A DNA stretch of 57,917 nt from a virus, in IMG/VR virus record IMGVR_UViG_3300042389_000654, positions 1-57,917 of that record, one strand, 5' to 3'. Below are positions 1 to 57,917 of this stretch, piece by piece. How positions within the stretch are numbered: position 1 is the first letter of the stretch; every line of letters starts with the position of its first letter. The notes under the pieces are model-generated. The model was not told the origin of the DNA. It was given only the letters and a program-made list of their open reading frames with translations, and searched no databases. Both the position numbers and the translations under genes were made by a program.

Positions 1-3
1 TCC

Positions 4-12
4 TGTTATACT
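4..12 (+). promoter_or_regulatory. Extended -10 promoter of the DUF932 gene
   Basis: TGT followed by TATACT (7-12). It lies 35 bases before the ATG at 48, leaving a normal leader with an AGGAG ribosome site. The -35 region would lie outside the window. Confidence 0.5.
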
Positions 13-47
13 TGAAATAACAACAAACAAAAAGGAGAAAAATACCT

Positions 48-1064
48 ATGGCACATGACCTAGAAAGTCAAAACGGAAAAGCGTCTTTTGCGTCTTTCCG
101 TGAACCTGCATGGCATGGATTGGGAACTGTATTCACAGAGGAAAAAAACACCACAGAAATGCTGGAAGCAGCAAATCTAAATGGTTGGAATGTCCGTCTG
201 CAAGATATGGAAATTCCATCTACACTAACAAGCGATAAATCATATCAATATGTTTTACGCACTAACCCTACTAATAACACCCAGACCGATGTTTTGGGAA
301 TTGTTGGTGAGCGATATGTTCCACTACAAAATGAAGATTTATTTTCATTCGGTGATAATATCCTAGATGGTGGCGGTCGTTGGGAAACCGCAGGTTCAAT
401 CAAGGGTGGTCGTGTTGTATTCGGCTCTCTTGCATTAGAGCGTGAGACAATCTTAGACCCTAGCGGTGTTGCAGATAAGGTTAAAACTTATCTACTTATC
501 AACACATCACACGATGGCTCAATCGCTATTCAAGCAAGCATTACACCTGTTCGTGTTGTGTGCGCTAACACTCTTAACCTTGCACTAAATCAAAAGAAAA
601 AGAAAAATGGTGTCAAGCAATCTTTCAAGATTCGCCACACTCAGACCGCAGAAGGCAAAATCCAAATTGCTCGTGAGACTTTGGGCATGGCTAATGCATA
701 CATGGATGAATTCGACATCATGGCTAAAGCGATGATTGAGAAGGAAGTTTCTGCTAAGCAATTCAATGACATTATTCTTGCGGCATATGCTAAGCCAGAA
801 AAAGATGTTAAGGGTGCAATTACAAAATGGGAAAATAAAGTTGATTTAATCAACGATATTTACACAGGAGAATTTAACGGAATGATTTCAGGAAATGCTT
901 GGGGTGCTTTCAATGCACTAACCGAACGCCTTGATTGGTATCGTTCTGCTCGTGGTGGTTCCAATGAATCTATTCTCGCTTCTGCTAGTGGATTTGACCC
1001 TGCAATTAACGCAGAGAAAAATCGTTTGCTAAAAGTTGTGCAGAATGTTATGCAACTTGCATAG
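48..1064 (+). CDS. DUF932 phage/plasmid-like protein
   Basis: A 338-residue protein of the DUF932 (TIGR03299, phage/plasmid-related) family. The family signature near the N-terminus (PAWHGLG at about residues 20-26) and the block RYVPLQN at about 88-94 are both visible. Members are common near plasmid and phage replication or early regions, but no biochemical role is firmly established. The start is supported by AGGAG about ten bases upstream. The gene is followed directly by tRNA-Asp. Length is typical of the family. Family assignment is confident; function is not known. Confidence 0.85.
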   Translation: MAHDLESQNGKASFASFREPAWHGLGTVFTEEKNTTEMLEAANLNGWNVRLQDMEIPSTLTSDKSYQYVLRTNPTNNTQTDVLGIVGERYVPLQNEDLFSFGDNILDGGGRWETAGSIKGGRVVFGSLALERETILDPSGVADKVKTYLLINTSHDGSIAIQASITPVRVVCANTLNLALNQKKKKNGVKQSFKIRHTQTAEGKIQIARETLGMANAYMDEFDIMAKAMIEKEVSAKQFNDIILAAYAKPEKDVKGAITKWENKVDLINDIYTGEFNGMISGNAWGAFNALTERLDWYRSARGGSNESILASASGFDPAINAEKNRLLKVVQNVMQLA

Positions 1065-1116
1065 CATAATTTAATATATGCCACCTGAGTAAGTGGATGC
1101 AAAAACTGCTCATCTT

Positions 1117-1193
1117 GATCTGTTAGCTCAGTTGGTTAGAGCGCTACCCTGTCACGGTAGAGGTCGTGGGTTCAAGTCCCATACAGGTCGCCA
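1117..1193 (+). tRNA. tRNA-Asp (GTC)
   Basis: Full cloverleaf: acceptor arm GATCTGT pairs with ACAGGTC (one G-T pair), D arm with the AGCTCAGTTGGTTAGAGC consensus, anticodon stem CTACC/GGTAG with loop CTGTCAC (anticodon GTC at 1151-1153), T arm GTGGG/CCCAT around TTCAAGT, discriminator G and an encoded CCA. It sits 52 bases after the DUF932 stop and probably shares its transcript. Confidence 0.97.
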
Positions 1194-1200
1194 GGAAATC

Positions 1201-1214
1201 GGGGCCGGGGCCCC
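1201..1214 (+). other. GC-only palindromic block after tRNA-Asp
   Basis: GGGGCC-GG-GGCCCC, a 14-base G/C-only palindrome in an otherwise AT-rich sequence, seven bases after the tRNA. It could stop or process the tRNA transcript, but the bases that follow are A-rich on the + strand, not a T tract. A similar GC block lies at 4397-4420. Confidence 0.4.
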
Positions 1215-1247
1215 AAAAATGTCATTTTGCAAATCTATTAAGAAGAC

Positions 1248-1276
1248 TTGATATTTTCCCCATTTTAGGCTACAAT
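1248..1276 (+). promoter_or_regulatory. Leaderless promoter (TTGATA-17-TACAAT)
   Basis: A -35 box TTGATA (1248-1253) is 17 bases from TACAAT (1271-1276). The next gene's ATG starts six bases after the -10 box, so transcription would begin at or next to the start codon. No ribosome site is present. Confidence 0.65.
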
Positions 1277-1282
1277 TAATAT

Positions 1283-1435
1283 ATGACCACCAAAACAAAT
1301 GAGAAGACCATAGCACAATTAGTAGAAACCATATATGAGGATAATTACTCTCATATTGACTTTATGGATAATATGGGGGGAGATTGTGATTGTCAAATCC
1401 ACTCTACTCTTAATACTATTATAAGGTATTGGTAA
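1283..1435 (+). CDS. Small conserved-type protein with GGDCDC motif
   Basis: A 50-residue protein not identified as a named family. It has an acidic, Cys-containing segment (MGGDCDCQIH at about residues 31-40) and ends in RYW. It starts six bases after a -10 box and has no Shine-Dalgarno site, so it is probably translated from a leaderless transcript. The next small gene starts two bases after its stop. Coding status rests on the promoter, the tight spacing with the next frame and the balanced composition. Confidence 0.6.
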   Translation: MTTKTNEKTIAQLVETIYEDNYSHIDFMDNMGGDCDCQIHSTLNTIIRYW

Positions 1436-1437
1436 TC

Positions 1438-1590
1438 ATGTTAGGATATGAATTATCTGATCAAGAGGATATGGTAGTAGCTATACAAAATGCCATGAAC
1501 TCATCTACTTTAAGTAAAGAAACATATGCAGGTCTTGATATGGCTTATTTGTTTCTACAAGGACTATGGGCAGAAGGGTATTTTGACTAA
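1438..1590 (+). CDS. Small acidic hypothetical protein
   Basis: A 50-residue acidic protein (starts MLGYELSDQED, ends WAEGYFD), probably co-transcribed with the preceding 50-residue gene, whose stop is only two bases upstream. No domain is recognised. No clear ribosome site; translation may be coupled to the upstream gene. Confidence 0.55.
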   Translation: MLGYELSDQEDMVVAIQNAMNSSTLSKETYAGLDMAYLFLQGLWAEGYFD

Positions 1591-1633
1591 TAGGGATGTG
1601 AGCAAGGTCACACCCTAAAAACCCATTACGAGG

Positions 1634-1662
1634 TTGCAACTGTCTCCCCTATCCACTACAAT
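1634..1662 (+). promoter_or_regulatory. Promoter of the YubB-like gene (TTGCAA-17-TACAAT)
   Basis: TTGCAA (1634-1639), a 17-base spacer, and TACAAT (1657-1662). Copies of (C/T)ATTACGA flank it at 1624-1631 and 1665-1672; the same motif recurs in the origin-like region at 4.4-5.0 kb. The gene start at 1692 has AAAGGA upstream. Confidence 0.6.
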
Positions 1663-1691
1663 TATATTACGACACCAAAAGAAAGGACCCT

Positions 1692-2465
1692 ATGCCAAAT
1701 TGGGTATATAACACATTAACTATCCAAGGACCTAAGTCTGAGGTAGATATGATTAAAGATAGATTAAATAAGCCATTTACATTAGCCCAAGAGACATTCG
1801 GTATGGGTGATATATCTACTATGGGGTTTCCTACTAAGGTTACTCAGGTATCTTATTCTAATCCCGTTTTTTCTTTTAATAATATCCACTCATATAAAGA
1901 TGACGGTATTACTGATGAAGAGTATGCCTGCCAGCCTGACCGTGGTGGTATAGATATGAATTCACCTGATTGGTTTGTTAAGTCTGTTGAGTTTGCTAAG
2001 ACTCAGAAGGATTGGTATTCTTGGAATACATCTAACTGGGGAACTAAATGGGATGTAGCCGTTCGTGACGGTGATGAATATCCAAACACAGAACTAATTC
2101 AATATAAATCAGAAGGCGATGACAACTGGGTTATATACAGGTATGAAACTGCTTGGTCACCTGCTGTAACTATCTTAACTAAACTATCTAATCTTGTTCC
2201 TAACTGCCTACTCACATTAGAGTATGAGGAAGAAACAGGTTGGGGTGGAGAGTATGAGATTGTTCGTGGTGAAGTTAAAGAGATTCTAGATTATGAGAAC
2301 CGTTGCTCCGAATGTGATTCACATAATACTATGGATTACTGTGAAGATGAGTGCGGTGAATTCTGCTCAGAATGTAATTATGGTTCTTGGCAGGATGAAG
2401 AGGCTATGGCTAAATGTCAGACCCACATGGCATTATTAAAATCTACAGAAAAAATCGAGGTATAG
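1692..2465 (+). CDS. DUF1281 / YubB-like ferredoxin-fold protein
   Basis: A 257-residue protein with the YubB/DUF1281 pattern: N-terminal MPNWVYNTLTI followed by GP, a central aromatic block (NWGTKWDVA at about 116-124), and TAWSPA then a GWGGEYEI segment near 185-197. The family is found on plasmids and phages and has a ferredoxin-like fold of unknown role. Unlike short members, this one has an added Cys-rich C-terminus (several CxxC pairs, about residues 206-235) that looks like a zinc-binding tail. Start supported by AAAGGA. First gene of a tight run reaching 3807. Confidence 0.75.
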   Translation: MPNWVYNTLTIQGPKSEVDMIKDRLNKPFTLAQETFGMGDISTMGFPTKVTQVSYSNPVFSFNNIHSYKDDGITDEEYACQPDRGGIDMNSPDWFVKSVEFAKTQKDWYSWNTSNWGTKWDVAVRDGDEYPNTELIQYKSEGDDNWVIYRYETAWSPAVTILTKLSNLVPNCLLTLEYEEETGWGGEYEIVRGEVKEILDYENRCSECDSHNTMDYCEDECGEFCSECNYGSWQDEEAMAKCQTHMALLKSTEKIEV

Positions 2466-2468
2466 ACA

Positions 2469-2699
2469 ATGTTGAATAACCTTATTGAATATATTAAGAT
2501 ACATGAAATTAGTTTATTACAAGACGCTGAAAAGCTTCAAACCTTAATGGATGAATTTGAAGGTGATTACGATTCATATGAATATCGTGAATTGGAAACA
2601 GAGGATGTTATTAATACTGGGGAGCTTATTGCCACCAGGCATTTATTGTCAGTGGCCACAGATATACTTAATAATGACCACCAAGGAAAGGGATACTAA
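2469..2699 (+). CDS. Hypothetical acidic protein
   Basis: A 76-residue, mostly helical and acidic protein without a recognised domain. It starts three bases after the YubB-like gene and its stop overlaps the next start by one base (TAATG), so it belongs to the same operon. The start codon follows GAGGTATAGACA, giving a GAGG ribosome site. Confidence 0.7.
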   Translation: MLNNLIEYIKIHEISLLQDAEKLQTLMDEFEGDYDSYEYRELETEDVINTGELIATRHLLSVATDILNNDHQGKGY

Positions 2700-2956
2700 T
2701 GAAACCACTACCACCACATTTACAACGCATGGTTGATTCAGGAGTAAGCGGTCTTGATATCATGCATGGTGAATTAAAAAACTGGATGTTAATGGCTGAA
2801 CAAGACCTAGCAGAGGCTAGTGAGCAAGAGCAAAGAACCGAAGAAGCAATGGATTCTATGGTCCGCACAGAATGTGAAGGACGCCTTGACGCCTTGACTG
2901 CAATATATCAATTAACATATGACCTTTCATTTGCAATAGGTGATAAGAATGCCTAA
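2699..2956 (+). CDS. Hypothetical helical protein
   Basis: An 85-residue, Glu/Ala/Met-rich protein, probably helical, with no recognised domain. It begins in the TAATG overlap with the gene before it, with AAGGAAAGG just upstream as ribosome site. It overlaps the following zinc-ribbon gene by eight bases. Confidence 0.7.
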   Translation: MKPLPPHLQRMVDSGVSGLDIMHGELKNWMLMAEQDLAEASEQEQRTEEAMDSMVRTECEGRLDALTAIYQLTYDLSFAIGDKNA

Positions 2957-3128
2957 GTGTTTAGATTGTAATAATACAACTACCTTCACATATATGGAGG
3001 ATAGCTATAACGAAGCCGATTACGATCAGAACGGTGAACTTGCGGATGTCACATATAAGGAGTATTATGATATACGTGAGGCAACTTGCAAAAAATGTAA
3101 TTCCACCAATATCGAAGGGAAACTATGA
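2949..3128 (+). CDS. Zinc-ribbon microprotein
   Basis: A 59-residue protein with CLDC at the N-terminus and CKKC near the C-terminus, the spacing of a two-knuckle zinc ribbon separated by an acidic stretch. The ATG at 2949 is chosen over an upstream GTG (2940) because the protein then begins directly at MPKCLDC. It overlaps the previous gene by eight bases and the next by four (ATGA). Confidence 0.65.
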   Translation: MPKCLDCNNTTTFTYMEDSYNEADYDQNGELADVTYKEYYDIREATCKKCNSTNIEGKL

Positions 3129-3445
3129 AAACTACACTAACTGACTTAATATACGCAGGCTCATTTGCCGTTGACTCAGGTCAAGCAATGGTTGGCGACC
3201 CATGCTATTTAGATGAATGGGATACTAATAAAAACGAGGAATGGAATATCGAAGGCAAGCAAGGTCAATACTCTTATCATGGTGCTAGTGCTACTACACT
3301 AGAAAATGGTTATGGTGCTTTAGATATTGGTAAAGCCATAGTATTTAACACAGGCTATGGAGACGGCGTTTATCCTGTATATGTAAAACTTAATGATGAC
3401 GGCAGAGTATCAATGGTTGTAATTGACTTTGAGGGAGAAGAATAA
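3125..3445 (+). CDS. Conserved phage protein with VDSGQ/GDPCYL motif
   Basis: A 106-residue protein with a recognisable phage pattern: FAVDSGQ at about 14-20 followed by VGDPCYLDEW at about 23-32, then a Gly-rich segment and a C-terminal strand-like region. Similar proteins occur widely in phages without a known role. It starts in an ATGA overlap, with GAAGGGA upstream, and its stop overlaps the next ATG. Confidence 0.7.
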   Translation: MKTTLTDLIYAGSFAVDSGQAMVGDPCYLDEWDTNKNEEWNIEGKQGQYSYHGASATTLENGYGALDIGKAIVFNTGYGDGVYPVYVKLNDDGRVSMVVIDFEGEE

Positions 3446-3807
3446 TGGGAGCACGTATTAATTATATATTTAAAAACAATGAGGGGCCGCATGTGGTTTT
3501 ATATAGCCACTGGGGTGAGAGTGATTGGAAGACTGACATTGCTGCAGCTCTAGACCATGCACGTCCAAGGTGGGGCGACGAATCATATCTAACACGTATG
3601 ATTATTAGCTATCTTATTCAAGACCAATTGCTAGACCAGCACGGTTTTGGTATTTATGCTATTAATGATATCTCTAGGGACCTAGGAGATACAACTGTCA
3701 TTATTGATATTAATCAAGAGACTGTCATTGACGACGGTAACAAAGTAGACTGGGACTTATTTATCCAGGCCTATGGACCAAAGATCTTAGCTGAGCAGGC
3801 GGTGTAG
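3445..3807 (+). CDS. Conserved phage hypothetical (SHWGE motif)
   Basis: A 120-residue protein with the pattern VVLYSHWGESDW (about 17-28), then ARPRWGDESYLTRMIIS, which I associate with a common conserved hypothetical of actinobacteriophages. No activity is known. The start overlaps the previous stop by one base (TAATG), with GAGGGAGAAG as ribosome site. It is the last gene before a hairpin and a new promoter. Confidence 0.7.
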   Translation: MGARINYIFKNNEGPHVVLYSHWGESDWKTDIAAALDHARPRWGDESYLTRMIISYLIQDQLLDQHGFGIYAINDISRDLGDTTVIIDINQETVIDDGNKVDWDLFIQAYGPKILAEQAV

Positions 3808-3828
3808 TGGGGAATACCGCTAACAGGT

Positions 3829-3863
3829 TGAAGGGCGTATACTGTGGTGGGTTGCGCCCTTCA
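3829..3863 (+). terminator. Nine-base-pair hairpin between two transcription units
   Basis: TGAAGGGCG (3829-3837) pairs perfectly with CGCCCTTCA (3855-3863) around a 17-base loop; a short T run (3868-3872) follows. This fits a terminator for the operon that ends at 3807, yet the 3' arm contains the -35 box of the next promoter, so it could also be an operator. Confidence 0.6.
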
Positions 3864-3880
3864 CCACTTTTTGATATAAT
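3852..3880 (+). promoter_or_regulatory. Extended -10 promoter (TTGCGC-17-TATAAT)
   Basis: TTGCGC (3852-3857) and TATAAT (3875-3880) are 17 bases apart, and TGA precedes the -10 box. A very similar arrangement, including TTGCGCC and TTTGATATAATG, drives the sulfotransferase at 5960. Confidence 0.7.
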
Positions 3881-3898
3881 GAACTGAGAGGAGTTTGT

Positions 3899-4135
3899 AT
3901 GTATCGTATTAGCAAGGCAGTTAATACCAGCATTGAGGAAAAAACCGCAATAGGTATAGGCAAACTACTTTCCAACTTTCACCTTGATTTAGAGAAGGTT
4001 GGTTATTACTTAGCCAAAGCCACACCATATTTGGTTTATCGCAGGGCACTTGAAGTATTAGAATCAGCACAATTCCAACAAGACATAGAGGAACAGAAAC
4101 GGATAGAGTATGGAAAATATGACAAACTTTACTAA
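3899..4135 (+). CDS. Hypothetical protein
   Basis: A 78-residue helical protein with mixed charge and no recognised domain. It follows an excellent promoter with a short leader and GAGAGGAG as ribosome site. Its 3' end overlaps the next gene by 26 bases. Confidence 0.7.
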   Translation: MYRISKAVNTSIEEKTAIGIGKLLSNFHLDLEKVGYYLAKATPYLVYRRALEVLESAQFQQDIEEQKRIEYGKYDKLY

Positions 4136-4388
4136 CAGATGTGAAATACTAGGACAGTTCTATTCCCAATACCGAGAGGTAAAAGATTTTACAGACTTTA
4201 TGGATTTTAATGATTTGGGTTTGCCTCTAGCATATTTTGTATCAGAAGATTTAGTTGAGGTTTCTGATGATGGTGTTAGATATATAAATGAAACATGGGA
4301 TTTATTTATTGCATCATTGGAAATAAAAGATACAGGGTTTGATGCTTTAGAAGATGTATTTTTTGCAGCAGGGGAATCTCAAAAATAA
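4110..4388 (+). CDS. Conserved-type phage hypothetical (NDLGLPLAY)
   Basis: A 92-residue acidic protein containing FNDLGLPLAYFV (about 33-44) and NETWDLF, a pattern I associate with small conserved phage proteins of unknown function. It overlaps the gene before it by 26 bases. The start could also be the ATG at 4119. It is the last gene before the origin-like region. Confidence 0.65.
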   Translation: MENMTNFTNRCEILGQFYSQYREVKDFTDFMDFNDLGLPLAYFVSEDLVEVSDDGVRYINETWDLFIASLEIKDTGFDALEDVFFAAGESQK

Positions 4389-4396
4389 AAGCTTAG

Positions 4397-4420
4397 CCCC
4401 CCTGCGGGGGCCCGGGGCCC
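4397..4420 (+). terminator. GC-only hairpin block ending the operon
   Basis: CCCCC-TGC-GGGGG followed by GGGCCC and GGGGCCC pairings, eight bases after the stop at 4388. The stem is very stable in this AT-rich context. The following bases (TATTTACC) are only weakly T-rich, so an intrinsic terminator is likely but not certain. It also marks the left edge of the gene-poor region. Confidence 0.5.
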
Positions 4421-4544
4421 TATTTACCAAACCTTAAAACCTTATTACGATAAAGACATTACGATCCCAAACCTTATTTTCCAGAAATACATTAAGAACC
4501 TTTTCTAAAAAATCGCTGAAAGTTTTCAAACCTTATATAAGGTG

Positions 4545-4550
4545 TATAAT
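4545..4550 (+). promoter_or_regulatory. Leaderless -10 box with operator-like octamer at -35
   Basis: TATAAT sits six bases before the ATG at 4557. No good -35 is visible; instead an octamer CAAACCTT (4527-4534) and a CCTTATATAAGG palindrome (4531-4542) occupy that place, suggesting regulation. Confidence 0.55.
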
Positions 4551-4556
4551 GTATCT

Positions 4557-4706
4557 ATGAGTCCAAGACATTTTTCTAATAAGGGTGGACCTTATTTCAT
4601 TAATGATGGTTTTACAAAACAAAACGATCCTATACCTACTACTAAGGTTTCTACTATAGATAGGATTAAATCTTTCTTTAAGTCCCGGGCCAAAAAGCAA
4701 AACTAA
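4557..4706 (+). CDS. Leaderless basic microprotein
   Basis: A 49-residue protein with a basic C-terminus (starts MSPRHFSNKGG, ends SFFKSRAKKQN). It is not a recognised family. The ATG lies six bases after TATAAT, matching the leaderless pattern used elsewhere, and there is no Shine-Dalgarno. It is the only plausible gene inside the octamer array; a positively charged product could bind nucleic acid, but that is a guess. Confidence 0.5.
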   Translation: MSPRHFSNKGGPYFINDGFTKQNDPIPTTKVSTIDRIKSFFKSRAKKQN

Positions 4707-4905
4707 TAACCTAATTAGACATTACGACAGGCGCCAAAAAATCGCTGGAAGTTTTGCGGGATCCAGAAATCAATACACATAATACCCCCTATATAAAACA
4801 ATAGAATATCAAACCTTTTCTCCTGGTTTTTAAATATTTATCAAACCTTTTATATATTTTTTCCTGGTTTTCTGGGCAAATTTGGATATTTTTTTATAGG
4901 GTTTT

Positions 4906-4939
4906 AAGGTTTGACAAACCATTATATATGTGGTATAAG
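4906..4939 (+). promoter_or_regulatory. Consensus promoter under a GGTTTG-A-CAAACC palindrome
   Basis: TTGACA (4911-4916), a 17-base spacer and TATAAG (4934-4939, preceded by TGG). The perfect 6+1+6 palindrome GGTTTGACAAACC (4908-4920) covers the -35 box and is built from two inverted copies of the octamer core. No gene starts until 5168, so the transcript would be mostly non-coding and would run into the DnaA boxes. Confidence 0.65.
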
Positions 4940-5094
4940 GTCATATTGGATATAAAGGTTTGACATATAAGGTTTGGTATGGTAAGGTTTGGCCGCCAGA
5001 CATTACGAAGCCCCTTATAAAATCGCTCAATAACCCATTTCCCTCCCTTTTCCTCCACCAAAACCATATATTAAAAATATCAGTAAGATTTATA

Positions 5095-5147
5095 TGTGGA
5101 TAACCTGTGGATAACTAACATATTTTAGGCTATTTACATGTGGATAA
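5095..5147 (-). promoter_or_regulatory. Three perfect DnaA boxes
   Basis: TGTGGATAA, the reverse complement of the consensus TTATCCACA, occurs at 5095-5103, 5106-5114 and 5139-5147, all in one orientation and spaced 11 and 33 bases start to start. The only other exact copy I noticed lies inside the terminase gene. The third box falls in the spacer of the next promoter, so DnaA binding might also repress it. Confidence 0.75.
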
Positions 5148-5161
5148 CTATCTGATATGAT
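5133..5161 (+). promoter_or_regulatory. Leaderless promoter (TTTACA-17-TATGAT)
   Basis: TTTACA (5133-5138) and TATGAT (5156-5161, preceded by TGA) are 17 bases apart, and the ATG at 5168 follows after six bases. A DnaA box lies in the spacer. Confidence 0.6.
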
Positions 5162-5167
5162 GGGTAT

Positions 5168-5254
5168 ATGAAACAACTTCTTATAGGATTATTACTATTA
5201 TTTCTCTTTGCTAACTACATGGCATATCTACAACATCTACGTATGACTCAATAA
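5168..5254 (+). CDS. 28-residue single-pass membrane peptide
   Basis: A tiny product with one hydrophobic helix (Leu/Ile/Phe-rich from about residue 4 to 15) followed by a polar end. It has a leaderless start six bases after TATGAT. No family is recognisable at this length. Its existence depends on the promoter being real. Confidence 0.45.
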   Translation: MKQLLIGLLLLFLFANYMAYLQHLRMTQ

Positions 5255-5346
5255 TTTCCAGGGGATAAACAATCCTGGCTATCTGGGATATAGGTCATAT
5301 CCGTATATCTGGGGTGTATTACTACTAGGGGTAATAGTGCTTCTTC
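5255..5346 (+). other. Hairpin-rich intergenic stretch
   Basis: Contains CCAGG/CCTGG (5258-5262 with 5274-5278), GGATAT/ATATCC (5286-5291 with 5297-5302, five-base loop), and ATTAC/GTAAT pairing near 5318-5336. These may end the transcript of the 28-residue gene or form part of the origin. No gene is seen. Confidence 0.4.
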
Positions 5347-5375
5347 TTGACTTTCCCCCGAAAATTTGAGATAAT
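5347..5375 (+). promoter_or_regulatory. Leaderless promoter (TTGACT-17-GATAAT)
   Basis: TTGACT (5347-5352), 17 bases, GATAAT (5370-5375), then six bases to the ATG at 5382. No ribosome site is present. Confidence 0.7.
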
Positions 5376-5381
5376 AGATAC

Positions 5382-5678
5382 ATGTCTATTAAACAAGTTA
5401 GAACAAAAAACAATACCTATAGCACTGTCAAGTATGATAGTGAAGGAAAGATCTTAACCCCAAGCAGACTAAGAGAGCTTAGAAAACTTAAAAAGGTTGC
5501 TAAAGAACTTCCTAAAAAGAACCATAAGAAGAAAACTAAAAGCTCTAAATGGATTAGGCTTGAAAGCAAGTTTGAGGGGGTCTGCTGTGCCTGCAACAAC
5601 AATATCTATACTGGAACAGAAATCTTATGGAACAGAAAAAATAAAAAAACTAAGCATAGATTTTGTGCTACCGTATGA
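5382..5678 (+). CDS. Basic protein with C-terminal zinc knuckle
   Basis: A 98-residue, very Lys/Arg-rich protein (basic run at about residues 30-55) ending in a Cys-containing segment: CCAC at about 73-76 and a late HRFC. The layout suggests a small nucleic-acid-binding protein with a zinc site. Its start is leaderless. Its stop overlaps the next start (ATGA at 5675). Confidence 0.6.
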   Translation: MSIKQVRTKNNTYSTVKYDSEGKILTPSRLRELRKLKKVAKELPKKNHKKKTKSSKWIRLESKFEGVCCACNNNIYTGTEILWNRKNKKTKHRFCATV

Positions 5679-5869
5679 AATGTAAAAAATGTGGGATGGA
5701 ACAGGAAAACCTTGAATATTGGATTGTTCATCAAACCATGAGTGATAATACTATTTGGTGTGCTAATGCCAGATCTAAAAGAGTTGAAGATATAACTACC
5801 GATATTGTTAATAGATATAGGGCTGCAGTTAGATCTCAATATGGGAATAAGAAAAGACATAGGCAATAG
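5675..5869 (+). CDS. Small zinc-ribbon protein
   Basis: A 64-residue protein beginning MKCKKCGME, with a first CxxC at residues 3-6 and later His and Cys residues (VHQT, WCANA), followed by a basic C-terminus. The ATG at 5675 is preferred over 5663 because it makes a four-base ATGA overlap with the previous gene and starts right at the CxxC motif. Confidence 0.6.
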   Translation: MKCKKCGMEQENLEYWIVHQTMSDNTIWCANARSKRVEDITTDIVNRYRAAVRSQYGNKKRHRQ

Positions 5870-5925
5870 GAGATATTAACCGATATTGCCCGTGTAGGGC
5901 ATAGGGTGGTTTGTTTGTCTCTATT

Positions 5926-5953
5926 TTGCGCCGAACTTTAAATTTGATATAAT
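5926..5953 (+). promoter_or_regulatory. Leaderless extended -10 promoter of the sulfotransferase
   Basis: TTGCGC (5926-5931), 16 bases, TATAAT (5948-5953) preceded by TGA, then six bases to the ATG at 5960. It closely resembles the promoter at 3852-3880. Confidence 0.65.
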
Positions 5954-5959
5954 GTTAAT

Positions 5960-6568
5960 ATGAAAATTCTTGTTCTTGCCCAATCCCGTTCGGGATCTAC
6001 GGGCTTTCAGGCATGGCTAAAGTCTGAGTTTAATGAACCCGTAATGCTTGAACCATTTAACCATAACAGGCTTCCACAGGAAGAGCTTGACCTCCAACTA
6101 GAAACAGTTAAATCTGATGATGGACTTATCTTAAAATTTGTAGACAATATGTATTTAGATATGCCACACATAAACGATGTTAATGTTCTTATGGGCTACT
6201 TTGATAAAGTCATTGGCCTAACCAGAGAAAATGATTACGATTGTGCTTACAGCAGGCTAATGAGTCATCTTTCAGATGATTGGAGAGGATCCCGTCAAAC
6301 CATAAAAGTAGATCAAGAAACAATAGACTCAAACCTTTTCCTAATGGATGAGTATACTAAACATGCTCAGCATCATAAGGCTTACATTAGATCGCTACCG
6401 ATTTTTCAAACCACATATGAAAAAATATATCAGGATAAAGATGTTAAGGACCTTATAGACTATTTAGAGATTGAGCCTAAGCACTTAGATTATCTATTTG
6501 AGAATAAAAATGTTACCAGCAACTGGAACATGAAGATGTATGAATACCACAAGCCTGTGATAGAATAG
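5960..6568 (+). CDS. Sulfotransferase-family protein
   Basis: A 202-residue protein with the sulfotransferase fold pattern. The N-terminal strand and loop MKILVLAQSRSGST (residues 1-14) match the 5'-phosphosulfate-binding loop, and VIGLTREN with a following SRL at about 84-101 resembles the 3'-phosphate site (Arg and Ser). Such enzymes move sulfate from PAPS to hydroxyl or amino groups of glycans or small molecules. It is short for the family but has both PAPS motifs. It starts six bases after TATAAT. A PAPS-making enzyme candidate is encoded at 18784-19542. Fold moderately sure; substrate unknown. Confidence 0.65.
   Translation: MKILVLAQSRSGSTGFQAWLKSEFNEPVMLEPFNHNRLPQEELDLQLETVKSDDGLILKFVDNMYLDMPHINDVNVLMGYFDKVIGLTRENDYDCAYSRLMSHLSDDWRGSRQTIKVDQETIDSNLFLMDEYTKHAQHHKAYIRSLPIFQTTYEKIYQDKDVKDLIDYLEIEPKHLDYLFENKNVTSNWNMKMYEYHKPVIE
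6561..6566 (+). promoter_or_regulatory. Leaderless -10 box TAGAAT
   Basis: TAGAAT overlaps the sulfotransferase stop and lies six bases before the ATG at 6573. No -35 consensus is seen, so it is a weaker case than its neighbours. Confidence 0.4.
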
Positions 6569-6572
6569 ATAT

Positions 6573-6695
6573 ATGGAAGAAAAATGTTTTTATTGTAATA
6601 GGCCTGCTACTCATAACGATTTGGTTAAAGTGGGAGACGACTATAAGGTTGCTAATGTGTGCCTAAAGCATATATCTTTTAGTCTTACCAGCTAA
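6573..6695 (+). CDS. 40-residue zinc-binding microprotein
   Basis: Starts MEEKCFYCNRPATH and later has CLKH: a CxxC plus C and H arrangement typical of a single zinc knuckle, as in the small CxxC...HH-type proteins of actinobacteria. Leaderless start as above. It ends five bases from the convergent hydrolase stop. Confidence 0.5.
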   Translation: MEEKCFYCNRPATHNDLVKVGDDYKVANVCLKHISFSLTS

Positions 6696-6699
6696 TATA

Positions 6700-7464
6700 C
6701 TAAGAATAGTTATAGTCGTCTGAAGCTTTAAACATATGTGTTGAATAATGAGAATACTTTTTTCTTAATGTTTCTTGATCATCATGTAGAAAACTCTCAA
6801 TCAGTTTATCTATTGGACCATCTTGCTTGTTTAAGTAATCTAATATAAGATGTGGGGCATCTCTGAATATTAAGAAGGAAGCATCAATATCTTCTGTTTT
6901 ACACATCTTTATGGTCTGATCAGAGGAGATTCTTTCTTCTTCATCCCCGCCAAGAATAATAAGATATTCAGTATCTTTTGCAAACTTAATAGTATGATTA
7001 ACTAAATTTTCTATTCTGTCAACAAAAAACTTAAAGTCCCCATTAAATCTTTTGGGATCAACATTAAGTATTGTGTATTGTGGTCCTATGGCTAAGCACT
7101 TTTCAACCTTTATAAAATTAGAAAGATAGACAGCTTCAAACCCACCCATAGACATTCCAGTGGTGTAAACCTTTTTATCTTTAATTAAATCTTTAATTTG
7201 TTCTATCACAAACTCTGCTGTAAAGTTATTAAAAAAACTAACTTCTGAGTCAACAATATGTATTATGTTTTTATCATTCTTTGTATAAAAATGTAGGCTC
7301 TCCCTTGGCATTCTAGGAAGTGCCATAGCAAAGGCAAATATGATTATTACAGAGTCTGAGTCATTGTCTATGTGAGATATTGTAATATTTTTATCTGCAT
7401 AGATACTTTGTTTTTTTTCATTTATTTCTTCTATGGTTAAATTTCTGTATGTTTGTTCAGGCAT
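6700..7464 (-). CDS. Alpha/beta hydrolase
   Basis: A 254-residue protein with an alpha/beta hydrolase pattern: the nucleophile elbow GMSMGG places Ser at about residue 105, followed by a short helix; LGGDEEE (Asp about 174) and APHLIL (His about 205) complete a plausible Ser-Asp-His triad. Substrate unknown; esterase or acyl-hydrolase activity is likely. An upstream start at 7539 is possible on paper, but those 25 codons lie across the promoter, whereas the ATG at 7464 follows TATACT by seven bases. It is convergent with the small gene at 6573 and divergent from 7530. Confidence 0.65.
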   Translation of the reverse strand: MPEQTYRNLTIEEINEKKQSIYADKNITISHIDNDSDSVIIIFAFAMALPRMPRESLHFYTKNDKNIIHIVDSEVSFFNNFTAEFVIEQIKDLIKDKKVYTTGMSMGGFEAVYLSNFIKVEKCLAIGPQYTILNVDPKRFNGDFKFFVDRIENLVNHTIKFAKDTEYLIILGGDEEERISSDQTIKMCKTEDIDASFLIFRDAPHLILDYLNKQDGPIDKLIESFLHDDQETLRKKYSHYSTHMFKASDDYNYS

Positions 7465-7471
7465 AATATAA

Positions 7472-7480
7472 AGTATACCA
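7472..7480 (-). promoter_or_regulatory. Leaderless extended -10 promoter of the hydrolase
   Basis: On the - strand TGG-TATACT, seven bases before the ATG at 7464. A 17-base spacing would put its -35 at 7495-7500, exactly where the divergent promoter has TTGACA, so the two promoters probably compete. Confidence 0.6.
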
Positions 7481-7494
7481 GAGAAGTTTGGTCC

Positions 7495-7523
7495 TTGACA
7501 GCAAGGTTTTGTATAGATATAAT
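7495..7523 (+). promoter_or_regulatory. Perfect consensus promoter TTGACA-17-TATAAT
   Basis: TTGACA (7495-7500) and TATAAT (7518-7523) with 17 bases between. The ATG of a small gene starts at 7530, six bases after the -10 box. Confidence 0.8.
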
Positions 7524-7529
7524 AGATAT

Positions 7530-7634
7530 ATGAATGCACCTAAGATTATGAATATGGACTGGAGAGCCTTGGGCTATTGGCCAGTATGGAAAAATGGTAA
7601 AAAGATATGGGTTAAAGATGAATCCAAAGATTAA
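7530..7634 (+). CDS. 34-residue Trp-rich microprotein
   Basis: Short basic product rich in Trp and Lys (contains WRALGYWPVW and KIWVKDE). Leaderless start under the strongest promoter of the region, no ribosome site. Overlaps the next frame by 17 bases. No family recognised. Confidence 0.5.
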   Translation: MNAPKIMNMDWRALGYWPVWKNGKKIWVKDESKD

Positions 7635-7779
7635 ATATATGACTTATGATTTTTATGCAGGTGAGTGGCATGGCAATTGTGGTGCTTGTTTTACTGACTT
7701 ATTTGCCCCCACAAAATCAGAGTATTTAATGCAATTTTCAAAACACACACACTCAGATAAATGTTTGGGTGGATACTAA
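7618..7779 (+). CDS. Small Cys/His protein
   Basis: A 53-residue protein with CGAC in the middle and HTHSDKC near the end, which could bind zinc. Starts at 7594 or 7639 are also possible in the same frame; 7618 is a compromise since it gives a short overlap with the 34-residue gene. Co-transcribed from the consensus promoter upstream. Confidence 0.5.
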   Translation: MNPKIKYMTYDFYAGEWHGNCGACFTDLFAPTKSEYLMQFSKHTHSDKCLGGY

Positions 7780-7789
7780 AACATATCGT

Positions 7790-7818
7790 TTGACTTATGT
7801 AGCAAAATAGTGTATGCT
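7790..7818 (+). promoter_or_regulatory. SSB promoter (TTGACT-17-TATGCT)
   Basis: TTGACT (7790-7795), 17 bases, TATGCT (7813-7818). The leader is about 20 bases and includes AGAAAGG before the ATG at 7845. Confidence 0.65.
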
Positions 7819-7844
7819 TATAAATAACAAAGAAAGGTAACAAA

Positions 7845-8246
7845 ATGTCAAATCCAATTATAACAATGACAGGTCGTATCGGAACAGAACCAGAAATGAT
7901 TAATTATTCTGGCGGTAAGGGAATTAAATTCCGTATGGTAACAAGTGATAGAGTTAAGAACAAATCTGGAGACTGGGAAGATAAAGATACTTCTTGGTGG
8001 AATGTTGAAGCATGGTCAAGAGTAGCAGAGCAGGCACAACATGTTCTTAAAAAGGGTCAAGAGATTACGGTTGTGGGAACTATTAGAGAAGAGTCTTATA
8101 TTGATAAGGCTGGCAATAATAAGTTTGTTACTCAAATTAAAGCTAACAACATTTCTGTTAGTGTTTATAGCCTACAAAAAAACTTAGTTGGATCTGCGCC
8201 AAGTAAAGATAACTCTTGGAGCGTTGATGGTGACAGCCCATTCTAA
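7845..8246 (+). CDS. ssb: Single-stranded DNA-binding protein (SSB)
   Basis: A 133-residue bacterial-type SSB: OB-fold opening ITMTGRIGTEPEM, the central W-rich strand DTSWWNVEAW (about 49-58), and GQEITVVGTIREE. The acidic C-terminal tip ends DGDSPF, the tail that recruits replication and repair partners. It coats ssDNA during replication and recombination. It has its own promoter and a normal leader. A second, unrelated ssDNA-binding candidate sits next to DnaE at 43561. Confidence 0.93.
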   Translation: MSNPIITMTGRIGTEPEMINYSGGKGIKFRMVTSDRVKNKSGDWEDKDTSWWNVEAWSRVAEQAQHVLKKGQEITVVGTIREESYIDKAGNNKFVTQIKANNISVSVYSLQKNLVGSAPSKDNSWSVDGDSPF

Positions 8247-8247
8247 A

Positions 8248-8349
8248 ATGTTTTGCTCTGTTTGTGGAACTAAGCTAATTAATTCAGACTGCAATAGTTG
8301 TTTTAGTAACTCTAATGCGTTAAAAGAATTTGAGGATGAGGATGACTAA
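8248..8349 (+). CDS. 33-residue zinc-ribbon peptide
   Basis: Starts MFCSVCGTKL and has CNSC further on: two CxxC knuckles in a 33-residue protein, a minimal zinc ribbon with an acidic tail. It begins one base after the SSB stop and overlaps the next start by eight bases, so it is probably translated from the SSB transcript. Confidence 0.5.
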   Translation: MFCSVCGTKLINSDCNSCFSNSNALKEFEDEDD

Positions 8350-8557
8350 CTGGACTGAAGAACTATCTGATGAACATAAAGAACAGATTTGGCATTTTAT
8401 TGTCGAAACTGTTAAAGATATTCGTGAACAAATTGCTCAAGACATTGAGGCTACTAACGGTCTTTGGAAACAAACTAGTGCTGGTAAATCTAGGAAAACT
8501 CAAAAAGCATTTGCAGTATCTGCTGCAATCGCAAGGGGACAAAATGAAAAACTATAG
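8342..8557 (+). CDS. Hypothetical helical protein
   Basis: A 71-residue helical protein without a recognised domain. The ATG at 8342 is preferred to 8330 because GAGGATGAGG lies just before it as ribosome site. Part of the SSB operon. Confidence 0.6.
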   Translation: MTNWTEELSDEHKEQIWHFIVETVKDIREQIAQDIEATNGLWKQTSAGKSRKTQKAFAVSAAIARGQNEKL

Positions 8558-8572
8558 GTTAGGGGGATACCA

Positions 8573-8665
8573 GTGATAAGTGTATTAATAGCAATAGCTT
8601 CTTTTGTTGTAGGATATGTTGCATGTTATTTTATTATGACACATAATGTAGATCAAAAAAAGTAA
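8573..8665 (+). CDS. 30-residue single-pass membrane peptide
   Basis: GTG start with AGGGGGA as ribosome site eight bases upstream. The product has a hydrophobic segment over residues 2-22 (Ile/Val/Ala/Phe) and a short polar end. Similar tiny membrane peptides are frequent in phages. The endonuclease VII gene starts one base after its stop. Confidence 0.5.
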   Translation: MISVLIAIASFVVGYVACYFIMTHNVDQKK

Positions 8666-8666
8666 T

Positions 8667-9041
8667 ATGAAAATTTGTAGTAAATGTAAAATAAACCTAG
8701 AGGATTCAGACTATTCTCCTTCCTCTGGGGGAAAATATTTAAGACCAGAATGTCGCAATTGTGCTAAAAAACTTTCTAAAGAAAGAACAGAGTTAAGAAA
8801 ACTTTATGGATACCCGAAAGATGGGTATGTGTGTCCAATTTGTCTTAAAAATGAAGAAGAGTTAATAGGAACTGGTGGCAATGCAAGTGTTTGGGTAGTT
8901 GACCATAACCACACTACAAACACATTTAGGGGTCATTTATGTCATAATTGTAATCGAGGCCTTGGAGTTTTTCAGGATGATCTTAATAGATTACAAAGAG
9001 CAATAGACTATTTAATTGGCAGCAATAGCTCAGTTGGTTAG
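8667..9041 (+). CDS. Recombination endonuclease VII-like HNH nuclease
   Basis: A 124-residue protein of the phage endonuclease VII group. It has an N-terminal Cys pair (CSKC) with a second pair (CRNC), CPIC at about 56-59, and the catalytic HNH core VVDHNHTTNTFRGHLCHNCN. These enzymes cut branched DNA (Holliday junctions, heteroduplex) or act as homing-like nickases. Its last 23 bases, including the stop, lie within the 5' part of the tRNA-Met gene. It could be a mobile nuclease that settled beside the tRNA. Confidence 0.85.
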   Translation: MKICSKCKINLEDSDYSPSSGGKYLRPECRNCAKKLSKERTELRKLYGYPKDGYVCPICLKNEEELIGTGGNASVWVVDHNHTTNTFRGHLCHNCNRGLGVFQDDLNRLQRAIDYLIGSNSSVG

Positions 9042-9095
9042 AGCCCCGAACTCATAATTCGGTCGTCGTAGGTTCAAGTCCTACTTGCTGCACCA
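9019..9095 (+). tRNA. tRNA-Met (CAT), possibly Ile-lysidine type
   Basis: Acceptor GCAGCAA/TTGCTGC, D arm with AGCTCAGTTGGTTAGAGC, anticodon stem CCGAA/TTCGG with loop CTCATAA (anticodon CAT at 9053-9055), T arm GTAGG/CCTAC around TTCAAGT, discriminator A and encoded CCA. The fully paired 1-72 position argues against an initiator tRNA. It could be elongator Met or an Ile tRNA modified to lysidine. The endonuclease VII gene overlaps its first 23 bases. Confidence 0.95.
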
Positions 9096-9116
9096 ATAAA
9101 GATTATTAAAAATTTG

Positions 9117-9125
9117 TGGTATAAT
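9117..9125 (+). promoter_or_regulatory. Extended -10 promoter with leaderless mini-ORF
   Basis: TGG-TATAAT. Five bases later an ATG (9131) opens a four-codon frame (M-E-E-K) whose TGA overlaps the ATG of the oxygenase at 9142. The same layout occurs before the paralogue at 10043. Confidence 0.6.
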
Positions 9126-9141
9126 TTGGTATGGAGGAAAA

Positions 9142-9963
9142 ATGAACTATACTCAACCGATTGAATTTCCAGGACTAGAAAACGTAATAGAAAATGTAAA
9201 CTTATATAAACAAAAGTTTTTAGATGATTCTATTGTTGTTTTTAGAAATGCCAACCTAACTTACGACGATCAGTCGTTTTTACATTCTTCTTTAGGAACA
9301 CCTTTTATTTATTACATTGACACTGAAGGTGACGACAGAGCAGCTAGATATATTGAAAATCATTCTGAAAGAAATTTAATTGAAACAGCAACATCTAATG
9401 ATATTTTGTTGCCTTGGCATATAGAACATCTTTACGCAGGCAATTCAAAAGTAACAGCAACATGGAATATGACAAAATTTACTACAGATATTGAAAATGG
9501 AAAAACATACTTTATAGATTGTGAAAAAGCGTATAACGCAATGCCAGAAGAATGGAAAGCTTTTTTAAATGCTTGCAAGATCAATAACCCAAACCCAGCA
9601 ACTGATGAAAATTTAGATGACTTTTCTCCAATTGTAAATCATTGGATTACTGGAAACCCAACACTTAGACTTGCACCTAGAAAAAATAACAATAGTGGGT
9701 CTACACTTAGATCTGTTTATAATAGAGAAGCAACAGAACTTGAAAAAGCATTGTTTGAAGAAATCTTTACTTGGTTTGGCAATTACGTTTATGACAATGA
9801 AGAAGAAAGAATTGTCCATAAATGGCAACAGGGAGATCTTTTAATTGTTGACATATTTAAATTAGCCCATGCCGTTACTGGTGGATTTAGCCCAGACGAT
9901 AGAGAATTTATTGGTATGTGGGGATTTAAGAATCCAACAGTTCCAAGCAACACTTTGCCTTAA
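9142..9963 (+). CDS. TauD/TfdA-like Fe(II)/2-oxoglutarate dioxygenase, copy 1
   Basis: A 273-residue protein with the double-stranded beta-helix dioxygenase pattern. The metal triad is H93-x-E95 (in LPWHIEHLY) and H243 (LAHAVTGG), with R254 (PDDREF) placed to hold 2-oxoglutarate. The TauD family oxidises unactivated C-H bonds of small molecules or carrier-bound substrates. The HxE form, not HxD, is less common but used in this family. Start follows GGAGG. It has a tandem paralogue at 10043 with identical positions of all key residues. First gene of a glycan-type locus; substrate unknown. Confidence 0.7.
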   Translation: MNYTQPIEFPGLENVIENVNLYKQKFLDDSIVVFRNANLTYDDQSFLHSSLGTPFIYYIDTEGDDRAARYIENHSERNLIETATSNDILLPWHIEHLYAGNSKVTATWNMTKFTTDIENGKTYFIDCEKAYNAMPEEWKAFLNACKINNPNPATDENLDDFSPIVNHWITGNPTLRLAPRKNNNSGSTLRSVYNREATELEKALFEEIFTWFGNYVYDNEEERIVHKWQQGDLLIVDIFKLAHAVTGGFSPDDREFIGMWGFKNPTVPSNTLP

Positions 9964-10018
9964 AAATACTTTTAAGCCATACTTTATCTATTATTTGTAA
10001 AAACCAAGAACAACTGTG

Positions 10019-10027
10019 TGGTAAAAT
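10019..10027 (+). promoter_or_regulatory. Extended -10 promoter with leaderless mini-ORF, copy 2
   Basis: TGG-TAAAAT. Five bases later ATG (10033) opens a seven-codon frame ending in TGA inside the oxygenase gene. The sequence ATGGAGAAAAATG mirrors ATGGAGGAAAAATG of copy 1. Confidence 0.5.
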
Positions 10028-10042
10028 AAACTATGGAGAAAA

Positions 10043-10861
10043 ATGAAATATACTGATCCAATAGAATACCCAGGCATGGACTTTTTTTTAGAAAACATGG
10101 AAATGTATAGGGAAAAATTTTTAAATGATTCTATTCTTGTTTTTAGAAATGCAAATTTAAACCTTACAGAGCAATCATACTTACACAAAGAATTGCGAAA
10201 CGTCTTCAATTTTTATAATTTTAATAATGCAACAGATAAATTGCACAAATATGAAGAAGACCACTCAAAAAGACAACTAATTGATGTAGCGGGAACTAAT
10301 GACATTCTATTGAACTGGCATATGGAGCATACATATGAAAGCAATCCCATAGTTATCTCAACCTGGAATATGATAAATTTTTCTACTGACCCTGAAAATG
10401 GAAAAACATATTTTATGGACTGCCAAAAAATTTATGAAGATATGCCACAAAATTGGAAAGATTTTTTAATTAGTTGCAAAGTAAATATTCCCTTTTTTAC
10501 TGACACATTTAGGCCTGATGACTACTCTCCAATTCAATCCCATTGGATTACCTCAAGCCCATCAATAAGAATGATTATTGGAAAAGAGTCTGGCAAAATT
10601 AATAAACTTATGTCTGTAAATAACAACGAGCCAACACAGTCTGACAAAGATTTATTTGAAGAAATTTGTTTTTGGATTGGTAACTATGTTTATAATAATG
10701 AAGAAAGTAGAATTGTTCATAAGTGGCAACAAGGAGATTTGGTTATTCCAGATTTGTTTAAGCTAGCTCATGCTGTTACTGGAGGCTTTTCTCCAGAAAA
10801 TAGAAAATTTATTGGCATCTGGGGTTTTAAGAATGCAGTAGATACAATCGATGTTTCATAA
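10043..10861 (+). CDS. TauD/TfdA-like Fe(II)/2-oxoglutarate dioxygenase, copy 2
   Basis: A 272-residue paralogue of the preceding gene. H93-x-E95, H243 and R254 are at the same residue numbers, and long blocks such as NGKTYF, RIVHKWQQGDL and LAHAVTGGFSP are shared. This is a tandem duplication followed by divergence, for example in the 50-75 region, so the two may act on different substrates. GGAG precedes the start. Its end overlaps the next oxygenase by 11 bases. Confidence 0.7.
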   Translation: MKYTDPIEYPGMDFFLENMEMYREKFLNDSILVFRNANLNLTEQSYLHKELRNVFNFYNFNNATDKLHKYEEDHSKRQLIDVAGTNDILLNWHMEHTYESNPIVISTWNMINFSTDPENGKTYFMDCQKIYEDMPQNWKDFLISCKVNIPFFTDTFRPDDYSPIQSHWITSSPSIRMIIGKESGKINKLMSVNNNEPTQSDKDLFEEICFWIGNYVYNNEESRIVHKWQQGDLVIPDLFKLAHAVTGGFSPENRKFIGIWGFKNAVDTIDVS

Positions 10862-11438
10862 AGATGGATTTAAAAAAATAGGTGAAGGCATATATATTTA
10901 TAATAATTTTGTTACAGAAGACGAATGTAACTATATTGTAAATATTGCCGAATCTTTTTCGGAAAATGAATGGTCTGGAAGATTTAATACATCTGAAGAA
11001 GGTCACAAAGCATTAACTGTAGATATAGATCTTATATCCCAAATAAAAAAAAGATTATCAAATAAATTAGAAAAAGGAATTTACCTATCGGAAAACCTAA
11101 GTGTTGTTAGAATGAAAAAAGGAGCAACGTGGGGGCTACATTCTGATAATCACGACTCTTTAAAGATTAGAGAAAAAAGTAAACAGTATAAAGATGGAGA
11201 TGAGTTTACTTTAGAAAAAAACAACTTATGGGGAGTAATTATGTATTTTAATAAATTTGAAGGGGGAAATTTATACTATCCGAATCAAAATAAAACTTAT
11301 CAACCTAAAAAAGGTGATCTTGTAATACACAGTGCAGAAGACCATTGTTTGCATGGTGTAAATGAATTAAAAAGTGATGTAAGATATTCTAATTCTAGTG
11401 ACTTATTTAATTTAATAAAAGTGCCAAAAGGCATTTAA
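10851..11438 (+). CDS. 2OG-Fe(II) oxygenase, prolyl 4-hydroxylase type
   Basis: A 195-residue protein with the P4H-type oxygenase core: H97-S-D99 (GLHSDNHD), the FEGGNLYYP strand, KKGDLVIH, H168 (HCLHGV) and R178 (VRYS). These residues form the iron and 2-oxoglutarate sites. Such enzymes hydroxylate peptides or sugars. The gene overlaps its upstream neighbour by 11 bases, so coupled translation is likely, and its stop overlaps the convergent Stealth-like gene by four bases. Confidence 0.75.
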   Translation: MFHKDGFKKIGEGIYIYNNFVTEDECNYIVNIAESFSENEWSGRFNTSEEGHKALTVDIDLISQIKKRLSNKLEKGIYLSENLSVVRMKKGATWGLHSDNHDSLKIREKSKQYKDGDEFTLEKNNLWGVIMYFNKFEGGNLYYPNQNKTYQPKKGDLVIHSAEDHCLHGVNELKSDVRYSNSSDLFNLIKVPKGI

Positions 11439-12127
11439 ACCTGTTCATGTTTTGTAGGACTGTTAAACATTCTAGACAGCACTTTATCAAGTGCTAAACC
11501 AAAAGCTTGATCTTCAGTAGAAAGAAATGTTGAGTGCTCTGTTATTTCATTTGATCTGGCTGAATGCCTTTTATTTGTATAAATCTTAACATCTTCTATT
11601 TGACTTCCACCAACATTATAAACGTTTCCATACATTGATCTCCATAAACAACTAGGATATTTAGATATAATATGTTTTAGTTTTTCTTTTTTCATAAGCA
11701 TTGGTATATGTAATTCATAGTCAAGTGGATCTTTTATTCCACACCCAAATAATTTATCTCTTGTTAGCATTAATTTTTTAATATACATTGATGATCCAGT
11801 TATTTGTATATACCTATCTATTTTAGTAGACAACAAACCATTATAAAAATGATCTATTTTATCTATCTTTTTTATAATAAAGAAATCATCATTCATTAAA
11901 ATAAATTCTTCTGATATTTCATTTGAATCACATATAGCGTGTAGATTATTAATAGCATTGGCATACTTGTGATGGTTTTGTTCTATGGGTATGTAGTTAC
12001 CAGAATACCATCTAGGTTTACCGCCAACTAGCCAAATGTTAGCATCTGGAAAACTATATAGGACAGACCTGATAGAGTATCTTAACTCTTCATTGTCCCC
12101 AGGCTTACATATATAAACAAAATCCAT
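11435..12127 (-). CDS. Stealth-like sugar-phosphotransferase / glycosyltransferase
   Basis: A 230-residue protein with features of Stealth proteins (hexose-1-phosphate transferases of capsule synthesis): an N-terminal MDFVYICKPGDNEELRYS segment like conserved region 1 and the NDDFF core of region 2 (EEFILMNDDFFI). It is shorter than typical Stealth proteins and lacks a clear region 4, so it may be a reduced form or a related glycosyltransferase. The ATG at 12127 is chosen because AAAAGG lies about ten bases upstream; GTG codons at 12133 and 12136 are alternatives. It is the only - strand gene inside the glycan locus. Confidence 0.55.
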   Translation of the reverse strand: MDFVYICKPGDNEELRYSIRSVLYSFPDANIWLVGGKPRWYSGNYIPIEQNHHKYANAINNLHAICDSNEISEEFILMNDDFFIIKKIDKIDHFYNGLLSTKIDRYIQITGSSMYIKKLMLTRDKLFGCGIKDPLDYELHIPMLMKKEKLKHIISKYPSCLWRSMYGNVYNVGGSQIEDVKIYTNKRHSARSNEITEHSTFLSTEDQAFGLALDKVLSRMFNSPTKHEQV

Positions 12128-12148
12128 AACCACCACACCTTTTACATA

Positions 12149-12157
12149 ATTATAGCA
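12149..12157 (-). promoter_or_regulatory. Extended -10 promoter (TGC-TATAAT)
   Basis: Reads TGCTATAAT on the - strand, 21 bases before the ATG at 12127. It is back to back with the + promoter at 12163-12171. Confidence 0.6.
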
Positions 12158-12162
12158 GAATC

Positions 12163-12171
12163 TGGTATACT
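12163..12171 (+). promoter_or_regulatory. Extended -10 promoter (TGG-TATACT)
   Basis: Drives the glycosyltransferase run starting at 12191. Divergent partner of the preceding promoter, only five bases apart. Confidence 0.55.
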
Positions 12172-12190
12172 TATATCAATACAGGATTGG

Positions 12191-13156
12191 GTGGATTTAG
12201 TGGCAAATATAGTTTTTCTTGGTAACTTTGAAGTGTCTTATAGTAGTGAAAATCATCATGTTAAGTCTTTAGAGTCTCTTGGGCATACCGTTCAAAAAAT
12301 GCAGGAAAAAAAAGCTGGTAGTTCTGAAATATTAAATGCAGCATTAAAGTCTGACCTATTTATATGGGTTCACACACACAGATGGCAAACCCCAGGATCT
12401 AGATCTATGACGGATGTATTAAAAGAATTAAAGTCTGCTGGCATACCTACCATGACATATCATTTAGATTTGTGGTTTGGCATTGAGCGTGAAAAAGATT
12501 TAAAGAATGATGACTTTTATACAAACATAGGTCACTTTTTTGCCACAGATAAACTAATGTGTGATTGGTTTAATAAAAATACAGAGGTTGTGGGACATTT
12601 CTTGCCTGCTGGAGTTTATGATCAAGAATGTTATATTCATGAAGACTACGATTCAAATAATTTTGAAAATGATATTATATTTGTTGGCAGCAAAGGCTAT
12701 CATCCAGAACATAAATATCGCCCAGAGCTAATAGATTTTTTAAGAAAGACATACGGTAAAAGATTTTTACATGTTGGTGGAGATGGCGATACTGGGACAG
12801 TTCGTGGCAATGCTTTGAACCGTATCTATGCAAAAAGTAAGATAGCCATAGGTGATAGTTTAAACATTAATTTTAACTATCCTTACTACACTAGTGATAG
12901 ACTGTTTGAAAGCACTGGTCGTGGTGGTTTTACTATCTACCCTCGGATTAAAGGACTTGAAGAATATTTTAAAGATGAGCAAGAGATTATATTTTATGAG
13001 CATGGAAACTTAGAAGACTTAAAGAATAAGATAGATAACTACCTAGTGCATAATATATCAAGAGAAACTATAAGACTTGCAGGGCACCAAAGAACTAAAA
13101 ACGAACACACATATGTCCATCGTTGGGCATCAATTATAAAGGAGCTAGGACTATGA
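12191..13156 (+). CDS. CgeB-like glycosyltransferase (GT-B type)
   Basis: A 321-residue protein that looks like a glycosyltransferase of the CgeB/GT4-like group: an N-terminal Rossmann-type half (ANIVFLGNFEVSY), a middle IIFVGSKGYHPEHKYRPE junction, and a C-terminal half with IAIGDSLN and SDRLFESTGRGGF, where GT-B enzymes bind the nucleotide sugar. GTG start at 12191 with weak ribosome site; GTG at 12200 is an alternative. First of five genes joined by overlaps. Confidence 0.65.
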   Translation: MDLVANIVFLGNFEVSYSSENHHVKSLESLGHTVQKMQEKKAGSSEILNAALKSDLFIWVHTHRWQTPGSRSMTDVLKELKSAGIPTMTYHLDLWFGIEREKDLKNDDFYTNIGHFFATDKLMCDWFNKNTEVVGHFLPAGVYDQECYIHEDYDSNNFENDIIFVGSKGYHPEHKYRPELIDFLRKTYGKRFLHVGGDGDTGTVRGNALNRIYAKSKIAIGDSLNINFNYPYYTSDRLFESTGRGGFTIYPRIKGLEEYFKDEQEIIFYEHGNLEDLKNKIDNYLVHNISRETIRLAGHQRTKNEHTYVHRWASIIKELGL

Positions 13157-13905
13157 TTTTTATTGAAAGGTCAGATATTAAATGGAAAACAGTTCCATAT
13201 TTACGTCAAGGACAAACAAAAAACTATGACTATAGACTAAAACTTAATGAGCCATTAGCAAATTGGGATGTGTGGGACTATTGGGAAAGTGAAAGAGTCT
13301 ATAGTATGCAAAAACATTTAAAAAAGGGTGATATATTTTTTGATATTGGAACAGAATCTGGATGGTGTAACTTAGCCTACGCCAATATTGTTGGCCCAGA
13401 AAACATGGTATTAATTGAGCCAACTCCTGAGTTTTGGGCAAATATTCATGCATTATGGTATAAAAATTATTCAGTAGATCCTTTAGCCTGCTATGCTGGA
13501 CTTATTAGTAATGAAACAACAGATACTCGTAAGGGCAACACCCTGAATGCCTGGGGAGACAAATATCTTGGGCCGATAATTGATAGGAATAAGTATATAT
13601 ATATTCATGATAACACAGAAAATATACCAATGATTAAATTAGATGATTATGTTTCTGAAGTTGGAATTGTTCCGAATGTTTTAAATATTGATGTAGAAGG
13701 TGCAGAGCTTTTAGTATTTAAAGGTGCAGAAAATACATTACGAAACAACAACTTAAAAATATTTGTATCTATTCATGATGATTTAGGTATGCGTGATTAT
13801 AATACAACTCCTGAAGATACAATATCTTATTTAGAATCGTTTGGCTATGTCGGAGAGTTTTTGGCAAAAAACCATGAAGCACATTGGTATTTTGAAAAGA
13901 AATAA
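13153..13905 (+). CDS. FkbM-family SAM-dependent methyltransferase
   Basis: A 250-residue protein with the FkbM pattern: SAM-binding motif FFDIGTESGW at about residues 62-71, LIEPTPEFW, and the NIDVEGAELLVFKGAE block that is diagnostic for the family. FkbM enzymes O-methylate sugars or polyketides; in glycan loci they usually cap sugars. The ATG at 13153 is chosen over 13123 because it forms an ATGA overlap with the upstream stop and has GGAG upstream. Confidence 0.85.
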   Translation: MIFIERSDIKWKTVPYLRQGQTKNYDYRLKLNEPLANWDVWDYWESERVYSMQKHLKKGDIFFDIGTESGWCNLAYANIVGPENMVLIEPTPEFWANIHALWYKNYSVDPLACYAGLISNETTDTRKGNTLNAWGDKYLGPIIDRNKYIYIHDNTENIPMIKLDDYVSEVGIVPNVLNIDVEGAELLVFKGAENTLRNNNLKIFVSIHDDLGMRDYNTTPEDTISYLESFGYVGEFLAKNHEAHWYFEKK

Positions 13906-13908
13906 TAA

Positions 13909-14757
13909 ATGATAAGGGCATATCTATATTCTTTTGATGAAAAAGACTGTGCTTCCGACAAATGGGATTATGGTTTATTAAAAGAAATATTTGATAAGTA
14001 TAGTATTGAACAGATAAAAGTAAACTCATTACCAGATGCTGATCGTGCATTTGTTGTTGTTCCTGGACCACAAAATCTTGGTCATGAGGAAGATGTTAAT
14101 AAAGAGTTACAAAAAATAGGCAGAGTAGTTTTATTTTTTACAGGAGATGAAGAAGTTAGGTTTGATTTAAGTAAGATTAATCATCCTAACATAGAAATAT
14201 GGATACAGACTCCTCATAAGAAACATAAAAAATATAACAAATTGCCATTAGGAACTCCACAACACTTAAAAAACTCTGTCCCAGAATATACTGAAAAAAA
14301 ATATGATATATATTTTGGTGGACAGATAACACATTCAAGACGACAGCAGCTATCTGATGCTATGAAAACCCTTTCTAATGCCCTTTTTAAGCCTACAAAA
14401 GGCTTTGCCCAAGGTGATCATCCAAAAGACTATTACGCCAACCTTGCAAGCGCAAAGATAGCCCCATCACCTTCTGGTGCAGTTGTAATAGAATCTTTTA
14501 GGTTTTATGAAGCTTTAGAAATGTTGTCTTTACCAATAGTGGATGCTGTTGATCCACAAGGAAATGTTATTAAGTATTATGACTTTGTTTTTGAAGGTGA
14601 AACACCAATAAAATCAATAAAGAATTGGCACTCATTAAGAACTGTAATTCCTGAATTATTAAATAGCTATCCTCAAAATATGCACGATGCTGTTTGTTGG
14701 TGGATTAAATATAAAAGAGATCTTGGTATTAAAATTATGAGGCAAATTAATGCATAA
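13909..14757 (+). CDS. Exostosin-like glycosyltransferase candidate
   Basis: A 282-residue protein. The C-terminal half has KYDIYFGGQITHSRRQQL then APSPSGAVVIESFRFYEALEM, which recalls the nucleotide-sugar region of exostosin/GT47 and other GT-B enzymes (a Ser-rich loop followed by ESFR.YEAL). Placed three bases after the methyltransferase and overlapping the next gene by eight bases. Fold assignment is from pattern and context only. Confidence 0.5.
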   Translation: MIRAYLYSFDEKDCASDKWDYGLLKEIFDKYSIEQIKVNSLPDADRAFVVVPGPQNLGHEEDVNKELQKIGRVVLFFTGDEEVRFDLSKINHPNIEIWIQTPHKKHKKYNKLPLGTPQHLKNSVPEYTEKKYDIYFGGQITHSRRQQLSDAMKTLSNALFKPTKGFAQGDHPKDYYANLASAKIAPSPSGAVVIESFRFYEALEMLSLPIVDAVDPQGNVIKYYDFVFEGETPIKSIKNWHSLRTVIPELLNSYPQNMHDAVCWWIKYKRDLGIKIMRQINA

Positions 14758-15511
14758 AAGAGATGTAACTATTGTAATAGCAACCTCTGTTTTACCAAGT
14801 CATCCCAGCACATCTATTATTGATGAAACAATTGCTGCCATAAGATTGCATTTTCCAGATAACGAAATTATTTTACAGATAGATGGATTGCGTGAAGAAA
14901 GGATGTCACGTAAATTAGATTATGATGAGTATAAGAATAGAGTATTATGGAAATGTCTTCACGAATGGAAAAATGTTTTACCAATAATTTTTAATGAGCA
15001 TAGTCATCAGACTACAATGATGAAAAAAACTATTAAATTTATTGACACTGCAGCAATGCTTTATGTTGAAGGTGATGCTCCATTAACCACTGATTGTGAA
15101 ATTGATTGGCAAAAATGTTTAGACATGTTAGAAAATAAAAAAGCTAATACTATTCGTTTTCATTTTGAAGCACAGATTCCAGAACCACATAAACATTTAA
15201 TGTTTGGTTTAGAAGATTGCTTTATGAAAACTGCACAATGGAGTCAGAGGCCTCACTTAAGCACTGTAAGATATTACAAAGATGTTGTTTTACCTTTTTC
15301 TGATGAAAGAACCTTTATTGAAGATAGATTTCACGGTAAAATTCAAGATGATTGTTTGCCTTATGATACCTTTAGTGAAGAAGGTTGGAGTTATCACAAG
15401 CTTTGGATCTATCATCCAGAAGGGAATATAAAAAGATCATACCATTTAGATGGTCGTGAAGGAACTCAAAAATTTACTACAGATGATAAAATATGGGGAT
15501 ATAAAGAATGA
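14750..15511 (+). CDS. Glycosyltransferase, GT2-like
   Basis: A 253-residue protein beginning RDVTIVIATSVLP and IIDETIAAIRLHFPDNEII, the opening of a GT-A sugar transferase, with a DxD-like position in YVEGDAPL (about 100-107). The C-terminal half has an FIEDRFHGK segment. It probably adds one sugar to a phage- or host-directed glycan. Overlaps both neighbours by a few bases, so translation is coupled. Confidence 0.55.
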   Translation: MHKRDVTIVIATSVLPSHPSTSIIDETIAAIRLHFPDNEIILQIDGLREERMSRKLDYDEYKNRVLWKCLHEWKNVLPIIFNEHSHQTTMMKKTIKFIDTAAMLYVEGDAPLTTDCEIDWQKCLDMLENKKANTIRFHFEAQIPEPHKHLMFGLEDCFMKTAQWSQRPHLSTVRYYKDVVLPFSDERTFIEDRFHGKIQDDCLPYDTFSEEGWSYHKLWIYHPEGNIKRSYHLDGREGTQKFTTDDKIWGYKE

Positions 15512-16545
15512 GATTAGGAATTATAGCAAGATCTGACAATACTGGTTTAGGTAATCAGACTATGGAACTTGTTAAGATGCTTAATCCTGATAAGATTCTT
15601 TTAATAAATTCCCAGTTTTTTAATAATAATAAGCAACATCCTGAATGGTATAAAGATTATAATGTTATTGAAACTAAAAAGGGTATGCCTAGAACCAACG
15701 AAGTGTTAGCATTTTTAGAAAACATCGATGTTGTTATTAGTTGTGAAACCTTTTATCATTTAGAGTTGGTTGATCTTGCTAAACAAAAAGGGATTAAAAC
15801 TATACTTCAGTATAACTACGAACTATTCGGTCATTTAGCACACCCAGAATGGACTTTGCCAGATGTATTGCTTGCTCCTAGTATATGGAACTTAGATGTA
15901 ATCGTGCAAAAATTTGGAAACAAAACACAAGTAATGCATCTACCACCACCAACAGATCATGCTTTATTTAATCAAGCAAAAGAAATAAATCTATCCAAAG
16001 ATCATAGGCGTATACTACATATTGCTGGTAAGAAAGCTGCAAAGGATAGGAACGGAACTGAAAGTATTCTTAAAATGATTAAATATTCTAAAGAAGATTA
16101 CGAATTAGTTATAAAATCACAGACACCTTTAAATCTTATCTGTAATGATTCAAGGGTAAAAATTGAAATAGGAAATCCCGATAATAGACAAGATATGTAT
16201 AGTGGGTTTGATGCTATGGTTTTACCTAGACGCTATGCTGGTCTTTGTTTGCCTATGAACGAAGCTCTTATGAGTGCCCTGCCAGTTTTTATGACTAACA
16301 TATCACCCAATAATGCAATTCTACCATCGCAATGGTTAGCTGAATCGGGACAGATTGATAGTTTTAGAACAAAATCAATGGTTAATGTTTATGATGCAAA
16401 GTCAGATAGTCTTGCTAGAATTATTGATAAATATATTAAAACTAATGAAAAAAATGAAATCAAAGAATTCGCATACAATATTGGTATAAATAATTTTTCT
16501 GTTGATAGTTTAAAAAACAAATATTTAGATATTATAAATAAATAA
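15508..16545 (+). CDS. Glycosyltransferase, GT4/GT-B type
   Basis: A 345-residue GT-B-type protein. The N-terminal half starts MRLGIIARSDNTGLGNQT, with a Gly-rich acceptor loop; the C-terminal half has RRILHIAGKKAAKDRNG and DAMVLPRRYAGLCLPMNEALM, the donor site in which a Glu binds the sugar nucleotide. It starts in an ATGA overlap with the preceding gene and is the last gene of the + arm, followed by a bidirectional terminator. Confidence 0.7.
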   Translation: MRLGIIARSDNTGLGNQTMELVKMLNPDKILLINSQFFNNNKQHPEWYKDYNVIETKKGMPRTNEVLAFLENIDVVISCETFYHLELVDLAKQKGIKTILQYNYELFGHLAHPEWTLPDVLLAPSIWNLDVIVQKFGNKTQVMHLPPPTDHALFNQAKEINLSKDHRRILHIAGKKAAKDRNGTESILKMIKYSKEDYELVIKSQTPLNLICNDSRVKIEIGNPDNRQDMYSGFDAMVLPRRYAGLCLPMNEALMSALPVFMTNISPNNAILPSQWLAESGQIDSFRTKSMVNVYDAKSDSLARIIDKYIKTNEKNEIKEFAYNIGINNFSVDSLKNKYLDIINK

Positions 16546-16548
16546 AAA

Positions 16549-16572
16549 GGCCAGCCCATTTCTAGACTGGCC
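16549..16572. terminator. Bidirectional terminator between converging arms
   Basis: GGCCAG (16549-16554) pairs with CTGGCC (16567-16572) around a 12-base loop. A five-base A run lies on the left, giving a T run for - strand transcripts. It ends the - arm at 16588 and probably also the + arm. Confidence 0.75.
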
Positions 16573-16587
16573 CTCTAATAGAAGATA

Positions 16588-16854
16588 TTACTTCTTCTTT
16601 GTTGTTGTTGCCTTCTTCTTTGCAGGTGCCTTAGCAGCCTTCAGAGCCTCATCTACGGCCTTAGCGTCTGGCAAGACACCAAAAGCCTTATCATTTGGAT
16701 TAATTGCTCTTAATGCTACTGGAGCGATTGCAGCTACTAGAGCTGTCCACAAATCCTTTGGATCTGTTACTCCAGCCATGTATAGTGCTAGACCTGATGC
16801 AAGAACTGATCGACCATACGAAGCTAGCATTCCTTTTAGTTGTTCTGTATTCAT
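16588..16854 (-). CDS. Holin-like small membrane protein
   Basis: An 88-residue protein with two short hydrophobic stretches (about 13-30 and 35-52), the VTDPKDLWTALVAA and LRAINPNDKAFG segments I associate with putative holins of actinobacteriophages, and a Lys-rich tail. A holin would let endolysin reach the wall. It is 7 kb away from the endolysin, and two other small membrane proteins at 29 kb are rival candidates. AGGAGG precedes the ATG. Last gene of the - arm. Confidence 0.5.
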   Translation of the reverse strand: MNTEQLKGMLASYGRSVLASGLALYMAGVTDPKDLWTALVAAIAPVALRAINPNDKAFGVLPDAKAVDEALKAAKAPAKKKATTTKKK

Positions 16855-16864
16855 ATTATTCCTC

Positions 16865-17023
16865 CTAGGATATAACTCGTGTTAGTATTGTAAAACCAAT
16901 CCATAAACCAATAATTCCTGCGACTCCCGCAAAAACTGGTGGTGCTGGAACTGGCAATTTGAATGCAGCAAACACGACGCCACATCCAAAACCTGTTATT
17001 GTTGATAGCACAATATCTTTCAT
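16865..17023 (-). CDS. XapX-like small membrane protein
   Basis: A 52-residue protein with two hydrophobic helices separated by LPVPAPPVFAGVAG, the hallmark of the XapX domain. Function of that domain is unknown. AAGGGG lies before the ATG. The stop codon overlaps the AGGAGG ribosome site of the holin-like gene downstream. Confidence 0.7.
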   Translation of the reverse strand: MKDIVLSTITGFGCGVVFAAFKLPVPAPPVFAGVAGIIGLWIGFTILTRVIS

Positions 17024-17025
17024 TT

Positions 17026-17871
17026 TTACCCCTTAAATATTCCTTCTTTGTATTGTTTTACAAAACTTATTATATTTATTCTTTCTTCAATTGGTGGATT
17101 GTATATTTGTTCGATTCCTCCAGCAGTTAAAAGAATATTTTCAATATTTTCATTCTTTAGTTTATCTATCACTTCAGCAAATTCTTTGTAGGTAAAGTAA
17201 TCATATTCTTTACGATCATCTTGTTCAAGATACTTATTCCATATTCCATCTGGTTTTGGCAAAGCCTCTAATTCTTCTTCTGTTTCTCTAAGCTTTGGCC
17301 TTATTGATACCATTATTTTTTTATTGTCTAACTCAAAAGCTTTACTTTTATACATAGCATAAGGAATAATCATTTTATTATTATGTTTTGACGCTGCATT
17401 AAAAACATATCTATTTGTTGTTGAAACAAAAAAATCTGGAAGTTTAGTATCAAGACCATTAAGCATGTCTAAGAAGTCTATTAAATAGTTTGATCTATCT
17501 ATATTAGAAGACACATCTGTTACATCTCCCATGATTCCACTAAAGTCTTTTTTGTCACCATCTATATATTCTCTTCTAGTTTGTTTAATAGCCTGTTGAG
17601 TAAGTCCACTTCCAGATACTAGATTTATTTGTATTCTTCCTGGGCTCATTTCATTAAGAGAGTTGTATAACAAACATAAAAATTGTGGAGACATTACATA
17701 TGGACGAGCTGCTACTAAATATTTAAATTCTTTATCGCTATCAATAACCCTAGCTATTTTTGTAAAAGATTCACCTTTTGTAACATCATAAATAAATAGA
17801 CCACCATAAAAATGATTAGCATGTAGTTCTTCGACATCTTCTACGTGTGTGTTAAAGTAATAAAAGTTCAC
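17026..17871 (-). CDS. Luciferase-like flavin monooxygenase
   Basis: A 281-residue protein with the bacterial-luciferase-like pattern: FKYLVAARPYVMSP (about 48-61), EMSPGRIQINLVSG (about 74-87, compare the GRi.lNvVtG motif), then DRSNYLIDFLDML and FVSTTNRYVFNAASKH, in the order seen in alkanesulfonate and F420-dependent members. These enzymes use reduced flavin to oxidise small substrates. It is shorter than most (about 330). GTG start with AAGG upstream. Unusual in a phage; substrate not predictable. Confidence 0.55.
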   Translation of the reverse strand: MNFYYFNTHVEDVEELHANHFYGGLFIYDVTKGESFTKIARVIDSDKEFKYLVAARPYVMSPQFLCLLYNSLNEMSPGRIQINLVSGSGLTQQAIKQTRREYIDGDKKDFSGIMGDVTDVSSNIDRSNYLIDFLDMLNGLDTKLPDFFVSTTNRYVFNAASKHNNKMIIPYAMYKSKAFELDNKKIMVSIRPKLRETEEELEALPKPDGIWNKYLEQDDRKEYDYFTYKEFAEVIDKLKNENIENILLTAGGIEQIYNPPIEERINIISFVKQYKEGIFKG

Positions 17872-17873
17872 TA

Positions 17874-18305
17874 TTAAATCACCTTATCTATTTTTTCTGG
17901 TAATAGGGTTTTTAATTCTTCTATTGCATCTGATAATATGCTTATTTGTGTTGCATATGGTTCAATTTCTAATGAACCAAAATCGTTATGATAACTTACC
18001 GTATCTTTTGTTTTTTCTATAATACCATCTATTGATTTTTGAACATCTTCAATATATTGATATGCCCAGTCCCTAGAATCAGAAAGAAATTTAATAAAAT
18101 TTTCCTTGTGAATATCATTCTCATTTTTAAATTGAACATTATTATTGTCAATAAAGTCTTGTAATGATTTATGAGAAATTAATAGTCTTGTAAGTGATTT
18201 ATTTAATTTATTTATTTTAAGCAATGAAATTAAATAAGCAAATGCAAAAGACCCAGCCAAGGTAAGGGATGTTGCAAGAATAATATTACTTATTAAAGAT
18301 CCCAT
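17874..18305 (-). CDS. Single-pass membrane protein with helical cytoplasmic part
   Basis: A 143-residue protein with an N-terminal transmembrane helix (about 5-28) and a long helical, acidic remainder. No family recognised. The ATG at 18305 is chosen: six codons upstream an ATG exists (18323), but those codons coincide with the -10 box, and 18305 is six bases after TATACT, matching the leaderless pattern. Three bases separate it from the luciferase-like gene. Confidence 0.6.
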   Translation of the reverse strand: MGSLISNIILATSLTLAGSFAFAYLISLLKINKLNKSLTRLLISHKSLQDFIDNNNVQFKNENDIHKENFIKFLSDSRDWAYQYIEDVQKSIDGIIEKTKDTVSYHNDFGSLEIEPYATQISILSDAIEELKTLLPEKIDKVI

Positions 18306-18311
18306 ATTATA

Positions 18312-18340
18312 AGTATATACCATCTAGCACGTTGTTGTAA
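18312..18340 (-). promoter_or_regulatory. Leaderless promoter (TTACAA-17-TATACT)
   Basis: On the - strand TTACAA (18340-18335), 17 bases, TATACT (18317-18312), then six bases to the ATG at 18305. Confidence 0.6.
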
Positions 18341-18353
18341 ATTAAAAATAACA

Positions 18354-18584
18354 TTATTTTATTGCCTCCCGTGTAACCAACACTATTGCTCCGTTCATTT
18401 CTAAAGCTTTTTTAACATTTACCACATACTGCAGTGCCTGTATTTTTTCATCATGAACCATTCTGGCAAATGAGTGTTCATTTAATTTAATTACAAGAAA
18501 ATGATCACTATCAATAACTTGGACTTGGAATCCCTTTGGAGGGGTTATTGAATGAAAAGCTTTACGCATTGAATCTGTATACAT
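18354..18584 (-). CDS. Hypothetical protein
   Basis: A 76-residue protein with an alternating strand-like centre (FQVQVIDSDHFLVIKLN) and a helical end. No family recognised. Its start overlaps the preceding DUF2061 stop by one base (TAATG type). Confidence 0.6.
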   Translation of the reverse strand: MYTDSMRKAFHSITPPKGFQVQVIDSDHFLVIKLNEHSFARMVHDEKIQALQYVVNVKKALEMNGAIVLVTREAIK

Positions 18585-18787
18585 TATTTTCTACCCCAAC
18601 TAACCCTGTTCCACCCTCGCTCATGAAAGTAATAAAGGATTGTTTTTGTAACTACCTCAAAACTTGCAATTGCACCTGCTGTTACTGGTTCTTTGGTTAT
18701 TACCCAAGATATAGCAAATGTATCTGCTGTGCCAATGACACGCCAGGTGATAGCCTTAAGTGCTGATCTTTGTTTAGTTACATTCAT
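18584..18787 (-). CDS. DUF2061 membrane protein, copy 1
   Basis: A 67-residue protein of the DUF2061 family: KAITWRVIGTADTFAISW followed by a hydrophobic second helix ending in ILYYFHERGWNRV, the family signature (HER.W). Predicted two-helix membrane protein of unknown function. A diverged second copy is at 23921. It starts in an ATGA overlap with the APS-kinase fusion. Confidence 0.85.
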   Translation of the reverse strand: MNVTKQRSALKAITWRVIGTADTFAISWVITKEPVTAGAIASFEVVTKTILYYFHERGWNRVSWGRK

Positions 18788-19542
18788 ATACCCATCTCCT
18801 TGCGCTTTTGTGTAGCAGAGATAGCATGAATGTCTGCCCCCAAATCTACTTGTTCAATTTTATACCCAACATCACGTCCATAAACAATGTTAGTAATGTT
18901 AGGTAGTCTTAATACTAATGCACCATCCATGAATTCATCCTTGGCTATATATTCTTTTACCTGATCAAACTTTAAAGGATCTTTTTCACTTGTGTTGTAT
19001 GTATTACGAACTCCAAGCAATACCTGATTTGTTCGCATTCCCGCCTCTAAATATAAAGCATGATGTCCTTCATGCCATGGTTGATAGCGACCAAGCATAA
19101 GTGTAGTTGGTGCGGACCAGTCATGTAACTGGCAAGCAGCAATAATAAGATCAGCTTCCTCCTTTACAGTCATCCCGCAAGAAATTCTGACATCGCATGA
19201 CTCTGGATCTTCCCACATCTTGTTTGTATCTTCAAACCTTCCAGATTCAATTCTGTCTACCCAAATTAAAATATCTGGCTTACCAAAAACTGCACGGGTT
19301 AAATTAGTTGGACATACAAAGTCAACTATTACTGGAGCAACATCTTGCTTAGCAATAAGTCTTGCCATATCCCCCATACGTCTTGCTTGTTCAATTCTAT
19401 CTTCAGGGCTAAACCCTAAATCTGAGTTAACTGTTGCACGAACTTCATCTGCATTAAGGTGAATAGCATTAATGCGTTCTTTTAATTCTTTTGCAAGAAT
19501 GGTTTTACCAGAACCTGGCAGTCCAATTATTTGAATAATCAT
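18784..19542 (-). CDS. APS kinase-like domain fused to a nucleotidyltransferase domain
   Basis: A 252-residue fusion. The N-terminal part is adenylylsulfate kinase-like: Walker A GLPGSGKT (7-14), LNADEVRATVNSDLGF (about 29-44), RRMGDMARL and FEDTNKMWEDP. The C-terminal part has GRYQPWHEGHH (about 151-161, the HxGH motif of nucleotidylyltransferases) and a late ISATQKRK motif, as in NMN adenylyltransferase or related enzymes. The kinase half would make PAPS, the donor for the sulfotransferase at 5960. The second half, next to a PnuC-like gene, suggests NAD chemistry instead. ATG at 19542 has AGGAGG upstream and an ATGA overlap. Confidence 0.75.
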   Translation of the reverse strand: MIIQIIGLPGSGKTILAKELKERINAIHLNADEVRATVNSDLGFSPEDRIEQARRMGDMARLIAKQDVAPVIVDFVCPTNLTRAVFGKPDILIWVDRIESGRFEDTNKMWEDPESCDVRISCGMTVKEEADLIIAACQLHDWSAPTTLMLGRYQPWHEGHHALYLEAGMRTNQVLLGVRNTYNTSEKDPLKFDQVKEYIAKDEFMDGALVLRLPNITNIVYGRDVGYKIEQVDLGADIHAISATQKRKEMGI

Positions 19543-19751
19543 ACTTCCTCCTTTTGCCATTGAATAAATGATTTAACGTATATAAACCCATAGGCAATGG
19601 CTGCTAAAATAAATCCATATTGTTTGGTAGTTACGGCATAAACTACCCACAAGCATTCATTAAGGCAAAGAACAAGCCATCCCCATATTGTTTTTTTACC
19701 AACAAAATAGATTCCAATAACACCAATTATTGCAAGTATCCAGGACCACAT
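19539..19751 (-). CDS. PnuC-like small membrane protein
   Basis: A 70-residue membrane protein with three hydrophobic stretches and the pattern GWLVLCLNECLWVVYAVTT and IAYGFIYVKSFIQW, which resembles part of PnuC nicotinamide riboside carriers. It is far shorter than full PnuC (over 200 residues), so it may be a half-size relative. Its stop overlaps the start of the APS-kinase/nucleotidyltransferase fusion. Confidence 0.5.
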   Translation of the reverse strand: MWSWILAIIGVIGIYFVGKKTIWGWLVLCLNECLWVVYAVTTKQYGFILAAIAYGFIYVKSFIQWQKEEV

Positions 19752-19752
19752 A

Positions 19753-20037
19753 TTATTTATCCATTGTTAAAGATTGCCAAGTTTCTGCCCAGCCTAATTT
19801 TGTTCTGTGACTGTTAAATTCTTTAGAAATTTCCCCAGACTCTAAGTATACACCGCCCCAGATTCCCCATTCTTTAGAAGAAACTCCAACAGCAAAACAT
19901 TTTTTTGCTACTGGACATCTACCACATAGTGAATCAATTATTGGTCTTACTTCTAAGTCTTCTTCATAAGTTTCAAAAAATAAATTATTATCAAGGCCTA
20001 GACATGAAGCATCGTCTTTCCATAGGTGCTGTTTCAT
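19753..20037 (-). CDS. whiB: WhiB-family Fe-S transcription factor
   Basis: A 94-residue WhiB-like protein: four cluster-binding Cys at residues 12, 38, 41 and 47 (C, then CGRC and KKC), followed by GIWGG at 58-62, the turn that contacts the sigma factor. WhiB proteins exist in Actinobacteria and their phages and bind the principal sigma factor to change promoter use. The C-terminal basic tail is short. This is the best single marker for the host group. TAGGTG lies before the ATG. Confidence 0.92.
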   Translation of the reverse strand: MKQHLWKDDASCLGLDNNLFFETYEEDLEVRPIIDSLCGRCPVAKKCFAVGVSSKEWGIWGGVYLESGEISKEFNSHRTKLGWAETWQSLTMDK

Positions 20038-20045
20038 AAAAACAC

Positions 20046-20255
20046 CTACATCTTATACTTATGTGGAATATCCCAGCCATTGCGATCAATTTTAAATATT
20101 CGTTGTGTATACCACTGATCCCCAATTCGAACTCCATTAACAGCAGTTCTGCCCATCTCTGTTTTTTTGCGTTCTACTACATCCCAGCCAATCCAAGAAA
20201 GTAAATTGTTTTGCTTTACTATCTTTTCCATAGTTTCTAGTTTGTTTATTAACAT
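20046..20255 (-). CDS. Hypothetical protein
   Basis: A 69-residue protein, helical N-terminus then an aromatic strand-rich end (GDQWYTQRIF, GWDIPHKY). I recall similar small proteins in actinophages but cannot name a family. GGGGG precedes the ATG; ATG at 20231 is an alternative. Confidence 0.55.
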   Translation of the reverse strand: MLINKLETMEKIVKQNNLLSWIGWDVVERKKTEMGRTAVNGVRIGDQWYTQRIFKIDRNGWDIPHKYKM

Positions 20256-20269
20256 AATTTAGCCCCCAA

Positions 20270-20620
20270 CTAATATCGGAAAATACCGACCTCTATATTT
20301 TTTGATTCAGCAATGCTAACTAATTTTGATGCTGATTGTTTTGGCTTACTTAAAAAAGCAAAGTAGTTTACTTGCTCCATGTTTTCTTCAATCTGTGATG
20401 GAGGAACATAAAAAAATTTAATTTTTCTTCCACGAGATTTCATACCTCTTTCAGAAAGATTACAAAATTCAGAAGCAAAAGAATTAATGGTTGCTGGTCC
20501 AGCAGAATACAATATGAACTCTTTATCTTCATCTTTCATGCCTGAAAGAGCAACTCCCATAGCACGAATAAAAATGTTGTAGTCGTTAAATTCTTTTGTT
20601 CCCTGCACTGCCACTATCAT
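20270..20620 (-). CDS. SLOG-like nucleotide-binding protein
   Basis: A 116-residue protein opening MIVAVQGTKEFNDYNIF, then LYSAGPATINSFASEF, then FFYVPP: the order of strands and Gly-rich turns seen in YspA/DUF2493-type SLOG proteins, which bind small nucleotides. The catalytic state is unclear. The start at 20620 gives the domain start; 20632 is also possible. Overlaps the upstream gene by 35 bases or more. Confidence 0.5.
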   Translation of the reverse strand: MIVAVQGTKEFNDYNIFIRAMGVALSGMKDEDKEFILYSAGPATINSFASEFCNLSERGMKSRGRKIKFFYVPPSQIEENMEQVNYFAFLSKPKQSASKLVSIAESKNIEVGIFRY

Positions 20621-21011
20621 TTTTGTTTCCATTCTGTAAATTATCTAATATCATTAGCATTTTTTCCATATCATTTTTTGACATGTTTTCTACATCTACT
20701 GGTCTTGCTGATGTAGACTCCACTTCTCCACCAATAGCGTTGGCTACATAAAAAATATTGTCAGATACCCAATAAGCTTCCTGGCCAATTACTATAACTC
20801 TAATCATACTCTTTTCTGTGTGTTTTGTCAACTGTGAAAAACGTCTTTTTTGATTAGAGGAATCAATTGAAAAAAAATATTTAAGTAACTCATGAGTATC
20901 TTTTTGACTATACAGAGTTCTTGACATTTTTTTATTAATTTTTTTCTTCATTATAACAATTATAGCTAACGATGTTAGCAAAGTCAATATACATGCAATA
21001 ATGTATTGCAT
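20586..21011 (-). CDS. Single-pass membrane-anchored hypothetical
   Basis: A 141-residue protein with an N-terminal transmembrane helix (about 3-21) followed by Lys-rich residues and a soluble part with IRVIVIGQEAYWVSDN. No family recognised. Its 3' end overlaps the SLOG-like gene, and a single base separates it from the gene upstream. Confidence 0.6.
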   Translation of the reverse strand: MQYIIACILTLLTSLAIIVIMKKKINKKMSRTLYSQKDTHELLKYFFSIDSSNQKRRFSQLTKHTEKSMIRVIVIGQEAYWVSDNIFYVANAIGGEVESTSARPVDVENMSKNDMEKMLMILDNLQNGNKNDSGSAGNKRI

Positions 21012-21012
21012 T

Positions 21013-21258
21013 TTATTCTAATTCTTTTACCTTAGTTGTTTTTTTTATATTTTTACCAATATCTTTAGTCTTTAATTCTTCAGAAAGTTTTTCAATTTCT
21101 ACCTCTAAACTTCTGATCCTAGCTCCAAAGGTTGCTTTTTCAATCTTTGTTCTGTTAACAATAAGTTGAAGTTCTACATTTTTTAATTCAGCATCGGTAG
21201 TTCTTTTAACATAAAACTCCACTAATTGTTTAAAATCTTCAATATTTAATTCATCCAT
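21013..21258 (-). CDS. Coiled-coil protein
   Basis: An 81-residue, Glu/Lys/Leu-rich protein with heptad-like hydrophobic spacing over most of its length, so a coiled coil is likely. No family recognised. Three bases separate it from the gene upstream. Confidence 0.6.
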   Translation of the reverse strand: MDELNIEDFKQLVEFYVKRTTDAELKNVELQLIVNRTKIEKATFGARIRSLEVEIEKLSEELKTKDIGKNIKKTTKVKELE

Positions 21259-21261
21259 AAT

Positions 21262-21636
21262 TTACCCCTTTCTAAAACTAAATGGACTTCCTATCCAAGC
21301 TTTTTCTGTTTTTTTCTTTTCACGTTCAACTATTGCTCTTGACCACGCAAAACCAGCATCTCCACCCCAAGCATCCCACATTATTCTTCCATTAGATGGA
21401 AATTCCGGACCATCAAAAAAACCTTTACCTTTTTTATCTACTTCGTGACGAGAAAAAAAAGAAAACATTCTTTTAACAGTGCTAAGAGACATTGCTGATC
21501 CATTAACGATATCTGTTGCTCTACCCCAACCTACTGGAGTTCCAGCACCAGTTGCCTTGCCATCTTCTTTCCATTTCAAAGCACGTCTTGCAGCAGCCTT
21601 CATTCCAGATGTGGGGGTGTATGTGTCTTCAGCCAT
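21262..21636 (-). CDS. Conserved phage protein with SFFSRHEVDK motif
   Basis: A 124-residue protein with SLSTVKRMFSFFSRHEVDK (about 51-69) and GRIMWDAWGGDAGFAWSR (about 83-100). This motif pair recurs in phage proteins, often fused to or near head-associated proteins, with no known activity. Here it stands alone. Its start lies inside the end of the upstream small gene (eight-base overlap). Confidence 0.65.
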   Translation of the reverse strand: MAEDTYTPTSGMKAAARRALKWKEDGKATGAGTPVGWGRATDIVNGSAMSLSTVKRMFSFFSRHEVDKKGKGFFDGPEFPSNGRIMWDAWGGDAGFAWSRAIVEREKKKTEKAWIGSPFSFRKG

Positions 21637-21787
21637 TAGCTATCACCTTATTTTGTTTTTGTTTGTGTGGGCCCAAATCTGCTTTAATGCTACCATCTTT
21701 TCTTAAACGAACAATTCTGCCATTTTTAATTTGCATTGGATTAAATTTGTGATTTGAATAATAAGAGCCCGAAGATCTGTTTGCCAT
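21629..21787 (-). CDS. Small basic protein
   Basis: A 52-residue Lys/Asn/Arg-rich protein (begins MANRSSGSYYSNHKF). The frame is bounded by a one-base overlap with the upstream stop and an eight-base overlap with the downstream start, which supports coding. No domain recognised. Confidence 0.55.
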   Translation of the reverse strand: MANRSSGSYYSNHKFNPMQIKNGRIVRLRKDGSIKADLGPHKQKQNKVIANG

Positions 21788-22482
21788 TATTTTTCAATTC
21801 CTCTTGGATTAAAAGATCCATCCCAAATATTTTTTGTTGTAGATTGTGATTCTGACTTATAAGTTCCACCACGACGCTTATACTCTTGGACTACCCAAGA
21901 ATTTGCAACTGCAGATGGATAAACATCAAACTTATCTTTTGCTGCTTGAACAACTCTTGCATACAGCTTAGGATTTGAAGGAGTTGATCCACCACGACGT
22001 GGTTGAATCATTTCACTATAGTTAGGCTTTTTTGCTTTTTCCATTTCATTTTCCTTATCTTTTAGTTTATTAACTGGAACACAGTTAGGAACCATTCTTC
22101 CATTTTTGTCTTTCATTCCTCTTTGTTCATAACCAACCCAACAAGCCTTAGCCATGTTATCCCATTTATCTTCATCTTCATTGTCTGAATAATATGACTT
22201 CATTGTTTCTTCTGCATCCATACTGTGTGTATTGATATCTATTTTTTGTGCATCTGCATACATCATTCCAATGCTATAAGCCGTTGGCTTCCAGCTATTG
22301 TTGTCTTCTTTGTAAACCCTAACAGACATTGCAGGATTTTCTGGTGGCTTTGATTCAAGAGCATACTCAGATCCAGGAGTTCCAAGAGTTCCTCCCTCAA
22401 TCATAATGTGTTCAACTACACCATGAATAAGACCTTCTGTTGTTGTGCCCATAACAAAATCGCCTTCTTTAACTATACTCAT
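21787..22482 (-). CDS. Phage protein with C-terminal DUF5872-like segment
   Basis: A 231-residue protein. The N-terminal third (VKEGDFVMGTTTEGLIHGVVEH) looks like a small beta domain seen at the ends of some phage head or nuclease proteins. The centre contains YYSDNEDEDKW and CWVGYEQRGMKDKNGR. The C-terminus has DKFDVYPSAVANSWVVQEY with RRGG, matching DUF5872. It is leaderless: ATG six bases after TATAAT. Confidence 0.6.
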   Translation of the reverse strand: MSIVKEGDFVMGTTTEGLIHGVVEHIMIEGGTLGTPGSEYALESKPPENPAMSVRVYKEDNNSWKPTAYSIGMMYADAQKIDINTHSMDAEETMKSYYSDNEDEDKWDNMAKACWVGYEQRGMKDKNGRMVPNCVPVNKLKDKENEMEKAKKPNYSEMIQPRRGGSTPSNPKLYARVVQAAKDKFDVYPSAVANSWVVQEYKRRGGTYKSESQSTTKNIWDGSFNPRGIEK

Positions 22483-22488
22483 ATATTG

Positions 22489-22497
22489 ATTATATCA
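22489..22497 (-). promoter_or_regulatory. Leaderless extended -10 promoter (TGA-TATAAT)
   Basis: TGATATAAT on the - strand, six bases before the ATG at 22482, overlapping the stop of the upstream gene. No -35 consensus is seen. Confidence 0.6.
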
Positions 22498-22830
22498 GAC
22501 TTTGCGCTTAAGTAGTCTAATGATTTCTAAAAGAGACCATCTTTCTTTATTGGTTAAGCCTGATATATCCTTTTCGTTAAAGGCTTTTGGGGTTAAAACA
22601 ATGATTGGATCCGCAGAAAATAGGTCTATGTCTATAAACTGCTTTTCCCACAAATTCATTACTTCTGAATTAACGGCATCTATATGCTCTTTATATAGAT
22701 CTGGCATAAGGTCTTTTATTTTTGGAGTAAATGAATATAACATTTCTCCAGTATCCTCATCCAAGGCAGCAACTTCAAGGCCACCATTTAAAATTAAATC
22801 ATTTATGATTCTATCTTCTTCACTGTTCAT
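22495..22830 (-). CDS. Hypothetical acidic protein
   Basis: A 111-residue acidic protein with a helical C-terminus (SLLEIIRLLKRK). No family recognised. It overlaps the thioredoxin gene by 11 bases and its end carries the promoter of the next gene. Confidence 0.6.
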   Translation of the reverse strand: MNSEEDRIINDLILNGGLEVAALDEDTGEMLYSFTPKIKDLMPDLYKEHIDAVNSEVMNLWEKQFIDIDLFSADPIIVLTPKAFNEKDISGLTNKERWSLLEIIRLLKRKV

Positions 22831-23071
22831 TAATAAATTTAACCAACGATTCTCTTGTTTGTGCCCCAGAAATACGACTAATCTCTTTACCGTTTTCCAT
22901 CAATATAAAGGTTGGAATAGATTTTACTTCAAACCTTTTAACAAGCAGTTGTTCGTAATCAGCGTCTATCATTTGAAATTCAAAGCCTTCTTTTTTCATA
23001 TCTTCAACAATAGGTTTTACCTTTTTACAAGGTGGGCACCAATCTGCTGTAAAATAAAAAACAGTTTTCAT
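22820..23071 (-). CDS. Thioredoxin
   Basis: An 83-residue compact thioredoxin with redox centre W11-C12-P-P-C15 and the cis-Pro segment SIPTF near residue 54. It lacks the first strand and helix of full-length thioredoxins, as phage versions often do. Reduces protein disulfides; could support phage enzymes or a nucleotide reductase of the host. Starts in an ATGA overlap with the nuclease gene. Confidence 0.9.
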   Translation of the reverse strand: MKTVFYFTADWCPPCKKVKPIVEDMKKEGFEFQMIDADYEQLLVKRFEVKSIPTFILMENGKEISRISGAQTRESLVKFINEQ

Positions 23072-23475
23072 TTGTTATTTTTTGATCTAATCTTAGCAAG
23101 CAGCTCAAAATCTTTTATTTTAGTATCTCCAAGGTATCCCCAAGCATATCCATCATTAATCATTTTATCATTGAGTGAAATTGTATCTCCATTAACATAG
23201 AGCCAACCTAGAATGCGACCAAACTTTTCGGTTGAGTTCATTTTTTCTGTTTTAATAATAACAGACTTAGCATCTTTTAATTGTTTCTTTAGATATTCTT
23301 TAGACTCAAGGCCAAGAGCCTTTTCTTTTAAATCTTTTGTGCGAGATTCAGGTGTATCAATACCAGCCAATCTTACACGGGACTGAAACAATATATCAAA
23401 CCCTAAATCAATAATTACATCAATTGTATCTCCATCAACAACATTTGTTACATCTTTAACAAAATACTCATACAT
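23068..23475 (-). CDS. Staphylococcal-nuclease-type endonuclease
   Basis: A 135-residue SNase-family protein: VVDGDTIDV (about 12-20), RVRLAGIDTPES (about 32-43) and EKFGRILGWLY, which carry the calcium-binding Asp residues and the two catalytic Arg. No signal peptide, so it acts inside the cell, perhaps on host DNA. One-base overlap with the upstream gene and four-base overlap with thioredoxin. Confidence 0.9.
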   Translation of the reverse strand: MYEYFVKDVTNVVDGDTIDVIIDLGFDILFQSRVRLAGIDTPESRTKDLKEKALGLESKEYLKKQLKDAKSVIIKTEKMNSTEKFGRILGWLYVNGDTISLNDKMINDGYAWGYLGDTKIKDFELLAKIRSKNNK

Positions 23476-23729
23476 TAATTTGCACTCCCTGTTAGTTTAT
23501 TTTCTATAAGTTTTTCACGCTCGTCAACAACTTCAAGCATAAAAGACATCATTTTTGTATAAGTTTCTGGATTATCCATAATTTTATTATAATGATGACT
23601 ACAAAATAACAAATCGCCAGTAATTCCTGTTACCTTTACGTAAGCTTGTGCTTCACAGCTATCACAACGATCAAGAGAATTTAATATCCACTCTTTTGGT
23701 TTAATTTTTTCATCAATCATAGTATTCAT
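23475..23729 (-). CDS. DUF7455-like zinc protein
   Basis: An 84-residue protein with RCDSCEAQAYVKV (about 21-33) and LLFCSHHYNK (about 40-49): the CxxC and CxHH pattern of the actinobacterial DUF7455 family, a probable zinc site. Role unknown. ATG at 23720 is an alternative start. Confidence 0.7.
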   Translation of the reverse strand: MNTMIDEKIKPKEWILNSLDRCDSCEAQAYVKVTGITGDLLFCSHHYNKIMDNPETYTKMMSFMLEVVDEREKLIENKLTGSAN

Positions 23730-23738
23730 ATTATACCG

Positions 23739-23921
23739 CTACTTTCTGTTGTCGGTGGAATAAAATCCAGAACCATTAAAAACTGCACCTATATTAGAGT
23801 ATACACGAACCAACCTGTTATTACAAGTATCACATGTATACCCAGGATCATCTTCTTTTATTGATCTTTCTTTTACATACCTTTGTGCACAAGGCATACA
23901 GTCATATTCATATAGTGCCAT
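23739..23921 (-). CDS. FmdB-type zinc-ribbon protein
   Basis: A 60-residue protein opening MALYEYDCMPC with a second pair CDTC near 30-33 and a GFYSTD end, the layout of FmdB zinc ribbons found in Actinobacteria. The family may act as a small regulator. Overlaps the DUF2061 gene upstream by one base. Confidence 0.8.
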   Translation of the reverse strand: MALYEYDCMPCAQRYVKERSIKEDDPGYTCDTCNNRLVRVYSNIGAVFNGSGFYSTDNRK

Positions 23922-24121
23922 TACTTAATTTTTTTTCCAAACTTTGCCCAAACTCTTTCATGAAGAAAGTAACCAATGGCTTCCCAGCCTATATAAATAA
24001 GAGCACCTAAACTAGCATACTCCCACTCACCAGTAAACAAATAAATTACTCCAGCAACACCAACAAGGTGAAAGGTTTCCCAACTTAATGTTTTAAGTAA
24101 TGTTCTTTTATTTGATTCCAT
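23921..24121 (-). CDS. DUF2061 membrane protein, copy 2
   Basis: A 66-residue member of DUF2061, with KTLSWETFHLVGVAGVIY and GYFLHERVWAKFGK (HER.W signature). It is clearly related to the copy at 18584 but well diverged. Start and stop overlap both neighbours by one base, so translation is coupled to endolysin. Confidence 0.8.
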   Translation of the reverse strand: MESNKRTLLKTLSWETFHLVGVAGVIYLFTGEWEYASLGALIYIGWEAIGYFLHERVWAKFGKKIK

Positions 24122-24906
24122 TACTTGACTCCTTTTAATCTACGAAATGTTTCTTCATCAACAATTCCTGTAACCTTAAGCTTTTCTTTTGTTTGAAAAG
24201 CTTTAACAGCCTTTTCTGTTGCTGGACCAAACTCTCCATCAACTTTAAGTTTTAGCATTGTTTGAATATTTTTTACGCCCTGACCCTTTGAGCCAATTTT
24301 TATTGGTTTAAATAGTTTAACTTCAGGAACGCTAACACCTTGAGACTTTGCAACTTCTGCAAGAGCAACCTTTTTTTCTTCAAGCGTTTTGACTGCTGGT
24401 GTATCTGCATCTGGATAATCAATTACCCCATACCCTGCAATAAATACAGGAAGACCTTTTTTATTTGGTCCATACGCACGAAGTTTTTTTACACACTCTC
24501 CACCGTTTGATTGGCTACCGCTTTTTCCGTCTGCCGTAGTATTTCCTTCAATAGTAATACATGTTCCATCACCATTATCTTTTAATACCCAACCAACGTG
24601 GTCAATATCTCTTCCTCCAGGAAAGTCAAAAAACACTACCCATCCTGCTTGTGGCTTATTTCCTTTTACTGGGACCCACTTGTTTTTACTTTTAAATGCT
24701 GCAACTCCTGCTGGAGTGTATACCACATTTGGAACTTTAACCCCTGCTTGGTTTGCAGTCCACATAACAAATGAACCACACCAAGGCAAAAAGTTAGCTT
24801 TTGTAAATGCCCCATACTTTGTTTCATTATCCTTTGGACCTTCAACAGTTCCTAATTCTTTTTGAATCACTTCTAATAAAAATGCTCTTGTTCCTTTTAC
24901 TGACAT
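24121..24906 (-). CDS. Endolysin: CHAP amidase/endopeptidase plus peptidoglycan-binding domain
   Basis: A 261-residue lysin. The CHAP domain has Cys43 (PWCGSFV), His103 (DHVGWV) and Glu120 (IEGNT) as likely catalytic residues. After a linker (about 165-195) a peptidoglycan-binding domain of the PG_binding_1 type follows (GSKGQGVKNIQTML, DGEFGPATEKAVKAFQ). No signal peptide, so export needs a holin. It has a strong promoter (TTGACA-18-TATAAT) and AGGAGG, consistent with high late expression. Confidence 0.92.
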   Translation of the reverse strand: MSVKGTRAFLLEVIQKELGTVEGPKDNETKYGAFTKANFLPWCGSFVMWTANQAGVKVPNVVYTPAGVAAFKSKNKWVPVKGNKPQAGWVVFFDFPGGRDIDHVGWVLKDNGDGTCITIEGNTTADGKSGSQSNGGECVKKLRAYGPNKKGLPVFIAGYGVIDYPDADTPAVKTLEEKKVALAEVAKSQGVSVPEVKLFKPIKIGSKGQGVKNIQTMLKLKVDGEFGPATEKAVKAFQTKEKLKVTGIVDEETFRRLKGVK

Positions 24907-24932
24907 AAATTATCCTCCTATAGATATACTTA

Positions 24933-24962
24933 ATTATAGCACTATGCCGTCTTTTTTGTCAA
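24933..24962 (-). promoter_or_regulatory. Endolysin promoter (TTGACA-18-TATAAT)
   Basis: On the - strand TTGACA (24962-24957), an 18-base spacer and TATAAT (24938-24933) with TGC before it. It lies within the last codons of the HNH gene and leaves a 26-base leader with AGGAGG. Confidence 0.8.
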
Positions 24963-25217
24963 CCTTTTGTGAGTTCGAATCCTGTGGCAATTTGCACAGA
25001 CTACCTCACATTTTGATATTTCTTTTTTAATTGCTGCCCAAGAAAATCCATCGTGAATCATTCTAGAAATATTGTATTTTTTATTACTAAGGTGATCAAA
25101 ATCCAAAACTATATGGTTGCTTTCTCCACAATCTACACAACCAGATTTTTCTTTAATTTGTTTAAGGCGTTGTTTAAGCTCTTGTTTACCATATTGAACC
25201 AACTCTTTGTCAGTCAT
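24942..25217 (-). CDS. Small HNH endonuclease
   Basis: A 91-residue HNH protein: first zinc pair CVDC (about 27-30), LDFDHL (catalytic His of HNH) and CANCHRIRTHKR near the C-terminus (second pair and final His). Stand-alone HNH proteins of this size are free-standing nickases or packaging-associated nucleases. It starts eight bases after TATAAT and is directly downstream of the structured non-coding stretch. Confidence 0.85.
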   Translation of the reverse strand: MTDKELVQYGKQELKQRLKQIKEKSGCVDCGESNHIVLDFDHLSNKKYNISRMIHDGFSWAAIKKEISKCEVVCANCHRIRTHKRLTKKTA

Positions 25218-25225
25218 AGATCTTA

Positions 25226-25234
25226 ATTATATCA
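25226..25234 (-). promoter_or_regulatory. Near-leaderless extended -10 promoter of the HNH gene
   Basis: TGA-TATAAT on the - strand, eight bases before the ATG at 25217. It means the HNH gene does not depend on the RNA upstream. Confidence 0.55.
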
Positions 25235-25245
25235 GTAATTAAAGA

Positions 25246-25364
25246 GTCCTACACAGGTAGTCCGTCTGCAATGCGCCACGGTCATAATTAATGGGTAACT
25301 AAACCATCACTAAGGTCCTGTGTAGGACATGCCAGATATTTTATGTCGCTGTCTCCCCCGACAG
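25246..25364 (-). ncRNA. Candidate structured RNA with 12-bp closing stem
   Basis: CCTGTGTAGGAC (25317-25328) and GTCCTACACAGG (25246-25257) form a perfect 12-bp stem enclosing 59 bases. Inside, on the - strand, two smaller stems are possible: UGAUGG/CCAUUA with one G-U, and CCGU/ACGG with flanking G-C across a mismatch, giving a three-way junction. A further 5' hairpin CTGTC-GGGGGA-GACAG (25349-25364) precedes it. A -10 box lies at 25369-25374. No ORF fits and no known RNA class was recognised; the strand is inferred from the promoter. Confidence 0.6.
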
Positions 25365-25368
25365 TTAC

Positions 25369-25374
25369 ATTATA
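25369..25374 (-). promoter_or_regulatory. -10 box in front of the RNA candidate
   Basis: TATAAT on the - strand directly after the Hsp20 stop. Transcription would start at about 25362, at the foot of the first hairpin. No clear -35. Confidence 0.5.
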
Positions 25375-25791
25375 CTACTTTATCTTAATTGTTTTTGGTT
25401 TCTTTTCTTCAGGAACAACACGATCAATACTTACGTGTAACATTCCATCTTTAAGGTCAGCACCAGTAACTTCCATATACTCTCCTAGAGCAAATGAACG
25501 TGTAAATTTTCTGGTTGCAATTCCTTTGTGAACAACTTCAGCATCAGTTACTTCAACAATTTCTCCTTTAATAACAAGGGTTCCATTATCTACAGAAACA
25601 TTAATATCATCCTTTGTGAATCCAGCAACTGCTACTGAAAGTCTATATGTATCTTCATCTAATTTAAGAAGATCATACGGAGGATATGCTTGTGAATTTG
25701 TTTTATGTGCGGTATTAAGACGGCCTAACTCTCTGTTAAAGCCAATAAAAAAAGGATCATTGAATAGATCCATAGCAAACTGTGTTACCAT
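25375..25791 (-). CDS. Hsp20-family small heat shock protein
   Basis: A 138-residue protein with an alpha-crystallin domain: DEDTYRLSVAVAGFTKDDI (about 46-64), DNGTLVIKGE, a FTRSFALGE segment and a C-terminal tail with KTIKIK. It is a holdase chaperone; phages carry such genes probably to help virion assembly. It has a leader of about 50 bases with AAAGGGG before the ATG. Confidence 0.92.
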   Translation of the reverse strand: MVTQFAMDLFNDPFFIGFNRELGRLNTAHKTNSQAYPPYDLLKLDEDTYRLSVAVAGFTKDDINVSVDNGTLVIKGEIVEVTDAEVVHKGIATRKFTRSFALGEYMEVTGADLKDGMLHVSIDRVVPEEKKPKTIKIK

Positions 25792-25846
25792 TTTATTCCC
25801 CTTTCAAGCGAATAAGTTAATGTATCCCCGAAGGCAATACATATAT

Positions 25847-25855
25847 ATTATATCA
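25847..25855 (-). promoter_or_regulatory. Hsp20 promoter (TGA-TATAAT)
   Basis: Extended -10 on the - strand. The start near 25840 gives an approximately 50-base leader that includes GCCTTCGGGGAT; such a leader could hold a thermosensor, but no strong fold is visible. Confidence 0.5.
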
Positions 25856-25862
25856 TAAAAGC

Positions 25863-26462
25863 TTATTTATAATAAGTTTTGCTTTTTTCATAATCAAAAC
25901 CAAAGACTACAGATGCCCTCGGCTCTGTTACTACGGCTTGATGAATTACGCCTTTGGGTGCAAACAAAACATCTCCAGCATTAATCACATAGGTCTTATA
26001 TTCGGAATCACTACTGTAAATATTCCAAGATACTGAGCCAATACAGTTCCATAAAAGAACATCGTGATCATCAGAATGAATTCCATATTCTGCCTCATTT
26101 CCAATAAAATTAATTAATACCTTGGATCCAGGAAAATCTATATTAAAAGAATTGTTTAATATTTTTAAAAACTCATCATACCATTTTTTATTGTATCCTA
26201 AAATATCAAAAACATGCATATCAAGATTATTATAAATTAGTATATCAGTTATCCTGTTGTTATTTTCTAGAAGCCTGTTTCCAGGTTCTTGTTTTGAATT
26301 TTGTTGATTTAAAGAATGATATTTATAATTTAAGATATCGATAAAATTTTCCCATTTTAAAACATTGGGTAGTTGATTTTTAAATAAAACAACATCATTA
26401 TTATCTCTAGCCTTTTTTATTAACTCTTTAATTTGTGGTGTATCTAAACTCATTTTATCCAT
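25863..26462 (-). CDS. Cupin/JmjC-type 2OG oxygenase candidate
   Basis: A 199-residue protein with a cupin-type metal site: H129-S-D131 (GIHSDDHD) and H174 (KGVIHQAV) within strands SWNIYSS, INAGDVLFAPKG and SVVFGF. This is the arrangement of cupin_8/JmjC hydroxylases, which act on proteins or RNA; no clear 2-oxoglutarate-binding basic residue can be named. It overlaps the metalloprotease gene by eight bases. Fifth oxygenase of this type in the window. Confidence 0.6.
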   Translation of the reverse strand: MDKMSLDTPQIKELIKKARDNNDVVLFKNQLPNVLKWENFIDILNYKYHSLNQQNSKQEPGNRLLENNNRITDILIYNNLDMHVFDILGYNKKWYDEFLKILNNSFNIDFPGSKVLINFIGNEAEYGIHSDDHDVLLWNCIGSVSWNIYSSDSEYKTYVINAGDVLFAPKGVIHQAVVTEPRASVVFGFDYEKSKTYYK

Positions 26463-27840
26463 TCACCTTACTTACAGAAACATAGTCCCCATTGTTTGTC
26501 TTTTTTAATACTTTAATTGTGTAGTTTTGATAGCTAACCGATTCACCAACGCTTAATGTTCCTGTTAACCCAAAGCGTCCAACCTTAGTAGGTTGCAATT
26601 TACTAGGATTTGACACTATTGAAATTGAACCTTTCCCACCAGGCAACTTAGTATCAATTTTGTATACAACAACTCCCTCATATGCAGATGGAAATGTGTT
26701 CTCGGGTGAACTTCTCATCACTTCGATTGCAAGGGCAGAGCTTGGTGACAATTTTAAAATTACTGATTTATTTTCTTTAGTTGCAGTTGATAGTGGCGAT
26801 ATTAGATGAACCGTTTCTTTTGGTGCTGATTCGTCTAAGCAAGCAACTTGACTATCCTCAATCCAATCTAAATACCACCTTTGCCAACCGTGAAGTTCAT
26901 CAAGACCAAAAACATTTCCCATGGGATCCCAGGCTCCTATATTCTTTTGATAATAGTCATAGACGTGAGTTAGTCCTAATAGATGCCCAGTTTCATGAAG
27001 CAGCCAATTATTTTTTGAAGGATCATTAATATATTCTCCTATTGGACCAACTGTGCTTAAGAACGAAGTCTTGCCATCTACATTAAAGCCTGAGCCACCA
27101 GTCGCTCCTCCCTCAGCCTTTGGAAAAAAGGTTGGGGTAACAACATTTACAAAGTCATACTTACTGAAATCAATATCATTATCGGCAATTGTTACTGCTG
27201 ACTGAACAAACCTACTATATTCAAGGCCAAGTGCAGGAGTTGATCCCGCAACATTTACATATTCATTTTTAGTAAAAGTCTTATAGCTTCCTGGAAGTCT
27301 ATAAATCTTTTCGTTTACATCGAATGAAATTCTATATTTCCCGTAGCTCAAACCATTAAACGTTTTTTCGGCCACTGGTATTTGAACATTCTTCCAAGTG
27401 TCTATCGCTTTATTATCTGCTACCAAGTCATCGAAATCAACGAATAAGACTATTGATTTTCTTTCACCAATTGACGGGATATATCTTTGATTCCTTGGAA
27501 AACCAAGATAGGAGTCTGTATCTTGATTTGTATAGGGCAATTTACAAAGTTCTGAATTTACATATACCGAACTTTCACTAACCGCTGGGTTTGGAGTCAG
27601 CGTTAGGGTCGGCGTTGGGGTCGGCGTTGGAGTTGGTTTAATAACCGTGAAGCCTTTGCTCCAAATTAATTTTTTGCCTGACTTGATACAGGTATAGTTT
27701 TTATTTAAATAAACAACTTTTTGTTTAAATACTTTGCATTTAGATCCAGGATTAATCTTTGGTGCAGAAATTGCTACTGCAGGAATTAAAGAAAGAGAAA
27801 GAGCAATTAATAAACTTTTAGCAAAATTACGCATTGTCAT
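26455..27840 (-). CDS. Secreted zinc metalloprotease
   Basis: A 461-residue protein. A signal peptide (about 1-26, ending AISA) is followed by a small Cys-containing module (about 30-66: GSKCKVF, YTCIKSGKKLIW), a Pro-Thr linker (about 70-88), and a metalloprotease domain with the zinc motif HETGHLLGLTH and a Met in WDPMGN that could be the Met-turn. It resembles M6-like or metzincin enzymes. The N-terminal module is of a kind I associate with secreted proteins of freshwater Actinobacteria, so host origin is likely. A phage would use it on host surface proteins. Confidence 0.8.
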   Translation of the reverse strand: MTMRNFAKSLLIALSLSLIPAVAISAPKINPGSKCKVFKQKVVYLNKNYTCIKSGKKLIWSKGFTVIKPTPTPTPTPTLTLTPNPAVSESSVYVNSELCKLPYTNQDTDSYLGFPRNQRYIPSIGERKSIVLFVDFDDLVADNKAIDTWKNVQIPVAEKTFNGLSYGKYRISFDVNEKIYRLPGSYKTFTKNEYVNVAGSTPALGLEYSRFVQSAVTIADNDIDFSKYDFVNVVTPTFFPKAEGGATGGSGFNVDGKTSFLSTVGPIGEYINDPSKNNWLLHETGHLLGLTHVYDYYQKNIGAWDPMGNVFGLDELHGWQRWYLDWIEDSQVACLDESAPKETVHLISPLSTATKENKSVILKLSPSSALAIEVMRSSPENTFPSAYEGVVVYKIDTKLPGGKGSISIVSNPSKLQPTKVGRFGLTGTLSVGESVSYQNYTIKVLKKTNNGDYVSVSKVNG

Positions 27841-27859
27841 TATAGATTACCCCTATCTG

Positions 27860-27931
27860 CTGGTCTGATAGGACTCGAACCTATAACCTGTCGATTAACA
27901 GTCGACTGCTCTGCCATTGAGCTACAAACCA
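27860..27931 (-). tRNA. tRNA-Asn (GTT)
   Basis: On the - strand: acceptor TGGTTTG/CAGACCA, D arm AGCTCAATGGCAGAGC, anticodon stem GTCGA/TCGAC with loop CTGTTAA (anticodon GTT, complement of 27897-27899), T arm with GTTCGAGTC, discriminator G. CCA is not encoded, unlike the two + strand tRNAs. It lies just upstream of the metalloprotease gene. Confidence 0.95.
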
Positions 27932-27934
27932 TTA

Positions 27935-28138
27935 TTACTCCTTTATCTTAAAAACTACTTGGCAAGGATCTCCGCCGTCTTCCCACTCTTTTTGCTCTTC
28001 TTCTGTCATATAGGGATCTCCATCATGTGTGTTACAAAATGGTTCTGTTATCCATCCCCGATCAATTCCATTATTTAGCCAAATTCCAAATTCATCATAT
28101 TCAGAATCATCTTTAAAAACTTTTACAATTTCATCCAT
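27935..28138 (-). CDS. Small conserved phage protein (THDGDP motif)
   Basis: A 67-residue acidic protein with WITEPFCNTHDGDPYM and GGDPCQVVF. The pattern of a Cys-x-x-His-Asp and a DPC near the end is frequent in small actinophage proteins, with unknown role. ATG lies five bases after a TATACT, so it may be leaderless. Followed closely by tRNA-Asn. Confidence 0.65.
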   Translation of the reverse strand: MDEIVKVFKDDSEYDEFGIWLNNGIDRGWITEPFCNTHDGDPYMTEEEQKEWEDGGDPCQVVFKIKE

Positions 28139-28143
28139 ACCTA

Positions 28144-28149
28144 AGTATA
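28144..28149 (-). promoter_or_regulatory. Near-leaderless -10 box TATACT
   Basis: On the - strand, five bases before the ATG at 28138. No -35 consensus is visible. Confidence 0.4.
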
Positions 28150-28152
28150 TCC

Positions 28153-28680
28153 CTAAATGCTAATTACGTCAACTGGTCCAATACAGGATGTTGAATACTT
28201 TACTGCTGCTTCAACCGCTAGCTGTGCTCTACGTTTACCATTTTTTTGATGCTTAGTTGTCCATAAAGATCCAAGAGCAAAATCACTCCCCGAACCCATA
28301 GCAAGATAATCGTCTTCATATTCTGTTAATGACATATCGACTGCGTTATGCTCAAATATTCTACCTTTAACTGCAATCAACATTCCAAAATCAGAATCTT
28401 TAGTTATATCTACCCACCAATTTTCATAAAAATTTCTAAGAGAAATAAGAAAGTCTGTATACATAAACTTATCTAAATTCATATTAGATTTTAAGATTGG
28501 TGGTTTAAAGTTATGACGGATTCTTTCTCCATCCATTGTCCCTGCATATCCAAAAAGATATGATCCTATTTTAAATACTTTGGGAGCCTTTAATATTGAA
28601 ATAGAGTCTTCTGTTGAAGCACCACGATCTCCAGCCATATAGATGGTTTTATCTTGTCTTACAACGGCAATGCAAGTCAT
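28153..28680 (-). CDS. Proteasome/HslV-like Ntn hydrolase
   Basis: A 175-residue protein. With ATG at 28680 the mature protein starts TCIAVV after Met removal. Counting from that Thr as 1, Asp17 (AGDR) and Lys33 (APKVFK) fall exactly at the catalytic positions of proteasome beta and HslV subunits; GYAGTMDG and MGSGSDFALGSL also fit the fold. No propeptide is needed, as in HslV. It probably forms a self-compartmentalised peptidase ring. An ATPase partner is not seen, so it could use a host one. The longer start (28725) is rejected because it crosses the promoter. Confidence 0.8.
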   Translation of the reverse strand: MTCIAVVRQDKTIYMAGDRGASTEDSISILKAPKVFKIGSYLFGYAGTMDGERIRHNFKPPILKSNMNLDKFMYTDFLISLRNFYENWWVDITKDSDFGMLIAVKGRIFEHNAVDMSLTEYEDDYLAMGSGSDFALGSLWTTKHQKNGKRRAQLAVEAAVKYSTSCIGPVDVISI

Positions 28681-28686
28681 GAAAAA

Positions 28687-28730
28687 CCCCTTTGGATACG
28701 TATACTCAAGTATAGCATTACCCAAAGGGG
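28687..28730. repeat. Inverted repeat around the Ntn-hydrolase promoter
   Basis: CCCCTTTGG (28687-28695) and CCAAAGGGG (28722-28730), nine perfect pairs around 26 bases. One arm lies in the promoter spacer, the other covers the AAAGGGG ribosome site. It could be an operator pair. Confidence 0.55.
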
Positions 28731-28738
28731 GGTGTCAA
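28709..28738 (-). promoter_or_regulatory. Ntn-hydrolase promoter (TTGACA-18-TATACT)
   Basis: TTGACA (28738-28733) and TATACT (28714-28709, preceded by TGC) on the - strand, 18 bases apart. Transcription should start near 28702. Confidence 0.75.
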
Positions 28739-28754
28739 ACATAGTCAATAATGA

Positions 28755-29039
28755 CTAATTAGCCTTCTTATCTACAGTCTTAAATGCATCATTTATTTCT
28801 GCGATAGTAAGCTTGCCATCGTCCAAAAAAGCTCTAGCCAGCCTTTCAACTACTGTTGCTACTCCTAGTAGGCCTGCAAGCATTACTGCCTGAATTGTAT
28901 CAATTCCTACTACTGCTCCTGCTCCTAAGACTGATAATCCTGATGCTGCAAATACCGCCACAATACGCATCAAAATATTTGGAAGAGCCTTTTGTGGACT
29001 CTCTTTTTTAGGGGCTACTGCTATTTTTTTAGTTGCCAT
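28755..29039 (-). CDS. Holin-like membrane protein
   Basis: A 94-residue protein with a Lys-rich N-terminus (about 1-20), two hydrophobic helices (about 22-44 and 48-66) linked by a short turn, and a charged C-terminus. This is the shape of class II-like holins. It overlaps the next upstream gene by one base and follows the coiled-coil secreted protein. Ribosome site AGGAGGAA. Holin function is inferred from shape and from the adjacent membrane gene. Confidence 0.5.
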   Translation of the reverse strand: MATKKIAVAPKKESPQKALPNILMRIVAVFAASGLSVLGAGAVVGIDTIQAVMLAGLLGVATVVERLARAFLDDGKLTIAEINDAFKTVDKKAN

Positions 29040-29221
29040 TATTCTTCCTCCTTATTTCTAAATGGACTAGTTATAATCCATAGGGTTGTTGTTGCTACAA
29101 TTCCATATCCAACTATGGTTTTAGCACTGCCATCTAATACTACCCAGGCAATAAACATTCCAAGAAGAGTCCATGCCTGATCTATTAGGTCCTTTATTAT
29201 ATTTTTTATTATTCTTACCAT
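29039..29221 (-). CDS. Small membrane protein, possible holin partner
   Basis: A 60-residue protein with an amphipathic N-terminus (IKNIIKDLIDQAW), two hydrophobic stretches (about 16-30 and 37-51) and an acidic end. It starts seven bases inside the coiled-coil gene and overlaps the holin-like gene, so the two membrane proteins are translated together. Confidence 0.5.
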   Translation of the reverse strand: MVRIIKNIIKDLIDQAWTLLGMFIAWVVLDGSAKTIVGYGIVATTTLWIITSPFRNKEEE

Positions 29222-31431
29222 TTTCTTCCTCCTCTTGAACCTGGTGAATTAGCGCCTGAGCCTCCACCAGAACCTCCTCCAGTAGAGCCCCCAGTTGCTC
29301 CACCTGCTGCTACTGCTGCAGCGTTAATTGCTGCTCCTGCTGCTACAACTGTTGCAACAACCATATCTGTGGCTTCTTCTCTTTCTGCTTCAGTCATATC
29401 TGCCCCAATACTTCCTAGTGCTGCTAGTGCTGCTCCTGGGTCTGTAAATGCTGCAGTTAATAACGCACCTGGATCTTGGACTAATTCAATATTTGCAGCA
29501 ACAGCTGCTGTTATTACAAGGGCATTTCCATTTTCATCAGTGCGAACTTCAATTGGTGTTGAAGGCGGAAGATCTGCATATGAAACTCCAGAAGCTTGAA
29601 TTGCTGCTGCTGATATAGATTCTCCAGGCTTAAGGTCTTCAAGTAATGCCTCAATAACTTTTTCTTTTTGCTCTTCAGTTAATTCTTTTCCATCTTTTGC
29701 ATCTTCTGCTATTTCTTTTAATTCTTCTTCTATAGCTTTAGCTTCTTCTTCTTCTTGTTCTTTTGCTTCTGCTTCAGCTTTTGCGTCTTCTTCTGCTTGT
29801 CTAGCATCCTCTGCTTCTGCTTCTTTTGCTTCTGCTTCTGCCTTAGCATCTTCTTCTGCTTGACGTGCTTCTTCAGCCTCTGCCTCTGCTGCTTCAGCTG
29901 CTGCTTGTGCTGCAGCCTCTTCTTGTTCTGCTGCTTCCTGTGCTGCTTGATCTGCTGCTTCTTCTGCAGCAATTCTATCTGCTTCTGCTTGCTCAGCCTC
30001 TGCTTCGGCTTGTGCTGCAGCTTCTTCTGCAGCTATACGATCCGCTTCAGCTTGTTCTGCTGCTGCTTGTGCTGCTTCTGCTTCTGCTGCTGCTGCTTGT
30101 GCAGCCTGAGCTGCTGCCTCCGCTGCTAATGACGCTTGCCTTGCAACTTCTTCCTGTTCTAAAGCACTGTTAACTTCTGATCGTGCTTCATTAACACTAG
30201 TATTCATATATGCAATAGCAATACCTACTTGATTAATTGTTGTTTCTAAAACTTCATGTGCCTCTTCAAGATTTTGTTCTGCTTCAACAAGATCTTCTTC
30301 TGCCTCTATTTTTAATTGTGTAAGTGTTTGAAGTATTGAAACCTCAATAGCTTTAATTTCTGTTTTATCTTCAACTACTGCTTCTTGAATTTGAATTTGT
30401 TCCGTTAAATTTTCATTAGTTACATTAGTCATTTGTTCTACAGGCTGACCAACAGTTTCACGAACACCAATACGAGGACCATTGTATAAATTAGTAGTAT
30501 TACCAGAAACAGTTCCTATACCTGTCCATTCACCAGTATCAGGATTGACAGTCATTGTCCAATTAACATTAGTAATAGGTCCGTTGCTATCTCCAAATCT
30601 GTGAAGATCCCAATCAACAGCTAAAGTTGTTTCTGTAGTCGTAACGGTAATACCAGCTCCCGCACCACCACTCATAAAGTCAGAGCCATAAACAGAAATG
30701 TGTGCTCCTTGAGGGAAATCCCACCAAATATGATCTCCGATACCGAAAGTAATGGTTGCTTTTGAAGTTACATAGATTTGGCTATCTGCACCTTGACCGT
30801 TGTATACGATATCGCCCATTTTAATATCAAATGGGGTTTCAATTTTTGTTGAGCCATCATACATAACAGGAAGGGTGGTTGTATTAACTGTTGGTGTCTC
30901 TGGAGCAACTGGTGCTACGTAGCCCTCTGTTGTATAAGTTGTAGAATCGGAGGGAGTGTTTTCAAGTTGAGCCAAAGTATTTTCTGCATTAATTAAATTA
31001 GTGGTTGCTATTGCTACAACTTCTGTCTGTAATTCTACTTCTACTTCTGCAATTTCTACATTTTCTTCAGCCTCTTCAACTAAAACTATAGCAGAATCAA
31101 CTTGGGTAACTGCCACAGCAGCACTATCTACTACTGCTTGAGCCTGTATGATTGAGTCCTGTGCCTCTGCGATAGTGGCTGTAATGGCTTCTGTAGGGCT
31201 TGTAATGGCTGTTGCGTTATCTTCTATAGCTTCTATATAGGTTTCAGCCTGAGATATTGCAGTATTAGCTACCTCAATTGTGGCTGTTGCATTTTCTGTT
31301 ATTGTAGGATCAGAAGGAGATATTTGTGCTGTATTAATTTCATCTGCGTGTGCATAATCTGCAGGATAGAATATCATCCAAAGTGTTAAAAGCAACCCCA
31401 CTAACCCCGTTTTGATTAGTATGTTTTTAAT
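29215..31431 (-). CDS. Secreted Ala/Glu-rich coiled-coil protein, probable ATT start
   Basis: About 738 residues. N-terminal signal-like segment, an Ala/Glu/Val-rich helical part, a beta domain in the middle (about 200-330) and a long coiled coil with internal repeats (EQAEADRIAAEEAA twice, ARQAEEDAKAEAEAKE twice), then an Ala/Gly-rich tail. TolA-like composition; function unknown. The usual start (GTG 31401) gives a signal peptide with no basic residues. Ten codons upstream an ATT (31431) sits five bases after AGGAG and adds IKNILIKTGL, completing a normal signal peptide, so I prefer it. Confidence 0.65.
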   Translation of the reverse strand: MKNILIKTGLVGLLLTLWMIFYPADYAHADEINTAQISPSDPTITENATATIEVANTAISQAETYIEAIEDNATAITSPTEAITATIAEAQDSIIQAQAVVDSAAVAVTQVDSAIVLVEEAEENVEIAEVEVELQTEVVAIATTNLINAENTLAQLENTPSDSTTYTTEGYVAPVAPETPTVNTTTLPVMYDGSTKIETPFDIKMGDIVYNGQGADSQIYVTSKATITFGIGDHIWWDFPQGAHISVYGSDFMSGGAGAGITVTTTETTLAVDWDLHRFGDSNGPITNVNWTMTVNPDTGEWTGIGTVSGNTTNLYNGPRIGVRETVGQPVEQMTNVTNENLTEQIQIQEAVVEDKTEIKAIEVSILQTLTQLKIEAEEDLVEAEQNLEEAHEVLETTINQVGIAIAYMNTSVNEARSEVNSALEQEEVARQASLAAEAAAQAAQAAAAEAEAAQAAAEQAEADRIAAEEAAAQAEAEAEQAEADRIAAEEAADQAAQEAAEQEEAAAQAAAEAAEAEAEEARQAEEDAKAEAEAKEAEAEDARQAEEDAKAEAEAKEQEEEEAKAIEEELKEIAEDAKDGKELTEEQKEKVIEALLEDLKPGESISAAAIQASGVSYADLPPSTPIEVRTDENGNALVITAAVAANIELVQDPGALLTAAFTDPGAALAALGSIGADMTEAEREEATDMVVATVVAAGAAINAAAVAAGGATGGSTGGGSGGGSGANSPGSRGGRKW

Positions 31432-31439
31432 TTTTTCTC

Positions 31440-31466
31440 CTATTAGTTTTTGGTGGTAACTAATAG
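31440..31466 (-). promoter_or_regulatory. Leader hairpin touching the ribosome site
   Basis: On the - strand CTATTAGT and ACTAATAG pair perfectly (8 bp, 11-base loop). The second arm runs into the AGGAG site, so the fold could limit translation of the coiled-coil protein. Confidence 0.55.
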
Positions 31467-31470
31467 TCTT

Positions 31471-31479
31471 ATTATATCA
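31471..31479 (-). promoter_or_regulatory. Promoter of the coiled-coil gene (TGA-TATAAT)
   Basis: Extended -10 on the - strand, directly downstream of the terminator at 31489-31517. Start expected near 31464, giving a roughly 33-base leader that is almost all hairpin. Confidence 0.55.
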
Positions 31480-31488
31480 TTTTTATAA

Positions 31489-31517
31489 TAAAAAAGGGAG
31501 CCAGTTTCCTGACTCCC
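31489..31517 (-). terminator. Intrinsic terminator after the S-layer-like gene
   Basis: On the - strand GGGAG-T-CAG / CTG-G-CTCCC with loop GAAA, followed by six T. Classic rho-independent form. Confidence 0.9.
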
Positions 31518-31534
31518 CTGATTATTAGACTATA

Positions 31535-33163
31535 TTACTTAATTAATTTAACCTTAGCCTGTGGATTCTTGTTGTTCCACTTTTTAGCAAGTGCGTTATA
31601 CTGCTTTACATAAGCAGCACGATCAGACTTTGCCTTAGCCTCAGAAACAGCAAGTTTTGCAGTTAGAGCATCAATTGTTACTTGAAGATTTACCTTCATA
31701 GCATTAACTGATTCAATAAGTGCAGCGATTGATGCAGCATTTGCATCAGCAACTGAAGCCTTAGCCTCAAGCACAACTGATGTTGCTAGAACCTTACCTG
31801 TAACAGCAAAAGGTCCAGCAGAAAGAGGAGCATATACGTTCCATGCTGAAGTTCCATCAACAAGAACTGGAGACTTTGAGCCTACAAGAGTAGCGCCACC
31901 AAGTTGTGTTGAAGAAATTAAATCTTCAGAAAGAAGATTTGTATATGTGCCATCAGCAACTGGAAGTCCAGAGGCATCTAATGCTTTAAGAGTAAGCTTA
32001 ACAACTTCACCATTTACATATGCAACTTTATCAAATGCAAGGACTACAGAAGAGACTGTAGAAGATCCAACTCTAATATCAGCAGTTGCTGAAACTGTTG
32101 GTGTTGTAGCATCATTTTTAAATGATAACTTTGAAACACCAGTTGAAATTCCTTGAATTGCAAATGTTGCAATACCAGATACTGTAGTTGCAGATCCTGC
32201 AATTGTAGCAATTGTAGTTGTATCTGATGTAGCAAGAACTGTTGTTCCATCAGCAACTAAGTTTCCGTTTGCATCTTTAACTGTAACTTCAATAGCAGCA
32301 GCATTTGATCCAACCTTAAGAACTCCAATTTTCTTTACTGCAGAATATGAAGCAGCAACTCCAGAAAATGTGAATGTCTTTGTGGCAAGAAGTGTTGAAC
32401 CACTCCAGATTGTAATTGTAGATGTTCCTGGTGTTCCATCGCCAAATACGTTTACAAAATATTGTCCTGATGTGCCTGTAATGGCACGACCTTGAACTGT
32501 GGCCCCAGCCTGTGTTGAACCAATACCAATAAGTCCTGGTCCAGTTACAGTTGCTGTAATTGTTCCATTAGTAATTGCATTATTTAGTCCATCTTTAAGA
32601 GTTATCTTAATGTTACCAGCAAGAGAATTAGCAGTCATTGGTGCAACAATTGCTACAGTATTTGTAGTAGCATCAGGTGCAGTAGATCCTGCTGAAGAAT
32701 ATACAGTTGTATATGCTGGTGATGCTGATAATGTGCCAGTTGCAGTCCAAGTAATTGTCTTGGTTACTGCGGTTCCCTGTGTTCCATTTGATTCTACTGG
32801 AGTTGCAGTAAGAGTAGTAACTCCTACAGCAGCACTTGTTAAAATAAATGTGGATGTTCCTGGGCCAACTGCATCAGTAGTAACTCTATACCATGATCCA
32901 GCAACCAAAGTTGCTAAAGTTGTATTAGTTCCTGCTTGTGCAAGGACAACAGAGCCAATACCTGATACAGCAATAGTTGTTGCTGTGCTTGTATCTGTAT
33001 TTAGTGTTACTGTTGCAAGGCCATTAAGAACCTGAACACCATTTGTCGTGTCATACATTGTTGTATATGCAATTGAAGGCGCTGCTTGCGACGGCAGTGC
33101 AACAATAGCGGTGCCAGTCAGGGCTGCAGCGATGACAATGGCAATTTTTTTAAATGAATTCAT
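31535..33163 (-). CDS. Secreted S-layer-like / Ig-like repeat protein
   Basis: A 542-residue protein with a clear signal peptide (about 1-28, Lys at 5-6, cleavage near SQAAPS), Thr/Ala/Val/Ser-rich beta-strand repeats resembling bacterial Ig-like domains (for example TVKDANGNLVADGT and TLKALDASGLPVADGT), and a helical end with KSDRAAYVKQYNALAKKW. The composition and the short basic tail recall surface-layer proteins of freshwater Actinobacteria. It is directly downstream of terminase and ends at a strong terminator. It may mask or mimic the host surface, or decorate virions. AAGGAG lies before the ATG. Confidence 0.65.
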   Translation of the reverse strand: MNSFKKIAIVIAAALTGTAIVALPSQAAPSIAYTTMYDTTNGVQVLNGLATVTLNTDTSTATTIAVSGIGSVVLAQAGTNTTLATLVAGSWYRVTTDAVGPGTSTFILTSAAVGVTTLTATPVESNGTQGTAVTKTITWTATGTLSASPAYTTVYSSAGSTAPDATTNTVAIVAPMTANSLAGNIKITLKDGLNNAITNGTITATVTGPGLIGIGSTQAGATVQGRAITGTSGQYFVNVFGDGTPGTSTITIWSGSTLLATKTFTFSGVAASYSAVKKIGVLKVGSNAAAIEVTVKDANGNLVADGTTVLATSDTTTIATIAGSATTVSGIATFAIQGISTGVSKLSFKNDATTPTVSATADIRVGSSTVSSVVLAFDKVAYVNGEVVKLTLKALDASGLPVADGTYTNLLSEDLISSTQLGGATLVGSKSPVLVDGTSAWNVYAPLSAGPFAVTGKVLATSVVLEAKASVADANAASIAALIESVNAMKVNLQVTIDALTAKLAVSEAKAKSDRAAYVKQYNALAKKWNNKNPQAKVKLIK

Positions 33164-33181
33164 TATTCTCCTTGTTAGTTT

Positions 33182-34966
33182 TTATATTAGATTAAGTTTA
33201 TCAAGAAAATCTCTAACATCGTTAGGCATTTCCCGATTATCTAATTCTACCATATCTCTTTGCTTTTGTGCAAGTCGTGCACTAGAGCTCCAGGTATGGA
33301 CATCTATCTCTATATTAGTATTCTTTTGTGTATGGGAGATGGCTCCAAATACTGCTCCACATACTGCATCCGCTAAGTCTTTAGATTTTTTGCGTGGGTG
33401 GTCAACCCTGTTACCCTTCATTATTTTTAATTCTGACATTTCTTCAAGAAGTAATGGGATCATAGGAATAGCAACCCGCTCTTCATAAATCATCATAGCT
33501 AAATCTTCATAGTGTTTTTTAGCAACAGATACAGTCTCAGTTCTTATTCCAACTGCTTGTAATTCATTTTGAATATCAAATGACTGCCATCGGTCAAATG
33601 AAACCATACCAAGATTAAAACCCTGTCTACGTAAATTCATAATCCATTGTTTTACTTCTGAAAGATTTACTGGACCTTCTGCTCTTGGCTCCCACCATGC
33701 AACGGCATCAACAACAACAATCGGGGCTACCTGTTCATAATCTTTAATTACTTGAATACTTACCCACTTATCCACATGGGCAATTGCTACAGCACACTTA
33801 TCATGCTTTTGGGCAAGGTCAGCATGAATATAATAAACCTTATCTGGATCTGGTTTAAAAGTTTCATCAAACCTTCTAAATGAATCTAATGGGTTTCTAG
33901 AGTTCATACATTTTTCTAGTTTATCTTTTTGTTTAAAAAATGCATCAGAAGAATAAGTTGGCATACAGGCAAAACGCATCATTGCATCACCAAGGTCTGT
34001 ATAAAAAGCTAACTTAAAGTCTTCTATTTTACGTGTAGGGTTTACTTCCCATGTAGGTCTTTTGAATGCAAATACTCTTGGTATTTTATATTGGAGAATT
34101 GTATCCTCGTCCCACGAAATTTCAAACTGATTTCCTGGATCACTATGAGGTAAATCTTCATTCATTATGAAAGTGTGGGTGCGTTCAATAGTTTCTTTTT
34201 CAGCAATAACTGATTCATACCGCTGGGAAATAAAGTCACCTTGATAGCGTGGGAATGAAAGAAGAACTACTTTGCCTAAGTCAGGAAAACGAGAGTCTAC
34301 TGTTCCACGAAATGCTTTATAAATATTATCTGCAGTTTTACCTTGTTCATTACCTGTTCCAACCTCTGTAGCAAAACCAGAAATTTCATCAAGAACTGCC
34401 ATTAAAAGGTTTAAACCCTCATGAGATTCTCTTTCTGAGTGACCAGAATAAACGGTTATGCCTTTATCAAATTCAACTGAATCTGCTTTTGGATTATACT
34501 TTCCTGCAAACCAAGGTGACTTTTCAACCTTTGTTTTAAATCCTTTAAAAAAAACATTTTTAGCTTGTTGTGCGTTAACTGCAACGTTAATAATATCAAT
34601 AGCATCCCCTGGTGGCTTACCAAAATAAACTGCTGGATCTTTAAGGCATAAAAGTTTATACACTACATATGCACATGCTACTGTTGATATAAAGTCTTTT
34701 CCACTACCCTTGCCAAGTTGAAGAATAAGTTCATTCTTGGTATATTTATTAAAATGATTTACACCTTTTTGTTCTCCCATTAAATCTATAAGATCTTCCT
34801 TACGATAAATTTGGCTCATAGCTTCTACAATTTCATACTGAATGTCAGACAAGATAGGCTGGCCTAAATACTCTGGAGATTGCACAAAGGTTTTTACATC
34901 TACTGGTGTTTCAACAAAATGATTTTCTTTTAAGACATCAAGAAACTCATTGAACATCGTGGACAA
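33182..34966 (-). CDS. terL: Terminase large subunit
   Basis: A 594-residue packaging motor protein. ATPase half: Walker A-like QLGKGSGKDFIS (about 79-90), Walker B LLMAVLDEISGF (about 186-197). Nuclease half: YIHADLAQKHDKCAVAI (about 372-388, first metal Asp) and KDLADAVCGAV (about 547-557, last Asp). It cuts concatemeric DNA and pumps it into the prohead. Overlaps the small-subunit candidate by 20 bases. The head genes it works with are not in the window. Confidence 0.95.
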   Translation of the reverse strand: MSTMFNEFLDVLKENHFVETPVDVKTFVQSPEYLGQPILSDIQYEIVEAMSQIYRKEDLIDLMGEQKGVNHFNKYTKNELILQLGKGSGKDFISTVACAYVVYKLLCLKDPAVYFGKPPGDAIDIINVAVNAQQAKNVFFKGFKTKVEKSPWFAGKYNPKADSVEFDKGITVYSGHSERESHEGLNLLMAVLDEISGFATEVGTGNEQGKTADNIYKAFRGTVDSRFPDLGKVVLLSFPRYQGDFISQRYESVIAEKETIERTHTFIMNEDLPHSDPGNQFEISWDEDTILQYKIPRVFAFKRPTWEVNPTRKIEDFKLAFYTDLGDAMMRFACMPTYSSDAFFKQKDKLEKCMNSRNPLDSFRRFDETFKPDPDKVYYIHADLAQKHDKCAVAIAHVDKWVSIQVIKDYEQVAPIVVVDAVAWWEPRAEGPVNLSEVKQWIMNLRRQGFNLGMVSFDRWQSFDIQNELQAVGIRTETVSVAKKHYEDLAMMIYEERVAIPMIPLLLEEMSELKIMKGNRVDHPRKKSKDLADAVCGAVFGAISHTQKNTNIEIDVHTWSSSARLAQKQRDMVELDNREMPNDVRDFLDKLNLI

Positions 34967-35483
34967 TTGTAATCACTTCGCCTTCTTTTGCAATAGATGA
35001 AAGTCTTTGCATAATTAAATCACGTATTTCTGGATGCTCTGAAGCAACATCACGAAGTATTCCTATTAAAACTTCTTGTCTACGTTCAATCTCAACCATT
35101 TCTTCTGCAAGTTCTTTGTTTTCAAGAAGTCCAGCTTTTTGTAACATTTCAATTCTAGATTTTTCAATATCCATAACAAGCTTAATGGATGCAGTCTTGG
35201 CACTTAGGTTATTGGTTAAACTTGATTCATCCATAACTTCATATGCCTTTGTAATTAACTTTGTATAGTGTGTGTCTGCTCCCACCAATGCTTCTTTAGC
35301 TCGTGCACGAATAGCATCATTAGCAGATGCCATAACCTTCCACTCATTAATAAGTGCTACTACTCTAACTCTTGGAATATCAAGTTCTTTAGAAATAACC
35401 GTTGGGTCATTTCCTTTTAAGTATTCAGAAACAACTTGATTAACTTGATCAAGGTGGCTTATTAAATCAGACTCAGTTGACAT
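34947..35483 (-). CDS. Terminase small subunit candidate
   Basis: A 178-residue helical protein directly before the large terminase gene, overlapping it by 20 bases. An N-terminal helix-turn-helix-like stretch (NDPTVISKELDIPRVRVVALIN, split here as about 24-45) is followed by long helices with a coiled-coil look, the usual make-up of TerS. No specific family match is certain. GAGGG lies before the ATG. Confidence 0.65.
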   Translation of the reverse strand: MSTESDLISHLDQVNQVVSEYLKGNDPTVISKELDIPRVRVVALINEWKVMASANDAIRARAKEALVGADTHYTKLITKAYEVMDESSLTNNLSAKTASIKLVMDIEKSRIEMLQKAGLLENKELAEEMVEIERRQEVLIGILRDVASEHPEIRDLIMQRLSSIAKEGEVITIVHDVQ

Positions 35484-35727
35484 ACTTACCCTCTAGTCTA
35501 TTAATCTCATCTTTAATATAAAATATTGCTTTTTCTAGATCTTGAATTGTTCTTTCTTCATCCTTTAAGCCTGCTCTCCATAAATATTTAAAAGCATTTC
35601 CAATATTAAAATTTCTATGACGAGTAATTTCTAGGCACTCTACACCTGAAGGATCCGTTGTATAGTGTCTTGGATGATTAACTTGATCAACTGTAATTGT
35701 AAGCCTACTATTTGTTTTCTTCATCAT
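35473..35727 (-). CDS. DUF3310 protein
   Basis: An 84-residue DUF3310 (SaV-like) protein: VNHPRHYTTDPSGVECLEI then NFNIGNAFKYLWRAGLKD then DLEKAIFYI, the complete family signature. Widespread in phages; sometimes named nucleotide kinase but without proof. Two adjacent ATG (35727, 35724) fit as start; the longer frame would need a TTG at 35739. Confidence 0.88.
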   Translation of the reverse strand: MMKKTNSRLTITVDQVNHPRHYTTDPSGVECLEITRHRNFNIGNAFKYLWRAGLKDEERTIQDLEKAIFYIKDEINRLEGKYVN

Positions 35728-35836
35728 TATCCCAATCAAAAGCTTCTGGCAAACCTTTTAGTGCTGTAAGAACAAAAGTTATTCCTACTGCACCAGCAAT
35801 ACCAATACCAATTAAAATCTTTTGTGCTTTATTCAT
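35708..35836 (-). CDS. 42-residue single-pass membrane protein
   Basis: Short protein with a Gly/Ile/Val-rich transmembrane helix (about 7-25) and an acidic C-terminus (DWDNDEENK). It overlaps the DUF3310 gene by 20 bases and the upstream DNA-binding gene by four (ATGA). Confidence 0.55.
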   Translation of the reverse strand: MNKAQKILIGIGIAGAVGITFVLTALKGLPEAFDWDNDEENK

Positions 35837-35988
35837 CGTCTACTCTTCCTTAATCCAAATTTTGCAAGATAAACATAGATAGTTTCTATACTTGCCCCGC
35901 ACTCTTTTGCAATTTCTTCAGGAGATTTTTTATCCATAAGATATCTCTTACGTAGCCAAACCTCTGATGTATATAGTTTACCAGCCAT
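35833..35988 (-). CDS. Small helix-turn-helix protein
   Basis: A 51-residue protein with SEVWLRKRYLMDKKSPEEI and CGASIETIYVYLAKFGLRK: a single helix-turn-helix like those in homeodomain-type phage regulators and homing enzyme tails. Start at 35988 (MAGKLY) is preferred over 36024, whose first codons overlap the upstream gene. Confidence 0.65.
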   Translation of the reverse strand: MAGKLYTSEVWLRKRYLMDKKSPEEIAKECGASIETIYVYLAKFGLRKSRR

Positions 35989-35992
35989 AATG

Positions 35993-36637
35993 TTATTTGT
36001 CAACTTCTTTTTCAGAAATATCATAATTAAACCTATTAGAGTTTTCTAAGATCCATTTATCTTGATTCTCAACATCATATTTTTTTTCATTAATTATTCT
36101 ATCAATTAGGTAATCTTTTTCAAGGGTAAAAGATGGCTCATATATACGAACCCTATTGTTAGGTTGAATAGCAAAGTTTCCATCATCTCTTTGTATGACG
36201 TGACCACACTTATGGTCTGCTGGGCTTTCAGAATATCCGTCATCTAAAACATTTGTATCTGGATTATGCCAGTCTAGAGTAAACAAATAGGTTCCTTTAT
36301 TCATTGTTTTTGTTCTATCTATGTAAGACATTCTAAGGTTTGTTAGATTTTCAAACCTTGTTACAGCAATGTGATGACTAAAAGAATTCCATAAAACTAA
36401 ATTATGTAGATCTACTTCAGGAACACCTGGCTCTGTGCAAAAAGCAGAAATTGGAAGTCTCCACCAGAGGCCACCGTCTGGCATCATAATATGAAATAAT
36501 GGGCTTCTAGATTTTAAACTTGAAACGCCAAAGACCACACACTCAAAGTATTTGTCATGGCTATCTTGATGATTACGTAAGTAGTTTCCTCTTACATAGC
36601 AACTTATTGGTGGTATGTTTGCATTTAGCTCTGGCAT
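35993..36637 (-). CDS. Conserved phage hypothetical (WWRLPISAFC)
   Basis: A 214-residue protein with FHIMMPDGGLWWRLPISAF (about 48-66), then LFTLDWHNPD and IQPNNRVRIYEPSF. I recognise this set from conserved hypothetical proteins of cyanophages and other aquatic phages. Function unknown. Its start overlaps the previous stop by one base (TAATG). Confidence 0.7.
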   Translation of the reverse strand: MPELNANIPPISCYVRGNYLRNHQDSHDKYFECVVFGVSSLKSRSPLFHIMMPDGGLWWRLPISAFCTEPGVPEVDLHNLVLWNSFSHHIAVTRFENLTNLRMSYIDRTKTMNKGTYLFTLDWHNPDTNVLDDGYSESPADHKCGHVIQRDDGNFAIQPNNRVRIYEPSFTLEKDYLIDRIINEKKYDVENQDKWILENSNRFNYDISEKEVDK

Positions 36638-36810
36638 TACTGATTACCCTTTTCTATTGTTTTAAGTTTATCCCAAAATCCGCCAGGATTTCCTTGATAA
36701 ATTTGTCCAGTTTCACGATCTATTAAAAGCCACTTTGTTGGTGACAAAGTTTTTACAGTTAAAATGGTATTTTCTTTTTCTTCTTTAAAAATAAAGCTAT
36801 CTCTATCCAT
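36637..36810 (-). CDS. Small hypothetical protein
   Basis: A 57-residue protein (begins MDRDSFIFKEEKENT) with a short strand-rich part (WLLIDRETGQIYQGN). The frame is fixed by a one-base overlap with the next gene and an eight-base overlap with RuvC, which supports coding. No family recognised. Confidence 0.6.
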   Translation of the reverse strand: MDRDSFIFKEEKENTILTVKTLSPTKWLLIDRETGQIYQGNPGGFWDKLKTIEKGNQ

Positions 36811-37396
36811 TGTTTCCTACTGCCTTATCCCAATTTTTTATTGCCCAATGCCCGATTCCGCAAGCATCTGCAACGTCATTGTCTGTAATAGTTTTATTAT
36901 ACTGAAGGTTTATAAAGTTTACCGTTCTTTGTTTTCTGATTTCTCTTTCGTTTGTTTTATGCCAAGACTCAGATTTGTTTGGATTCTTAGATCTAATAAA
37001 AAGTTTTTCATCTTTAGATATTTTTTTATTACCAATAAAATTTTGCCAAGTAATCGGAGATACTTTGCCCACAATATTTATTCCAGACATTGCAGCAGCA
37101 CCCAAAAGTGCGCCTTGGACTAATGCAAGGTCTGCAGCAGTTTTAGGGCTATTCATAAACACCGTATGCTCAATCACAATAGCATCTACATTTATATATT
37201 TTTGAAAATATGCTGATGTTTTTTTTGCTGCGTCCCCTACCTTAGAGTATATATCTTTACCTTCAAAGATAATCTTACCAACCTCTTTTAACTGCCCATC
37301 ATAAAATGTTGCATAGGCAAGGCTATTTGTGCTAGCATCTATTGCACATATTCTCTCAGGAACATGAGCTCTCCCCGCATTAATTATTTTGTTCAT
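36803..37396 (-). CDS. ruvC: RuvC-like Holliday junction resolvase
   Basis: A 197-residue RNase H-fold nuclease of the RuvC group. Acidic residues: Asp20 (CAIDAST), Glu76 (IVIEHT), and the C-terminal DNDVADACGI (Asp172, 174, 177). Resolves Holliday junctions, so it helps recombination and branch removal before packaging. ATG at 37396 with AAAGGA is preferred to TTG at 37402. Overlaps both neighbours. Confidence 0.9.
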   Translation of the reverse strand: MNKIINAGRAHVPERICAIDASTNSLAYATFYDGQLKEVGKIIFEGKDIYSKVGDAAKKTSAYFQKYINVDAIVIEHTVFMNSPKTAADLALVQGALLGAAAMSGINIVGKVSPITWQNFIGNKKISKDEKLFIRSKNPNKSESWHKTNEREIRKQRTVNFINLQYNKTITDNDVADACGIGHWAIKNWDKAVGNNG

Positions 37397-37673
37397 AATC
37401 AATAAATCCTTTAAGTTTTTTTAACATTTTGGCTACTTCTTTTTCACTAACATTACAATTAGAACAAAATCCAGAATCATTATAAATAGATAAGTCTTGG
37501 TTGCATCCACCAAGACACCTTCTTACCTTCCCAATCCTACTTTTTCTACGTTTTGCATTATACTTTTCTGCAAGTTTTTCTTTTGTGGCAGCAGCCCTAC
37601 AATTTTCTCCACAATATATTTGATAGCTTACTTTCGGTTTAAAGTATGCATTGCAGTAATTACAAGGCTTCAC
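37380..37673 (-). CDS. Zinc-finger protein
   Basis: A 97-residue protein with several Cys pairs: CNYC (about 4-7), YCGENCR (about 20-26), CLGGC (about 53-57) and CSNC (about 70-73), and a basic middle. GTG start, overlapping the Cas4-like gene by 14 bases. Possibly binds nucleic acid near the recombination genes. Confidence 0.65.
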   Translation of the reverse strand: MKPCNYCNAYFKPKVSYQIYCGENCRAAATKEKLAEKYNAKRRKSRIGKVRRCLGGCNQDLSIYNDSGFCSNCNVSEKEVAKMLKKLKGFIDYEQNN

Positions 37674-38493
37674 TCAGTTCCTCCAGAGAAGCAATCTTTA
37701 CTGTTCCCGTGCCTGCCTCTGCACACGCTGCCTTTACTGGGCATGTTTTACATATTTTTGAATTACCACGATAGTTTTTGGTAGGCAAAGTTTGACTAGT
37801 CCAAGCTTTACGGACTTCACGCATCCAATTAAATGCACCATCAACCCATTGACGATAATTGTCATTAACCTGTATGGGAATAATCATAAGGTCATGAGTG
37901 TTTTTATTTTCATAAACTAGAGCGCCTTTAGATTTTCCAAATATTTTCATATAAATAAGTAGTTGAATTAAATGACTAGACTTAGGTTTGTTTGTTCTTT
38001 TTCTGTATTCAAATCCCTCATTCATCATTGTTTTAATTTCACCAAGAATTTCTTCGCCTTCCCAGTTAAGCATTACATCGCCGTAACCAAAAATTGGAGG
38101 ATCATCATAAATTACTTTAAATTCTGTTGTTGTTTCACCTTTATCATTAATATATGGAATACCAACTCCAGAATCAAGCATTGCTTTTTGAATTCTTTCA
38201 TGCCCCATAGTTCCAGAGCTCATGTTAGCAGCGCCGTAAGCATCTGTATAGTCATCAAAGATGGCACCGTTAAATGCTAAAAACCAATATCTTGGGCATT
38301 GTCCATGCTGATAGGCAATTGTTGATGGAGCAAAAGATTTTTTCTTTGTATGCTTTGGTCCTCGTTCTGCAATATATCCAGTCTGGATCTGCTTAACCAT
38401 TTCTTCTGCATTAAAAATTTCATTCTGTTTAGACATTGTTTGTCTTTGTTCTGATTCTTTTAACATAACCTGCTGTAGTAAATTTTTAGTCAT
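37660..38493 (-). CDS. Cas4/RecB-type exonuclease
   Basis: A 277-residue PD-(D/E)XK nuclease of the Cas4 kind: CPRYWFL (first cluster Cys), GTMGHERIQ, GYGDVML (Asp), EEILGEIKTMM (Glu and Lys of the core), and CKTCPVKAAC (last three cluster Cys). It trims DNA ends for recombination. No CRISPR is nearby, so it serves phage recombination with RecA and RuvC. Own extended -10 promoter and AAAGGG site. Confidence 0.88.
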   Translation of the reverse strand: MTKNLLQQVMLKESEQRQTMSKQNEIFNAEEMVKQIQTGYIAERGPKHTKKKSFAPSTIAYQHGQCPRYWFLAFNGAIFDDYTDAYGAANMSSGTMGHERIQKAMLDSGVGIPYINDKGETTTEFKVIYDDPPIFGYGDVMLNWEGEEILGEIKTMMNEGFEYRKRTNKPKSSHLIQLLIYMKIFGKSKGALVYENKNTHDLMIIPIQVNDNYRQWVDGAFNWMREVRKAWTSQTLPTKNYRGNSKICKTCPVKAACAEAGTGTVKIASLEELSEAL

Positions 38494-38513
38494 TTTATCC
38501 CTTTGTTTATATA

Positions 38514-38522
38514 AGTATAGCA
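38514..38522 (-). promoter_or_regulatory. Extended -10 promoter (TGC-TATACT)
   Basis: On the - strand, in front of the Cas4-like gene at 38493, with a 20-base leader. Confidence 0.55.
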
Positions 38523-38524
38523 GG

Positions 38525-38839
38525 TTAGCGCATTATATACTTGAGTGCTGACACCAAGTTATTGATAGATTCTGCTGCTGTATAATAAATATTTTTCTTT
38601 GCACGATCATTTTTATCTACATTGGCCATCCATGTAGCCTTAAAAGCCATCTTTGCTGCAATTGCTTGTAGCCTTACAATTTCAATGCTTGCTACTTGTG
38701 CTGGAATATCAGGCTTAATTATTACCTTAGCAATAAAGGTTAGGGCAGTAGTAAGCTCTTCGTCTTTCATATAGTCTGCTATTTCTGTTAAACCATTTAC
38801 CATCTCTAACGTTGTTTTTTGTGGAGCCTCAGTTGTCAT
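38525..38839 (-). CDS. Hypothetical helical protein
   Basis: A 104-residue helical protein, no domain recognised. It overlaps the nuclease gene upstream by 11 bases and sits between recombination genes. Its end coincides with the promoter of the Cas4-like gene. Confidence 0.65.
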   Translation of the reverse strand: MTTEAPQKTTLEMVNGLTEIADYMKDEELTTALTFIAKVIIKPDIPAQVASIEIVRLQAIAAKMAFKATWMANVDKNDRAKKNIYYTAAESINNLVSALKYIMR

Positions 38840-39125
38840 TATTTTCTCTTTCTGTTAATTGTTCTAACATGTCTAACTCTATTATAGCAAGTCTAACTTT
38901 TTGTGTGCCCTCGCCTAAAACAATAACTAGTGCAGGGTCCATGCTTTTTTTTAAAGCATCTGTTACTACCTTAGCCCATACATCCTGATTCAAGGTAAAA
39001 GATTTTGAACACTCTTTAAAGTCTAATACAAAATTATGCCATGAGGCATCTCCTTTAGTATTATTTCTTCCAGAATTTTTATGTTGCTTAGCCCCTATTC
39101 TTTTACTTTCGCTTTTTTCGCTCAT
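38829..39125 (-). CDS. Small PD-(D/E)XK-like nuclease candidate
   Basis: A 98-residue protein with GAKQHKNSGRNNTKGDASWHNFVLD split over about 11-34 and FKECSKSF: the SGR...KGD...(D/E)xK order of Hjc-like or VRR-NUC-like resolvases. It is short for that family. ATG at 39125 has AAGGAGG upstream, so the longer frame (39197) is rejected. Context (RecA, RuvC, Cas4) supports a role in recombination. Confidence 0.55.
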   Translation of the reverse strand: MSEKSESKRIGAKQHKNSGRNNTKGDASWHNFVLDFKECSKSFTLNQDVWAKVVTDALKKSMDPALVIVLGEGTQKVRLAIIELDMLEQLTERENNDN

Positions 39126-39288
39126 AATCCTCCTTTGTTGGAGGCAGTAAGTTAACTTTAGATATATGTTTTTCTGGACACATCCAAGTTGTATCACCAG
39201 TTTCCCTCCAATATCTCAAAGAGCCTACTTCAACTCCACATTTCTTACAAGGAAACTTTCCTTCATATACTGTAAACTCTTTAGCCAT
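39103..39288 (-). CDS. Zinc-binding microprotein
   Basis: A 61-residue protein with CKKC (about 13-16) and CPEKH (about 36-40), a zinc knuckle plus basic tail. ATG at 39288 is chosen; the longer frame (39381) would lie inside recA. Eight-base overlap with recA. Confidence 0.6.
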   Translation of the reverse strand: MAKEFTVYEGKFPCKKCGVEVGSLRYWRETGDTTWMCPEKHISKVNLLPPTKEDYERKKRK

Positions 39289-40294
39289 TAGCCAACTTAT
39301 TCTTAAGCTCTTCTTGTAATGACAAGTCTTCCCTAACTCTTGAAACAAAGCCATCTCTACCCTGAACTTTTGTTCCATCATCTAGCTGATACCAAGCGCC
39401 AGTTCTATTAACAATTCCTGCTGCTTCTGCTGTATCCACAAGATCTCCAATAGAATCAATACCAATGTCGTTACCCCTAAAATAAAAATCGTATTCTCCT
39501 GATTGAAATCCTGGAGATGTTTTAGAAAACTGTAACTCCCAACGAATTTTTCTACCAATTTTTTCTTCAATTAATTTATCACCAATTTTTATTTTACCTT
39601 TAATTGCTTGGTTATCTGACTCAGACGAAAATAACTTAATAACTGTTGAAGAATAGAACTTAGTAGCCTGACCACCAGTAGGCTGCTGGCTAGTATACAT
39701 AGCATTAATATTATTACGACTTTGACTAATAAGGACAAACAAAGTTGGCTTAATTTTATTATTTGCATAGTTAATCATTTTCCAAGCATTGGAAAAGTCA
39801 CGAGACTCTGCACCAATTTGTTTTGTATTTTCAAGTTGTTTAAGTTCATCTGAATCCTTTTCAAAGTAAATAGCAGGTAGTAAAGATGTAATTGAATCAA
39901 CAACAACAATGTCAACCCCAGCATGAATAAGGTTGGTCCCAACATCCACCATTTCATTTATTGTCCTAGCCTGTGAGTATATTATTTGAGAAGAATCAAC
40001 CCCTAAGCGCTCTGCCCATTTTGGATCATAAGACATTTCTGCATCAATCCATGCACAAACTTTTCCTTCTTTTTGTGCTAGACCTATCATTTGAAGGCAT
40101 AGAGAAGACTTTGCAGAGGATTTGGAGCCCCAAACAAGAACTTGTCTACCATAAGGCAATCCTCCAGCAAGGGCACGATTTAGCCCAAAGCTGGGAGTTT
40201 TTGCATATTCTATTGGAGGAACCGAATCTCCAACCATAATACTTTTTCTTAACTTGGGGTTAAGAGCTGCTAAAACTTCTTCCATACTAACCAT
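39281..40294 (-). CDS. recA: RecA-like recombinase
   Basis: A 337-residue RecA/UvsX-type protein: Walker A GSKSSAKSS (about 56-64), Walker B VDIVVVDSI, LISQSRNN (L1 region start) and QPTGGQATKFYSS. It forms filaments on ssDNA for strand exchange and recombination-dependent replication. The Walker A with Ser-Ser in place of Gly-Lys surroundings is phage-like. GGAGG lies seven bases before the ATG. Overlaps dnaE by eight bases. Confidence 0.9.
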   Translation of the reverse strand: MVSMEEVLAALNPKLRKSIMVGDSVPPIEYAKTPSFGLNRALAGGLPYGRQVLVWGSKSSAKSSLCLQMIGLAQKEGKVCAWIDAEMSYDPKWAERLGVDSSQIIYSQARTINEMVDVGTNLIHAGVDIVVVDSITSLLPAIYFEKDSDELKQLENTKQIGAESRDFSNAWKMINYANNKIKPTLFVLISQSRNNINAMYTSQQPTGGQATKFYSSTVIKLFSSESDNQAIKGKIKIGDKLIEEKIGRKIRWELQFSKTSPGFQSGEYDFYFRGNDIGIDSIGDLVDTAEAAGIVNRTGAWYQLDDGTKVQGRDGFVSRVREDLSLQEELKNKLANG

Positions 40295-43200
40295 TTATAT
40301 CCTCCAGTGTTATTGTTCCATCTTTTGTTTTTCCAAAACTAAACTTATAGGATTTTCCTTCTTCTATTTTCATATATGCTTTTGGGAAGGCTGTTGGAAA
40401 AACTGTTATAGAATGTAAGTCCCTACTTGTATCTGCAAGAGTTAGAGATGCCATTTTCTTACCAGCTTTTGTAACTCTAGGCTTAAAAGATACTACAAAC
40501 ATTTCCTCGTCTTTGTAAGGCAATTGCTTGTATCCTAAAAACTTTACTAAAGCATTATCAGAATTTTTTATTTCATCAACAGGTATTGCAGAAACAATCC
40601 TGTTGTCATTACAAAGAGCCAAGTAAGTGCGACCAGTCTCAATAGTCGTATTTTCATCATCAAATATACCGATACTGCCAGTTTTGTCCAAAATTTCAAC
40701 TCGTGACCACCCTGTTCCTCTTTTAATTAATTTTACCATACCCATAATAATGAAAGATCCCTTTTCTTCAAACTCTTCAATATCTTTAATAAATGCATAG
40801 TAGTGAGATGGAATTGTAATATTAAATTCTGGAAGGTTTAAATATTCATATAGATTTTCTTTAATCTCAGAATCATTTCTTGGATTATCTGGAAATGTTG
40901 CTCCACCAATAACCCTTAAGGCTTGTAGTGCTCTGCTATTAACGCCATTACCTTTTGTAAAAGTAAACTCTTCAAGTTGTTTGTAGGAAGTAAAAGGACG
41001 TGCAGCAATATATTTAGATGCAATGTTGTCAGATATGTATTTAATTCCCGTTAGTCCGAATCTTATTCCTTTGCCCTCAATCTTAAAGTCTGCATCTGAA
41101 TCATTAATATGTGGCAGCTTAATTGAAATACCCATGCGCTTTGCTTCAATTAAATATTCTGTTCTACCGTCTTTATCTTTTTCATTTTTAAGAAGGGCAA
41201 ACATAAACTCTAGTGGATAATAAAACTTTAACCACGCCGTCCAATACGAGAGAGTAGAGTAAGCGACTGCATGGCTCTTGTTAAACGAGTATCCCGCATG
41301 TGCCTCAAAGTCACGCCATAAATCCAAAGCTTCATTAGGACTAATATAGGCAGAAGCGCCACTAATAAAACGATCCTTAAAAATGTCAAATTCTTTAGCA
41401 TCTTTCTTCTTTCCAATAATTTTACGAACTTGATCAGCTTCAGACATAGACATTCCACCTAAGTGAACACATGCTTGCATAACTTGCTCCTGATAAAGGA
41501 CACAGCCATAAGTATCTTGTGTAAATGGTTTCATAATTTGGTGACTATAAGATACATTTTGTTTACCATGTTTACGTGCAATATAGTCTTTACCAATTGT
41601 ATTCATTGCGCCTGGACGAACCAATGCATTTGATGCAGCAAGTTCATTAAGATTTTTTACACCCATTTTAATTAAAAGGTTGGTGTATGGTGTTGCTTCA
41701 CATTGAAATACACCCTTAGTATATCCATCAGAAAGCATTTGATAGACATTAGAATCTTCCATATTAATTGAAAGCAAGTCTATATCTACATAGTGATTTT
41801 CCTTAACCATATTAATAGTATCTTTAATTACCGACAAAGTTTTTAATCCAAGTGCGTCAATCTTAATGAGGCCAATCCGTTCAGCTTCCTCCATGTCAAT
41901 ACCAACGACAGGTATGCGTTCATCAGACCCAGGAGAAGATCTTGTCTCCATCGGAGCAAACCTAAAAATCGGATCTTTGCTAGTGACCACACCAGCAGCG
42001 TGTATGCCAGTGCCACGAATACGACCACGAAGTTTTTCACCATATATCTCCACCTCTGGATATTTTTCACGAAACTCTCTAGTTGATTTTGATGTGCAGA
42101 AATCATCCCAAGTATCTACTAACTTTAAAACTTTGTTTACATCTGCTAAAGGAATATTTAAAACTCTAGAGATATCTCTAACAATTCCTTTTCCTCTAAA
42201 CTGTAAGAATGTTGCAATGGAAGCAACATGTCTGTATTGTCTAACTAAATAATCCTTAACTTCTTCACGACGGTTGTCTTGAATATCTGTATCGATATCT
42301 GGAAAGTCATTACGGTCTGGATTAATAAAACGGAAAAACAATAGTCCATGTTTTATTGGATCAATATCAGTTATGCCAAGTGTGTAACAAACTAAAGAGC
42401 CAGCAGAAGAACCACGGCCAGGTCCTACAAGAATTCCTTCTTTCTTAGCCCAGTTAATCATACTTCTAACAACTAGAAAATAAGAAGCAAACTTTTTATT
42501 TTTAATAATTTCAAGTTCTTCATCTAGCCTGTCTATATATTCCTGATTACCATCAAGTCCTTTTAGCTTCAAACCTTCAATAGCAATGGCTTTAAGTTCT
42601 TTGTCTGGGTCTTTATATTGAACTGGGAGCAGGTTTAATCCATCTTTAAGGTCATAATCTTTAATTTTATCTGTTACTAGTAGGGTATTTGTATACATAT
42701 CTTCTCTAGTTATACCCTGGGATTCCATGGCAAATTTCATTTCATCATATGATAATAAATGAATGTCAAACTTATTGAATGACATCTGTCTATCTGCCCC
42801 GTATAAATAGTCAAGACGCTTCATCATTCCATCTTGCTTTTTTGATTTTTCATATGTAGAAGTTTTTTCTACCTTAGCATGTGAATTCATAAGCAACTTA
42901 AACTCTTGAATTTCTTTTTGTGATTTATCAACATGGTGGCAGTCTGGAGTTACAACAACTTGGACCTTAAACTCATCTGCTAAATCAGATAGCTGTTTAT
43001 TTACTTCTGCTCCATTGTGTGGCATAAGTTCCATATAAAAATCATCTACAAATACTCTCTTAAACCATTCAATATGTTTTTTGGCTTGGGCATATTCATT
43101 ATGCTCAATAGCTTTTGCAATTATTCCGCTAAGACATCCAGATAAAACAATAATGCCTTCACTATACTTTTCTAATGTTTCAAAATCAAAGCGTGGCTTA

Positions 43201-43559
43201 TTAAAGTATCCTTCAGTCCAAGCAATTTCATTAATCTTATTAAGATTTTCTAAACCTTTTTGGTCCTTGGCGAGAAGGATAATGTGAAAATAAACCATGT
43301 CAAGAGGATCAGTGCGTTCTGCCTTTGCTCTCTTGTCAAATCTATCAACACAAAAATATCCTTCTACACCTAGGATAGGCTTTACACCATTTGCTTTTGC
43401 AATTCGATACAGCTCTCGATGCCCAGATAAGGTTCCGTGATCTGTGATAGCCAATGCTGGCATACCAAGTTCAACTGCTCGGTTTATATATTCTTCTGGA
43501 GTAGCAACACCATCAAATAATGAATAGTGTGTATGGACGTGTAAGCCAGTATAGTTCAT
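40287..43559 (-). CDS. dnaE: DNA polymerase III alpha subunit (DnaE type)
   Basis: A 1090-residue C-family polymerase. The N-terminal PHP domain starts LHVHTHYSLFDGV; VGPGRGSSAGSLV and FPDIDTDIQD hold the palm and catalytic Asp residues; a C-terminal OB-type part follows (GSFIIMGMVKLI, about 940-1030). Phages using a DnaE-type replicase are a minority. ATG at 43559 follows the stop of the previous gene directly; an upstream frame to 43634 would overlap it and lacks support. Likely pairs with DnaB and DnaG encoded here. Confidence 0.95.
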   Translation of the reverse strand: MNYTGLHVHTHYSLFDGVATPEEYINRAVELGMPALAITDHGTLSGHRELYRIAKANGVKPILGVEGYFCVDRFDKRAKAERTDPLDMVYFHIILLAKDQKGLENLNKINEIAWTEGYFNKPRFDFETLEKYSEGIIVLSGCLSGIIAKAIEHNEYAQAKKHIEWFKRVFVDDFYMELMPHNGAEVNKQLSDLADEFKVQVVVTPDCHHVDKSQKEIQEFKLLMNSHAKVEKTSTYEKSKKQDGMMKRLDYLYGADRQMSFNKFDIHLLSYDEMKFAMESQGITREDMYTNTLLVTDKIKDYDLKDGLNLLPVQYKDPDKELKAIAIEGLKLKGLDGNQEYIDRLDEELEIIKNKKFASYFLVVRSMINWAKKEGILVGPGRGSSAGSLVCYTLGITDIDPIKHGLLFFRFINPDRNDFPDIDTDIQDNRREEVKDYLVRQYRHVASIATFLQFRGKGIVRDISRVLNIPLADVNKVLKLVDTWDDFCTSKSTREFREKYPEVEIYGEKLRGRIRGTGIHAAGVVTSKDPIFRFAPMETRSSPGSDERIPVVGIDMEEAERIGLIKIDALGLKTLSVIKDTINMVKENHYVDIDLLSINMEDSNVYQMLSDGYTKGVFQCEATPYTNLLIKMGVKNLNELAASNALVRPGAMNTIGKDYIARKHGKQNVSYSHQIMKPFTQDTYGCVLYQEQVMQACVHLGGMSMSEADQVRKIIGKKKDAKEFDIFKDRFISGASAYISPNEALDLWRDFEAHAGYSFNKSHAVAYSTLSYWTAWLKFYYPLEFMFALLKNEKDKDGRTEYLIEAKRMGISIKLPHINDSDADFKIEGKGIRFGLTGIKYISDNIASKYIAARPFTSYKQLEEFTFTKGNGVNSRALQALRVIGGATFPDNPRNDSEIKENLYEYLNLPEFNITIPSHYYAFIKDIEEFEEKGSFIIMGMVKLIKRGTGWSRVEILDKTGSIGIFDDENTTIETGRTYLALCNDNRIVSAIPVDEIKNSDNALVKFLGYKQLPYKDEEMFVVSFKPRVTKAGKKMASLTLADTSRDLHSITVFPTAFPKAYMKIEEGKSYKFSFGKTKDGTITLEDING

Positions 43560-43560
43560 A

Positions 43561-44217
43561 TTACCAATCAGCGTTTGTTGCTGAAGTGGTAGTTGGGCCA
43601 TCAAAGCCCAAATAGAACGCTTCTTGTTCCGCATATGGAATCTTCTTTAGTGCAAGTTCCAATGGGAATGGTTCGATTCCAGACCAGTTAAATGGTTCTG
43701 TATCGGGTGCTGATGGAATTAGTGTGTAATTGGTTTCAGTTCCCTGACCATTACGCTTTAGCTTCCATACAACATTTGAGATGCTACCAGTTTCAAGTGC
43801 ATACTCACGAATTGTATTAAATGATGATTGCTTACTGATACCCATTGACCAGATAGCGACATATGGCTTTTCAATTCCATCGTCAACTAGAACATTGCAA
43901 TAAAAACGTAGGCGACCTCTCCAGCCAGCCTTTGGATCTTTACGATGCATTTCTTCTGCCCAGTCACGGCCTTCTGATTCCATTGTGTCTACAGCTTTGC
44001 GCTTATAGTCTTTTGGATTTGTGTGTTCTTTTACTACAAGTGATAAACCACGCTCTGCATTATAATTTGCAGAATCTTCGTCTAACTCTTCTATGAAACG
44101 AATCTTTACTGATTGTCCATCGGCAAGCTTTAGCCACTTTACCTTTGGTGAGTTTTCATCATATTTTGGCTTGTCGAGCAGGGCGTTGATTGCTTTTAAT
44201 CCCTTTACTACGCTCAT
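43561..44217 (-). CDS. Gp32-like ssDNA-binding protein candidate
   Basis: A 218-residue protein with KVKWLKLADGQSVKIRFIEELDEDS (about 25-49, in two parts), RLRFYCNVLVDDG and an acidic-to-aromatic C-terminus. The order recalls T4 gp32-type proteins of aquatic phages. Located between primase and polymerase, which fits a replisome protein. Distinct from the OB-fold SSB at 7845. AGGAG lies before the ATG. Confidence 0.55.
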   Translation of the reverse strand: MSVVKGLKAINALLDKPKYDENSPKVKWLKLADGQSVKIRFIEELDEDSANYNAERGLSLVVKEHTNPKDYKRKAVDTMESEGRDWAEEMHRKDPKAGWRGRLRFYCNVLVDDGIEKPYVAIWSMGISKQSSFNTIREYALETGSISNVVWKLKRNGQGTETNYTLIPSAPDTEPFNWSGIEPFPLELALKKIPYAEQEAFYLGFDGPTTTSATNADW

Positions 44218-44241
44218 GTTTTCTCCTTCGTGTTGTTTATA

Positions 44242-45165
44242 TTAGTTTAGCATAGACGATATAGATTTGTCAAATTGGAATTCTAAACTCCTAATTGTTT
44301 CATCATCCATATCACCAATGTCTTTGTATTTTTTATCTATCGTGATTACACTAATAAGAGATCCAAGTTTTTCTATTAACTTATCCTTCATTATTTTTCC
44401 AGCTTCATCATTATCTGCAACAAGTATAACGTTGTTGAAATACTTTTCTAATAGTCTGATTTGAGATGCAGACACATTAGCACCCAGAGTTGCAACTGCT
44501 GGGAAACCTACTTGATCTAATCGAATAGCATCAAATGATGATTCGACTACATATACAACGCTAGAGCTTTTTACTCTATGCAAATTAAATAAAATTTTAC
44601 TTTTTGGCAATCCTGGAGTATTTTTAAACTCTTTACCTTCAACAGTTCTTGCAACAAATCCAATAGTCATTCCGTCTGGAGACTGCATTGGTATCGTAAC
44701 AGAATCTTGTTTTTCTGAATAACCCAAATTAAATTTTATCACAGAATCTTTTGTAATTCTACGACCTTCAAAATATCTCATGGCTCTTGGAGATTCTGTT
44801 GCTTGATTATTTAATCTTTTAATTAAAAGCTCATCATATTGTATAAATTCTGGTGGGGCATACAGGGTTTTGTTTACAATATTTTCTATATTATGTTCTG
44901 TTTCTTTGCTTTTTATATACCTTGCAGTTTCAAAATATGTTCTTCCAGTAGTAAACATAACAAACTCTTCTAGGCTTTTTGTAGTTTGACAACCAAAACA
45001 AAAGAACAGTCCACTATCTTTTGCAACTTCTCCAGCAGGGGTTCTACTATTATTATGATATGGGCAATAGATAATAAAATCATTGCCAAACTCTGCTTCA
45101 ACATCAATGCCAGCACCTGCCAATACCCTACGTATTTGCTCTTCTGTATAAATGTTTTTACGCAT
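44242..45165 (-). CDS. dnaG: DnaG-type primase
   Basis: A 307-residue primase: N-terminal zinc-binding domain with CPYHNN (about 34-39) and FFCFGC (about 54-59), then a toprim domain with VVESSFDAI (about 207-215) and VADNDEAGK (about 247-255). It is much shorter than bacterial DnaG, lacking the helicase-binding tail. Makes RNA primers for the DnaE polymerase. Overlaps the oxygenase gene upstream by eight bases. Confidence 0.92.
   Translation of the reverse strand: MRKNIYTEEQIRRVLAGAGIDVEAEFGNDFIIYCPYHNNSRTPAGEVAKDSGLFFCFGCQTTKSLEEFVMFTTGRTYFETARYIKSKETEHNIENIVNKTLYAPPEFIQYDELLIKRLNNQATESPRAMRYFEGRRITKDSVIKFNLGYSEKQDSVTIPMQSPDGMTIGFVARTVEGKEFKNTPGLPKSKILFNLHRVKSSSVVYVVESSFDAIRLDQVGFPAVATLGANVSASQIRLLEKYFNNVILVADNDEAGKIMKDKLIEKLGSLISVITIDKKYKDIGDMDDETIRSLEFQFDKSISSMLN
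44244..44252 (-). promoter_or_regulatory. Extended -10 promoter (TGC-TAAACT)
   Basis: On the - strand, inside the primase end, about 27 bases before the ATG at 44217. Confidence 0.4.
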
Positions 45166-45718
45166 ATGGTCCTAAAATACCATAACCAATTGTATACCTT
45201 AAACCATTTGTGGTTTCACAAACTCCATGCATTTCGTTCATTTTGTAGTATGCAATATCCCCAGCCCTTGGTTTATATTTATACTTATAATTTGGCAAAG
45301 AAAGTTCACCACCATCAAAATCATCATTGACGTATAGCATAGCAACAAAACTGTCTACTCTTTGATCTGTAATATCTTGGTGTTCCGTCATTGGGGTAAA
45401 TGGAAGTAGCTTGGATACAGTTATTGTTGACCTAAGTGGTTCCATATGTTTCATCTTCTTATCTTTCATAAACTTAAATAAGGAAGCACTCATTATGTTT
45501 TGAAATAAACACCTAAGTTCAATAGCAGCATAGCTATCTTTTCTATCATTACAAAATGGAAGGTCCATTGTTAGGTGAGGCCTTCTTGTAATGCTTTGAA
45601 GTGGATAAGAATCTTTGCTTACAGTTTCAATAAGGTCAATCCAATACTGTGTATTTATATTGTTTGAATAAATAGTAATAAACTCATTATCAATTCTAGG
45701 TTTAATATTATTTTCCAT
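45158..45718 (-). CDS. 2OG-Fe(II) oxygenase, prolyl 4-hydroxylase type
   Basis: A 186-residue P4H-like protein: H113-Q-D115 (MTEHQDITD), a FDGGELSLP strand, KPRAGDIAYYK, H164 (EMHGV) and R174 (LRYTIGY). Iron and 2-oxoglutarate sites are complete. It is inserted between dnaB and dnaG. Such proteins are frequent in marine phages, with unknown target. ATG at 45718 is chosen; the longer frame (45754) reaches into dnaB. Confidence 0.8.
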   Translation of the reverse strand: MENNIKPRIDNEFITIYSNNINTQYWIDLIETVSKDSYPLQSITRRPHLTMDLPFCNDRKDSYAAIELRCLFQNIMSASLFKFMKDKKMKHMEPLRSTITVSKLLPFTPMTEHQDITDQRVDSFVAMLYVNDDFDGGELSLPNYKYKYKPRAGDIAYYKMNEMHGVCETTNGLRYTIGYGILGPYA

Positions 45719-46931
45719 CTTCGTAATCCTTATAACGATAATATCCTTTATCAAAGTCTGCCTGCACTAAAAAATCTCCCATAAAACCATTACGGTTTTT
45801 TCTAAATACACATTCAATAATATCACTATTGGTAGCACGACCTAAAGCCATAACCCAGTCAGCATCATAAGCAATCTGTCTAGACCAAGCGGTTTGACCT
45901 AGTGTCGGGGGGCTTGATAAATCTTTTACATCATCAGGGGTAGCAGATGAAATAGCAATAATAGGAACTTCTTCACTAATAGACATTAGCTTTAGTTCTC
46001 TTGAAAGGTTTTTCATTCTTACCGTTTCATTCTCAGACTTTTGATTTGGTGACATTAATTGTAAATAGTCCACTATAACAAAGTCTGGTCTATATTGATC
46101 AATCTTTCCACGAATAACCGAAGGAGTTACTTCACCACCACTATCGTTAGATATGATATGAAATTCTGGACGGCCCTCTACTTTATTTTTATGCCACTTT
46201 TTTAGCATATCAATTTCTATTTCGCCTTTACTTAACTTTCTATGAGACCACAGACCTTCACCCATAATTGCAAAAATACGATTACGAACTTCTGTTTCAG
46301 ACATTTCTAAAGAAATAATCATTGGTGACTTTCCCTGCTTCCATGCTTGAACTGCAAAATATAGGGCCATCCAAGATTTACCAATGCCAGGGTAGGCTAG
46401 AAACACTCCAAGTTGACCTGGCATAATTCCAGAAGGTAGGTAATTATCAAATCCTGGTAGATTAGTTTTAATTCCAACCTGTCCTAATGCATTTTGTTTT
46501 TGAACATTTTCAAAATATGCAACTGCGGATTCTAAATCGGTAGCGTCAATATCTCTAATAGATGCAGTATTCTTTTTAAGTTCAGATGTTTTTGTAATTA
46601 AAGTTTCAAGTGCTTTTGGACCATTTCCACCTTGAACTTCTCCTGCTGCATTTTTAATTATGTCCTTTAGGCTGTCATTTAAATATTCAACTTGTAATTC
46701 TTCAAGATGATGCTTTGTAGCACCAACCCCTTCGATTGGTTCAAAATCTCTAAACTTTTCTCTAACTAAATCTACTGGAGGAAGTGATTGATTATTTTCA
46801 GAGTATAGGCGAATAAAGTTCCAGATGTCTCTATGTGTTCTAAGTAGGTTATCTACATTAGCCTGCAAGAGAACATGGATTTGCTTGTCTTTTAATACTG
46901 CAGTTATTAACTTAGCCTCTGTATTATTCAC
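45708..46931 (-). CDS. dnaB: DnaB-type replicative helicase
   Basis: A 407-residue helicase with an N-terminal helical domain and a RecA-type C-terminal half: Walker A AYPGIGKSW (about 173-181), IISLEMSETEV, and Walker B FVIVDYLQLM (about 268-277). Unwinds DNA at the fork. Preceded by a possible loader gene, overlapping it by eight bases. Confidence 0.93.
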   Translation of the reverse strand: MNNTEAKLITAVLKDKQIHVLLQANVDNLLRTHRDIWNFIRLYSENNQSLPPVDLVREKFRDFEPIEGVGATKHHLEELQVEYLNDSLKDIIKNAAGEVQGGNGPKALETLITKTSELKKNTASIRDIDATDLESAVAYFENVQKQNALGQVGIKTNLPGFDNYLPSGIMPGQLGVFLAYPGIGKSWMALYFAVQAWKQGKSPMIISLEMSETEVRNRIFAIMGEGLWSHRKLSKGEIEIDMLKKWHKNKVEGRPEFHIISNDSGGEVTPSVIRGKIDQYRPDFVIVDYLQLMSPNQKSENETVRMKNLSRELKLMSISEEVPIIAISSATPDDVKDLSSPPTLGQTAWSRQIAYDADWVMALGRATNSDIIECVFRKNRNGFMGDFLVQADFDKGYYRYKDYEDGK

Positions 46932-47232
46932 TTAACCACTTCCTTGCAATATTCCTGCGCTCTAATCTTTCATCTTTATCTTGCTCTATTTCTAGCTTTC
47001 CGTTTAAGATCTTTTCTGCATTATAGGCAAAATAATTCCATGTTGGGTCTTTTGCAATAGAAAAATAGTATTCAAGAAGATCGTAACATTCTGATACCCC
47101 ATAAGACTCTACAAGTCCATCTGCTGCCCATTGTTCAGCATTAAGGTTCATGTTAGACTTTTGCTCATACCGCTGTAGATATAGTTTATTAAACCTACTA
47201 AGCAAAGCCATTCGGTCTTTGCGTTCAGCCAC
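46924..47232 (-). CDS. Possible helicase loader / conserved phage protein
   Basis: A 102-residue helical protein with NLNAEQWAADGLVESYGV (about 30-47) and PTWNYFAYNAEKIL (about 68-81). Small helical genes placed directly before phage dnaB are often loaders, but no sequence motif proves it. One-base overlap with the gene upstream. Confidence 0.5.
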   Translation of the reverse strand: MAERKDRMALLSRFNKLYLQRYEQKSNMNLNAEQWAADGLVESYGVSECYDLLEYYFSIAKDPTWNYFAYNAEKILNGKLEIEQDKDERLERRNIARKWLSE

Positions 47233-47447
47233 TACTCTGCTATTTCAGCTTTTGCTTCATTAATCTTATCGGTTAGCTTGTCTTCAACAAACTTGTATAC
47301 ACGTTCAAAAGCTTGGTCTACGTTTTCGCCATCACGCCTTGAATCGATAACTCCAAGATCTAAACGCAAAGATTGAAAGTTTCCAAGATTAAGAGTATAT
47401 CCAAGAGTTACAGATACCTTTGTATTATCATTTTCCATTTTATCCAC
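47232..47447 (-). CDS. Hypothetical protein with RDGENVDQAF motif
   Basis: A 71-residue protein with a strand-rich start (VSVTLGYTLNLG, SLRLDLGVID) and helical end. Similar short proteins are common in actinophage replication regions; function unknown. ATG at 47447 or 47438. Confidence 0.6.
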   Translation of the reverse strand: MDKMENDNTKVSVTLGYTLNLGNFQSLRLDLGVIDSRRDGENVDQAFERVYKFVEDKLTDKINEAKAEIAE

Positions 47448-47466
47448 CCTTTTATTTGTTATTACA

Positions 47467-47475
47467 ATTGTAGCA
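47467..47475 (-). promoter_or_regulatory. Extended -10 promoter (TGC-TACAAT)
   Basis: On the - strand, about 20 bases before the ATG at 47447. Start of the replication operon (dnaB to dnaE). Confidence 0.55.
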
Positions 47476-47488
47476 TAGAAACAAAAAT

Positions 47489-48031
47489 TTAGATATTCTC
47501 ACTCCACACTGGAATGTATCGTCCATCTTCTGTCTTTGTATATGTAAGTATACCGTCACCCATCCTTCGTGTCAACTCTTGATTTGTAGGGGTGCTGTTA
47601 TTTGTTATTAATTTATCTTTTCTTGGCTGCCCAATATGTATGCTCGCAAGAATAGATCTTATTTCTCTTACACTATCTTCCGAATAATATGCTCTAATTT
47701 TAAATCCACGCTTACCATTAATACTTGCCCCTATTGGTGGTGGTATAACTCCTCGTTTAATTAAGCTTGGCATATATTTTCGATGACGATTAATTAATTT
47801 AGAAGTTTCAGAAACAGTATACGCTCTCTGCCTATTACGCCTAAAGTCAGATCGCAAACATGTTTCAATTCTATCTTTAGTAATGTTATAAACAGTAACC
47901 ATTCCAGTAGAACGAGAGCTGTGATGTAGTCTAACTAAATCCCCGTTTAAAAACCAAATCTTTTGGTTTCCTTTTATTACAGGGTCGTTATTGTATTTCT
48001 GGCTCTCAATTTTTCCTTTTGCAGTATCCAT
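47489..48031 (-). CDS. DNA-binding protein candidate (MerR/excisionase-like HTH)
   Basis: A 180-residue basic protein. The middle part RAYTVSETSKLINRH and LIKRGVIPPP followed by a YYSEDSVREIRSIL region looks like a winged helix of the MerR/excisionase kind. Its position just upstream of the replication operon suggests control of replication genes or origin binding. Its start overlaps the zinc-ribbon gene by 55 bases. Confidence 0.55.
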   Translation of the reverse strand: MDTAKGKIESQKYNNDPVIKGNQKIWFLNGDLVRLHHSSRSTGMVTVYNITKDRIETCLRSDFRRNRQRAYTVSETSKLINRHRKYMPSLIKRGVIPPPIGASINGKRGFKIRAYYSEDSVREIRSILASIHIGQPRKDKLITNNSTPTNQELTRRMGDGILTYTKTEDGRYIPVWSENI

Positions 48032-48168
48032 CTACCACGCTCACTTTCTGATGGTGGGTGAAAAAAATCTCTTACCCCACAGATAACACAAAACATTTCT
48101 ATGTGATCAATCGTAGTGTATTGTCTGTCAACAAACATACGACCTTTGCATTTTTTGCAAAAAATCAT
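47977..48168 (-). CDS. Zinc-ribbon protein
   Basis: A 63-residue protein with CKKC (about 4-7) and CVIC (about 27-30), a small zinc ribbon with a basic tail. The long overlap with the next gene (55 bases) is unusual; a shorter actual 3' frame cannot be excluded but both frames look coding. Confidence 0.55.
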   Translation of the reverse strand: MIFCKKCKGRMFVDRQYTTIDHIEMFCVICGVRDFFHPPSESERGRWILQKEKLRARNTITTL

Positions 48169-48181
48169 AAACCACCCTTAA

Positions 48182-48625
48182 TTAATTGGGAATACCAAGA
48201 ATTATTAAATTTACTGCCAAGGATAAATCACCAGAAGCACCAAACCTAACGACTCCTTCAACACGAGAAGTTGTAACTGTTTTTAAAATAACGCTAACAT
48301 TTTGTCCAGCAGGAGTATTTCCAGTATTTACTGCTGTTGCTGTTGCAATAGGCTGAAATCTAAAATCGCTTCCAAAATCATATGAAAACGTTTTTTCGTT
48401 TCCAGCAGACACGGTAGAGTTATTGGCTACTTCTATATATCCACCAATTAGTCTTGCCTCAGATGTTTTAATGTTTTGTTTTCCAGCACTAACAGTATCT
48501 ATTGACGTAGTTTTATAAGTTGCAGATGAAACCTGTGTAGACAGGTCATTAATAGTATCAGCCAACTGATAGATGTAGGTAACATCTAAGGGTTGACCTC
48601 TTTCTGGTAGCGGAACTTTAGCCAT
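48182..48625 (-). CDS. Probable virion protein
   Basis: A 147-residue protein with an N-terminal helix (about 14-34) and a beta-rich rest ending VNLIILGIPN. It is the last gene of the tail block, and similar proteins with LADTINDLSTQV starts follow tail genes in aquatic phages. No specific role known. Confidence 0.55.
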   Translation of the reverse strand: MAKVPLPERGQPLDVTYIYQLADTINDLSTQVSSATYKTTSIDTVSAGKQNIKTSEARLIGGYIEVANNSTVSAGNEKTFSYDFGSDFRFQPIATATAVNTGNTPAGQNVSVILKTVTTSRVEGVVRFGASGDLSLAVNLIILGIPN

Positions 48626-48642
48626 ATATATCCATTATATCA

Positions 48643-49143
48643 TTAGATCGTATGCATTGCAGGACTATAAACCAACAAACTTGCAGAGTCTCTTGTTATT
48701 GGTTCACCCTTTAAATAAACTTCAACTGTTACCCTATTTGGACTTTGTTCTTGATCTACCCCGTTAATATAAAATGTTGTGGGATGAACAAGAGTAATAG
48801 AATTACCAGAGATTCTTTGAACATAGTTAAAATCTCCAAGACCTGCAGCTTTACTCCATTTTACCCAAACATCATAATCTTTTGCTTGCCCAATAATATT
48901 AGTGCCTATTTTAACAGTTACAGTATCCCAGGCAACTGTGGTTATTCCAGATGAAACTATAGATATATTTCCTGCAACATATATATAGTTTGGATTAATA
49001 TTTATTATGGGGGACCAGTGAGAGGTTCTGTTTTTATCTTCAGACACAACCCTATATCTAACATCGTATTTTCCAGTTATACTATTTATTGTTGGAAGGT
49101 TGTCTTGACTAAGTTTAATTTTTTTAATAACTTCATTGGCCAT
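48643..49143 (-). CDS. Tail-associated protein with fibronectin-like pattern
   Basis: A 166-residue beta-rich protein with YDVRYRVVSEDKNRTSHWSP (about 26-45), a pattern of fibronectin type III-like domains in phage tail tips. Overlaps the upstream gene by one base. Probably a minor tail or fibre component. Confidence 0.55.
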   Translation of the reverse strand: MANEVIKKIKLSQDNLPTINSITGKYDVRYRVVSEDKNRTSHWSPIININPNYIYVAGNISIVSSGITTVAWDTVTVKIGTNIIGQAKDYDVWVKWSKAAGLGDFNYVQRISGNSITLVHPTTFYINGVDQEQSPNRVTVEVYLKGEPITRDSASLLVYSPAMHTI

Positions 49144-50297
49144 TATGTTACCCCAATTGAAAATCTAAACTCAATATAATTGCTTGTGTTAGGAGACTTT
49201 ATAATAGTTTCCGCTTCATCTGTTTTTATTATAGAATACCCAGTTAATCCATACAGTGGGTTAATAGTTGCAACATTTTCTAAACGCATGGCATCAAGAG
49301 CAACATAATAGTCTGCAGATGGAGATCCGCCATCAATCACACATGCATATATTTTTACAACAGTAACAGCATCCCAAGTAAAGTTAGGACTTGTATACAG
49401 TTCTTGTAATTGTTTCGATACTACAAAATATCGATTAGAAGAAAAATCTTGAACTAGCTCTGGATTACCAGATGTCCCATGATTAATCTCTACTTCAAAT
49501 TTTGCAAATTCTCCACCCTCAGCATCCGTAGACGCAAAGTCAACCAATACTCTAACTGTGTCTGGTATTGATATAGAATCTCCATTTTTATTAATTACAG
49601 AAAACGCTAACCTTAACTCATCAATTGGTGAATTTTTTGTAAAATCTACATTAGCTCCAGTTAAATGAATGTGGTTTGATCCAGACTCAATGACAAAATG
49701 ATCTTCTGTTGGTCCGCTATCTTCACTTACTGTTAAGTTTGAATCATCGCCTTGTATAAATATAATATTATTTAAAAATCTACATCTTTCATACCTGTTT
49801 ACACGAGATGGTTTATAGAAAATTGAGTTATCTGCATTTGATTGAAAGACTGGGTTTATTGTAGCAATTACATTATCATCTTCTGGATCATCCAATGGTG
49901 ATGAAATAATTGGTATTGCTACGGCTGATGCTTCAGTGTGATATTGCCAATTTTCCGTATTAGTAAATGCAAAAACATTTTTACTATCATATGCCCCAGC
50001 AGATGGATTAGAACCTGCAGAAAATATTCCAACCTCAGATATCTCGTATCTTTCTTCTGTTGGAAGTTCTGCAGTTAATACAATTTTATTAATTCCGTTT
50101 TCATTTACAAAACCTCTAGAAGATATTGGAACCCTAAACATTTCAAAATCTAAGGATTCTTTGGTAGAAAAATCTTCAGCGGTATCGGCTATATCTAATG
50201 GTGTTGGGCCACAACCTACAGCAATGTATGATGCATAGGCTGGTGCCTGACCAAGCATATATTTTCCTATTAGAGCTTTGCCAGTATTAGTTATCAT
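49143..50297 (-). CDS. Minor tail protein
   Basis: A 384-residue protein opening MITNTGKALIGKYMLGQAP and YIAVGCGPTP, a start found in minor tail or fibre-type proteins of many phages. The rest is beta-rich with no enzymatic motif. Four-base overlap with the gene upstream. Likely part of the tail tip. Confidence 0.65.
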   Translation of the reverse strand: MITNTGKALIGKYMLGQAPAYASYIAVGCGPTPLDIADTAEDFSTKESLDFEMFRVPISSRGFVNENGINKIVLTAELPTEERYEISEVGIFSAGSNPSAGAYDSKNVFAFTNTENWQYHTEASAVAIPIISSPLDDPEDDNVIATINPVFQSNADNSIFYKPSRVNRYERCRFLNNIIFIQGDDSNLTVSEDSGPTEDHFVIESGSNHIHLTGANVDFTKNSPIDELRLAFSVINKNGDSISIPDTVRVLVDFASTDAEGGEFAKFEVEINHGTSGNPELVQDFSSNRYFVVSKQLQELYTSPNFTWDAVTVVKIYACVIDGGSPSADYYVALDAMRLENVATINPLYGLTGYSIIKTDEAETIIKSPNTSNYIEFRFSIGVT

Positions 50298-51022
50298 GAT
50301 TCAATATCTCCAAATTCCGCTTCATATATTGTAGCACTTACTGTAACTTCTACCTCAATTTGCTCGTCACTTTCCATATTAACTGTTTCTATAACTAGGT
50401 TTCCTGTTAAATTTTCTAGATATACGTTAGATCCGCTAGGCCCATTGCCGTTGTTTGGAATTTTATTTTCAAGCTTTATAGAAAAATTAGAAAAATACTT
50501 GTCAGAGGTATTTTGAATTCCTAAAATATTATTTTGGTTGTATTGTTGCTGTATTGATGAAAGATTTTTAATAGGCTGATAAGAAACCTGCTGTCCATTT
50601 ATTATATCATTTCTTGCAATATTTATTAGTTCCTGACCACCAATATCTTCAAGAATTAGATTAAACATTTTGTCAACTGAGACTGAGTTGTCATCAAACA
50701 AAATAGTGTCTATGGGGGCAGTTTTAATAGCGGGCTTGCTTAAAGTGACAACTGGTAGTGATGCAGTGTTTGGTGTTGCAGCTACTACCGTTTCTTGTTT
50801 TGCTACCACCAATGCTTTAGCTGTTGTTGTTGTTTTTAAACCAGTATCGCCCTTGTCTACTGCAGAACTACCGCTAATGCCAAAAATTCTTTTTTCTGTT
50901 TCAGTTAAATCAGTATTCTGAACTGGTGCAGTGTTAGTATTTTGTTTAACAACTGCTGGGGGTTTTTCATAACCTTTGGCAGCATTTGGCCTAGCGAATG
51001 CATCAAGATATTCAAAATCCAT
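50294..51022 (-). CDS. Structural protein, tail region
   Basis: A 242-residue protein with a low-complexity first half (Thr/Val/Ala/Lys-rich, about 25-115) and a folded C-terminal half with beta strands. Located between two tail proteins and overlapping one by four bases. GAGGTG before the ATG. Role not known. Confidence 0.55.
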   Translation of the reverse strand: MDFEYLDAFARPNAAKGYEKPPAVVKQNTNTAPVQNTDLTETEKRIFGISGSSAVDKGDTGLKTTTTAKALVVAKQETVVAATPNTASLPVVTLSKPAIKTAPIDTILFDDNSVSVDKMFNLILEDIGGQELINIARNDIINGQQVSYQPIKNLSSIQQQYNQNNILGIQNTSDKYFSNFSIKLENKIPNNGNGPSGSNVYLENLTGNLVIETVNMESDEQIEVEVTVSATIYEAEFGDIES

Positions 51023-51023
51023 A

Positions 51024-54000
51024 TTACACCTCGCTCAAATACACTGACATGTTGGGGCCATCATTATTTCTTGTATACTCTATATTATATACCACAAATC
51101 TATCTGTATCAGAAGATATAAGATTTAAACCAGAAGAATCTTTATAGTCAAGAGTTACAATATCTCCAAGTTGCAATGTTGGTATTGCAAACATGTCAAT
51201 CCCGATTGACTTTTTAGGTTTCATCAATTTGTTTATAATCCAACCCATTAATGCATTTGCGTCATCATCTGTTTGAATATATAAGCTTTCTATTGAGAAT
51301 TCATTTTTACCATAGATCATTCTGCTTTGTCTTATTTCATCATATTTTAATTTTTCAAGAAGAGGAGAATATATTAACGAGTCCCCTTTAAACTCTGGGT
51401 CTGACAAATTTCCACGTTTTTTAAAATAATCATCAACCGTTAGCTCATGAGTAGTATCTTGAGTAAATGTTATGCCTTGAATTCTTAAATAGTTACCAGT
51501 GGTTTCATCTAAACTTAGAGCCTTGTCTGTGGAGTTAAATATTAAAAATTCTGCTCCGTAAGAATCTGCTTGAAAACCAGAAACTGAATACCCTTTGATT
51601 CTATTAAATGTAGGAGAAATTTGAGAATAAAGTGCTGGGTATGCTCTATCATATCTTATATCAAAGTATGCACACTCTCTCATAATTGATCCAAACTCTT
51701 CAAAATACATATTGTATTTTGGTGGTTGCTGAGAACTTAACCCAGAAAAATATGTGCTTTTTACCATTCCACTCATTCCATATTTTCTATAAGATTCACT
51801 GTCGCTAACTTCTACATCGGATAAAGATGATCCTAGCGTTTCTCCAGTTGCAAAAGATAAATTTGCTGGATTATGGGATAGTGCAAAAATATTTTCAAAC
51901 ATACATCTTGAGGATCCACGAGTGAATATAGCCATGTTGTTGTATATCGGCAGTGGATCTGTATCATCAACAATTTTAATTAATTGGTTATTGATATATA
52001 AATAAAACCTTCTAGTCTTTCCAACATCTTGATATTCTACCGATAAGTCATACACAGTTGTATTTTCTTCGCTAGCCATTCTATACTGACCTGTAAATCT
52101 TCCATCATCTACTAAGATTTTTGAAAGACCTCCCCATAACTTTATTGGAATTGCTTTATTACTAGATGATTCTTTTTTAATTTTATAAAAAACAATATTG
52201 TTTATTGATTTTTCTGCATTTCCCTTATTATCAATTTTTAAATACGAATTAATGTTGTCTTCTGTTAAAGCAATAATTTCAAAATAATATCCATTGTTAG
52301 TTTCTGGATTAAGCAAAAGAGCTAGTCCTCCAGAACCTCCACCAATATTTACGCTTTGGTCAGTTTGAGTTCCAGAAGTTTGATAATATGTTGTGCTTCC
52401 AATTGGTGTTTGTGTTCTTGTAATGTTATTTTCAATTTTTCCAACAATACGCATTCTAGTTCCAAAATGTTTGTATGCATTGTCAAGTTCTTTATAAACA
52501 TAGGAAACAAAGTTTAATGGAGTTTCTGTTGTTTTAAAAGATGGACCATTCATCACTAAAGCCGAAGACTGAACCGTTCCAGATGTTGTGCTTTTTAAAT
52601 TATTAACCGCTGTTTCAGTTAAATAATTTGTTGACATAAAATTTTTAATAATTCCATTTCTTGTAGTTTGTCTTGCAAGAGCATTATTTATTCCAGCTGC
52701 GCCAGAAGATGTTGGTGGGTATGTAACATTTTCGTCTAGGACGGTTGTAAACATATAGCTAGATTCCATATCACATCCCCTAACATATTCGTTGTTAGAC
52801 CAATATGAATTGATTCCTGCTGTATGCAGAGAGATGGGTGTTCCAAATTGACTACGACCATGCTCAACTACATTACCATTTTGCAACCTTGTAACTCCAT
52901 CTATAACCTCATAATATGGAGTAGAAAAAATTCTTATTAATCCTGTTGGATATATTTTGCCGTTAAATGGTAGTGAAGAAAAATACTTTTGGTATTCTTG
53001 GTTATCGCTAATCCAAACATTTCCAGTGCCAGTAATATTAAACTCTGCTGCATCATATCTAATAATTTCTCCATTAGAGTATAAGTATCCCTGATATCTT
53101 GTTAGCCAGTAAATGTTTTCTCCAAGGTCAATTATGTTATTAATAACATTATGATTTACTACGGTAGGAGCTACGTCAGTTAGGTTAGAGTTTAAAGGCA
53201 TTGCTCCTAACACATAGCTACCCTGCTTTGAGGCAAGCTCATTTATTGTTTTTGTGTTTTCTGTTCCAGATACTTCCCACAATAGCGCTGGTTTATAAAT
53301 CCATGTTTTTTCTTGGTCTACTAAATTTGATTGACGGATTGACCCGTAAGATCTTTGAATATATCTAGTTGTATAGTTAATTTTTCCATCATTATATATT
53401 TTTTTATCTTTAGATGCAATAGAAATAATGTTTGGAAGATTTCCAGATGTTGAATTTTCTATTACACCAGTGTCTGTCTGGTTATTGTTTCCGGAAATTA
53501 CAAAGTCTGTAATTCTTTGTTCTTCTGTGGGCATAAGATAATCTTTGCTCATTACAACAAAATTATTATACTCATCAAAAAACATTGCTGTTTGAGTAGC
53601 TATTGCTAGCTGACTTAACACCTCTGCAACATTTTGATCTGGAGCAACAAAAAAGTATGGAATAATAGGATCTGATTCTCCACTAATGCGTTTAAAGGTA
53701 TAATTACTGAAACCTATGTAATCTAGTAATGTAGTAATTGCGTAACTTAAAGAGCTTTGTGTTGTAAGTAATCTTGGTGCTGGCATAGATTCTAAGAAAA
53801 AGAAAAAATCTCTTAAATCAATTGATAGAGTTCCAGCAGTTACATCTGCTTGTGGAAATCCTTCTGAGTATAAAGTTTTTATTGGAATATAGTAGTCAAA
53901 TCCATCTACATTTAAAACTGTTTCATAAAAATTAAATTTAATATTTTTTCTTACATATTTAGAAATAATACTATTAATGTTTTGTTCATTAAAAGCTTGG

Positions 54001-55331
54001 TCATCATCAAACAAAGATATTTGTCCATTAGAAGCTAATAGCTGTCCAACTGGTAAAGATGTTATACCTATATCAGAAAGCGCCTTTGTAATTTTAAAAT
54101 CTATTACTTTATCTGAAATATCTACTGCTAATCTTGGTGACATTTCAATTAAATCAAATGTTGAGTCAAACTTATTCATAGTGCTTACTACAATTCTAAT
54201 TCCAGAGATATATGAGAATTCACGGTAAGTTGTTCCACCATCTATGTCGTTATTAAAAGAATCTGGAGATGTAAGGTCAGTAACAAAGTTTGTATTATTT
54301 ACAACTTCTTCCGATCCTAGCTGCCATCCATATTGTGGTATAAATGAAGAATATTCTCCATTATTCCATATATAGAATAATCCACGATTTCCACTATTGT
54401 TTATTACAAGATATGCGTATCCCTCTAGGCTTGATTCTGGTAAAAGGGAATCTGAAGATAGTCTGTCTGCAAAGACAAAACTGTTTTTATATTCTTCTGG
54501 GATTATTAATCCATACTCTAATTCCAAATACCCGTCATTATCAACTATAGGTTCTCCAGATTCACGAAGATCATTTTCATTAAAAACATAAGCATCTATC
54601 CAGTTGTTATTTTTAAGATATTGAATTTTCCATCTTTTCGGAACCGTTTTGTTGGCTTCTCCAAAAAGCGGATCTATAGTAGTAGAAGATGAATTTCTAA
54701 ATGGACCCAAATCAACATCTCCCACATTTGTTTGCATTTTTACAACAATTCTGTTTGTTGGAACCGCTTCCTTATATACTACAAATGGAACAGCATCATC
54801 AATATAGTTTAATCCATTAGATATATTTTTTGCAATACCACGTTCAATATTGTTTTCAGTTCTGTATGATGTCCAATACTTAAACTCATCATATCTTGAA
54901 GGCATATAGTATCTTGGTCTTTGTGCCATTGAAGCACCAGAGTTTGCAAGAAATCTATTATTAAAATATAATGGCTTGTTAATTCCTGATCTTGGTCTAA
55001 ATGGCTTTAAACAATCTTCTAGTGAATAAATCATTTTCATTTTATCTTTATTTAAAGTAAACTTTTGTGGGATATTTAAATTATCAAATCCACCATCAAT
55101 TATAATATCTGCATCTGTGGCATTAGTATAGTAGTTACCTGAGTCTAAAGAATCAAACGCATCTGGTAATGTGTGGTATTGAGATCCAGGGGTAGTTGGA
55201 CGATATCGATAGTTTCCAAGTTTTTGAATATTATCTGGCATATTCATATTCCACTCAGCCAAGACTAATGATTCTAGCCTTACGGTTGAAGATGTTTCTA
55301 GATGTGTCTTTAATGCCTCACTAACAAACAC
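51024..55331 (-). CDS. Large tail hub / minor tail protein
   Basis: A 1435-residue protein, the largest gene in the window. N-terminal region beta-rich; centre with ELASKQGSYVLGAMPL and a possible LamG-like segment (about 1090-1180: GGLSKILVDDGRF, FYLYINNQLIKIVDD); the C-terminal segment (ALMGWIINKLMKP, LQLGDIVTLDY, YNIEYTRNN) matches the closing part of phage tail hub or Tal-like proteins. GTG start overlapping the upstream stop region, with GAGG. Probably forms the tail tip and may bind the host surface. Confidence 0.7.
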   Translation of the reverse strand: MFVSEALKTHLETSSTVRLESLVLAEWNMNMPDNIQKLGNYRYRPTTPGSQYHTLPDAFDSLDSGNYYTNATDADIIIDGGFDNLNIPQKFTLNKDKMKMIYSLEDCLKPFRPRSGINKPLYFNNRFLANSGASMAQRPRYYMPSRYDEFKYWTSYRTENNIERGIAKNISNGLNYIDDAVPFVVYKEAVPTNRIVVKMQTNVGDVDLGPFRNSSSTTIDPLFGEANKTVPKRWKIQYLKNNNWIDAYVFNENDLRESGEPIVDNDGYLELEYGLIIPEEYKNSFVFADRLSSDSLLPESSLEGYAYLVINNSGNRGLFYIWNNGEYSSFIPQYGWQLGSEEVVNNTNFVTDLTSPDSFNNDIDGGTTYREFSYISGIRIVVSTMNKFDSTFDLIEMSPRLAVDISDKVIDFKITKALSDIGITSLPVGQLLASNGQISLFDDDQAFNEQNINSIISKYVRKNIKFNFYETVLNVDGFDYYIPIKTLYSEGFPQADVTAGTLSIDLRDFFFFLESMPAPRLLTTQSSLSYAITTLLDYIGFSNYTFKRISGESDPIIPYFFVAPDQNVAEVLSQLAIATQTAMFFDEYNNFVVMSKDYLMPTEEQRITDFVISGNNNQTDTGVIENSTSGNLPNIISIASKDKKIYNDGKINYTTRYIQRSYGSIRQSNLVDQEKTWIYKPALLWEVSGTENTKTINELASKQGSYVLGAMPLNSNLTDVAPTVVNHNVINNIIDLGENIYWLTRYQGYLYSNGEIIRYDAAEFNITGTGNVWISDNQEYQKYFSSLPFNGKIYPTGLIRIFSTPYYEVIDGVTRLQNGNVVEHGRSQFGTPISLHTAGINSYWSNNEYVRGCDMESSYMFTTVLDENVTYPPTSSGAAGINNALARQTTRNGIIKNFMSTNYLTETAVNNLKSTTSGTVQSSALVMNGPSFKTTETPLNFVSYVYKELDNAYKHFGTRMRIVGKIENNITRTQTPIGSTTYYQTSGTQTDQSVNIGGGSGGLALLLNPETNNGYYFEIIALTEDNINSYLKIDNKGNAEKSINNIVFYKIKKESSSNKAIPIKLWGGLSKILVDDGRFTGQYRMASEENTTVYDLSVEYQDVGKTRRFYLYINNQLIKIVDDTDPLPIYNNMAIFTRGSSRCMFENIFALSHNPANLSFATGETLGSSLSDVEVSDSESYRKYGMSGMVKSTYFSGLSSQQPPKYNMYFEEFGSIMRECAYFDIRYDRAYPALYSQISPTFNRIKGYSVSGFQADSYGAEFLIFNSTDKALSLDETTGNYLRIQGITFTQDTTHELTVDDYFKKRGNLSDPEFKGDSLIYSPLLEKLKYDEIRQSRMIYGKNEFSIESLYIQTDDDANALMGWIINKLMKPKKSIGIDMFAIPTLQLGDIVTLDYKDSSGLNLISSDTDRFVVYNIEYTRNNDGPNMSVYLSEV

Positions 55332-55332
55332 C

Positions 55333-55968
55333 CTAGACCTCTTCCAGAGTTACCGAAATATTCCAAAGATCATGATTAGACCCACCACGTTTTGTAACGG
55401 TATAACTAAAATCTGCAAAGTAAACTTGTATAATTTGATTATATTGTGCTAAATGTCCATATGCTGCATCGTCTTTTCCAAAGTTAGAATATTTATCATA
55501 AGCTAAATACATCCAAAATGGTCCAGGATGGTTTTCATACCAGTCTAATATTTCTACTCCACCAGCTCCACCATCGGAAGTAAATTCTCCATTACCACCT
55601 TTATATGGAGATACTCCAGAAGCATTAAATGATGGGTCTTGATAATATGATCTTGATGGTAGGTTGTTCCAAGATAGATTCATAGTTAATTTATCTGCAA
55701 TATGATAAGACCTCATCCTGCCATTAATTGTTCTTTGACGCTGCTCTATTCTAGTTGGGTTAAATTGAAGTTCCCCACGATTATGATCAGACAGCACTAG
55801 GAACTGGTTTATAAGGGCTTCATCGGTCTCTGGTGGCACCTCTGAGCCTATTTCATAGCCTGTTGGTAAATAAACTCCATCTGCTAAGGTCCCAGGGTTC
55901 TCAGACCATAAAAGGGCTTGTGGGCGCTGATATCTACGTCTGCCTGTTAAGTATGCTGCGGTAGCCAT
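55333..55968 (-). CDS. Distal tail-type protein
   Basis: A 211-residue beta-rich protein between tape measure and the hub, the usual place of a distal tail (Dit-like) protein. Aromatic and Gly-rich segments (YKGGNGEFTSDGGAGG) and DLWNISVTLEEV at the end. No specific signature, so the name rests on order and size. One-base overlap with tape measure. Confidence 0.55.
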   Translation of the reverse strand: MATAAYLTGRRRYQRPQALLWSENPGTLADGVYLPTGYEIGSEVPPETDEALINQFLVLSDHNRGELQFNPTRIEQRQRTINGRMRSYHIADKLTMNLSWNNLPSRSYYQDPSFNASGVSPYKGGNGEFTSDGGAGGVEILDWYENHPGPFWMYLAYDKYSNFGKDDAAYGHLAQYNQIIQVYFADFSYTVTKRGGSNHDLWNISVTLEEV

Positions 55969-57917
55969 TATCTCTGTCCTCTAATTCTTTGTGCATCAAT
56001 ATATTTAATCTGACCAATAACTGCATTTGCAATATCGTTAGGATTTGCATTTGATTGTGGAACTGTAATTCCAATATTATAATTATACATGGCACTAGAG
56101 TTATCTACTACACTATTCATTCCAGAAGACACTTTGTCATAAGATCCTAAATTTGACATTTTAAAGCTTGGGCTATTCATTGCTGAAAGCATTGGTCCAA
56201 ATTTATCTACAGCAGATTTTCTCATTACAAATTCTCCTGGAGTTAACATGGCTGGAACTGTATCGGTTCCCCTTGAGAGTCCGCCCTTAGCAAAATATTT
56301 AGGAACTAGTCCACCTAAAGATAGGTATCCTGTATTCATAGCTCTAACCATTTCTGCTTCTGTCATGAGCGCAATACCTTCCTCTGTTGCTTTCTTTATT
56401 TCTTCTGCTCGCTTGCTACCTTGGCCACCGCCTCCGCCTCCACCAGAAGTTGTATTAACTGTGTTAATAGTTAAGGTTATATTCTTATCTTTAATATCTT
56501 CCCAGAGTTTTTTAATTGTATTAACTATACTTTCTGCAATCTTAAATCTTTCACTAGTTTTATCTGCTTCAAACCCTGCTTTTTGAATTGCAAGTTTTTG
56601 GTTTTCCCATGCTGTCCTTGCTGTATCAATGTTTTCAATTCTTATTCTTAAAGCTTCTGTAATTGGTTCTAATTCTTTTTTACTAAGATTATAATTTTTA
56701 TCTTGTAAGTCTCTAATGCTAGCAAGAATTGGCAATCTAGCTTGTTCAAGGCTATATATTTTTTCTTCAATTTGTGTTCTTGTAAGTCCACCAACTGTTA
56801 GACCTGCAAGTTCTGCTTCTCTTGCTGCTTGAAGTGCTTCAGAGCTTTTTTCCATTGCGTTTTGTGCTGCTTCTGCTCTCATTTCTTGTGCAGCACGAGC
56901 AGCAGCTGCTATATCTCCTTGTGATAAAGCATCTGCAAGAGTTAGTCTTCCTTGTTCTTGTTGTGAAATTTCTTCATTAACTTTAGATATTTTTTCGAGT
57001 GCTTTTTCTTGTGCATCATATTTATCGTTAATACCCTGAGCAGCCTTATCCATTATTGCTAAATCTTGATTAAATTTTTCAATTGGCCTATCATAGTTTT
57101 CTTCAATTGTGCGTTGCATACCTTCAATTAATTTATCATTAACTTCTATAAGTTTTTCAATTCTATCAATTTCTGGTTTAGCAGCAGCACGAGCTTCTTT
57201 TTCAAGGAAGTCATAATATTTCATAGCCTTGTCCATTTCAACATCAAAGGCTTTTTCTGGATCAGTTTCTTCTAATGTTTTTTGAACCTCAAGTTTCATA
57301 TTTTTATATTCAGCAATCATTCTTCTGATTTCTACAGGATTTTTTTGTGCAGCAAGAGAAGTTGCAAAGATTGAATCAGCAAGCATTTCTTGAGCGTCTG
57401 CAGTTTCAACTCCAGCAGCCTTTAATTTAATGAAAGCATCTCTTTGCTTAATTGATTCATTAATTACTTGTGCACTTTGAGCACTAAATAATCCTAATTG
57501 TTTTTCGTCATAAGCCTTTTTTGCAGCTTTTCCAAATTCTCCGTAGGAAACAACTCCCTTTTTATTAATCTTAATAATTTTTTGTTCAACAGCATTTTCT
57601 AATCCACCAACAAAATCAATAAAATCAGAGTTAGCGCCAAGTTTGGATAGTTGTTGATCAATACCATTAAATGCTTTTAGGTCTTTTGCCCCACCAAGAA
57701 TACGCATAAGTTCTTTAGCTCCACCTTGAGCATCAATTGTTGCATTCCTTGTTCGCTTTAGGTCTTGTAAAATATTTGCAAAAACTGATTTTTTAACAGA
57801 GCCATCATCATTGTCGTCGTCCCTTTTAAATGGAATTTCATTAAGAGCGCCAACTCCTGATTGAGCAAGTAATGCACCTGCAACTGCTGGAGCATTTGGA
57901 ACTTTTTTACCATCTTT
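55968..57917 (-). CDS. Tape measure protein, C-terminal part (cut by window edge)
   Basis: The frame stays open to the right edge; 649 residues are seen. An inner ATG at 57707 is not the real start, since 70 open codons precede it. Long Glu/Lys/Ala coiled-coil segments (about 150-400), a Gly run (about 500) and the C-terminal KYFAKGGLSRGTDTVPAML with LTPGEFVMRKSAV are typical of tail tape measure proteins. It sets tail length and fills the tail tube. Real start and chaperone genes are outside the window. Confidence 0.9.
   Translation of the reverse strand, partial: KDGKKVPNAPAVAGALLAQSGVGALNEIPFKRDDDNDDGSVKKSVFANILQDLKRTRNATIDAQGGAKELMRILGGAKDLKAFNGIDQQLSKLGANSDFIDFVGGLENAVEQKIIKINKKGVVSYGEFGKAAKKAYDEKQLGLFSAQSAQVINESIKQRDAFIKLKAAGVETADAQEMLADSIFATSLAAQKNPVEIRRMIAEYKNMKLEVQKTLEETDPEKAFDVEMDKAMKYYDFLEKEARAAAKPEIDRIEKLIEVNDKLIEGMQRTIEENYDRPIEKFNQDLAIMDKAAQGINDKYDAQEKALEKISKVNEEISQQEQGRLTLADALSQGDIAAAARAAQEMRAEAAQNAMEKSSEALQAAREAELAGLTVGGLTRTQIEEKIYSLEQARLPILASIRDLQDKNYNLSKKELEPITEALRIRIENIDTARTAWENQKLAIQKAGFEADKTSERFKIAESIVNTIKKLWEDIKDKNITLTINTVNTTSGGGGGGGQGSKRAEEIKKATEEGIALMTEAEMVRAMNTGYLSLGGLVPKYFAKGGLSRGTDTVPAMLTPGEFVMRKSAVDKFGPMLSAMNSPSFKMSNLGSYDKVSSGMNSVVDNSSAMYNYNIGITVPQSNANPNDIANAVIGQIKYIDAQRIRGQR

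Follow-up and report, generated by a model that had tools for sequence, protein, structure and literature searches.

The stretch of DNA analyzed here (the window) is a virus record of 57,917 bases without end repeats. A gene at positions 48 to 1064 of the plus strand encodes a DUF932 protein (PF06067, E = 2.9e-45; phrog_1221, E = 2.3e-100) and represents the syntenic anchor of the locus. Further on, the same strand carries three perfect DnaA boxes, TGTGGATAA, at positions 5095 to 5103, 5106 to 5114, and 5139 to 5147, which a sequence-only reading had taken to mark a candidate phage replication origin. Their coordinates, identity, common orientation, and confinement to 53 bases were confirmed. 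An order-3 Markov model based on the window puts the chance expectation for a same-strand triple within 53 bp at 7e-8 per window, and the triple is non-random. The only other copy of TGTGGATAA in the window, at position 33768, lies far from the site on the minus strand. Since TTATNCACA, a less strict pattern, shows no enrichment over the window as a whole, it is the cluster, not the count, that constitutes the signal.

Two short open reading frames of the plus strand flank the site. One of them (positions 4557 to 4706) encodes 49 amino acids and starts 7 nt after the TATAAT −10 box of a promoter-like site at 4523 to 4550. The other (positions 5168 to 5254) encodes a hydrophobic peptide of 28 amino acids, possibly a small membrane protein, and has its start codon 6 nt after a −10 box. 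Judging from these distances, both genes would be of the leaderless type. Small leaderless-type genes are also seen repeatedly in the equivalent region of related phages, several of which also encode similar hydrophobic peptides after the third box.

Phage group and replication proteins

A search with the DUF932 protein revealed 476 related stretches in viral contigs, the best 80 of which were fetched. Many of the related contigs are close to or longer than 100 kb, so the window probably comprises about half of a genome; in two long relatives, the ends overlap by 127 bp, as would fit a circular assembly. Among the replication proteins of the phage are DnaB, DnaG, and DnaE. Its DnaE is up to 56% identical, and its DUF932 protein up to 53% identical, to those of the Streptomyces phages of the family Stanwilliamsviridae, with the shared proteins being only ∼50 to 56% identical, and no named phage was found to match the site at the DNA level. 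This protein-level affinity to Streptomyces phages suggests a host among the Actinomycetota. The C-terminal domain of DnaA (PF08299) was absent from the 17 records searched, which leads to the rejection of a phage-encoded DnaA and, as far as DnaA is concerned, upholds the earlier statement that the phage has no recognizable initiator. The window also carries two adjacent genes for TauD-family dioxygenases (PF02668) at positions 9142 to 10861, with glycosyltransferase and methyltransferase genes further on.

A conserved non-coding element

The boxes form the end of a single-copy non-coding element (approximately positions 4911 to 5147) that the relatives carry at the same place. The core of this element, 163 alignment positions corresponding to 4950 to 5103 of the plus strand, was recognized in the window by nhmmer with an E value of 1.2e-33; the same model gave one match in the window and exactly one in each of the six long relatives. 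Judging from these alignments, the element is conserved throughout a large group of uncultured phages. In the aligned relatives, its blocks follow each other in the order AAGGTTTGG, CATTACGA, GCTCaAT, three CTCCACT repeats phased at 10 bp, AAAATATCAGTAAGATTTATC, and then the boxes. The CATTACGA motif is found at positions 5001 to 5008 on the plus strand, with additional copies at approximately 4456 and 4720, and its TTACG is invariant in 32 aligned elements.

Conservation was scored in 66 distinct elements, comprising the window and loci that were fetched by protein searches only and were not selected for boxes. TCAGTAA and ATTACG served to select these elements, so the counts carry no information on the conservation of these two motifs. 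Independently of this selection, TCAGTA followed by a box was found in 58 of the 75 loci that reach the place, and 15 of the other 17 still contain TCAGTAA-N-AT.

The CTCC repeats are degenerate in the window (positions 5034 to 5059, plus strand) and follow the 10-bp phasing in most relatives, where a spacing of 10 dominates; at least two such repeats are present in 58 of the 66 elements. In the predicted transcript, they resemble the anti-Shine-Dalgarno core, and an mRNA-binding RNA is conceivable. The search for conserved RNA structure in the element found none, an argument against selection for a structured RNA product; a search of the window against Rfam returned three tRNAs and nothing else.

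The segment next to the boxes is indeed AT-rich, as had been noted from the sequence: the 40 bp that end at the first box (positions 5055 to 5094, plus strand), including TCAGTAAGATTTAT at 5080 to 5093, have a GC content of 22.5%. In all 66 elements, the corresponding 40-bp core is below 35% GC, making it a putative unwinding region.

Promoters and octamers

At its other end, the element starts with a conserved σ70-type promoter on the plus strand (positions 4911 to 4939), TTGACA (4911 to 4916) and TATAAG (4934 to 4939) separated by 17 bp, which is directed into the element. An equivalent near-consensus inward promoter is present in 65 of the 66 distinct elements. In a larger set of 130 distinct elements, some of them fetched with the box pattern, it was found in 95%, whereas the reverse strand gave 9% and shuffled sequences 5%. 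This promoter, unnamed in the earlier description, leads into the AT-rich core and is the best clue to an origin. The sequence-only reading had placed a strong promoter near the boxes, and one is predicted there: TTTACA (5133 to 5138) and TATGAT (5156 to 5161), again 17 bp apart and on the plus strand (5133 to 5161), match the consensus in 10 of 12 positions, have a TG before the −10 box, and hold box 3 in their spacer. It is far less conserved than the promoter at 4911 to 4939.

The octamers AAGGTTTG and CAAACCTT, previously described as an iteron-like array, do form an array, with 9 of the 18 copies in the window located between positions 4381 and 5200. However, they occur in both orientations, are irregularly spaced, and in some cases continue into −35 hexamers (AAGGTTTGACA), so they look linked to promoters and unlike classical iterons. 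Regular same-orientation iterons with a cognate Rep protein were not found, and the subset of open reading frames that was scanned contained no Rep-like family. The site thus shares with the iteron origins that include DnaA boxes, such as P1 oriR and RK2 oriV, the combination of repeats, an AT-rich segment, and boxes in one short non-coding region, but differs from them in the arrangement of the octamers, in the lack of a Rep initiator among the proteins scanned, and in the loss of the 10-bp CTCC repeats from some members of the phage group.

The DnaA box cassette

The expectation that related phages would keep the boxes was borne out only in part: at least two perfect boxes are present in 49 of the 66 elements, and boxes are absent from the other 17. 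In the protein-fetched set, the number of boxes per element is either zero or two to four, never one, and the 138 boxes located within 200 bp are all in the same orientation, with none opposite. The first box starts 15 bp after TCAGTAA in 46 of the 49 box-bearing elements, and in 42 of them box 2 follows box 1 at a spacing of 11 or 12. The elements that lack boxes are scattered over the tree of a neighboring gene, with at least four changes forced by well-supported branches; as this gene is short, the branches are long, and the genomes are mosaic, only several changes are claimed. Given the all-or-none number, the single orientation, and the several changes on the tree, the boxes behave as a cassette beside an otherwise constant element. 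Five of the box-lacking loci (L007, L010, L068, L086, and L091) have stretches resembling one another, such as GCTATCAAACCACCCAAATCGGACATTT, in place of the boxes, a hint that cassettes may have been swapped.

Boxes in early regulatory regions

The long relatives contain 7 to 9 perfect boxes per ∼100-kb genome, compared to 0 to 2 copies of the reversed word, and most of these boxes are located at the element or within ∼13 kb upstream of it. Other box groups, 9 to 13 kb upstream of the element, are found near CRP-like palindromes of the TGTGA-N6-TCACA type, which number 4 to 9 per genome versus 0 to 1 for the control patterns. DnaA boxes next to such palindromes are seen in several early regulatory regions, for example, upstream of the element at positions 2686 to 9852 of locus L012 and at similar loci. 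A phage-encoded CRP was considered and rejected, the only matches being sub-threshold ones of 14 residues; these phages may be reading host DnaA and CRP together.

The location of boxes near CRP-like palindromes in upstream early regions indicates that boxes are also part of early regulation, and since they occur in other early promoter regions, a box cluster by itself is no marker of an origin. Accordingly, DnaA might act here as a transcription factor only, with the boxes being early-promoter operators that tie the early genes to the level of host DnaA, much as CRP-like sites would elsewhere. DnaA is known to regulate transcription (PMC8203912), and the presence of box 3 in a promoter spacer, an arrangement that recurs in similar forms, fits this explanation. 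However, only 13 of the 130 elements have a box inside a recognizable downstream promoter, and the scan of the window placed no promoter over boxes 1 and 2, which are the best conserved pair. Together with the convergent setting of the boxes in Streptomyces phage NootNoot (see below), these observations make it unlikely that transcription control is their sole role.

The numbers of boxes per genome, and their clustering as sites of the high-affinity type, also bring to mind a datA-like titration of host DnaA that would shut down host initiation as the phage copies rise. Titration leaves unexplained both the single orientation of the boxes and their fixed position by the AT-rich core and the promoter, and it seems a very improbable explanation of the site.

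Counterparts in Streptomyces phages and terminal repeats

The Streptomyces cluster BE phages (Stanwilliamsviridae) have, in addition to the related DnaE and DUF932 proteins and a colinear gene pair, perfect boxes in the corresponding non-coding gap beside the right-end early genes. Such boxes were found in all 13 genomes inspected, and 12 of these have at least two; the exception, Bmoc, has one perfect copy and one copy with a single mismatch. These boxes conform to the E. coli type, even though the DnaA protein of Streptomyces has been reported to prefer TTGTCCACA. Unlike in the window, their orientation is often mixed, with convergent pairs, and the 163-position element was not detected in the left 22 kb of NootNoot.

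In NootNoot, a repeat of 10,787 bp begins at position 120300, and the two box starts precede it by 93 and 71 bp. They lie where convergent genes end, so that none of the annotated genes would require a promoter there. The DUF932 homolog of NootNoot is encoded inside this ∼11-kb terminal repeat, and two genes of the repeat are colinear with genes that, in the relatives, precede the element by 3.9 to 7.6 kb. Among the eight Samistivirus-type genomes with examined ends, seven have a perfect box 70 to 71 bp outside the start of the ∼11-kb repeat and a second one at −93 to −95, and the single perfect box of Bmoc is at −114. Such ends have been mapped in the BE1 phages using read pile-up and coverage (PMC5764925). 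When the repeat starts were compared with the alignment of the element, a CATTAC-type motif was noticed near the Streptomyces repeat starts; it was given no weight.

These distances raise the possibility that the site is the boundary of a long terminal repeat, either a T5-like region of injection stop and first-step transfer or a packaging terminus, at which the boxes would dock a host protein. The first 14 kb of the T5 genome include three perfect boxes, at 6121, 6194, and 9510, in pre-early non-coding DNA; all are within the 10,219-bp repeat, and the one at 9510 is inside the annotated injection stop signal, for which repeats, palindromes, and DnaA boxes have been described (2026 paper, PMC13250531). 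However, the T5 boxes are inside the repeat, whereas those of the Samistivirus-type phages are outside it. Homology to the anchor gene was rejected: the T5 gene comparable to it in size and position does not encode a DUF932 protein, and the likeness to T5 is architectural rather than homologous. Other observations also count against a terminus. The family of the window itself shows only the assembly-type overlap of 127 bp, in two relatives, and SPO1, whose repeat measures 13 kb, lacks a perfect box at the boundary and has a single one in 18 kb. In all three members of the Loccivirinae examined (Wakanda, Annadreamy, and BillNye), the boxes are 5.1 to 6.1 kb away from the repeat start, so a terminus function is not general, while an origin or regulator role can be. 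The fixed distance of 70 to 71 bp in the Samistivirus-type genomes may reflect common descent of the whole stretch. On balance, a terminal-repeat boundary appears a doubtful explanation of the site.

GC skew

A switch of the GC skew near 5 kb, proposed earlier as support for an origin, is absent: both in the window and in the long relatives, the cumulative skew keeps rising across the site. In the window, it climbs to a maximum at ∼16 kb, where the gene direction flips. Five relatives have the minimum 14.7 to 18.4 kb upstream and the maximum 8.5 to 11.6 kb downstream of the element; in the sixth, G001, the minimum falls at the edge of the region examined. NootNoot has no skew minimum at its boxes. 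The skew tracks the direction of the genes and does not support the idea that replication proceeds bidirectionally from the site. It is an indirect feature of origins and is compatible with one that is used before the phage switches to another mode of replication.

A candidate replication origin

Nearly all elements have the inward promoter and the AT-rich core, and three-quarters have the cassette; therefore, an origin activated by transcription fits the data better than its rivals. In the preferred reading, the site is a transcription-activated phage replication origin in the early region that is assisted by host DnaA, with a rough probability of 0.45. The evidence for it is architectural throughout. 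The non-chance boxes, the single-copy element, the origin-like order of promoter, AT-rich core, and DnaA boxes, as judged from the alignments, and the recurrence of boxes in Streptomyces phages agree with the original proposal, while the skew and the 17 box-less elements do not.

Under this model, the strong promoter would drive RNA polymerase across ∼140 bp of non-coding DNA into the AT-rich core. Just past the core, most members have two to four boxes in one orientation, and host DnaA bound there could help to open the core or to keep it open. The opened core would then allow loading of the phage DnaB helicase, DnaG primase, and DnaE polymerase, and replication would start at the site. In the box-less members, transcription would be expected to act together with factors of the phage or with other factors of the host.

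The site has AT-rich DNA to the left of TGTGGATAA, the orientation that DUE and R1 have in E. coli oriC. It resembles this basal unwinding system of bacterial oriC in having AT-rich DNA beside same-orientation perfect boxes, with transcription nearby. It differs in having only two to four boxes, which are missing in one-quarter of the members, in the lack of a skew switch, and in the helicase, primase, and polymerase being supplied by the phage. The DnaA-trio, made of 3′-(G/A)AT-5′ repeats, is located between the box and the AT-rich DNA (PMC10797057); visual inspection alone picked out one or two fitting triplets in CAGTAAGATTTATC, and no run was recognized.

Origin, terminal-repeat, transcription, and titration roles can overlap, and the remaining weight goes to something not considered here. 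One combination of these roles, clearly a long shot, would be an origin that borders a long terminal repeat, where DnaA-assisted, transcription-activated initiation helps to duplicate the repeat during concatemer maturation and couples the genome ends to host replication control, the DnaA cassette being gained and lost as a unit.

No data were found on where replication of these large phages starts, and the element offers a single site that is short, conserved, and open to testing. The family that carries it includes hundreds of related contigs, and Streptomyces phages that can be cultivated have a counterpart. If the origin reading is correct, a lytic phage makes optional use of the host initiator by way of a cassette, although it supplies helicase, primase, and polymerase itself, and the dependence of its replication on host DnaA could be tested directly by comparing members with and without boxes.

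A search of the GTDB genome collection with the core pattern gave a single match, in a 22.9-kb contig (L270) of a Chitinophagaceae metagenome-assembled genome, which is most simply explained as a binned phage contig or fragment and probably is one.

What the first reader, a model, noticed from the sequence alone, without database searches (positions are those of the whole stretch)
25246..25364. Unclassified structured RNA between hsp20 and HNH
A perfect 12-bp long-range stem enclosing two smaller stems, a separate GC-rich 5' hairpin and a -10 box directly upstream; no ORF. The downstream HNH gene has its own promoter, so this is not just a leader. Proximity to an HNH nuclease is suggestive but no known RNA class (tRNA, tmRNA, riboswitch, hammerhead) fits.
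Basis: partly seen in the sequence, partly recalled or inferred. Interest (0 to 1): 0.75.

Follow-up and report, generated by a model that had tools for sequence, protein, structure and literature searches.

The report
Phage RNA complementary to host ribosome
A phage of freshwater Actinobacteria carries a small, independently transcribed structured RNA whose most conserved stretch is the mirror-complement of a vital part (helix 69) of its host's ribosomal RNA, which suggests that the phage uses an RNA to dock on and control the host's ribosomes.

Summary
The structured RNA is real, lies on the minus strand and belongs to an undescribed family. P1 is an 11-12 bp closing stem. In a 31-sequence alignment all 341 P1 cells pair and 10 of 11 pairs show compensatory changes. 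A promoter -10 box lies 5-11 nt before P1 (before the 5' hairpin in the window). All 79 HNH-found loci with upstream sequence carry the RNA. In two WhiB-coding phages it stands without adjacent HNH, and twice it follows a tRNA array. Nothing in Rfam or in 50,697 phage records matches convincingly. The HNH gene has its own, apparently leaderless, promoter.

The new point is the invariant core CCUURG(N)GAUGG-NN-UAGUUACC. It is the reverse complement of actinobacterial 23S rRNA helix 69 and its 3' flank. A pattern fixed before this was known hit antisense 23S rDNA in 118 of 119 matches found in bacterial genomes. All paired positions are invariant apart from one A/G that keeps pairing and one stray cell. 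The three positions that face unpaired 23S bases vary freely. I propose that the RNA binds H69 on the host 50S subunit and alters translation. The RNA and its complementarity are well supported; the effect on ribosomes is inferred.

The parts
25369..25374 (-). -10 box (TATAAT) of the RNA promoter, just downstream of the hsp20 stop codon; predicted start about 25362
   Evidence: Sequence. In relatives a -10-like box ends 5-11 nt before P1 in 126 of 133 copies.
25345..25362 (-). Optional 5' hairpin module GUCGGGGGAGACAGCGAC
   Evidence: Present in a minority of relatives. The same module heads a second phage RNA in at least 120 contigs. Outer pair varies U-A / A-U (e.g. L272).
25329..25344 (-). 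Linker AUAAAAUAUCUGGCAU between hairpin and P1; shared with the second RNA type
25317..25328 (-). P1 5' strand GUCCUACACAGG
   Evidence: Covariation.
25294..25316 (-). Invariant core ACCUUAGUGAUGGUUUAGUUACC, complementary to host 23S rRNA H69 and 3' flank (E. coli numbering about 1909-1931)
25262..25281 (-). P3 stem region CCGUGGCGCAUUGCAGACGG; in relatives GGC-NNNN-GU-GCC with GAAU 3' of it
   Evidence: Fold; weak covariation.
25246..25257 (-). P1 3' strand CCUGUGUAGGAC
   Evidence: Covariation.
25226..25231 (-). -10 box (TATAAT) of the HNH gene, 8 nt before its ATG (probably a leaderless mRNA)
   Evidence: Sequence; conserved in relatives.
24942..25217 (-). 91-aa HNH endonuclease gene, partner gene in nearly all loci but not required
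   Evidence: PHROG 2255 E 4.6e-23; no Pfam hit; RNA upstream in 79 of 79 HNH-found loci with upstream sequence.
25375..25791 (-). hsp20 gene, usual but optional upstream neighbour
   Evidence: Pfam PF00011; only 21 of 76 further hsp20 loci carry the RNA.

Best explanation
This is a stand-alone, structured, trans-acting small RNA of phages that infect Actinobacteria. Shown: it is encoded on the minus strand behind a -10 box, and in most relatives it starts at P1. It is held by a covarying 11-12 bp stem (P1) that closes a loop of about 55-60 nt. That loop presents an invariant 19-nt element in two or three blocks, complementary to 23S rRNA helix 69 and its 3' flank (CCAUC 3' strand of H69; CUAAGG flank; GGUAACUA 5' end and loop). 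Inferred: the loop invades H69 of the host 50S subunit (or of nascent 23S rRNA) and forms about 19 base pairs, interrupted opposite U1917-A1919 and often at the C1924/C1925 boundary. This would hide A1913 and bridge B2a and hinder 50S-30S joining or decoding, so the phage can slow or re-tune host translation. The conserved interruptions would keep the duplex from being a good RNase III substrate, so steric binding is favoured over rRNA destruction. The neighbouring HNH gene is most likely a free-standing homing endonuclease that travels beside this conserved RNA gene.
For: RNA gene: P1 covariation. Wobble pairs in P1 fit the minus strand, 16 G-U against 1 A-C over 40 distinct P1s. Promoter box at near-fixed distance. 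RNA without adjacent HNH in L168/L191, both WhiB-coding, and directly after tRNA-Arg genes in L167/L196. Target: a pattern fixed from phage conservation hit actinobacterial 23S antisense in 118 of 119 genome matches, at H69. In 47 distinct HNH-found sequences, 18 of the 19 paired columns carry one base (one stray cell, from a deleted copy), and the other varies only A/G facing a U. The bulge and the two linker columns are the variable ones, 1.0-1.4 bits. Strict complementarity to 23S: 1 in 1000 shuffles for the loop, 0 in 1000 for the whole RNA. Duplex about -29 kcal/mol against 6 to open the RNA core and 6-7 for H69. In the class of one matched genome, 58 of 59 genomes with a recognisable site have the exact target and the 59th still pairs by wobble. 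The phage has WhiB, an actinobacterial marker. Plausibility: a PNA against E. coli H69 inhibits growth (PMC7038079) and H69 loop mutations block translation or 70S formation (PMC1190176).
Against: No expression data and no binding or ribosome assay. The target is invariant across hosts, so no host-phage covariation could be shown; no form matching the E. coli-type H69 was found in viral contigs. Two looser complementarity scores gave no signal for the same pairing. Conserved bases outside the core (GUGC, GAAU) have no rRNA partner, so part of the conservation has another cause. A lytic phage needs working ribosomes, so plain inhibition would have to be partial or timed.
Confidence: 0.5

Rival explanations
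1. The RNA does pair with 23S H69, but to protect, chaperone or alter modification of this site (for example shielding it from host rRNA-cleaving defence toxins, or steering RluD/TlyA modification at 1911-1920), not to block translation.
For: The unpaired window in the duplex is U1917-A1919, inside the segment modified by RluD and TlyA (own knowledge), and C1920 is the first paired base after it. A bacterial nuclease that cuts ribosomes at H69 exists (PMC13189344, against eukaryotic ribosomes). All target evidence fits equally.
Against: No nuclease-defence or modification gene is linked to the RNA; the linked gene is an HNH protein.
Confidence: 0.2
2. The complementarity is a coincidence or by-product: the core is conserved because of its own fold or a bound protein, and the RNA acts elsewhere.
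For: Other loop bases are conserved without rRNA match. Loose complementarity scores are not significant. Part of the core can form P2.
Against: A 19-nt match to 23S antisense is expected about 1e-7 times by chance (own estimate). P2's 3' side varies and breaks pairs while its 5' side stays invariant. Variation sits at the positions that face no 23S partner.
Confidence: 0.15
3. DNA-level element: an rDNA-like homing or recombination site flanked by inverted repeats, used by the HNH endonuclease; any transcript is incidental.
For: RNA and HNH are adjacent in 79 of 79 HNH-found loci; the H69-H71 rDNA region is a classic homing site (I-CeuI, own knowledge); L070 looks like a deleted copy.
Against: P1 varies by RNA-type compensation with G-U wobbles on one strand; the RNA has its own promoter-like box; it persists without adjacent HNH (L168, L191).
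Confidence: 0.06
4. The RNA is a guide for the HNH protein and directs it to host 23S rDNA or rRNA.
For: Strict adjacency with HNH and a 19-nt invariant element matching host 23S.
Against: The HNH protein is 91 aa with no other detected domain and no Pfam hit; RNA occurs without adjacent HNH; no match to HEARO/omega-RNA families in Rfam.
Confidence: 0.05
5. 5' leader, attenuator or riboswitch of the HNH gene.
For: Position upstream of HNH.
Against: HNH has its own -10 box 8 nt before ATG; RNA lies before other genes (L217, L168, L191).
Confidence: 0.04

Closest known systems
Archaeal/eukaryotic rRNA-guiding sno/sRNAs (box C/D, H/ACA)
   Same: Small structured RNA with invariant antisense blocks to conserved rRNA, with unpaired rRNA bases between the blocks.
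   Different: No C/D or H/ACA boxes, a single closing stem, encoded by phages of bacteria that lack these guide proteins (own knowledge).
Bacterial and phage trans-acting antisense sRNAs
   Same: Stand-alone gene with its own promoter, acts by presumed base pairing through an exposed loop.
   Different: The predicted target is 23S rRNA H69, not an mRNA.
Synthetic anti-H69 PNA (Kulik et al. 2017, cited in PMC7038079)
   Same: Sequence-specific binding to the same rRNA helix; inhibits E. coli growth.
   Different: Artificial; this is a natural, folded RNA with conserved interruptions of the duplex.
HEARO / omega-RNA next to HNH genes (IscB/IsrB)
   Same: Structured RNA beside an HNH gene.
   Different: Here HNH is a 91-aa stand-alone protein, the RNA has its own promoter, occurs without adjacent HNH and does not match the family.

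Membership tests
Any Rfam 15 family (including HEARO, riboswitches, 6S, tmRNA) | Covariance model match | tested here: not met
   No match at gathering threshold nor at E up to 10 for 25200-25400; five relatives give no match at the RNA.
tRNA / tmRNA | ARAGORN or Rfam tRNA fold | tested here: not met
   only ordinary tRNAs and one tmRNA elsewhere.
Box C/D guide RNA | RUGAUGA and CUGA boxes near the ends | tested here: not met
   Not present in the window RNA or in the alignment; UGAUGG appears only in copies with a U bulge and lies inside the core.
Box H/ACA guide RNA | Hairpin-hinge-hairpin with terminal ACA | tested here: not met
   One closing stem, no 3' ACA.
Trans-acting antisense RNA on 23S rRNA | Conserved complementarity to a functional rRNA site | tested here: met
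Trans-acting antisense RNA on 23S rRNA | Physical pairing in cells and effect on ribosomes | not testable with these tools
   Needs experiment.
Structured non-coding RNA | Compensatory base changes beyond shuffled and slid controls | tested here: met
   0 of 500 shuffles reach the observed covariation score; slid versions pair in about half the cells or fewer.
RNA-guided HNH nuclease | HNH with RuvC or other effector domain, guide-protein dependence | tested here: not met
   91-aa protein with no Pfam family and mainly HNH PHROGs; RNA without adjacent HNH in L168 and L191. Guide-protein dependence itself could not be tested.

The most novel reading that the evidence does not exclude
A widespread group of actinobacterial phages encodes a dedicated effector RNA that docks by base pairing on helix 69 of the host's 23S rRNA to control host ribosomes: a natural RNA inhibitor or modulator of the ribosome used as a phage takeover tool.
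Probability: 0.45. Interest if true: 0.92.

Novelty: categorically new. Interest (0 to 1): 0.8.

Why it matters
Phages take over host translation mostly through proteins and tRNAs. A conserved phage RNA complementary to the heart of the 50S subunit would be a new means of takeover, a natural model for ribosome-targeting antisense agents, and a directly testable target: the binding site is known to the nucleotide. It would also give a first function to the structured RNAs of phages of freshwater Actinobacteria.

Tried and rejected
Plus-strand RNA (a mimic of H69 rather than its antisense): rejected because P1 wobbles are G-U on the minus strand, 16 against 1 A-C, and promoter and neighbours are on the minus strand. 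Rfam at permissive thresholds: nothing. RNA in cultured phages: only weak chance BLAST hits inside genes; the related HNH gene of Streptomyces phage Elmer lies in a tRNA cluster and the RNA model finds nothing in that stretch. Variants aimed at the E. coli-type H69 (GACCG): none in 2.9 million viral contigs. Complementarity of the 5' hairpin loop (GAGACAGCG) to 23S about 60-80 nt downstream of H69: 9 nt, not significant (295 of 1000 shuffles). Complementarity of the part after the core, and of all parts to 16S: not significant. Loose duplex or alignment scoring, which allows very large loops: no signal, so I rely on the fixed pattern and strict scoring. RNA model in two actinobacterial genomes: nothing. 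Three pattern hits (L184, L185, L231) are chance matches without P1. Literature searches found no phage RNA against 23S rRNA.

Full report
OBSERVATION. A 12-bp perfect stem (25317-25328 with 25246-25257) closes a loop with two weak inner stems. A GC-rich hairpin (25345-25362) lies 5' of it and a TATAAT box (25369-25374) just before that. The + strand of 25230-25380 folds better than 200 of 200 shuffles, z = -3.05, and the minus-strand RNA gives z = -4.05. Rfam finds only three tRNAs in the window and nothing here even at E up to 10.

RELATIVES. The nearest contigs are identical and uninformative. In a 31-sequence alignment the 11 P1 pairs are standard in every cell and 10 have changes on both sides; no shuffle reaches the score, and slid versions pair in about half the cells or fewer. 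In an alignment of matches in HNH-found loci, so not chosen by the RNA sequence, P1 is 99.2% paired with 8 of 11 pairs changing on both sides. Over 40 distinct P1 helices, wobble-type departures from Watson-Crick are 16 G-U but 1 A-C on the minus strand, so the minus strand is the RNA. The inner stems are weakly supported: P3 (GGC/GCC) has one pair with two-sided changes and P2 is broken in some sequences.

GENE ORGANISATION. A -10-like box ends 5 to 11 nt before P1 in 126 of 133 copies, so in most relatives transcription would start at P1. HNH has its own TATAAT 8 nt before ATG, as in a leaderless mRNA. Of 80 HNH-found loci, 79 have the RNA just upstream; the remaining one, L054, begins 87 bases before HNH. 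Of 76 further hsp20 loci only 21 have it, so the link is to HNH and not hsp20. The RNA does not need HNH next to it: L168 and L191 lack an adjacent HNH and encode WhiB-like proteins, L217 has another gene in between, and in L167 and L196 the RNA directly follows tRNA-Arg with its own -10 box. I read HNH as a free-standing homing endonuclease beside a conserved RNA gene; this is inference.

THE CORE IS ANTISENSE TO 23S rRNA HELIX 69. The same pattern, fixed before anything was known about its target, was run against about 85,000 bacterial and archaeal genomes. 118 of 119 matched stretches are the antisense strand of actinobacterial 23S rDNA; Rfam confirms the 23S gene in the locus checked (L329). 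The sense sequence is GGUAACUAUAACCAUCCUAAGGU, helix 69 and its 3' flank (E. coli about 1909-1931; numbering from own knowledge). The phage core ACCUUAG-U-GAUGG-UU-UAGUUACC pairs over 19 positions plus a flanking A; the linker faces U1917-A1919 and the optional bulge sits at the C1924/C1925 boundary. In 47 distinct HNH-found sequences 18 of the 19 paired columns carry one base (one stray cell, in the deleted copy L070), the other is A or G facing a U, and the bulge and linker columns vary by 1.0-1.4 bits. L070 has lost the promoter side and half the core, a natural deletion. By simple counting (19 fixed positions, one two-fold, four gap forms, 4.7 kb of rRNA) such a match is expected about 1e-7 times. 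With strict scoring the loop's best complement in 23S is this site (1 of 1000 shuffles; 0 of 1000 for the whole RNA), with nothing in 16S. Two looser scorings that permit very large loops gave no signal. Duplex energy is about -29 kcal/mol, against 6 to free the core in the folded RNA and 6-7 for H69.

HOST TARGET. The window encodes a WhiB protein, a family that among the 14 control genomes rings only in Corynebacterium glutamicum, so an actinobacterial host is likely. In the class of one matched genome, 59 of 118 genomes had a recognisable site; 58 carry the exact target and one has CCGUC, which still pairs by wobble. E. coli-type H69 has CGGUC; no phage RNA adapted to that form was found among viral contigs. 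The freshwater host order could not be identified by name.

MECHANISM. Shown: structured RNA, strand, promoter-like box, complementarity and its pattern of conservation. Inferred: binding to H69 on free 50S subunits or nascent 23S. H69 forms bridge B2a, and mutations in its loop block translation or 70S formation (PMC1190176); a PNA against E. coli H69 stops growth (PMC7038079). A natural RNA doing this could slow host translation or bias it. The conserved breaks in the duplex argue for binding rather than RNase III cleavage. Protection or modification control at H69 is the main rival.

MODULARITY. The 5' hairpin of the window copy is optional. The exact 18-nt hairpin occurs in at least 120 viral contigs, mostly followed by AAAUAACUGG and an H-type pseudoknot (AGUCCUGAGCAUGACUGUAAAAAACUGCUC) with covarying stems, often just before a ribosome-binding site. 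The window RNA is thus a chimera of that module and the anti-H69 module.

NOVELTY. No Rfam family, no convincing match in 50,697 phage records, no literature hit. Small RNAs that pair with rRNA are known as snoRNA-type guides, whose defining boxes are absent here. The paper library omits most subscription journals, so an unseen report is possible.

Noticed in passing
L398-L508 (e.g. L398 minus strand near 5047; L441 1690); module also at window 25345-25362 (-): A second unclassified phage RNA: hairpin GUCGGGGGAGACAGCGAC, AAAUAACUGG, then an H-type pseudoknot (S1 AGUC/GACU, ACAC/GUGU; S2 GAGC/GCUC, GGGCA/UGCCC), often upstream of a ribosome-binding site and preceded by further hairpins (CUGCACCCCUUCAUCGGGGAGUCGCAG; GGGCAUCGCUGCCC).
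   Followed up: partly
L203, L209, L238, L163 (3800-3770 minus): The pseudoknot element (CCUGAGCA...CUGCUC) also occurs on its own in front of the anti-H69 RNA, apparently at the 3' end of the upstream gene, as if it were a transcript-end element.
   Followed up: no
L070 3618-3698: A natural deletion copy: the end of hsp20 is fused to the second half of the core, removing promoter, P1 5' strand and first half of the core.
   Followed up: partly
window 24933-24962 (-): A perfect 12 of 12 sigma-70 promoter (TTGACA-18-TATAAT) with TG before the -10 box stands before the CHAP-domain lysin gene.
   Followed up: no
L168 8144-8387 (-): A phage contig with WhiB and the anti-H69 RNA also encodes a tmRNA (tag AKQNQFALAA).
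   Followed up: no
window 26455-27840 and 28153-28725 (-): Reprolysin-like metallopeptidase and HslV-family peptidase genes close to hsp20 in the phage.
   Followed up: no
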